From Desulfobacterales bacterium (GTDB lineage: Bacteria > Desulfobacterota > Syntrophobacteria > B119-G9), in assembly GCA_026983715.1 (NCBI GenBank), contig JALSTM010000228.1:1-36595 (forward strand): DNA of 36,595 nt, read 5' to 3'. A program made the translations under genes and the position numbers. Below the pieces are notes generated by a model. The model did no database searches, was not told the DNA's origin, and saw only the letters and a program-made list of their open reading frames with translations. Below are positions 1 to 36,595 of the stretch, in pieces. Position 1 is the stretch's first letter. Every line of letters begins with the position of its first letter.

Positions 1-2
1 CT

Positions 3-128
3 GGTGACAATGTATCGATGGAGGTACAGTTAATAACGCCGATAGCGCTGGAAGAGGGATTAAGGTTTGCGATTCGAGAAGGTGGAAGAACCGTGGGCGC
101 AGGCGTCGTTAGTGAAATTGTTGAATAA
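3..128 (+). CDS. tuf: Elongation factor Tu, C-terminal end (gene truncated by window start)
   Basis: Frame starting at base 3 reads [41 protein letters not shown], the typical EF-Tu C-terminus; located directly before rpsJ. Confidence 0.97.
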
Positions 129-158
129 TATTTTTAAGACTGCGAGGGCAAGAGGGTC

Positions 159-470
159 ATGGTAACCAACGAGAGGATACGCATTAAGTTAAAGGCTTAC
201 GACCATAAGCTTCTGGACCAGTCTACATTGGAAATAATTGAAACTGCAAAGCGAACTGGTGCCAAGGTGGCAGGTCCAATCCCTTTGCCTACGAAGATTC
301 ACAAGTACTGTGTGCTTCGTTCGCCTCATGTGGACAAGAAATCAAGAGAACAATTTGAGATAAGGGTTCACAAGAGATTGCTTGATATACTTGAACCTAC
401 TCAGCAAACTGTTGATGCGCTGATGAAGTTAGACCTATCTGCCGGTGTTCACGTGGAAATAAAACTCTAG
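159..470 (+). CDS. rpsJ: 30S ribosomal protein S10
   Basis: [45 protein letters not shown]; operon position. Confidence 0.99.
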
Positions 471-522
471 TTTGAAATTGCAGATATAAACTGGTTGATG
501 TCACTGTAGAAGGCTTAGAGTC

Positions 523-1152
523 ATGATAAAAACGATCATAGGTAGAAAATTAGGAATGACCCAGGTGTTTGGAGAAGAGGGAGAAGCCATACCGGTAACG
601 GTGCTTGAGGCAGGTCCCTGTTTTGTAACCCAGGTCAAAACCGTGGAAAACGATGGCTACAACGCATTGCAGCTGGGGTTCGGTACACGGAAGCCTCATA
701 GAGTTAATAAGCCTCTCAAGGGTCATTTTGCAAAATGCGGAAAAGGCCCTTTCAGGATATTGAAAGAAGTTAAGGTTGACAGTACCGATGAATTCGACCT
801 GGGGCAGGAAATCAAGGTTGATATATTCCAGGTGGGAGAAAAAGTAGATGTGATCGGAACCAGCAAAGGGCGTGGATTTGCCGGTACGATCAAACGTTGG
901 GGCTTTCACAGGGGGCCTGTTTCCCATGGAAGCAAAAACACCCGTCCCCCCGGGTCAATCGGCTGTTCTGCGTGGCCTTCCCGGGTCATCAAGGGCAAAA
1001 AGTTGCCCGGACACATGGGTAATAGGCGGGTAACCGTTAAAAATCTCCAGATTGTTGACGTTAGACCTGAACAAAATTTGCTTCTTGTGAAGGGTGCGGT
1101 GGCAGGGGCACCCAATTCGTTTGTTATCATCAGGAAAACAAACAAGAGATAA
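523..1152 (+). CDS. rplC: 50S ribosomal protein L3
   Basis: MIKTIIGRKLGMTQVF..., GHMGNRRVTVKNLQIV motif. Confidence 0.99.
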   Translation: MIKTIIGRKLGMTQVFGEEGEAIPVTVLEAGPCFVTQVKTVENDGYNALQLGFGTRKPHRVNKPLKGHFAKCGKGPFRILKEVKVDSTDEFDLGQEIKVDIFQVGEKVDVIGTSKGRGFAGTIKRWGFHRGPVSHGSKNTRPPGSIGCSAWPSRVIKGKKLPGHMGNRRVTVKNLQIVDVRPEQNLLLVKGAVAGAPNSFVIIRKTNKR

Positions 1153-1222
1153 ATTGGTTTCGCTGACAGAAACGATAGCGCGGATGAAAGAGAGTGCAAA
1201 AGGACGATAAGGATTGAGGTTA

Positions 1223-1852
1223 ATGATGCCGGTTATTGACGTATTCAACATAAAGCGGGAAAAAGTTGGGGAGCTTGAACTAAGTGACTTTGTTTTTAAT
1301 GCTCCCAACAAGCCGTACATACTTCATGAAGTCGTGAGGATGCAACTGGCCAAAAAACGTGCTGGCACTGCTTCTACTAAGGGACGAAGCGAAGTTTCAG
1401 GGGGCGGGAGAAAGCCCTGGCGACAAAAGGGTACCGGCCGGGCTCGTGCAGGAACGATTCGGTCACCTTTATGGAGAGGTGGTGGAGTTGTTTTTGGCCC
1501 GAAACCGAGAAAGTACGAGCTGAAGGTTCCGAAGAAGGTACGGAAGTTGGCTTTAAGAATTGCCCTGAGCAACAAAGTGAGGGAAAACCAGATGATGGTG
1601 CTTGACCAGTTCGCGCTGGAAAGGATCAAGACGAAGGATTTCCTTCGGATAATTAGTGAGTTGCAACTGGACGGCAGGATCCTAGTGGTAACCAATGGTA
1701 GGGATGAAAGGGTAGAAAAATCGGCAAGAAATATCCCATGGGTCAAGGTTTTGCCGACAGAAGGTATAAATGTGTTTGACTTGATGAAATATGAAAACTT
1801 GCTCCTTTCCCAGGATGGCGTTGGGAAGATAGAGGAGGCTTTGGGAAGATGA
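1223..1852 (+). CDS. rplD: 50S ribosomal protein L4
   Basis: [32 protein letters not shown]; the ORF track opens at 1214 but the ATG at 1223 (or 1226) is the more likely start. Confidence 0.97.
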
Positions 1853-2145
1853 CAAGGGAAGAAGCATATAAGATCCTGCGTCGACCGCTTATTACGGAAA
1901 AAAGTACTGATTTGAAGGAAGAGTATAACAAGATAACCTTTGTAGTTGATAAGCGTGCCAACAAAATTCAGATCAGAAAAGCGGTTGAACTGATATTTAA
2001 CGTCTCTGTGATAGACGTGCGAACGATGAATTTCAAAGGTAAAAAAGTTCGCATGGGGCGTTTTAGCGGAAAGTTACCCAACTGGAAAAAGGCTATAGTT
2101 ACATTAAAACCGGGGCAGAAAGTCGAGTTTTTCGAAGGTGTTTGA
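1849..2145 (+). CDS. rplW: 50S ribosomal protein L23
   Basis: [43 protein letters not shown] overlap with rplD. Confidence 0.98.
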
Positions 2146-2193
2146 TGCCTTGATTGTTGCTTGAGCATCCAAAGGTAGATATGTGAGGATATC

Positions 2194-3021
2194 ATGGGAA
2201 TAAGAAAAGTAAAACCTACATCTCCGGGCAGAAGGTTCCAGACGTACCTGACCTTTGATGAAATTACAAAGACCAAGCCGGAGAAAAGTCTTGTGGTGCC
2301 GTTGAAAAAGACCGGTGGCAGGAATTGTTATGGCCGTATCACTTGCAGGCACAGGGGTGGTGGTCACAAGAGAATGTACAGGATAATAGATTTTAAGCGG
2401 GACAAAACCGATATACCTGCCAAGGTTGCAAGCATTGAATATGACCCAAACCGGTCTGCCAGAATTGCCCTTCTGCACTATGCGGACGGAGAAAAACGTT
2501 ACATACTTGCTCCCATAGGGCTGAATGTTGGCGATAAGGTGATTTCGAGCGACCATGCTGATATAAAACCCGGCAACACCATGCCGTTAAAGAATATTCC
2601 TCTGGGTACTATTGTTCATAATGTTGAACTAAAGGTTGGCGGAGGTGGGCAACTCGGCAGAAGCGCCGGGGCAGCAATTCAGTTAATGGCGAAAGAAGGA
2701 AAGTACGCTCAATTAAGATTACCCTCCGGGGAAGTCAGGATGGTATTGCTTGAATGTAAGGCAACTATTGGCCAGGTGGGAAATCTTGATCATGAAAATG
2801 TTTCCCTCGGTAAAGCAGGCCGCTCGAGATGGCTCGGGATCAGGCCGACGGTAAGGGGCGTTGCCATGAACCCGGTTGATCATCCTCACGGTGGTGGTGA
2901 AGGTAAAACCTCTGGCGGTAGACATCCCTGTAGTCCCTGGGGAATGCCCACAAAGGGATACCGTACGCGGGGAAAAAAGCCGAGTGATAAGTATATTATT
3001 CGTAGAAGATACGGAAAGTAG
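2194..3021 (+). CDS. rplB: 50S ribosomal protein L2
   Basis: [15 protein letters not shown]..., [26 protein letters not shown]. Confidence 0.99.
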
Positions 3022-3060
3022 AGTATAGAATTTTGATTCTTTCGGCGAGGAGAAGGAAAA

Positions 3061-3351
3061 GTGCCTAGGTCACTTAAAAAAGGTCCGTTTGTTGATGAAC
3101 ACTTGATGAAGAAGGTTTTGAAGGCCAAGGAAACCGACGATAGAAGAGTAATCAAAACGTGGTCGCGGCGTTCCACGATTGTACCGGAGTTCGTGGGGCT
3201 AACAATTGCTGTTCATAACGGGAAGAAGTTTATACCGGTTTTTATCACGGAAAACATGGTAGGACACAAACTAGGCGAATTTGCCCCCACAAGGACTTTC
3301 TATGGTCACGCAGGAGATCGTAAATCGCGAGTGAAGGGAAAGAAGGGGTAG
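3061..3351 (+). CDS. rpsS: 30S ribosomal protein S19 (GTG start)
   Basis: [18 protein letters not shown]...; [17 protein letters not shown]; preceded by aaggaaaa-type SD. Confidence 0.98.
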
Positions 3352-3687
3352 ATGATGGAGGTAAGAGCGGTATCAAAATACATTAGGATTTCACCGCAAA
3401 AGGCGCGCCTTGTTGCAGATTTGATCCGTGGGAAAGATGTAGATGAGGCCTTGTCCATACTCAAGTTTACTCCCAAGAAAGCAGCGAGGCTAATTGATAA
3501 GACATTGCGGTCTGCCATAGCCAATGCTGAGCAAAGTAAAATTATTGATGTGGATAGTTTGTACGTGAAAAGGATTTACGTCGATGAGGGGCCAACGATG
3601 AAAAGATGGATGGCCAAGGCTATGGGAAGGGCTTCGAGGATCCTGAAACGTACTAGCCATATAACGGTGGTTTTGGATGAGAAGTAA
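3352..3687 (+). CDS. rplV: 50S ribosomal protein L22
   Basis: [26 protein letters not shown]; starts immediately after the rpsS stop. Confidence 0.98.
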
Positions 3688-3739
3688 CTTGTTGAGAGGC
3701 AATTGATAAATTTAGCAGGAAGATTTCTGGAGGTGGCAT

Positions 3740-4366
3740 TTGGGTCAAAAGGTTAATCCGATAGGTTTTAGGTTAGGGGTAATCAGAACCTGGGATTCTA
3801 AATGGTTTGCAAACCGGGGGTACGACAAGCTCGTTTACGAGGACAAGCAGATTAGAAAATTTATAAAGGATCGCCTTTTTCATGCTGGCATATCCAAGAT
3901 TGAAATAGAGCGAGCCGCAAACATTGCAAAGATTAGGATTCACACGGCACGCCCCGGTATAGTTATCGGGAAAAAGGGTGCTGAGATAGAGCGCCTGAAA
4001 AATGACCTTGAAAGCATGGTAGGACGTGAGATTCTGATAGACATTCAGGAAGTTAGAAAGCCTGAGACCGATGCGACCCTTGTAGCCGAGAACATAGCTC
4101 TCCAGCTAGTACGAAGGGTTGCCTTCAGAAGAGCAATGAAAAAGGCGGTGACCACAGCGTTGAAGTTTGGTGCTCAAGGAATCAAGGTTTCCTGTGCCGG
4201 TCGCCTTGGTGGGGCAGAAATGGCCAGGCGTGAGTGGTACCGGGAGGGAAGGGTACCATTGCATACACTCCGGGCTGACATTGATTACGGAACCGCTCTC
4301 GCAAAGACTACTTATGGTGTAATCGGTGTTAAGGTATGGATTTTTAAAGGAGAGGTATTGCCGTAA
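3740..4366 (+). CDS. rpsC: 30S ribosomal protein S3 (TTG start)
   Basis: [25 protein letters not shown] motif [14 protein letters not shown] tggaggtgg. Confidence 0.98.
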
Positions 4367-4426
4367 CTTACAATAGATTGCTTCATGGCATGCATGGATG
4401 ATACTTAAACAGGGAGATAATGAAAA

Positions 4427-4846
4427 ATGCTAGCACCCAAACGCATAAAATATAGGAAAAGACAGAAAGGGCGAATCAGGGGCAAGGCCTATAGGGGATG
4501 CACTGTAGCGTTCGGTTCTTACGGCTTACAGGCCCTAGACAGAGGAAGGCTCACTGCCCACCAGATCGAGGCTGCTCGTATTGCCATGACCAGGCATATC
4601 AAAAGGGGTGGTAAGATCTGGATAAGGATTTTCCCGGATAAGCCTATAACCAAGAAACCGGCGGAAACCCGGATGGGTAAAGGAAAAGGTTCTCCTGAAG
4701 GTTGGGTAGCTGTGGTTAAGCCCGGAAGGATCCTGTACGAGATGGAAGGCGTGAAGGAAGATGTTGCTCGTGAAGCTTTTCGCCTGGCATCTCATAAGCT
4801 TCCCATTGCCACCAAGTTTGTTACCAGGAGGGAGACCAGGGTATGA
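4427..4846 (+). CDS. rplP: 50S ribosomal protein L16
   Basis: [24 protein letters not shown]. Confidence 0.99.
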
Positions 4847-5046
4847 GGGCTAGTGAATTGAGAGAAATGAGTCTGGAAGAACTTGAGGCTAAGCTCAAGG
4901 AGTTTAGCGAAGCGCTGTTTAACTTGAAGTTTCAGCATTCAACTGGCCAACTCGACAATACGGCCCAGTTGAGAAAGACGCGGCGTGATATTGCTCGCGT
5001 TAAGACAATTATTAACGAAAAGCGATCAATGGCAGAAGCAAGCTAA
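4843..5046 (+). CDS. rpmC: 50S ribosomal protein L29
   Basis: [60 protein letters not shown] overlap with rplP. Confidence 0.98.
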
Positions 5047-5061
5047 GGAAGAGGCCGGTTT

Positions 5062-5331
5062 ATGAACGCAGTGAGTGAATCCAAGAGTAGGAAAACGTTA
5101 ATAGGTGTGGTTGTTAGCGACAAAATGGATAAAACTGCCGTGGTGCAGATTCAAAGCCTTGTGAAACATCCTATATATAAGAAGTACGTTCGCAGGTATA
5201 CGAAGGTAAAAGCCCATGATGCTAAGAACCTTTGCAAAATAGGTGATCGTGTTAAGGTAAGGGAATGCCGTCCCTTGAGCAAGACAAAGCGATGGATTGT
5301 GGTGGAGATCCTGGAACGGGCAAAAGTATAG
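5062..5331 (+). CDS. rpsQ: 30S ribosomal protein S17
   Basis: [36 protein letters not shown]. Confidence 0.98.
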
Positions 5332-5395
5332 TTTGGTTTTCCATCGGTTCGGTTTACTGGTGAAGTGAGAAATCGGATAGAGAGGGTGAGGCAAA

Positions 5396-5764
5396 ATGAT
5401 ACAACAAGAAACAAAGCTTCTGGCTGCTGACAATTCTGGTGCAAAGAAGCTCTATTGTATAAAGGTCTTGGGTGGTACGGGAAAACGATATGCTACCATT
5501 GGCGACATAATTGTAGTTTCAGTGAAGGAAGCGATTCCGAATTCCAAGGTGAAAAAGGGTGATGTTATGAAAGCCGTGGTAGTGCGCACCAAAAAGGAAA
5601 TTCGCAGGCCTGACGGATCATACATAAAGTTTGATGACAATTCTGCTGTGTTGATAAATGCCGCAAAAGAACCGATTGGCACCAGGATTTTTGGACCGGT
5701 TGCCAGGGAATTGAGGGCCAAGAAGTTTATGAAAATTATATCATTGGCACCAGAGGTGTTGTAA
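5396..5764 (+). CDS. rplN: 50S ribosomal protein L14
   Basis: [27 protein letters not shown]. Confidence 0.99.
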
Positions 5765-6120
5765 TGGGAAAACAAGCGAGGAAAATAGATCCGCACAAAA
5801 AGAAGTATCACCTCAAAAAAGGGGATACTGTTATTGTTATAGCCGGGAAGGAAAAGGGAAAATCAGGAAAGGTGCTTAGAGTCATCCGTAAGAAAGATAG
5901 GGCGGTAGTAGAAAAAGTAAACATGGTCAAGAGGCATCTTCGTCCTAGCCCTCAAACAGGCCAGGGCGGAATCCTGGAAAAGGAAGCATCGATCCATGTA
6001 TCTAACCTGATGGTGATTTGTACCAAGTGCACTGATCCCACAAGGGTGGGGAGGAAGGTTCTCGAAGACGGAAGAAAGGTTCGCTACTGCAAAAAGTGTG
6101 GTGAAATTTTGGACGAATAA
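5764..6120 (+). CDS. rplX: 50S ribosomal protein L24, with C-terminal CxxC...CxxC segment
   Basis: [27 protein letters not shown]-terminus [35 protein letters not shown]; taatg overlap with rplN. Confidence 0.98.
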
Positions 6121-6162
6121 GCTGTGTTGTTGAGCCGATGACGTTTTGGGAGTGTTTATAGT

Positions 6163-6702
6163 ATGGGGAAATTAAGGGAAAGATATATCAAGGAAATTGC
6201 TCCACAATTGCAAAAGCAATATAATTACAAGAATCCGATGCAGATTCCCAAGCTTGAGAAGATTGTCCTTAACATGGGTCTGGGCGAAGCAATTCACAAC
6301 ATAAAGGTGCTGGACAGGGCTGTGGAAGAACTCAGCCTCATTGCAGGACAAAGGCCTGTTATTACGAGGGCTCGTAAATCGATAGCGTCTTTTAAATTGA
6401 GAGAAGGAATGCCCATAGGCTGCATGGTGACTTTGAGAGCAGAGAGAATGTACGATTTCTTTGAGAAATTGGTTAATATAGCATTGCCTCGCGTAAGGGA
6501 CTTTCGTGGAGTTACAGATAGGTCCTTTGACGGAAGGGGCAACTATACTCTTGGGATCAGGGAACACATTATTTTCCCTGAAATAGATTACGACAAGATA
6601 GATAAGATAAAGGGCTTGAATATTACAATCGTAACCACTGCCAAGACTGACGAGGAAGGCAAGAGTCTTCTTCGTTTAATGGGAATGCCTTTTAGGAACT
6701 AG
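6163..6702 (+). CDS. rplE: 50S ribosomal protein L5
   Basis: [21 protein letters not shown]...[25 protein letters not shown]. Confidence 0.99.
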
Positions 6703-6736
6703 GATCTTGAACGTAAAGTAAAAAAAGGAGGGACAG

Positions 6737-6922
6737 TTGGCCAGAAAGGCGTTGATAGCAAAGGCAAAAAGGCCCCCGAAATTTAAAGTAAGGGCATATA
6801 ATCGTTGTCCTCTATGCGGTAGACCCAGGGCCTACTTACGAAAGTTTGGATTATGCAGAATTTGCTTTCGTACCATGGCTCTTAACGGGGAATTACCTGG
6901 AGTAATTAAATCAAGTTGGTAG
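6737..6922 (+). CDS. rpsN: 30S ribosomal protein S14, zinc-binding (C+) type, TTG start
   Basis: 61 aa; [24 protein letters not shown] aaaggaggg. Confidence 0.98.
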
Positions 6923-6958
6923 AAAAGCTATTTTGGGGGTAGAAGGAGCTAGATATTC

Positions 6959-7357
6959 ATGGTTATTACCGATCCGATTGCTGATTTTTTGGTGCGAATT
7001 AAGAATGCTCAAAAAGCCGGCTTTGATTATGTTGATATTCCGGCATCAAAGATGAAATTGAACATTGCCCGGGTGCTGAAAGAAGAGGGCTATATCACGG
7101 GTTACAAGTTTATCAAGGATAAAAAACAGGGCGTTTTGAGAGTGATTCTCAAATACGACCAGAACAAGGTGCCGGTAATTACCGGGATGAAGAGAATTAG
7201 CAAGCCAAGCAGAAGGGTGTATGTCAAATGTGACAAGATACCTTATATCTTAAATGGTTATGGCATTGCTATTCTGTCTACATCAAAAGGGATCATGCAT
7301 GATAGGGAGGCGAGGAAGCGCCGACTTGGCGGTGAGTTGCTGTGCAGTGTTTGGTAG
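6959..7357 (+). CDS. rpsH: 30S ribosomal protein S8
   Basis: [31 protein letters not shown]; ends [10 protein letters not shown]. Confidence 0.99.
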
Positions 7358-7427
7358 TTTGACGGCTGAATGAATCCATAATGAATACTCAGGAATAGTT
7401 CTTTGTGTGTTAGTGAGGAGCGCACAT

Positions 7428-7967
7428 ATGTCACGCATTGGAAAGTTACCAATACCCATACCGAAGGGTGTGGAAGTAAAACTGACTGAAAATGAAATCA
7501 CGGTTAAAGGGGCGAAGGGTACACTTTCTCAGCCCATACATCCAGCTGTCATTGTGAAGGTAGATGATGGCGTAATAACCGTGAAAAACCGGTACGAGAA
7601 CAAGTTTTCCCGGTCTTTGTGGGGATTGACAAGAGCCTTAATAAATAACATGGTGGAAGGAGTTACCAAGGGATTTAGCAAAGTTCTGGAAATAAACGGA
7701 GTAGGCTACCGTGCCGATGTCCAAAACAAGGTTTTAAACCTTATCCTTGGGTTTTCTCACCCAGTGGAATTCAGGCTTCCGGATGGTATTGAGGCATCTG
7801 TTGATAAACAGAACAGGATAACCATAAGTGGGATAGACAAAGCTCTGGTAGGACAGACGGCGGCGAGGATCAAGGCGATAAGGCCAGCCGATCCCTATAA
7901 GGCCAAGGGAATTAAGTATGCTGATGAGCAGATTAGAAGAAAGGTTGGCAAAAGCGGCGTAAAATAG
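7428..7967 (+). CDS. rplF: 50S ribosomal protein L6
   Basis: MSRIGKLPIPIPKGVEV; true start is the ATG at 7428 with gtgaggag upstream, not the ORF start at 7407. Confidence 0.98.
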   Translation: MSRIGKLPIPIPKGVEVKLTENEITVKGAKGTLSQPIHPAVIVKVDDGVITVKNRYENKFSRSLWGLTRALINNMVEGVTKGFSKVLEINGVGYRADVQNKVLNLILGFSHPVEFRLPDGIEASVDKQNRITISGIDKALVGQTAARIKAIRPADPYKAKGIKYADEQIRRKVGKSGVK

Positions 7968-7999
7968 TGTAGTTCTTCTAGACGGGAGAATATATTCAA

Positions 8000-8371
8000 A
8001 TGGGTGGAACGGCAAATAAACGATTGATGGCGCGATTGCGAAGAAAGAGAAGAATCAGGAAAAAGATTTTTGGAACTCCTGAAAGGCCACGATTAGCGGT
8101 ATTCAGGAGTGCGAAACACATATATGCTCAAGTTATCGATGATACCAGGGGTATTACTCTTGCCTCAGCATCGACCCTTGACAAGGACTTTTCCATGGAT
8201 CCTGAAAAAAAGGGCAAGGTGGCGGCAGCTGAGAAAGTAGGGGAACTGCTTGCTGCCCATGCATTGAAAAAAGGGATAGAAAAGGTAGTTTTTGATAGAG
8301 GTGGTTACATTTATCATGGAAGGGTTAAAGCGCTGGCCGATGGTGCCAGAAAAGGTGGGTTACGTTTCTAA
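8000..8371 (+). CDS. rplR: 50S ribosomal protein L18
   Basis: [34 protein letters not shown]. Confidence 0.98.
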
Positions 8372-8396
8372 CAAAAAATCTTAGGGAGGCAGTTTC

Positions 8397-8897
8397 TTGC
8401 AGTCAGTAAATTCAAGCACACTACAGTACATAGACAAAGTTGTCCATATTAACCGGGTTGCCAAGGTTGTTAAGGGTGGTAGGAGATTTTCTTTTAGTGC
8501 CATTGTCGTGGTTGGAGATGGACAGGGACGAGTCGGCTACGGTCACGGGAAGGCACACGAAGTGCCCGAGGCAATCAGGAAGGGTTATGAGACGGCAGTA
8601 AAGAATATGATTGAGGTTCCCATTATTAATGGGACCATCCCTTACGAGGTTATCGGGAAATTGGGTGCTACCAAGGTGTTGCTAAAGCCAGCTTCAGAAG
8701 GTACCGGTGTAATCGCCGGTGGCCCAGTGCGCGCCGTGATGGAAGCAGTGGGCATTCAAAATATACTGGCCAAAATCATTGGTTCTCGAAACCCTCATAA
8801 TGCGGTTAAGGCTACCTTTGACGGGCTGATGCAGTTAAAAAGCCCTGAGGAGATAGCAAAACGAAGAGGGAAGACTCTTAGAGAGATTAGAGCGTAG
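8397..8897 (+). CDS. rpsE: 30S ribosomal protein S5 (TTG start)
   Basis: [51 protein letters not shown] gggagg. Confidence 0.98.
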
Positions 8898-8924
8898 TTC
8901 GTTAGTCAAGGAGATCTCTACAAC

Positions 8925-9110
8925 ATGGCTAAGAAAATTAGGGTAAAATTAATTAGAAGTGGTATAGGGAGACCGGAAAAACACAGAAAAATACTCAGGA
9001 GTCTTGGTCTCACAAAGATGAACAAGGTGGTTGAACTGTACGACACCCCGCAAATTATGGGAGCGATAAGGAAGGTGTCACACCTGGTGGAAGTTACTGA
9101 GGCAGAGTAA
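8925..9110 (+). CDS. rpmD: 50S ribosomal protein L30
   Basis: KIRVKLIRSGIGRPEKHRKILRSLGLTKMNKVVELYDTPQIMGAIRKVSHLVEV. Confidence 0.98.
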   Translation: MAKKIRVKLIRSGIGRPEKHRKILRSLGLTKMNKVVELYDTPQIMGAIRKVSHLVEVTEAE

Positions 9111-9149
9111 TAGAAAATTGATAAAGGCTAGCGAAACAGGGGAGATAAG

Positions 9150-9602
9150 ATGCAATTAAATGAGTTAAAACCGGCCAAAGGGTCTCGGCATAGCAAGAAA
9201 AGAGTTGGTCGTGGGCCTGGGTCCGGGCACGGGAAGACCGCCTGCAAGGGCCATAAGGGTCAGAAGTCCCGCTCAGGGGGAGGCGTACCGCCCTGGTTTG
9301 AGGGTGGACAGATGCCGCTTCAGCGAAGGGTGCCCAAAAGAGGCTTTAACAATATACGGTTTAAAAAGAGATATGCCGTTGTTAATGTTTCTGCACTTAA
9401 TAAGTTTGATGAAAAGGCTGAGGTGACGCCTGAGACATTAAAAGAAAAGGGGCTTATTAAGAAGGTCCTTGATGGGGTGAAAATTCTGGGTGACGGTGAA
9501 ATTACAAAGCCACTGAAAGTTAAAGTGCACAAGATTAGTGAAAGTGCAAGGAAAAAAATTGAAGCTGCACAGGGAGAGGTGGAGCTAATAGAAGCAGGTT
9601 AG
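9150..9602 (+). CDS. rplO: 50S ribosomal protein L15
   Basis: [44 protein letters not shown]. Confidence 0.98.
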
Positions 9603-9642
9603 ATAACTAGTTTGTAAGTAAGCTTAACGGAAGGTCTTTTCT

Positions 9643-10938
9643 GTGATAACAGGTTTTCAAAATATAGGGAAAATTCCGGAGCTAAAAAGACGTATACTTT
9701 TTACGTTTTTGCTGTTGGCGGTCTACAGGGTTGGTGTACATGTTCCGACTCCCGGGATAGATGCAGCTGCTCTGGCGGCTCTCTTTGCTCAGGCTAAGGG
9801 GACTTTACTGGGTTTCTTCGACATGTTTTCCGGGGGTGCAATGAGACGCCTGTCTGTTTTTGCTCTTGGAATCATGCCCTATATTAGTGCATCCATTATT
9901 TTGGAGCTCCTAACTGTTGTGATCCCCTACCTAGACGCCTTGAAGAAAGAAGGAGATGCCGGACGCAAGAAGATTGTAAAGTACACCAGGTACGGGACAG
10001 TGTTGCTGAGTGCTATCCAAGGCTTCGGCATAGCATTTGGCCTGGAAGGTATGACAGGTCCCGGGGGTACAATGATAGTGATAAACCCAGGGTGGGGATT
10101 CCGCCTGCTGTGCGTTATTACTTTAACCGCAGGTACCGCTTTTATCATGTGGCTGGGGGAACAGATAACGGAATATGGAATAGGCAACGGTATTTCTCTG
10201 ATCATCTTTGCCGGTATAGTTGCTGGTATGCCCGGAGCAATAGTCAATACGTTGAGGTTAATGTCCGCCGGTGAAATGTCTCTGTTCAAAATTCTCGTTT
10301 TAACGGTACTGATGGTTGCAGTTGTTGCGGTCATAATCTTCTTTGAAAGGGCGCAAAGACGTATACCGGTGCAGTACGCAAAACGTGTGGTGGGGCGAAA
10401 GATGTACGGAGGCACGAGCACTCATTTGCCGCTCAAGCTGAATACTTCCGGCGTTATTCCTCCTATTTTTGCGTCATCTATAATAATGTTCCCCGCAACT
10501 ATCGCTAACTTTATTAACATACCGTGGATTAAGAAAATTGCCCAGGCTGTAAATCCAGGACAACCCGTTTATATAGTACTCTATGTTGGTTTTATCATCT
10601 TTTTCTGTTATTTTTATACGGCTATTGTCTTTAACCCCGTCGATGTTGCAGACAACATGAAGAAGTACGGCGGTTTTATTCCTGGCATAAGGCCCGGGAA
10701 AAGAACCGCCGATTACATTGATAAGGTTTTAAGCAGGATAACATTCTGGGGAGCTCTATACGTTTCTGCAGTATGTGTGCTTCCAACCTTGCTTATTAAG
10801 TATTTCAATGTTCCGTTTTACTTTGGAGGAACTGCCCTGTTAATTGTCGTGGGCGTAGCAATAGACACGATTGCCCAAATTGAATCTCATATGCTTACGC
10901 GCCACTACGAGGGGTTTTTAAAGCGAGGTAGTAGGTAA
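9643..10938 (+). CDS. secY: Preprotein translocase subunit SecY (GTG start)
   Basis: [30 protein letters not shown]...; multispan hydrophobic; ends [16 protein letters not shown]. Confidence 0.98.
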
Positions 10939-11008
10939 CAGACGTTAGCTGCTTTTGATGGCTGACAGGAGTTGAGGTTGAGAAGGACAAAGTGAAAAGG
11001 AGGGGACG

Positions 11009-11650
11009 ATGAACATTATCTTGTTAGGACCACCGGGAGCTGGTAAGGGAACTCAAGCAAAAATGCTAATTGAAAGGTATGGAATACCCCAGATCTCTAC
11101 GGGAGACATGTTGCGGGCGGCAGTTAAAGCAGGAACGCAGCTAGGGCTGGAAGCCAAAAAATATATGGACAAAGGCGAACTTGTTCCTGACGAAGTTGTC
11201 ATAGGCCTGGTTAAGGAGCGTCTCCAAGAACCCGATTGCGCAAAGGGTTTTATGTTGGATGGCTTCCCCCGCACGGTGGCTCAAGCTGAGGTGCTGGATA
11301 AGGAACTTGAAGCCATGGGCAAAGCCATTGATCATGTCATCTGCATCGAAGTTCCTAACGAGGAACTTATTGCACGGCTCACTGGTAGAAGGACGTGCAA
11401 AGAATGTGGCGCAGGCTATCACTTAAAATTTGATCCTCCGAAGGTCGATAACGTATGTGATAAATGTGGCGGGGAACTCTACCAGCGTGATGACGATAAC
11501 GAAGAAACGGTGAAGGCAAGGTTAAAAGTTTACCAGGAACAGACGTTTCCTCTTATCGAATATTATGATAAACAAGGTAAACTGAGGCGTATTGACGGAG
11601 TTGGCGAAATCAAGACGATTTTTGAAAGAATTACTAAAGTACTTGGATAA
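11009..11650 (+). CDS. adk: Adenylate kinase with Cys4 zinc-type LID
   Basis: [73 protein letters not shown]. Confidence 0.98.
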
Positions 11651-11705
11651 TACTTGAAAAATGGACACGGGGGCACTCGGTGTTGCCCCCTGAAAAGAAA
11701 TTAAA

Positions 11706-12458
11706 TTGATTATTCTTAAAAGGCCCGAAGAAATAGAGAAAATCAGGGTAGCGTGCCAGATCGTTGCCAGGATTCTCGCTGAGGTAAGTGAAAAGGTAAA
11801 ACCAGGCGTAACTACGTTTGAGCTTGACAAGCTCAGTGAAAAATTGGCCAAGAAGCAGAAGGCTAAGCCTGCGTTTAAGGGGTACAGAGGATACCCGTAT
11901 TCCCTATGTACGTCGGTAAACGCTGAAGTAGTGCACGGATTACCTTCGAAAACAAGGGTATTAAACGAAGGCGACATTATTAGCCTTGATTTTGGTGTGG
12001 TAAAGGACGGCTATTACGGTGATGCTGCCGTTACGCTTCCAGTGGGAAAGGTTTCCGAGGAAGCCATGGCGCTTATCGAGGTAACGAGAGAGGCGCTGTA
12101 CCGTGGGATAGCCAAGGCCGATCCAAGGCACAGGCTATTTGATATATCCCACGCTATCCAGAGTTACGTTGAGTCTCACGGATTTTCAGTGGTGCGAGAA
12201 TTCGTGGGGCATGGGATTGGTAGAAGCTTGCATGAAAGCCCTCAGATACCTAATTTTGGTAAAAAGGGGCACGGTGTGAGACTAAAACCCGGGATGGTTT
12301 TAGCTATAGAACCCATGATAAACCAGGGAGTCCACGAGGTAGAAATACTGGCAGATAACTGGACAGCGGTGACGAAGGACGGTAAATTATCTGCTCATTT
12401 TGAGCATACTATTGCCATTACTGAAGATGGTCCCGAAATTTTGACAGAACTTGAATAA
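11706..12458 (+). CDS. map: Methionine aminopeptidase type I (probable TTG start)
   Basis: KRPEEIEKIRVACQIVARIL...; metal ligands in SLDFGVVKDGYYGDAA, GHGIGRSLHESP, LAIEPM. Confidence 0.97.
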   Translation: MIILKRPEEIEKIRVACQIVARILAEVSEKVKPGVTTFELDKLSEKLAKKQKAKPAFKGYRGYPYSLCTSVNAEVVHGLPSKTRVLNEGDIISLDFGVVKDGYYGDAAVTLPVGKVSEEAMALIEVTREALYRGIAKADPRHRLFDISHAIQSYVESHGFSVVREFVGHGIGRSLHESPQIPNFGKKGHGVRLKPGMVLAIEPMINQGVHEVEILADNWTAVTKDGKLSAHFEHTIAITEDGPEILTELE

Positions 12459-12473
12459 ATGGAGTAATTAAAG

Positions 12474-12695
12474 ATGGCTAAAGAGGAGCCCATTGAGGTT
12501 GAAGGAACGGTCATCGAAACCTTGCCTAATGCAATGTTCAGGGTGGAGCTCGATAACGGTCATAAAGTGCTGGCTCACATATCCGGAAAGATGAGGATGC
12601 ATTTTATCAAGATTTTACCCGGTGACCGGGTAACGCTGGAGTTGTCTACTTACGACCTCAGTAGAGGTCGAATCATATACCGTTCTAAGAAATAA
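12474..12695 (+). CDS. infA: Translation initiation factor IF-1
   Basis: [53 protein letters not shown]. Confidence 0.98.
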
Positions 12696-12792
12696 CCTTA
12701 GAATACTGAAACGACTGATGTTAATTCGTTGTGCAAAGGGTTGGTTTATATTTGATAATTGTAGACTCCGGTTTTAGACAAGGGAGAATTTG

Positions 12793-12906
12793 ATGAAAGT
12801 ACGAGCTTCTGTTAAGCGAATATGTAGAAAGTGTAAGATAATTAAGCGTCATGGGGTTTTGCGAGTTATTTGTGAAAATCCCAGACACAAACAGAGACAG
12901 GGATAA
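12793..12906 (+). CDS. rpmJ: 50S ribosomal protein L36 (37 aa, below ORF-track cutoff)
   Basis: Manual translation [37 protein letters not shown]; between infA and rpsM; SD agggag. Confidence 0.97.
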
Positions 12907-12932
12907 TCTCTATTTTCAAGGAGGAGTGATCA

Positions 12933-13307
12933 TTGGCAAGAATAGCTGGAGTAGATTTACCTAGGAATAAGCGCATAGAAATAGCGCTTACATACATTTA
13001 CGGTATAGGCCGTTCTACGTCTCAAAAGATACTAACCAAGGCCCAAATAGACTGGAATAAAAAGTCTGATGATCTGTCTGAAGAAGAGATAAACAAGATA
13101 AGGCAGATAATAGATAGAGAATATAAGGTTGAGGGAGACCTGAGAAGCGAAGTTTCCATGAACATAAAGCGGTTGATGGACCTGGGTTGTTACCGGGGAC
13201 TGAGGCACAGGCGAGGTTTGCCCGTTAGAGGGCAAAGTACTCATGCAAACGCGCGCACTCGCAAGGGGCCTCGGCGTTCTGTTGTTGGTAAAAGGAAGAA
13301 AGGTTAA
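12933..13307 (+). CDS. rpsM: 30S ribosomal protein S13 (TTG start)
   Basis: [29 protein letters not shown]...[23 protein letters not shown] aaggaggag. Confidence 0.98.
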
Positions 13308-13333
13308 AATTATAAGTTTTGGCTGGAGGTAAA

Positions 13334-13723
13334 ATGGCAGCGGCAAAGGGTGGAAGGAAACGTAAGGAAAAAAAGAATATACCCAGTGGTATAGCTCATA
13401 TTCAGTCTACGTTTAACAATACTATTATTACCATTACTGACAAGAGCGGAAATGTGATCGCATGGTCAAGCGCAGGAAGCAAAGGGTTCAAGGGCTCAAG
13501 GAAAAGTACACCGTTTGCAGCTCAGGTAGCGGCTGAGGATGCCGCAAAAAAGGCCATGGAGCACGGGATGAGAACGATTGAAGTCTACGTCAAGGGACCT
13601 GGGTCCGGGCGAGAAGCTGCCCTTAGAGCCCTTCAGGCGGCAGGCTTCGAGGTTACGCTCATTAAGGACGTTACCCCGATACCCCACAATGGGTGCCGTC
13701 CTCCGAAACGAAGACGTGTGTAA
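13334..13723 (+). CDS. rpsK: 30S ribosomal protein S11
   Basis: [49 protein letters not shown]; likely ATG at 13334 (SD ctggagg), ORF track opens at 13319. Confidence 0.97.
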
Positions 13724-13783
13724 TTTGAGAAAATTTGGGACAAAAGATTAGAAATTCTGATATTTTAAACAAGGAGGTTGGAT

Positions 13784-14410
13784 TTGGCTCGGTATACAGG
13801 AGCAGTTTGCCGATTGTGCCGGCGAGAAAACACAAAGTTGTACTTGAAAGGTGATCGCTGTTACTCGGATAAATGTTCATACGAGAGGCGCAGCTACGCT
13901 CCTGGTCAGCACGGTCAGGCCAGGACCAAGTATTCAGATTACGGAATTCAGCTCAGGGAAAAACAAAAAGTAAAAAGGATGTATGGCCTCCTTGAGCGAC
14001 AGTTTAAGAACTATTTCAAGCGCGCTGAGAGGCAGAAGGGAATCACGGGTACCAACCTTTTGATTTTGCTTGAAAGAAGGCTTGATGTCGTGGTGTTTCG
14101 CCTTGGTTTTGCCAACTCTCTTGCGCAGGCAAGGCAATTGGTGCGTCACAATCATTTCTTGGTTAACGGAAAGAAGGTTAATATTCCATCCTACCTTGTC
14201 AAGGTTGGAGATGTTATTGAAGTAAAGGAAAAAAGCCGCCAGGTTCCTCCCATTGTGGAAGCCTTGGAAGCTTTGCCGAGAAGAGGGGTGCCTGGCTGGC
14301 TGGAGTTGGATAAGGAAAACTTTCGCGGTACGGTGAAAACCTATCCAACAAGGGAAGACATTACAATGCCAATTAAGGAGCAACTGATTGTCGAGTTGTA
14401 CTCCAAATAA
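13784..14410 (+). CDS. rpsD: 30S ribosomal protein S4, Zn-type N-terminus (probable TTG start)
   Basis: [45 protein letters not shown] aaggaggt. Confidence 0.97.
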
Positions 14411-14437
14411 TAAATAACCGGAAGGTAAAGAAGACCT

Positions 14438-15451
14438 ATGCATAGGAACTGGCGAGAATTAATAAAACCTAAAAAGTTGCAAATTGATTCCGAAAAATCT
14501 ACCAGATTTTACGGAAAGTTTGTTTGTGAACCGTTGGAAAGAGGTTTCGGACTCACACTTGGAAACGCGCTTCGTCGTATCCTCCTTTCATCGTTGCAGG
14601 GAGCAGCCATCTGTAGCGTGAAAATCGATGGCGTGTTACATGAATTTTCCACCATACCTGGGGTGGTTGAGGATGTGACTGATATCATCCTCAACCTCAA
14701 AGAAGTAAGACTCAAACTGATGGACGGTGAAAGGTCTGCTGTTCTGAAAATAGAGAAGGAAGGGGAAGGCGAAGTAACGGCGGGTGATATAATCGCAGAT
14801 ACGTACGTGGAAGTGATTAATCCGGAACATCATATCGCCACCCTGGCTCCTGACGGAAAACTTTTGATGGAAATGAACGTGAAAATGGGCAAGGGATACG
14901 TGCCTGCTGAGAGGAACGTGGAAAAAGATATGCCTGTCGGCACCATCCCCATAGATGCCATATTTTCCCCTATCAAGAAGGTGAGCTACGTGGTAACCCA
15001 GGCAAGGGTTGGGCAAGTGACGGATTACGATAAGTTGACCATGGAAATCTGGACCGACGGATCTGTGCTTCCCGAGGATGCACTTGCCTATGCGGCGAAG
15101 ATATTGAAGGAACAGCTTAACGTGTTCATTAACTTTGATGAAGAGCCTGAAATTGAGGAGGAGGAGAAGGAAGAGAAGAAGGAGCCGGAACTCAACGAGA
15201 ATCTTTTCCGGAGTGTGGACGAACTCGAACTCTCCGTACGATCCTCAAACTGCCTCAAGAATGCAGATATCCGTTACATCGGTGAACTGGTGCAAAAGAC
15301 CGAGGCAGAGATGCTGAAGACAAAGAACTTTGGTCGTAAGTCTCTTAATGAAATAAAAGAAATACTAGCTGAAATGGGTCTTTCGCTTGGTATGAAACTT
15401 GAGAACTTCCCGTCACGAGAGGAACTTGAAGCTAGAAAGGAAAAAGAGTAA
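14438..15451 (+). CDS. rpoA: DNA-directed RNA polymerase subunit alpha
   Basis: [25 protein letters not shown]; alpha-[43 protein letters not shown]. Confidence 0.99.
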
Positions 15452-16063
15452 ATGAGACACCGCAAAGCAGGTAGAAAACTAAGCAGAACCAGCAGCCATA
15501 GGCTGGCAATGTTCAGGAACTTGGTTACATCTGTACTTCTGCACGAAAGGGTAATGACCACGGATGCCAAGGCAAAGGAGATACGCCGCTGGGTGGACTG
15601 GATGATAACCCTTGGAAAAAGGGGAGACTTGGCGGCTAGGCGACAGGCGCTAAAGGTCATTAGGGACAAAAACGTGGTACACAAGCTTTTTGCCGATCTT
15701 GCCCCTAGGTACCAGGATGTAAATGGCGGGTACTCCAGGGTGATAAAAATCGGTTATCGAAGGGGCGACGGTGCTCCGATGAGCATGATAGAGCTTGTCG
15801 ATTTTACGGGTGTTGAAAAAAAGCGCCGCAGGAAAAAGAAGAAAAAAGAAAAGGTTAAGGCTGAGGCGGCCCCGGTGGAGGAACAAAAGGCTCACGTGGA
15901 AGAAGAGGAAACCGGGGAGGCGGAGCAAAAAGTTGAAGAAGAAGTTGCGGAACCTGAGGTTAAAGAAGCACAAGTTGCGGCAGAATCCGGTGAAGTCGGG
16001 GAAGAAAAAGAGGTGGAAACGACTTCTTCTGACTCAGAAGAAGAGCAGAAAAAGGAAGAGTAG
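15452..16063 (+). CDS. rplQ: 50S ribosomal protein L17 with long charged C-terminal extension
   Basis: [48 protein letters not shown]17 core ends near MIELVDF, then about 80 aa of K/E-rich tail. Confidence 0.97.
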
Positions 16064-16096
16064 CAATCAGGCTAGTAAGATATCGGTTGTATCTAT

Positions 16097-16136
16097 AAAT
16101 CAAAAGGGAGGGTTCATGACCCTCCCTTTTGATTTT
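16097..16136 (+). terminator. Intrinsic terminator of the ribosomal/alpha operon (probably bidirectional)
   Basis: Perfect 17-bp stem aaatcaaaagggagggt / loop tcatg / accctcccttttgattt, 16097-16113 with 16119-16135; A- and T-rich flanks on both arms. Confidence 0.93.
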
Positions 16137-16350
16137 AAGGTTCCTGGTCAGTTTTCACGTTGAATTCGCAGAACTTACAGGTAAAACCTGGCCACATGCT
16201 TTTTGCCGCAAGGTTGAGACAATCGTCGTAATGAGGGCAGACAAAGTTTCGCCAACCCTTCCCCTCCTTTACCATAACGGGGTTCGGTGTAGGTTTGTCC
16301 GTTTTTGGTTCCTTTGCTTCAGTGGCTTCAGGCTTAAGGCAAGGTTCCAT
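16135..16350 (-). CDS. Small Cys-rich (zinc-finger-like) hypothetical protein, 71 aa
   Basis: CPHYDDCLNLAAKSMWPGFTCKFCEF; SD AAAGGAGGG upstream of the ATG on the minus strand; stop codon lies in the terminator. Confidence 0.75.
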   Translation of the reverse strand: MEPCLKPEATEAKEPKTDKPTPNPVMVKEGKGWRNFVCPHYDDCLNLAAKSMWPGFTCKFCEFNVKTDQEP

Positions 16351-16628
16351 AGGCTCTTCCCTCCTTTAGTATTGATTGCACAAAGCGGTAATGTTAACAT
16401 CATAACTTGCCGGGATATCGATCATGATGAACGCCTGGGACATTTTTGCGACCTTTGGAGTATAATCATTTGCCTTTGCAGATGCTGTCCGGTAGGTTAA
16501 TCTTTTAATAATTACCATAGAAATTTAAAAAAGTAAACATTTTTTTCTTTAAACCAAACTTAAATACGTAATGCCAAAAATCAAGGGATGGAGTCAAAAA
16601 AATTTCGCAAGCTGTACGGGTTTACGCA

Positions 16629-17093
16629 ATGAGTGAAGATTTTTTTTTAATCGGTGACGTAATAAAAGATGTCCTTGAAGAAAGGCAACTTTTCCCAAAA
16701 ACCTTGTACGGGACTTGGGAGGATCTTGTCGGGAAGGAAACAGCTAAGTACAGCCAGCCAAGGCGCCTTGTAAAGGGAATTCTACACGTTGTAGTAACAG
16801 ACCCCGTGTGGAAACACCACCTGGAACTGAACAAGGAGGAAATTTTAGAAAAGTTGAGAAAGGTTAACCCGCAAAAACCGATTAAAGGAGTGCGTTTCCG
16901 CATTGGCGAGATTAAGAAAGAGGTGCCGCTGGTTGAAAAACCAAAGGGAGGAAAGCCGAAAAGAAAAATTCAAAAATCGAAGAGAAAAGTTCCGCTGAGG
17001 AAGCTAAACGACGAAGACAGGGAAGTCCTGAAGAAAATCTCCGACGTAGAACTGAGAAAAAGATGCCGTTCCCTTCTAAAACGTGTCCGTTAA
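16629..17093 (+). CDS. DUF721/DciA-like protein
   Basis: GDVIKDVLEERQLFPKTLYGTWEDLVGKETAKYSQPRRLVKGILHVVVTDPVWKHHLELNKEEILEKLRK matches the DUF721 pattern (W..lVG......p..l..g.L.V.v....W...L....). Confidence 0.85.
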   Translation: MSEDFFLIGDVIKDVLEERQLFPKTLYGTWEDLVGKETAKYSQPRRLVKGILHVVVTDPVWKHHLELNKEEILEKLRKVNPQKPIKGVRFRIGEIKKEVPLVEKPKGGKPKRKIQKSKRKVPLRKLNDEDREVLKKISDVELRKRCRSLLKRVR

Positions 17094-18955
17094 TCTTCCT
17101 CGAACCTGAAATTCTGAAAGTATTCGTGAATATTTTCCGCCACATTTCTCGGAATGTTCTTGACCCGCGAGAGTTCTTCAACGGAAGCATTAGCGATATT
17201 TAATATGCTTCCGAAGTGTTTCAGCAATTCGTTTCGTCTCTTTTCGCCTATGCCGGGAATGTCTTCTAGGATTGATGATGTCAAGTCCTTTCTATATCGT
17301 TTTTTATGATAAGTTATGGCGAACCTGTGAGCTTCGTCTCGCATTTGCTGCAAGAAGAGCAACAGCCCCGACGTTGCCGCTAGGGACAGCGGGTTTTTTC
17401 GATTTGGCAAATAGATGCGGTCAAGGGATTTTACCGTGTGTTTTAGGTTCCACTGGTCTGATCCCTTTGCAATGCTTATAACTGGTAGATCCCTGATACC
17501 GAGTTTTTTTATTACTTTGACCGCCGTGTTGAGCTGTGTTTTTCCACCGTCTATCACCAGTAGATCGAGCATCCTCGCATCTTCTTTATCGTCTTTGAGA
17601 TACCTTTCCAATAGTTCGGCAATCATAGCGGGATCGTCGGAGAGTTTGTCCGATTTCATCTGAAAGCGGCGGTATTTTTCTTTCAACGGATATCCGTCCT
17701 GGAACACCACCAATGATCCTACCGTGTATTGTCCGTGAAAGTGGGATATGTCAACGCAAGCTACGTAAGACGGCTGGGTAGGCAGTCGCAGAACCTTCTG
17801 GAGTTGTTTTTTTACCCCTTCATAGTTCTTCTTCTCGGAGACTCTAACCTGGAAGTGTTTTTTTGCATTTTCAAGGGCAAGATCAAGGAGCTTTCTACCT
17901 TCACCTCTCATCGGCTTTTTCACGATCACCTTACTACCTTTTTTCTCCGATAACCATTCAGATAGGTATTTTGCGGTGTCAGGTAGTGTGGAAACCAGTA
18001 TCTCAGCGGGGATGTACTTGTCATTTTGGTAAAACTGGGAGATGAAGGTTTCTATTATCTCTACCTGGGAGAACAAGGCCTTGCGAAAGAAATAATCTCT
18101 TGAGTCCAGCAATGCCCCTTGCCTTATGAATAGAATTTCGACCAGCCAATCGTTATCTTCACCGTATACACAAATTATATCCCTGTCGATAAATCGTGGT
18201 GAAACTATCCTTTGTGCTTGCAATGTTTTCTGTATATCTAGCAATCGGTCTCTGTAAATGGCCGCTTTTTCAAAGTCTAGGTTTTCTGCAGCTTCTTTCA
18301 TTTTTCTTTCAATGTTCTTTTGCAGCAAGTCTGTTTTTCCCTGAAGAAACAAAATAACTTCTTGGACGACCTTGTTGTATTCCCTTTCTGAGACCATTTC
18401 GGCGCAAGGTCCCAAGCATCGGCCAATCTGAAAATTGAGGCAAGGGCGACTCCTTTTTTGAAGTCTTTTACTCTTGCACTGCCTCATGGGGAACATGCGC
18501 TTTACCGTGCGAAGCGTATGTCTTACAGCCTTCACGGAAGGATATGGGCCGAAGTAGACTGCTCCATCGTTTTTGATCTTTCTTACTATTTCCAGTCTGG
18601 GAAAAGTATCCGAGGTATCGATTCGTATGCAGGGATAATTCTTGTCATCTCTGAGAATTACGTTGTACTTCGGACGGTGCTTCTTAATTAGGTTTGCTTC
18701 AAGAAGTAGCGCTTCTTTTTCACTGCCAGTTACGATAAAATCGACGTCGCAAACGCGCTCCAGCATTTTTTCCGTTTTTGTATCATTGAATTTACGTCCG
18801 GCGTAACTTGCGACTCGTTTCCGCAAATTTTTGGCCTTCCCCACGTAGAGAACGTTTCCAGCGTGGTCCCTAAAAATGTAAACACCGGCTTCTGTCGGAA
18901 AATCAACTAGCTTTTGGTGCCAATCAAGATGATTCTTTTGATTTTTCTTCTCCAT
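17090..18955 (-). CDS. uvrC: Excinuclease ABC subunit C
   Basis: GIY-YIG N-terminus PTEAGVYIFRDHAGNVLYVGKAKNLRKRV; VDISHFHGQ; C-terminal HhH DIPGIGEKRRNELLKHFGS. Confidence 0.98.
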   Translation of the reverse strand: MEKKNQKNHLDWHQKLVDFPTEAGVYIFRDHAGNVLYVGKAKNLRKRVASYAGRKFNDTKTEKMLERVCDVDFIVTGSEKEALLLEANLIKKHRPKYNVILRDDKNYPCIRIDTSDTFPRLEIVRKIKNDGAVYFGPYPSVKAVRHTLRTVKRMFPMRQCKSKRLQKRSRPCLNFQIGRCLGPCAEMVSEREYNKVVQEVILFLQGKTDLLQKNIERKMKEAAENLDFEKAAIYRDRLLDIQKTLQAQRIVSPRFIDRDIICVYGEDNDWLVEILFIRQGALLDSRDYFFRKALFSQVEIIETFISQFYQNDKYIPAEILVSTLPDTAKYLSEWLSEKKGSKVIVKKPMRGEGRKLLDLALENAKKHFQVRVSEKKNYEGVKKQLQKVLRLPTQPSYVACVDISHFHGQYTVGSLVVFQDGYPLKEKYRRFQMKSDKLSDDPAMIAELLERYLKDDKEDARMLDLLVIDGGKTQLNTAVKVIKKLGIRDLPVISIAKGSDQWNLKHTVKSLDRIYLPNRKNPLSLAATSGLLLFLQQMRDEAHRFAITYHKKRYRKDLTSSILEDIPGIGEKRRNELLKHFGSILNIANASVEELSRVKNIPRNVAENIHEYFQNFRFEED

Positions 18956-18966
18956 TTGCCGATAAA

Positions 18967-18994
18967 TAAAAAGCCTCTCATCTTTGTGAGAGGC
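18967..18994 (-). terminator. Intrinsic terminator downstream of meaB
   Basis: Minus strand reads GCCTCTCA-CAAAGA-TGAGAGGC followed by TTTTTATTTATC; located between the meaB stop and uvrC start. Confidence 0.85.
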
Positions 18995-19047
18995 CAGGAG
19001 TTAAATTCGTAAAATGAATTCAAATATTTTATAACTGCTTCTTTTTA

Positions 19048-20031
19048 TCATTTCTCTTTACTTTTACTATTCACTAGTTCCCTTTCCACCAATTCATTTG
19101 CAAGGCTATAGGGGTCAACATCCCTGTGAACTATTTTGGAGACCAAAAGATCTAGGTCTTCCCCTCGCTCCCTGGCTCTTTCTATCACCGTGTTGAAGAG
19201 CTGGTCCCTTAGAATACCGATAAAATGAAGCTTTGCTCTATCATAGAGTACCTGTTCCAATTTAGTTGCCTTATTGTCAAACAGGTATTTCTGATGCTTA
19301 ATGATGGCCTCATAGAGTTCATCTATTCCCTTGTTTTTACTTGCCACTGTTTGGATTATGGGCGGTTCCCAGGGGGGACCTTCTGTTTTGTGGCGCCGAA
19401 GTCCAAGTTCGACCAGGTTTCTAAGTTCTCTCACAGTTTTCCTGGACCCTTCCCGGTCTGACTTGTTAACAACAAATATGTCTCCGATCTCCATGATGCC
19501 GGCCTTAATGGCTTGTACCTCGTCACCCATGCCGGGTACGGTTACAAGTACTGTAGTGTGAGCAGTGTGAGCTATTTCAATCTCATCCTGTCCGACTCCC
19601 ACAGTTTCAACAATGATTACGTCTTTGCCCATGGCGTCAAGAACATCAATCATGTCGTGGGTAGACCTTGTGAGCCCCCCAAAATGGCCCCGTGTGGCCA
19701 GGCTCCTTATGAAAACTCCCGGATCAAGAAAATGTCGTTGCATTCTAATTCTGTCTCCTAGAATGGCTCCTCCCGTGAAAGGACTTGTGGGATCAATTGC
19801 CAGGATGCCTACCGTTTTCCCCTCGGCCCTTAATTTGTCAACCAATCGATCAACCAGGGTGCTTTTACCCACCCCCGGTGAACCGGTAAACCCGATAACG
19901 TAAGCCTTACCCGTGTGAGGGTATAGCTCTTTCAAAACCTCTTTTGCAGAAGGTATTTCGTCATCTATGTCTCTCATCAACCTGGCAACTGCCCTTATAT
20001 CCCCATCTAGAATTTTTTGTACTATGTCCAT
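19048..20031 (-). CDS. meaB: Methylmalonyl-CoA mutase-associated GTPase MeaB (ArgK family)
   Basis: GFTGSPGVGKSTLVDRLVDKLR, VGILAIDPTSPFTGGAILGDRIRM, VETVGVGQDE; the ATG at 20031 with AAAGAAAGG upstream is preferred over the TTG at 20052. Confidence 0.96.
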   Translation of the reverse strand: MDIVQKILDGDIRAVARLMRDIDDEIPSAKEVLKELYPHTGKAYVIGFTGSPGVGKSTLVDRLVDKLRAEGKTVGILAIDPTSPFTGGAILGDRIRMQRHFLDPGVFIRSLATRGHFGGLTRSTHDMIDVLDAMGKDVIIVETVGVGQDEIEIAHTAHTTVLVTVPGMGDEVQAIKAGIMEIGDIFVVNKSDREGSRKTVRELRNLVELGLRRHKTEGPPWEPPIIQTVASKNKGIDELYEAIIKHQKYLFDNKATKLEQVLYDRAKLHFIGILRDQLFNTVIERARERGEDLDLLVSKIVHRDVDPYSLANELVERELVNSKSKEK

Positions 20032-20106
20032 AGAAATAAGCCTTTCTTTCAACCGACTGCGTATTAAGAGAAAACACTGGCGATTTTTACAGTTGGCTTC
20101 AGATTA

Positions 20107-20526
20107 TCAGGATGTCTGTGCGCCACGTGGCTTAACGTTAGTTTTAACCCATTCTATGATATCTTCAAGTAGCGTTCCCGGCTCAAAAATTTCCTTGATC
20201 CCAATCTCCTTTAATTTTGGTATATCTTCCGTAGGGAAGATGCCACCGCCTATTACCGTGATGTCTTCAGCGTTATTTTCTTTCAAGAGTTCCATTATCC
20301 TGGGGAATGAATACATGTGTGCGCCTGAAAGAATGCTAAGTCCTATGAGGTCAACATCTTCCTGTAGCGCCGTGCTAACTATTTGTTCGGGAGTCTGGTG
20401 ACATCCTGTGTATATTACTTCAAAACCTGCATCTCTAAAGGCCCTAGCGATTACTCTTGCCCCACGATCGTGTCCGTCTAGTCCAGGTTTGGCAATTAAA
20501 ACTCTCAATTTCCTGTCAGAACCCAT
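20107..20526 (-). CDS. Methylmalonyl-CoA mutase, small (B12-binding) subunit/domain
   Basis: [34 protein letters not shown] (DxHxxG), [16 protein letters not shown]. Confidence 0.97.
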
Positions 20527-20567
20527 ATTATAATCTCCTCTTCTCCTCTTTCTAGTTTGACCATTAA

Positions 20568-22265
20568 TTAAAACGTGCCTGGATCTGTATAAATTCCGAA
20601 AACATCCCTGTAGAGATCACATATCTCCTGTTCTGTTGCTCCGGCACGAACGGCATCAATCAATGCCGGCATGACATTGTTCTCCCAGCACGGAGGTCCT
20701 TCACAGCGGCGTCTCAGTTCATCCATGCATTTTTGCAGCTTTACCTTGTCTCTTTTTTCTTTAAATTTTCGGGTTCTTTCAATTTGTCGTCTCTCTACTT
20801 CGGGATCTATTTTAAGTATTTCAAGGTCAGGCTTAGGGGAAGGGAACTTGTTGATTCCGATTATAATTTTTTCTCCCTTTTCGACCTGTTGTTGGAACTT
20901 ATACGCTGAGTCAGCAATTTCCATCTGTGGAAAGTCTTTTTCTATGGCTTCAACCATACCACCGAGCTCATCGAGTTTTCGAATATAGGCCATGGCTTCT
21001 TCTTCCATCTTATCAGTAAGTGCTTCCACGAAGTATGAACCGGCCAGAGGATCTATAATGTTAGCAACACCTACTTCATCGGCCAGGATCTGTTGAGTTC
21101 TGAGAGCAATAGTAACTGCTTCTTCACTTGGGATCATGTAAACTTCATCCAGTGAGTTTGTATGCAGCGACTGGGTTCCTCCGAGGACTGCAGCAAGTGC
21201 TTCCGTGGTAGTTCTGATTATGTTGTTGTATGGCTCTTGGGCAGTCAGAGAACAGCCTGCTGTCTGGGTGTGGAAACGCATCAGCATTGATCGAGGCTTC
21301 TTCGCCTTGAAGCGCTCTTTCATGATCCTTGCCCACATTCTCCTAGATGCCCGCATTTTTGCAATTTCTTCAAAGAAATCTATGTGAGAATTCCAGAAAA
21401 AGGAGAGTCGTCCTGCGAAGGCATCCACATCCAGTCCCCGTTTGATGCATTCTTCCACGTAGGTAATGCCATCGTAGATTGTGAAGGCGAGTTCCTGTAC
21501 GGCCGTTGCCCCTGCTTCCCTGATGTGGTAGCCGCTGATGCTTATGGTGTTCCACCGGGGTACCTCGTAAGTTCCGAATTCTACAGTATCTACAACCAGC
21601 CTCAGGGATGGTTCCGGGGGCAGCATGAGGGTTTTTTGAGCGATGAATTCTTTAAGACAGTCATTTTGGATGGTTCCTCCCAGTTTTTTCCTGTCAAAAC
21701 CCTGGTTTTCGGCGTTTGCGATGTACATTGCCCATATCACGGAGGCAGGTGGGTTTATGGTCATGGACGTCGTTAATTCTTCAAGGTTCAGCCCCTTAAA
21801 AAGAATTTCCATGTCTTCTATTGTGTCTATGGCTACACCGCATTTCCCGCATTCACCTTTGGCCAGTGGGGAATCTGTATCGTAACCCATCAGTGTCGGA
21901 AAATCAAAAGCTGTACTCAGCCCGGTCTCACCGTGATTAACAAGGTAATGGAATCGCTTGTTGGTGTCTTCGGCTGTGCCAAGGCCGGCAAACATCCTCA
22001 TTGTCCAAAGCCTTGCCCTGTACATACTCGGTTGGACTCCCCGGGTGAAGGGGTACAAGCCGGGAAAGCCAATATCTTCAAAAAAATCCTTGTCTTTTAT
22101 ATCGAGTGGGGTGTAGAGTGCCTTTACTTCCATGTCAGAAACCGTGGAAAACCGTTCCAGCCTCTCCGGAACTCTTTGAAGGGCTTTCTTGTACACTTCA
22201 AGCCATTCCTTGTATTCCTTTTCCATACGCTCTAAGGCGCTTTCAGAGAACATTTTTTTACCCAT
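20568..22265 (-). CDS. Methylmalonyl-CoA mutase, large (catalytic TIM-barrel) subunit
   Basis: [55 protein letters not shown]; the ATG at 22265 has an excellent SD (AGGAGGT). Confidence 0.97.
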
Positions 22266-22625
22266 TTTGTAACCTCCTGGAGAATTGATATCTAGAAATG
22301 TGCAGGCCAATACAAGATACTGACGGGAAATGTGTAAGGTTAACTGTTCGGTTCATCATCCAGAATCCACTTCCATTACCACGCCATTATCATCTTAACT
22401 TCATACTCAACCAGATATCCTGCTTGTAACCTGTTGCCTGACTTCAGGAAACGCATATCGTGTTGACGTGATTGTGAGATTTTTAAGATAAATAGCAAAG
22501 AATGTCAACATTTAAAGAATCGTTCGCGCGATTGCCCTGGAAAACTTTACATTTCTTGACTATGCTATCTTTTGGTGATATGGAACAAGAAAAAGCTTCG
22601 CTCTTAAAGATCAGCGGAGGCGTTG

Positions 22626-23012
22626 ATGGGAAACATCATTGAGTTTGAGAAAAAAAGTAAAGACGTAAAGGCACAGAAGGACGAGGCTCTCCGTCAAAGG
22701 AAAATTCGGTTATTAAGAGCGGTGTTTCAGTGTACACGTTGTAACCTCAAGTGTGCCAAGTGTGGCAGCCAGGTTAACATGTCGGAAGGTGGATCGGATG
22801 TTGCTACCCCTTATCCCTTTTGTGATAATTGCCGGGAAGAATACATAGAATACAAAAACAGGTTGTCAGGTAAGCCGGAACTGGATTTTTACTGGTACAA
22901 CGATGAATGGATGAGGGTGTGGGAAACTTGGTTGGAGCATCAAAAAAGTCTCGATGAATACAGGAAATCAAAAGAATTTCTAAAACTGTTAAACGAGTTC
23001 AAGGAAGTGTGA
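22626..23012 (+). CDS. Conserved-looking hypothetical protein with two Cys clusters
   Basis: CTRCNLKCAKCGSQV...CDNCREEYIEYKN; promoter-like TTGACT-17-TATGGA upstream; good coding appearance. Confidence 0.75.
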   Translation: MGNIIEFEKKSKDVKAQKDEALRQRKIRLLRAVFQCTRCNLKCAKCGSQVNMSEGGSDVATPYPFCDNCREEYIEYKNRLSGKPELDFYWYNDEWMRVWETWLEHQKSLDEYRKSKEFLKLLNEFKEV

Positions 23013-23075
23013 AAACACGAGTTGCATGCCTTGGCGGAAAGCGGGTAATAGTGGTGCTTTGAGAGGGGTGATATT

Positions 23076-23279
23076 ATGATTGGTGGAATCGGGATTCCGG
23101 AACTCTTAATTATTTTGGTGATCGTGCTTATTATTTTTGGAGCAGGTAAGCTTCCCGAAATTGGTGCCGGACTTGGAAAAGGTATACGAAATTTTAAGAA
23201 GGCAACCCAGGAAGTATCTGAGATAGAAAACAAGGGTGAAAAAAAACCGGAACTGGAAGAAAAAACGAAAGACGCATGA
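23076..23279 (+). CDS. tatA: Sec-independent translocase subunit TatA/TatE
   Basis: [43 protein letters not shown]. Confidence 0.96.
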
Positions 23280-23588
23280 TGGGTTTGCCAACTTCCCGGG
23301 CAGTGCTGAGATGAAGCTCGTGTCACCGTGTTTCTTCAACACTGCCGACCAGAACTGCCCATACCACCGCCCAGTAACCGTATCCTCCTATAAGTTGGTT
23401 CCAGAGTGTCTGAAGGTAAATAGTCAAGGTTTTTTACCTATGTCCATTTAACGCCTTAATTTTCTTGATTTTCCGGTGAATTTCCTTTAATTTATCTCAC
23501 GGAGTTCACAATAATTTGGCTATTGGTGAGGTATTTTCATTAAATATCCGCCAATATTATTGTATAATAGCACGTAAAAAGTAAGTTC

Positions 23589-23617
23589 TTGACATATACG
23601 TGATTTGCCTTTAGAAT
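23589..23617 (+). promoter_or_regulatory. Sigma70-type promoter upstream of ffh
   Basis: TTGACA (23589-23594) - 17 nt - TAGAAT (23612-23617). Confidence 0.8.
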
Positions 23618-23694
23618 CACATGCCTTTTCCATGTGAAGAGGAATTTTTAGAGCAATTGAGGAATTTTTTGGAGTTTTCGGTTTTCCGAGGAAC

Positions 23695-25047
23695 ATGTTT
23701 GAAAATCTAACGGAAAAGTTAAACAGAGTTTTTAAAACCCTGAGGGGGCAAGGCAAGCTTACTGAAAAGAATATTCAGGAAGCTCTTAGAGAAGTTCGTC
23801 TTGCGCTCCTGGAAGCTGATGTTCATTATAAAGTTGCTAAGAATTTTGTTGCTGCCATAAGGGAAAGGGCGATAGGGCAGGAGGTTCTCTCGAGCCTCAC
23901 CCCAGGCCAGCAAGTTATAAAAATTGTAAACGAGGAGTTAACCAGGCTGCTTGGTGAAGAGGCGGTTCCTCTTGACCTCATGGGGCGTCCACCCATATGC
24001 TTGATGCTTGTGGGATTACAGGGGTCCGGAAAGACTACCACCGCTGCGAAGCTTGCGGCGCACCTTAAGAAGCGCAATCACAGGCCCTGCATGGTCGCTG
24101 CTGATGTTTACAGGCCCGCCGCTATCGACCAGCTTATCACGCTCGGTAATCAAATTGATGTATCGGTCTATGCAGATCTTGATGAAAAGAAGCCGGAGAA
24201 GATCTGCTCTGATGCCCTCGGTTTTGCCAGGCAAAATGGCAACAATATATTGATCGTTGACACCGCCGGCCGACTTCATATTGATACCGAGTTGATGGAA
24301 GAGCTTCAGCGGCTAAAAGAAATCCTGGAACCTAATGAAATTTTGTTCGTCGCTGATGCCATGACAGGGCAGGATGCGGTGAACGTTGCTTCTGAGTTTG
24401 ATAGTGAGCTCGGGATAACCGGTGTAGTTCTCACCAAAATGGACGGTGATGCGCGAGGTGGGGCAGCTTTATCTATCAGGGAAGTAACCGGCAAACCAAT
24501 AAAGTTCATAGGAACCGGTGAGAAACTGGATGCCCTGGAGGTCTTTTACCCCGACCGGATGAGCTCCCGAATCCTTGGGATGGGTGATGTACTCACGTTG
24601 ATCGAAAAGGCCCAGGAGTCATTCGATGAGAAGCACGCCCTGGACCTTGCCAAAAAGATACGTGATGATTCGTTCACCTTGGAGGATTTTCGTGATCAGC
24701 TGCGACAAGTCAGAAAGTTGGGGTCTCTTGAGCAGATACTTTCAATGCTTCCCGGGATGGCAAACATGAAACAGATGAAAAACTTCAAGGTGGATGAAAG
24801 GGAGCTGGTACGAGTTGAAGCCATTATTAATTCTATGACCCCTGAGGAGAGAAGAAACCATTCCATAATTAATGCAAGCCGTAGAAGGCGAATTGCAAGG
24901 GGAAGTGGTACAAGTATTCAGGATGTAAACAGGTTATTGAAGAACTACGTGCAAGCTAAAAAAATGATGCGCCAGCTTACTGGTGGAGGCAAGAAGGGCA
25001 AGAAAAAGCGTATTCGTAAAACCAAGTCCATGTTACCGTGGATGTGA
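23695..25047 (+). CDS. ffh: Signal recognition particle protein Ffh
   Basis: MFENLTEKLNRVFKTLRGQGKLTEKNIQEALREVRLALLEADV; GLQGSGKTTTAAKLA; M-domain MLPGM. Confidence 0.99.
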   Translation: MFENLTEKLNRVFKTLRGQGKLTEKNIQEALREVRLALLEADVHYKVAKNFVAAIRERAIGQEVLSSLTPGQQVIKIVNEELTRLLGEEAVPLDLMGRPPICLMLVGLQGSGKTTTAAKLAAHLKKRNHRPCMVAADVYRPAAIDQLITLGNQIDVSVYADLDEKKPEKICSDALGFARQNGNNILIVDTAGRLHIDTELMEELQRLKEILEPNEILFVADAMTGQDAVNVASEFDSELGITGVVLTKMDGDARGGAALSIREVTGKPIKFIGTGEKLDALEVFYPDRMSSRILGMGDVLTLIEKAQESFDEKHALDLAKKIRDDSFTLEDFRDQLRQVRKLGSLEQILSMLPGMANMKQMKNFKVDERELVRVEAIINSMTPEERRNHSIINASRRRRIARGSGTSIQDVNRLLKNYVQAKKMMRQLTGGGKKGKKKRIRKTKSMLPWM

Positions 25048-25094
25048 AAAACTAAAATAGAAATCGGTAAAGAATAAAGGGGGATAAAGCAGAT

Positions 25095-25367
25095 ATGCCT
25101 GTTCGAATTCGATTGGCTAGGAGAGGAGCTAAAAAACGACCATTCTATCGTATTGTTGTTGCTGATTCTAGAGCACCTCGAGATGGTAAATTCTTGGAAA
25201 TATTAGGGTATTATAATCCTCTTACTGACCCGGCAGAAGTTCGTGTGGAGACTGAGCGGCTGCGTGATTGGCTACTGAAGGGAGCGGAACCTACTGATAC
25301 GGTTAGAAGTCTTCTGAAGAAAAACAAATACCCTTATTCTAGGAGCACCGCGCTCAGTAACTCTTAA
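25095..25367 (+). CDS. rpsP: 30S ribosomal protein S16
   Basis: [42 protein letters not shown]. Confidence 0.99.
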
Positions 25368-25396
25368 ACCAGTTCTAATGGAGAGTGGGGGTGAAC

Positions 25397-25630
25397 ATGT
25401 TAAAGGAATTGATTGAATACATCGCAAAAGCGCTGGTAGACAATCCGGAGCAAGTAGAAGTCTCTGAGGTAGAAGGTGAACAAACTTCTGTTATCGAGTT
25501 GAGGGTTGCCAAGGAAGACCTCGGAAAGGTCATTGGAAAACAGGGTAGAACGGCTCGCGCCATGAGAACGATACTAAGTGCAGCTTCGACAAAAATAAGG
25601 AAGCGAGCGGTCCTGGAAATCATTGAATAG
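25397..25630 (+). CDS. khpA: KH-domain RNA-binding protein (KhpA/YlqC family)
   Basis: [22 protein letters not shown]...[16 protein letters not shown]; position between rpsP and rimM. Confidence 0.95.
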
Positions 25631-26150
25631 CCAGATGAACTCACAAGAACTGGTTCCCTTGGGGAAGGTTCTGAAGGTTCATGGTATCAAGGGGAAGGTA
25701 AAAATTGCCCCCTTTGGTGAGACTCTTGAAACACTGGAGCAGGGGAGAACGGTATATTACCGTGACCCTGGGAAGGGCTGGCGTCCCCTTGTTATTGAAA
25801 AGGTTCAAAAGCAACCCAGGTTTCTGATAGTTAGTTTTAAAGGTATATTTAACCGTGACCAGGCCGAATTTTTGAGGGGTAGGAGGATTTATCTTCCGGC
25901 GACTCAACTACCCGTGCTTGAAGAAGGTGAGTACTATCATTACCAGCTAATCGGTTTGCGGGTAATCGACGTAAATGGCAAGATTATTGGCAGGCTGGCG
26001 GAGATCTTGAGTACTGGTAGTAACGACGTCTATGTTGTGAAAGGTGGAAACCAGGAGATACTGATACCTGCTATTGAAGACGTGATAAAAGAAGTAAACC
26101 TTGGTGAAAATACCATGGTGGTAGATCTTCCGGAGGGCTTGGTGGAATAG
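25623..26150 (+). CDS. rimM: Ribosome maturation factor RimM (start could be the ATG at 25635)
   Basis: [22 protein letters not shown]...[17 protein letters not shown]. Confidence 0.95.
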
Positions 26151-26157
26151 AATTTCT

Positions 26158-26901
26158 ATGGTGATTGAAATTTTAACTCTCTTTCCGGAAATGTTTTCTT
26201 CGCCTTTAGAACACAGTATTTTGGGAAAGGCCCTTCAAAAGGGCCTTTTAAATATTAAGGTAAGAAACATAAGAGACTATGCCTTTGATAAACATCGGCA
26301 AGTGGACGACAGACCTTTCGGTGGTGGTAGCGGCATGCTCATGAAGCCAGAGCCGCTTGCCGCAGCTATTGAAGCGGTTAGGAAAGAAAGGCCAGGGATC
26401 AAGGTTTATCTCCTGACACCGCAGGGAAAATTGTTCAACCAGTCAATGGCAAGGCAGATGGCTTCTCTGGATAGTATAGCGCTGGTTTGCGGTAGGTATG
26501 AAGGGGTAGACGATAGAATAAGAGCGCACTGGGTTGACGGTGAGATTTCAATTGGAGATTACGTGTTGAGTGGTGGCGAGTTTGCAGCACTTGTTGTAAT
26601 TGATGTAATTGCACGGCTTATCCCGGGTGTGCTTGGAGATGAAGATTCTTGCGTGGAGGAATCGTTTTCTGATAGCTTGTTGGAGTATCCGCAATATACA
26701 AGGCCTCGCAACTTCAGGGGATTTAAAGTGCCGGATGTTCTGCTTTCCGGGAACCACGAAGAAATAAGAAAATGGCGTCGCAGGGAATCGTTAAGGCGAA
26801 CGCTTGAAAGAAGACCTGACTTGCTGGATTATTCGGAACTGAGTGAGGAAGATAAAAGAATTCTTGAAGAACTGAAGCGAGAAAAGAAACGAATAGGCTG
26901 A
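26158..26901 (+). CDS. trmD: tRNA (guanine37-N1)-methyltransferase
   Basis: [67 protein letters not shown]. Confidence 0.98.
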
Positions 26902-26910
26902 AGCTACTGA

Positions 26911-27504
26911 ATGGTTGAAGAAAATGCCGTCAAGAGGTCAGAGAAGGCTGGTGGGAAAGTTTACTTGGCACTGCTCCATTACCCTGTTTACAATAGGAAC
27001 CGAGAAGTAGTAATTACAGCGTTAACGAATCTAGATGTTCACGATATCGCAAGAGCTGCTAAAACATATGGTGTGGAGAAATTCTACGTTATAACTCCCG
27101 CCAAATCACAACAAAGGCTATTGAAAAGGATACTGGATCACTGGATCTCAGGGGTAGGCGGTGAGTATAATCCTGAAAGGAAGGCGGCATTGGAATTGGT
27201 TGATGTTGCCAGTTCTTTGGAAGACCTGATCGTTGATCTTACCGTAGAAGAGAGGAGGAAGCCGCTTGTAATTTTTACTAGTGCGAAAATGGGCAAAAAC
27301 GCAATATCTTTTGCAAGACTGAAAGAGAAGTACAAAAAAGGTGCCGACTTGTTACTGGTATTTGGTACGGGGTGGGGTTTGGCTGAAGAAATTTTTGAGC
27401 AAGGAGATTTTTTGCTTGAACCAATACGCGGAATCGGGGAATATAATCACCTTGCTGTTAGAAGTGCTGTTGCAATAATACTGGATAGATTATTCGGAAG
27501 ATAG
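26911..27504 (+). CDS. SPOUT-type RNA methyltransferase-like protein of uncharacterised target
   Basis: VYLALLHYPVYNRNREVVITALTNLDVHDIARAAKTYGVEKFYVITPAKSQQRLLKRILDHW...LLVFGTGWGLAEEIFEQGDFLLEPIRGIGEYNHLAVRSAVAIILDRL. Confidence 0.85.
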   Translation: MVEENAVKRSEKAGGKVYLALLHYPVYNRNREVVITALTNLDVHDIARAAKTYGVEKFYVITPAKSQQRLLKRILDHWISGVGGEYNPERKAALELVDVASSLEDLIVDLTVEERRKPLVIFTSAKMGKNAISFARLKEKYKKGADLLLVFGTGWGLAEEIFEQGDFLLEPIRGIGEYNHLAVRSAVAIILDRLFGR

Positions 27505-27532
27505 ATTGATTTTATGAAATCAGGAGGAATAA

Positions 27533-27889
27533 ATGGGTGTGAAGAACAAAGTTATTTCAATGCTCGAAAAAGAAAATATGAGAACGGATATTCCTGACTT
27601 TCGTGCTGGTGATACGGTAAAGGTGCACGTTAGGATTCGTGAGGGTGAAAAAGAGAGGATTCAGGTGTTTCAGGGAGTCGTGATACGCAGGCATAATAGA
27701 AACCAGCTAACTGCCACTTTTACTGTGAGAAAGGTTTCCTACGGGATAGGGGTAGAAAGGATATTCCCCCTCCATTCTCCCATGATAGAAAAGATTGAAG
27801 TGGTAACAAGAGGAAGAGTAAGAAGGTCACGGCTCTATTACCTCAGAAATCTGAGAGGTAAGGCCGCGCGAATCAAGGAAAGAAGATAA
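27533..27889 (+). CDS. rplS: 50S ribosomal protein L19
   Basis: [61 protein letters not shown]. Confidence 0.99.
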
Positions 27890-27970
27890 AAAAGCACTGA
27901 TCTAATTTGGTTTCAATGGTGGGGGTGAGCCCCCCACCAAAACGCTAAACACCTTTCGATTGGCTTAGTA

Positions 27971-28630
27971 ATGGGAACCACGCCCAAGTTTAAACAACTT
28001 GAACTTCCCTTCCTCAAAAAGCACAGTCCGTGGTACTTCGAGCACAAGGCAAAAAAACGTGGGTTCAGATGCATCGCGGGAGTAGACGAAGCAGGCAGAG
28101 GGCCACTTGCAGGCCCCGTGGTTGCCGCTGCAGTTATTCTTCCCGACAGGATTTCAATTCCCGGTATTGACGATTCCAAGAAATTGACTCCACGGCAGCG
28201 CTCGACTCTCTACCCGATCATTAGGGAGGAAGCAAAGTCAGTTGGCGTAGGTATTGCCACAAGTGATGAGATTGATAAGCTAAACATACTCAAAGCAACC
28301 TTCGTAGCCATGAAGCGGGCGATAGAAAATCTGCTGTGGGTTCCGGATTATATTCTTGTTGATGGGAACCATGAAATTCCCGCTATCTTTATTCCACAGG
28401 AAGCGATCCCGAAGGGGGATCAACTCAGCGTTTCCATAAGTGCCGCATCGATCATAGCCAAGGTTGAAAGGGATGCAATTATGGAAAAATATCATCAGAT
28501 GTTCCCTCAGTACAACTTCAAATCAAATAAAGGCTATGCGACTCTTGAACACAGAAAAGCAATCAGGATCCATGGATATTGCCCGATACACAGAAAGACT
28601 TTCAAGGGCGTTAAGGAATATGTCGGGTAG
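27971..28630 (+). CDS. rnhB: Ribonuclease HII
   Basis: IAGVDEAGRGPLAGPVVAAAVIL; DDSKKLTPRQRSTLY. Confidence 0.98.
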   Translation: MGTTPKFKQLELPFLKKHSPWYFEHKAKKRGFRCIAGVDEAGRGPLAGPVVAAAVILPDRISIPGIDDSKKLTPRQRSTLYPIIREEAKSVGVGIATSDEIDKLNILKATFVAMKRAIENLLWVPDYILVDGNHEIPAIFIPQEAIPKGDQLSVSISAASIIAKVERDAIMEKYHQMFPQYNFKSNKGYATLEHRKAIRIHGYCPIHRKTFKGVKEYVG

Positions 28631-28656
28631 AAGTTCTGTGGTCCCGGGGGCGTGTT

Positions 28657-29040
28657 ATGGTTGACTCTAAAGTTTCCCCCCGTGCAAATCTGGGAGCCAG
28701 GGGGGAGGACATTGCTGTGTCCTACCTTAAGAAATTGGGATACGAAATTGTTGAGAGGAATTTCAGGTGTAAACTGGGTGAAATTGACATAGTAGCTTAT
28801 GACGGAAAAACTCTTGTCTTCATAGAGGTACGTACGAGAAGATCAAAACATTTTGGAAGTCCCATTTCATCAGTTTCCTACCAGAAGCAGAAAAAACTTA
28901 TTACCCTTGCCAGGTTCTACCTAAAGAAGTATTGTCTTTTCGACAGATCAGCCAGGTTCGATGTTGTTGGTATAACTATTAATTCCCGAGGCGAGCACGA
29001 AATTGAACTGATCCGGAATGCTTTCTCCGAACGAGATTAA
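28657..29040 (+). CDS. yraN: YraN/UPF0102 family endonuclease-like protein
   Basis: GARGEDIAVSYLKKLGYEIVERNFRCKLGEIDIVAYDGKTLVFIEVRTRRS. Confidence 0.96.
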   Translation: MVDSKVSPRANLGARGEDIAVSYLKKLGYEIVERNFRCKLGEIDIVAYDGKTLVFIEVRTRRSKHFGSPISSVSYQKQKKLITLARFYLKKYCLFDRSARFDVVGITINSRGEHEIELIRNAFSERD

Positions 29041-29083
29041 ATGTAAAAAGCCTTTTACTGGTCTAAGTGCGCGTTTGGTTTTT

Positions 29084-29770
29084 TTACGCTTCGGTATCTT
29101 TTTTGCTAGAAAGCAAGATTTCTATCAAGCCCCGGTGATAACGCCGGGAGACTGAAGGAGAAAACAGACGCGAATAAGCGTACCAGTTACCGGATAGTTC
29201 GATAAGGTTAAGCAAAAATAGGCGATCCTCTGCCTCTTTGCTCTCGAGGGTTTTGATAGATGAGCATACGTAAGCGTCACATAGTAATTTTCCATGTTTC
29301 CCATAGTTACGCAAATCCACTCCGTTATTGCTCTTGATCTTTGGATGAAGAAGACATCCCACCGATTTCCCGTCGCTATCGAGAAAAGCAACAAAGGGGC
29401 AGCTCTCATCGTTTTCCTCAATTCCCTTTATATAGCTTTTGTAATTGAGCAAATCGTCTTTTTCTTGTACTAAGCACTCAAAAATGCATCTTCTTCTGTG
29501 GTATTTTGTCGCAAGAGCATCTTTAGCCGTGGTGAAATCATCGCAGCAGCCTGCACAGTGTCTGTTTAAATCCAGGTGACAGAGGAACCTTAGGTTGCTG
29601 GAGTGTAAAATCTTGTTTCTTAGGGTGATAGGTATTGTTGAGTCCTGAAAATCGACAGTAGATCCGAAAAGGCACTTTACGCACCAATTGATTTCTTCCT
29701 CGCTGGCAGAAGAAATAGCTCCCAGGATTTCTCTAATCTTCCTCAATTTTCTAGGTTTCGAGCAGATCAT
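29084..29770 (-). CDS. Cys-rich hypothetical protein (putative metal/Fe-S binding), 228 aa
   Basis: CVKCLFG, CHLDLNRHCAGCCDDF, CPFVAFLDSDGKSVGCLLHP, CDAYVC; starts 17 nt after the upstream gene on the minus strand. Confidence 0.75.
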   Translation of the reverse strand: MICSKPRKLRKIREILGAISSASEEEINWCVKCLFGSTVDFQDSTIPITLRNKILHSSNLRFLCHLDLNRHCAGCCDDFTTAKDALATKYHRRRCIFECLVQEKDDLLNYKSYIKGIEENDESCPFVAFLDSDGKSVGCLLHPKIKSNNGVDLRNYGKHGKLLCDAYVCSSIKTLESKEAEDRLFLLNLIELSGNWYAYSRLFSPSVSRRYHRGLIEILLSSKKDTEA

Positions 29771-29787
29771 TAAACGTATTCATCCGT

Positions 29788-30042
29788 CTATTCAACCTTG
29801 ATCTTTGTCGCCTTCTTTCTCCCTGGAGTCTTTGTTTTCTTTTTTTCAAGGGAGGAAATTTTTGCGTCGATGAGCGACTTAAAGGCCTGTAAGAGCTCTA
29901 TTTGAGCGTTGTAAAGATGAGTACAGAATTCGCTATGTTTTAGCTTGCTTTCCTTGACTGTTTTCATCAGGAAGCAAAACGGACAATACACATCCTGGTT
30001 TGTTTCTTCCTGTGTATTCATGTTTTCTGTTCTTTTACTCAT
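29788..30042 (-). CDS. Small CPFC-motif hypothetical protein with Lys-rich tail, 84 aa
   Basis: YCPFCFLMKTVKESKLKHSEFCTHLYNAQIELLQAFKSLIDAKISSLEKKKTKTPGRKKATKIKVE; start overlaps the ArsA-like stop by 8 nt. Confidence 0.75.
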   Translation of the reverse strand: MSKRTENMNTQEETNQDVYCPFCFLMKTVKESKLKHSEFCTHLYNAQIELLQAFKSLIDAKISSLEKKKTKTPGRKKATKIKVE

Positions 30043-31225
30043 GGTTCCCTCCGAATTCTACTGTCAAATACTCCTTTTCAAGTTTTGCCCTCCTGGGTTC
30101 CAATCCCACCAGAGTGCGTGGTAAGATAATGTTTCTTTTAAAGTTTCCAATTCTTATGATAAGTTCTTCTCCTATCTTGGCCAGTTCAACGTCTTCCTTT
30201 TCTACAAAGGGGAGGTGTAGTCTAATAATATGCTTGTGATTCTCACATGCAAATTCATATGGCCGATGTTCATAAAAAATTTTGCAGGGATCCCTCCCTT
30301 GGTAGATGTGTTCGCCGAGTTCCAGTAACTTGTCAATACCGCAAACTTCGGTCTGATAAAAAGGAGCTGTCAGAATCGGAATCGGGTGGAAGTATGAGTT
30401 TACAAGTTCCATGTAATCCTTCTGGGACTTGTGCCACTTGTTTAAGAATCGATTTTCAGGGTCATCTTCAAAAATTCGGTTCAATATGATAGCGTCTATA
30501 GAAAGCTGGTGAAGGGAAAAGAACATGAACGCCCTTTGCGTTTCCCTCAAAACCATCTTTTCTGCATTGGTTACAAGCCTAACCGTAGTCATTTTGGGAT
30601 CATTCAATATCTGGTCTACGCCCCGCAATCGGTCAAAAAGTCTTTCAATGGACTCGAAGTATTCATCTTCAGGCAAGGGTATGTCAGACATTCTCCTGGC
30701 AACAGGCCTCATCATTCGTGCAATCCTGCGTTCAAGAGAAAAAACCTTTTTCATGTACCATTCCAAGGCCTTGGGAAGGCTCACAAACCTGATAGATTCG
30801 GCAGTTGGGGCGCAGTCCAGGATGACAACGTCATATTTTTTCTGCCTGGCATACCTGTTTATGTAGAGCAGTGCGCTTATCTCTTCCATCCCCGGGAGAA
30901 TTGCAAGTTCTTCTGCCAGAATGTCTTCTATCCCGGAGGTGTTCAAAAGAACGGATATGTATTTGTGTACCTCTCCCCAGTTTTTTTCAATCTCTTCGTA
31001 TATGTCCAGTTCCTGGATCCAAAGCTCATCGTAAACCTTGATAGGTTGTCCCCTGTTCTTGTCCATTAAAGATTTATCTAGGTCAAAAGCATCACTCAAG
31101 CTGTGGGCGGGGTCAAGGGACAGAACCAGAGTCTTCAAGCCGCTCCGGGCTATGGTAAGGCCCGTGGCCGCTGCAACGCTCGTTTTACCTACTCCTCCTT
31201 TTCCTGCATACAACAGTAACCGCAT
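30035..31225 (-). CDS. ArsA/GET3-family ATPase with HSP20-like C-terminal domain
   Basis: MRLLLYAGKGGVGKTSVAAATGLTIARSGLKTLVLSLDPAHSLSDAF; DCAPTAESIRF; C-terminal IRLHLPFVEKEDVELAKIGEELIIRIGNFKRNIILPRTLVGLEPRRAKLEKEYLTVEFG. Confidence 0.93.
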   Translation of the reverse strand: MRLLLYAGKGGVGKTSVAAATGLTIARSGLKTLVLSLDPAHSLSDAFDLDKSLMDKNRGQPIKVYDELWIQELDIYEEIEKNWGEVHKYISVLLNTSGIEDILAEELAILPGMEEISALLYINRYARQKKYDVVILDCAPTAESIRFVSLPKALEWYMKKVFSLERRIARMMRPVARRMSDIPLPEDEYFESIERLFDRLRGVDQILNDPKMTTVRLVTNAEKMVLRETQRAFMFFSLHQLSIDAIILNRIFEDDPENRFLNKWHKSQKDYMELVNSYFHPIPILTAPFYQTEVCGIDKLLELGEHIYQGRDPCKIFYEHRPYEFACENHKHIIRLHLPFVEKEDVELAKIGEELIIRIGNFKRNIILPRTLVGLEPRRAKLEKEYLTVEFGGNHE

Positions 31226-31417
31226 ATATTTTATTTCGCATACGAATTGATTATCGTCAAGACCACTGAAAGTGCTCCGCAAAAAAGTGGTTTCAAGGGT
31301 CTGAGCTATTAAAAACTTGGTTTTCACTCAAAAAATTTTTCATCTTCCGAAACCATGTGATATTTTTGTTATATATCAAAAGTATTTCGGCGATGATATT
31401 TACGTTGGAGAAATGAT

Positions 31418-32395
31418 GTGCAGGTACTTATTGCAGAAGATGATCCCATTTCAAGGAAAATACTGGCACATTTCTTAGGTAACGAAGGCTTTGAGGTACT
31501 TTCAGTATCTAACGGCAGAGAGGCCTGGGAAGTAATTAAAAAGGGAGACGTCAGGCTGGTTATTTCTGACTGGGTCATGCCGGAACTGGATGGTATTGAA
31601 CTTTGCAAGCGTCTACGAGAAGCAGACCTTTCCAAGTACGTCTACATCATAATGGTAACCGCTAAAAACCGAACGGATGACTTGATTAAGGGTCTGGAAG
31701 CTGGTGCCGATGATTTTATTTTTAAACCTATCAACAAGGCGGAGTTGCTGGTAAAAATAAAGGTAGGTAGAAGGATCCTGGAACTTGAGAACGAACTTTT
31801 TGACAAGAATCAACAGTTGTCACGTGCCAATGAACTTTTGACAAAGATGAGCTTAACAGATTCCTTGATGGAAATCGGAAACAGGCGCTCTTTTCATCAG
31901 TACATGGAAAAGGTTCATGCCACCTATTCAAGGTACGGGACTCCTTACTGCATTGCCATGGCTGATATAGATAATTTCAAGTCTTTCAACGACACTTACG
32001 GCCACAGGGAAGGGGACAAAGTTTTAAAGCTTGTGGCACAATCCATCAAGAAAACGGTGCGAATATCCGATGAGGTGTTCAGGTACGGCGGGGAAGAAAT
32101 TGCGATAATTTTCAGCAATCAGAAAGTGGAGGGTGGATACCGGGCGGCCGAAAGGGTTCGGAGAAAAATTGAGTCTCTCGGAATTGTTCATGAGGACAAC
32201 AGGCCCTTTGGTATCGTTACAATCAGTATCGGTGTTGCATGCAGCGATCTGGTACGGCGTGAAAGATCCAGGTGGGAAGATGTCCTGAAACAGGCCGACA
32301 TTGCTGTTTACAGGGCAAAAAGAAACGGGAAAAACCAGGTTCAGGCCATACGGCCTGGAAATTACGAGGTAGTACAAGAACAGCTAACCATGTAA
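31418..32395 (+). CDS. Response regulator with GGDEF (diguanylate cyclase) domain, PleD/WspR-like
   Basis: REC domain MQVLIAEDDPISRKIL...LVISDWVMPELDG; GGDEF-domain motif RYGGEEIAIIF with I-site RISD; GTG start. Confidence 0.94.
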   Translation: MQVLIAEDDPISRKILAHFLGNEGFEVLSVSNGREAWEVIKKGDVRLVISDWVMPELDGIELCKRLREADLSKYVYIIMVTAKNRTDDLIKGLEAGADDFIFKPINKAELLVKIKVGRRILELENELFDKNQQLSRANELLTKMSLTDSLMEIGNRRSFHQYMEKVHATYSRYGTPYCIAMADIDNFKSFNDTYGHREGDKVLKLVAQSIKKTVRISDEVFRYGGEEIAIIFSNQKVEGGYRAAERVRRKIESLGIVHEDNRPFGIVTISIGVACSDLVRRERSRWEDVLKQADIAVYRAKRNGKNQVQAIRPGNYEVVQEQLTM

Positions 32396-32754
32396 GTAAC
32401 CCCGTGACTCTCATTTCCCAGGTATTTAAGGTGACTCCTGCAGCCATTTTTACAATCGGTTGCACCAAAATTCTCAATCAATATTTCACCTTCTGTAAGC
32501 TGGTTTAATTTACATTCCTCAAGGGAAGATGTCTTGATGTTGATGATTTCAGCATGAGGTGAATCGAGCAAGTAATCAATGTGCCACCTAATTTTCTTAG
32601 TCCTGGAAAGATGCCTTGACACTCGAGCGTGCAAGTTATTCTTGGCGCTTCCTGTATAAATGTATAACCCGGCTGGGAAGTTAAATTCCCCAAGCTTTCC
32701 GATCCTGATCCTAGAATCCTCAAGCAGTCTTATGACAAGTTGATACGTGATCAT
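32362..32754 (-). CDS. DUF123 GIY-YIG-like protein
   Basis: GLYIYTGSAKNNLHARVSRHL...KIRWHIDYLL...GATDCKNGCRSHLKYL. Confidence 0.85.
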   Translation of the reverse strand: MITYQLVIRLLEDSRIRIGKLGEFNFPAGLYIYTGSAKNNLHARVSRHLSRTKKIRWHIDYLLDSPHAEIINIKTSSLEECKLNQLTEGEILIENFGATDCKNGCRSHLKYLGNESHGVTYMVSCSCTTS

Positions 32755-32786
32755 CTGAATCGAATGTCCTGCAGGTGTCTTTGAAT

Positions 32787-32814
32787 AAAAAACCCGGAAA
32801 AAGACAATCCCGGG
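32787..32814 (-). terminator. Putative intrinsic terminator downstream of the redox cluster
   Basis: Minus strand CCCGG-gattgtcttttt-CCGGG followed by a TTTTTT run; just after the 32851 stop. Confidence 0.6.
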
Positions 32815-32850
32815 CTTTACATTTTTATGGCCTACCCTTGTCTTTAGATA

Positions 32851-33639
32851 CTACTCGGCACCTTCCACTTCCATGGGTTGACCAAGGAGGTTTAGAGGTG
32901 ATTTGCCGTCAGGAACACCAGTTTTGTAATCAAACAGGTCTTCGACAATCTTGCCCACTTCTTTGTAAAGAGTTCTAAGTGGTATCTGGGCGGGGCATAT
33001 TTCTTCACAAAGCCCACAGTCTATGCATCGACCCGCCATGTGTACGGCTCGAACAAGGTGGAACGTAGGATCGGGGGGTAAGGTACCTCCAGGTATTAGG
33101 TCCGGATCCTCTAGGGTGCATTCCTTGCAAAAACAAACAGGGCATATATCCCTGCAACCAAAACATTTCAAACACCTGTCGAAGTTCTTCAGCCAGTAAT
33201 CCAGCCGCTCAGAAAGTGGCATCTCTTCAATTTCTTTCAGTCGGTAACTTTCTGTAACCGGGTTCACCTTCTCGCCGTAGTCAATCACGCTCGGAAAAGG
33301 TTCCGGGCATTCACACTGGTCGGCCAGGTCTTGAGAACATGCAAATCCGAGAATTTTTACCTTGTCAGGTTCAACCTGGTTCCACTTGTACAGCTCGTTA
33401 AGCGCCCGCTCCTCACAACCTCTAACCACTATTCCCCACTTTTTAGATGGGTCCTTGCGGTAGAGATGTAGAAACATTTTTATAAGAGGGTATCGAGCGT
33501 TATCGAGGTAAAGATCATCAAGATCCTGGAGATTTTCTTTGGTAAATACCCATGGTAATGGATATCCCTTGAGGTTTCTCAAAGCCAATATGGCATCTAC
33601 TTCACCTGTGTTGAGCAATTTTTCAATTTTTTCTTTCAT
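32851..33639 (-). CDS. 4Fe-4S cluster protein, FrhB/FdhB-like (formate dehydrogenase/F420-hydrogenase beta-like)
   Basis: GIVVRGCEERALNEL; CLKCFGCRDICPVCFCKEC; CIDCGLCEEICPAQIPL. Confidence 0.8.
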   Translation of the reverse strand: MKEKIEKLLNTGEVDAILALRNLKGYPLPWVFTKENLQDLDDLYLDNARYPLIKMFLHLYRKDPSKKWGIVVRGCEERALNELYKWNQVEPDKVKILGFACSQDLADQCECPEPFPSVIDYGEKVNPVTESYRLKEIEEMPLSERLDYWLKNFDRCLKCFGCRDICPVCFCKECTLEDPDLIPGGTLPPDPTFHLVRAVHMAGRCIDCGLCEEICPAQIPLRTLYKEVGKIVEDLFDYKTGVPDGKSPLNLLGQPMEVEGAE

Positions 33640-33679
33640 ATCAGCACCATTTAGTAAGTTGCATCGATTTAGGTACCTA

Positions 33680-35101
33680 TTAACTGGTCAGGTATTCGTG
33701 CATTGCCTGCGCTGCTATTTTGCCTGCGCCCATTGCGCTTATTACTGTGGCTCCACCAGTAACAATATCACCGCCTGCCCAGACCCTGGCTTTGCTCGTT
33801 TTGCCTTTTTCATCGGCGACCACTGTGCCCCACCTGGTAGTTTCAAGATCCGGGGTGGTATTTGGGATCAGGGGGTTAGGCGACGTTCCGAGGGAGACAA
33901 CAACAGTGTCTATATCCATAACGTATTCACTTCCTTCAATAGGAACTGGTCTGCGTCTGCCGCTCTCATCCGGTTCGCCAAGCTGCATCTTTAGAAGTTC
34001 CATGGCGCAAACGTTGTTCCTCCCGTCAGCCAGAAAACCGATAGGTGTTGTAAGGAAGTGAAACTGAATCTCTTCTTCTTCTGCGTTTTCAACTTCTTCC
34101 GCCCTTGCGGGCATTTCTTCCCTAGATCTTCTATAGATAACGTGTACCTCTTCCGCGCCCAATCTCACCGCGCATCGAGCGGCATCCATTGCAACATTTC
34201 CTCCCCCTATTACAGCGACCCTTCTCCCCATTTTGAGAGGAGTTGCATATTCAGGGTAGAGGTAGGCTTTCATGAGATTAGTACGGGTGAGAAATTCATT
34301 GGCAGAGTAGATCATGTTGAGATTTTCTCCCGGAACTCCCAGAAACCTTGGAAGTCCTGCTCCGGTGCCAAGGAAAACCGCATCGTATTTGCCGTTGAGC
34401 AATTCGTCGAGGGTCATGTTGATGCCGATTACGGTATCAAGGTGAAGCTCAACTCCCAGTTTCTGCACGTAATCCACTTCACCCCGAACTATGTCTTTCG
34501 GCAAACGAAACTCGGGAATACCGTACACGAGTACCCCACCGGCAATGTGAAGGGCTTCAAACAGATCTACCTTGTGTCCCAACTTTGCCAACTCCGAAGC
34601 CACGGTCAAGCCGGCGGGACCCGAACCCACCACAGCAACGTTTTTACCGGTTGATGGAGCAATCTCGGGAAGTTGAACCTCTCCCTGGGCTCTTTCCCAG
34701 TCCGCCACATACCTTTCCAAGCGACCAATGGCGATGGGAGCACCTTTTTGGTTCAAAGTACACTTAAGTTCGCACTGCGTTTCCTGGGGACACACGCGCC
34801 CGCAGATACCCGGCAAACTCGTTTTTCGTTTTAGCACTTCAAGTGCCTTTGGCAGGTTGTCCTCTTTTATCGCCTCTATGAAATCAGGAATGTCGATATT
34901 AACAGGACATCCCGACTGGCACGGCCTTTTCTTGCACTGAATGCACCGGTTTGCTTCTTTCAAGGCCATATCATGAGTATAGCCGAGGGCCACCTCATTG
35001 AAATTCCTGCGCCTGATGGCGGGTTCTTGCTTTGGCATCTTGACGCGATTTAGATCTAGTTTCTTTTTTGGTTTCTTTTTGGGTTTTTCAGGCTCAGCCA
35101 T
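33680..35101 (-). CDS. NADPH-dependent glutamate synthase small-chain homologue/NfnB-like subunit
   Basis: RVKMPKQEPAIRRRNFNEVALGYTHDMALKEANRCIQCKKRPCQSGCPVNIDIPDFI...CGRVCPQETQCE; VVGSGPAGLTVASELAKLG. Confidence 0.93.
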   Translation of the reverse strand: MAEPEKPKKKPKKKLDLNRVKMPKQEPAIRRRNFNEVALGYTHDMALKEANRCIQCKKRPCQSGCPVNIDIPDFIEAIKEDNLPKALEVLKRKTSLPGICGRVCPQETQCELKCTLNQKGAPIAIGRLERYVADWERAQGEVQLPEIAPSTGKNVAVVGSGPAGLTVASELAKLGHKVDLFEALHIAGGVLVYGIPEFRLPKDIVRGEVDYVQKLGVELHLDTVIGINMTLDELLNGKYDAVFLGTGAGLPRFLGVPGENLNMIYSANEFLTRTNLMKAYLYPEYATPLKMGRRVAVIGGGNVAMDAARCAVRLGAEEVHVIYRRSREEMPARAEEVENAEEEEIQFHFLTTPIGFLADGRNNVCAMELLKMQLGEPDESGRRRPVPIEGSEYVMDIDTVVVSLGTSPNPLIPNTTPDLETTRWGTVVADEKGKTSKARVWAGGDIVTGGATVISAMGAGKIAAQAMHEYLTS

Positions 35102-35214
35102 TGAAAGCTCCTATTTCTCTCTTATTAGATCGCCTGTCATGTTTTGTTTTGAAATTACATCCCTTGTAACAGCCTCGTTATAAAACCAGTTTACTTCCAT
35201 TTCAGAAAACAATG

Positions 35215-36060
35215 TTACCATTGGGAACAAGAGCTACATTGAAAGCTTTGTTGTCCCAATATCTCGTCAGCGTATGTGCACCTACGTGCCATCAGAACAT
35301 CCCAGCCCTGCACCAGGTGCCCGTTAAATTCGGGGCCATGCACGCATGCAAACCTATTTTTGCCTTCAACTACACACCTGCAAGCACCGCACATCCCTGT
35401 TCCGTCAACCATAAGGGGAGCAAGATGAACATATGTCGGTATTTCTTTTGGCCTGGTGATTTCGCAGCACAGCTTCATCAAGCAAAAGGATGCCATGGCA
35501 ATAACGCGATCAATACATTCCCTAGGATGCCGCTTGACAAGTTGGCGCAACGGTTTAAGCGCTGTTGGATTGGTAAATCCTCCGTCACCCCCGGCCGCCA
35601 GGATCAATTCATCACTGATTTCTCTTAATTTCTCTTCACCGAACAGGTTTTCCTGGTTTGGCACCTGCAAGATAGTGGTAATCTTGTTTCCTTTTTCCTT
35701 CAGCGCCTCTATGGTGGGCACCATCCCGGCGATTCCGTATCCGCTAACAACGCACACCACGTGACCGAAATGATCTACATGGGATGGCCTGCCCAGAGGG
35801 CCTATCAGGTGAGCAAGACTGTCTCCTTTTTGGAGTTTCGCAAGAGCTCTAGTGGTTTTGCCCACTTCGATAAATACGAACTCCACGCTACCATCTTCCT
35901 TGTTCCAGTCGCTCAACGTAAAGGGGACTCGTTCACCCTTTTCGTCAATGATTAAGATTATAAACTGGCCAGGTTGAGCTTTTGCAGCCACCAGAGGGGC
36001 TTTAACTCGCATACGATGAACGCTTGAAGCTAATTCTTCTTTTTCGACTATGGTAAACAT
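35215..36060 (-). CDS. Sulfide dehydrogenase/ferredoxin-NADP reductase subunit alpha, NfnA-like
   Basis: MFTIVEKEELASSVHRMRVKAPLVAAKAQPGQFIILIIDEKGERVPFTLSDW; 2Fe-2S segment CGACRCVVEGKNRFACVHGPEFNGHLV; ATG at 36060, 2 nt after the upstream stop. Confidence 0.93.
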   Translation of the reverse strand: MFTIVEKEELASSVHRMRVKAPLVAAKAQPGQFIILIIDEKGERVPFTLSDWNKEDGSVEFVFIEVGKTTRALAKLQKGDSLAHLIGPLGRPSHVDHFGHVVCVVSGYGIAGMVPTIEALKEKGNKITTILQVPNQENLFGEEKLREISDELILAAGGDGGFTNPTALKPLRQLVKRHPRECIDRVIAMASFCLMKLCCEITRPKEIPTYVHLAPLMVDGTGMCGACRCVVEGKNRFACVHGPEFNGHLVQGWDVLMARRCTYADEILGQQSFQCSSCSQW

Positions 36061-36062
36061 AG

Positions 36063-36595
36063 CTACCTCTTTTCGATTCTTACGGCACATGCCTTATATT
36101 CGGGTATTCGGCTTATCGGATCGTGAGCAGGATTGGTAAGAACGTTGACGGGACTTTCGGAAAAATGAAAGTCCATGGTTATAACACCCTTGGGCGCCTT
36201 GTCACTTATCAAAACTTTTGCTTCAACGGATCCGCGCCTTGAAATTACTCGCACCACATCTCCATCACTGAGTCCTAACTCAGCCGCGTCATCGGGGTGA
36301 ATCTCCACCAATTCTTCTCCGCGAATTATATTGAGACCTGCAACCTTGCGGGTCATTGTACCTGTATGGAAATGAAAGAGGCTTCGTGCGGTGGTAAGTA
36401 CAAATGGATATTCTTCGTCTGGCATCTCCTGGGGTCCCTTGTAAACTAGAGGTTCGAAATGCCCCTTTCCTCTGGTGAACGCCTGGGTATGAAGAATAGG
36501 GGTACCGGGGTGTTCCGGACTTGGGCATGGCCACTGCAGGGTTGTCATCTGGAGCCGGCTAAAGGTAATGCCACCGTAACTTGGTGTGACTTTAT
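36063..36595 (-). CDS. Molybdopterin oxidoreductase C-terminus, formate dehydrogenase alpha-like (continues beyond window end)
   Basis: Frame open to the window edge: VTPSYGGITFSRLQMTTLQWPCPSPEHPGTPILHTQAFTRGKGHFEP...; YPFVLTTARSLFHFHTGTMTRKVAGLNIIRGEELVEIHPDDAAELGLSDGDVVRVISRRG. Confidence 0.9.
   Translation of the reverse strand, partial: KVTPSYGGITFSRLQMTTLQWPCPSPEHPGTPILHTQAFTRGKGHFEPLVYKGPQEMPDEEYPFVLTTARSLFHFHTGTMTRKVAGLNIIRGEELVEIHPDDAAELGLSDGDVVRVISRRGSVEAKVLISDKAPKGVITMDFHFSESPVNVLTNPAHDPISRIPEYKACAVRIEKR

Follow-up and report, generated by a model that had tools for sequence, protein, structure and literature searches.

A Get3/ArsA-family ATPase with a C-terminal alpha-crystallin domain is co-encoded with a small protein of a new family in Desulfobacterota-type bacteria and Acidobacteriota

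ATPases that combine a single Get3/ArsA domain with a C-terminal alpha-crystallin domain (aCD) have been described as Get3d from phototrophs (cyanobacteria) and plants, in which the aCD takes the Get4 site (PMC10248533). According to the passages of this 2023 structural study covered here, the role of the aCD was unclear and partners were still to be found. Neither these passages nor those searched in a 2010 survey of ArsA operons mention a small partner of an aCD-bearing ATPase, and no partner for this class was found in the open literature searched. Get3/TRC40 proteins come with Get4/Get5 or Get1/Get2. Small heat-shock proteins (sHSPs) use IxI tails to contact another alpha-crystallin domain in its beta4-beta8 groove (PMC4823740). 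Here, we describe a bacterial locus in which an aCD-bearing ATPase is encoded next to a small protein.

The window, meaning the whole stretch of 36,595 nucleotides analysed from contig JALSTM010000228.1 of a Desulfobacterales bacterium (assembly GCA_026983715.1), holds ribosomal-protein, ffh/trmD, rnhB, yraN and redox genes; none of its genes was recognised as an ars gene, in agreement with a first-pass annotation of the same DNA. The three open reading frames singled out by that annotation are real and correctly placed (Table 1). All lie on the minus strand, with an overlap of 8 nt between the ATPase gene and the gene for the 84-aa protein and a gap of 17 nt between the latter and the gene for a 228-aa protein. 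The ATPase frame has an ATG start at 31,225, and an alternative GTG extension to 31,327 is also present. All 34 relatives examined (window included) carry a Shine-Dalgarno-like site at most 20 nt from the start of the small gene, mostly within the final codons of the ATPase gene. This arrangement supports a translational coupling of the ATPase and 84-aa genes and agrees with the co-expression proposed earlier from the tight spacing.

Table 1. Features of the locus, in coordinates of the window.
Feature	Position	Strand	Basis
396-aa ATPase of the Get3/ArsA family, ending in an alpha-crystallin (ArsA_HSP20) domain	30035..31225	-	PF02374, PF17886, TIGR00345; AF2 model
Deviant Walker A GKGGVGKT, ATPase residues 8-15	31181..31204	-	Read from translation
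Alpha-crystallin/ArsA_HSP20 domain (aCD), ATPase residues 331-391	30053..30235	-	PF17886; mostly beta in AF2 model
Shine-Dalgarno GGAGGG of 84-aa gene, within final ATPase codons	30047..30052	-	SD-like site in 34/34 small genes
84-aa small protein gene (new family; DUF5304 = apparent actinobacterial relative)	29788..30042	-	Alignment A1, co-occurrence, DUF5304 link
CPFC motif, 84-aa protein residues 20-23	29974..29985	-	Alignment A1; C-P nearly invariant, second Cys variable
C-terminal tail K-I-K-V-E of 84-aa protein (instance of the conserved terminal K[IV]x[IV]E)	29791..29805	-	Tail pattern in 29/30 members
228-aa Cys-rich protein; separate multi-copy family, neighbour rather than conserved module part	29084..29770	-	Profile matches, locus comparison

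Profile searches bore out the earlier reading of the first gene as a GKGGVGKT-type ATPase with an HSP20-like C-terminal domain. The protein scored 318.7 bits against PF02374 (cut-off 24.3) and 246.5 bits against TIGR00345 (GET3_arsA_TRC40; cut-off 135), and residues 331-391 scored 77.6 bits against PF17886 (ArsA_HSP20). It thus consists of one ATPase domain followed by an aCD, which is the architecture of NosGet3d (All4481) and AtGet3d. The CXXC zinc motif is absent from the 396-aa sequence, as it is from Get3d. With Get3/TRC40 the protein shares the ATPase fold and the catalytic motifs, but it differs from them in lacking CXXC and in possessing the aCD. For structure prediction with AF2, the window ATPase and the 84-aa protein were joined by a computational tether (CATG=H; no frameshift is claimed) and modelled as a monomer from a shallow, essentially unpaired alignment of unmodified homologues. 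The model of this fusion was confident both in the ATPase part and in the beta-sandwich domain. Its best PDB matches were archaeal TRC40/Get3 (3zq6, 3ug6), and it also matched NosGet3d (8egk) and AtGet3d (8elf) over their full length including the C-terminal domain (about 390-425 columns). In sequence the ATPase is nearer to archaeal Get3 than to NosGet3d. As it reached 152.3 bits against the NosAFP equivalog NF050088, whose cut-off is 325, it is an aCD-Get3 relative and we do not file it as Get3d proper.

The 84-aa protein has a single helix, then a basic linker, and ends in a fixed tail, K[IV]x[IV]E. An alignment of 30 members (A1) exhibits a CPxC motif, the helix HxxNARIExLxAxRSLIDxRIxxLEK, the basic linker and a C-terminal TKIxVE. 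The tail pattern is terminal in 29 of the 30 members when defined loosely and in 25 when defined strictly, against a background of 1.9% (loose) and 0.24% (strict) among the ends of 823 ORFs from the loci retrieved. It is retained in otherwise diverged members (LARVEIK in L065, QKVDID in L053, RKVAVE in L125); the small ORF adjoining the ATPase at L129 lacks it. Within the CPFC motif, C20-P21 is the sole nearly invariant part. The second cysteine is missing in many members (CPVG, CPLQ, CPIG), and the proteins of L053 and L059 have no cysteine at all and keep the helix and the tail. Calling the 84-aa protein Cys-rich, as had been done, was therefore an overstatement. A Zn(Cys)4 site built on CPxC was rejected as a general feature given the variable second cysteine, and so was a zinc-finger or PaaD-like identity, for which all matches fell below the Pfam cut-offs. 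The small-protein sequences show no apparent transmembrane segment. In this branch the family has no Pfam entry; DUF5304 was touched by two of the 30 members, with a best E-value of 0.055 that did not pass the cut-off. A PDB sequence search with the A1 profile returned only matches with E>0.08, with no Get4, Get5, Get1 or Get2 chain among them.

Among 12 ATPase loci taken from other genomes, a small ORF followed the ATPase in 11, the exception being a locus from Nitrospinae (L048). We then consider 198 genomes of the same phylum, in which aCD-ATPases were told from ordinary HSP20s by PF17886 scores and ORF lengths, and the small protein was detected with the A1 profile. The aCD-ATPase was found in 33 genomes, the small protein in 30 and both in 29 (Fisher p=2.3e-29, without correction for common descent among the genomes). 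Ordinary ArsA-type ATPases occur widely in these genomes, and the small protein was absent from 64 of the 65 that carry only such other ATPases; the one exception, G096, is 67% complete and has an A1 match and a truncated ATPase fragment. Among the four genomes with the ATPase only, three belong to one genus and carry a diverged ORF (L065-L067) that is longer and ends in the same tail, and in the fourth (G059) the contig ends within the aCD. The two genes are linked in 27 of the 29 shared genomes, usually with an overlap of a few nucleotides, and their order is inverted at L059. In the remaining two genomes, G060 and G131, both are present on different contigs, which argues against mere operon hitch-hiking. 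In three genomes that share a genus (L115-L117) the small gene stands alone, with the ATPase absent within about 1.5 kb. The flanks of 12 pair loci, with genes named by eye, varied in content, and a holB/PSP1/metG-like or tatD-like context was confined to close relatives; a conserved third gene around the pair was rejected on these grounds.

The association extends to Acidobacteriota, where the ATPase was found in 20 of 149 genomes, the small protein in 16 and both in 15 (p=1.6e-15, likewise uncorrected for ancestry), with the small gene either up- or downstream. At one actinomycete locus, from Nonomuraea (Actinomycetota, L148), an aCD-ATPase gene is directly followed by that of a DUF5304 (PF17230) protein that contains CPVC and ends in EHIDLN. 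This protein is matched by the A1 profile at 8e-5, and in hhalign the CPxC and the helix line up. The actinomycete protein has in common with the small family the CPxC, the H..A..E.. helix and a C terminus of the IxL type, but the linker is longer in DUF5304, and neither the window protein nor the other A1 members reach the DUF5304 cut-off. Homology to DUF5304 through P0004 is supported but remote, and the A1 proteins may represent a new branch of DUF5304 or form a superfamily with it. DUF5304 found no mention in the open-access literature searched. At the same Nonomuraea locus (L148:2496-4683) a Polyketide_cyc2/lipid-transport (SRPBCC-type) gene, the aCD-ATPase gene and the DUF5304 gene stand in a row, which hints at lipid handling.

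Several aCD-ATPases have no detectable partner, namely those of Nitrospinae L048, Fusobacterium L149, the acidobacterial L134 and L135, and L133, so the aCD does not strictly depend on the small protein. In Fusobacterium vincentii (L149:2495-4848) two aCD-ATPase genes without a small partner overlap in tandem, and their products perhaps form a heterodimer. At L134 and L135 a fragment of a chlorophyll synthase (BchG/ChlG-like) gene lies immediately upstream of the ATPase gene; unlike the window ATPase, these two ATPases come without the small protein, and they fit the phototroph Get3d branch. In a quick tree, the Fusobacterium and chlorophyll-linked ATPases branch outside most partner-bearing sequences and L048 falls inside; several of these sequences are on long branches of uncertain position.

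We favour the reading, at a probability of roughly 0.55, that the ATPase and the 84-aa protein make up a two-component chaperone/targeting module in which the small protein is a dedicated co-factor (adaptor or regulator). As to the physical binding of the pair, its docking site and its clients, we infer the following scheme. The ATPase, as suggested by its family, would act as a Get3-type dimer, going through an ATP-dependent cycle and shielding lipid or hydrophobic segments. The small protein, co-translated with it, would bind it and, as adaptor or regulator, act on client loading or ATPase cycling, in place of the partners of Get4/Get1 type that serve the eukaryotic pathway. The likeliest contact would be the K[IV]x[IV]E tail, inserted in the manner of an sHSP IxI/V tail into the beta4/beta8 groove of the aCD, which would leave the amphipathic helix and the CP motif available for contacts with the ATPase or a client. 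By analogy with sHSPs, the IxV-like tail might thus dock on the aCD of the ATPase: in both cases an [IV]x[IV] stands at the extreme C terminus and the partner bears an aCD, but here the tail and the aCD reside on separate, unrelated proteins. In the tethered AF2 fusion (a monomer from a shallow, essentially unpaired alignment) the helix of the small protein was moderately confident (pLDDT 57-80) and the tail was disordered (pLDDT <50, residues 466-478), so that this model does not support docking. A more far-reaching version holds that a bacterial GET-like pathway has its missing partner in the small family, which would regulate or load the Get3-type ATPase through its IxV tail in the aCD and would be conserved across Desulfobacterota-type bacteria, Acidobacteriota and actinomycetes (DUF5304); this version is tentative, and we regard it as rather less probable than not.

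Alternatively, the small protein could be a client matured by the ATPase, for example a protein that binds a metal or cofactor through CPxC. Get3-fold ATPases do have relatives that deliver metals and cofactors, and the CP motif is nearly invariant, with a second cysteine in many members. We nevertheless consider this unlikely, given that the second cysteine is often lost and that the cysteine-free members retain helix and tail; moreover, the lack of an apparent transmembrane segment argues against a tail-anchored client, and so tight a tie to one ATPase subclass would presumably be rare for a client. The two genes could also be merely co-transcribed neighbours that serve one pathway without physical contact, as the gene overlap and the Shine-Dalgarno-like sites in the 3' end of the ATPase gene point to tight co-expression. 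This explanation, too, has little probability in our view, since co-occurrence survives inversion of the gene order (L059, L119, L121) as well as the loss of linkage in G060 and G131, and spans phyla in which the flanking genes are unrelated.

The first-pass annotation had gone further and proposed an undescribed small module of three proteins, with the 228-aa protein as a conserved member. An undescribed small module around the ATPase is supported, since the 84-aa gene accompanies it in two phyla and, as a DUF5304 relative, at one actinomycete locus. Co-occurrence in relatives, the lack of which the annotation had named as refuting, was found for the 84-aa gene and failed for the 228-aa gene. 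The latter does adjoin the pair in the window, and also in L010, from the same genus, but outside this genus no relatives were seen beside the ATPase among the ATPase loci examined. Instead, relatives occur in 34 of 60 related genomes, distant and elsewhere in the genome, and are multi-copy in this phylum; a closer homologue is encoded in G028 (62% complete), in which no ATPase was found. A three-protein module is therefore highly improbable, and because its adjacency to the ATPase is confined to this genus, the 228-aa protein is a neighbour belonging to a separate family. That family has eight invariant cysteines in a 26-row alignment (A5; SCAxCC...CEFVGFLD..RVGCLLHP..GxDLR..YG..LC...FC) and may be of Fe-S or metal-binding type. 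The protein had no Pfam or PDB match, and its predicted structure (pLDDT 71) gave no significant Foldseek match. Finally, despite its PF02374 membership, we rejected the identity of the ATPase as the arsenical-pump ArsA of arsenite export on score (80.6 bits against an ArsA equivalog cut-off of 650), domain number (a single ATPase domain, with an aCD) and gene context.

As far as this could be tested, the type of ATPase is known, and the small-protein family and its link to the ATPase are undescribed. Owing to its almost constant co-encoding with the aCD-ATPase, the small protein is the best candidate so far for the partner that has been missing for ATPases of this class. The small protein tracks the aCD-bearing subclass and not its cousins, which makes it a concrete and testable partner candidate, and DUF5304 gains a possible function through its link to the aCD-ATPase.
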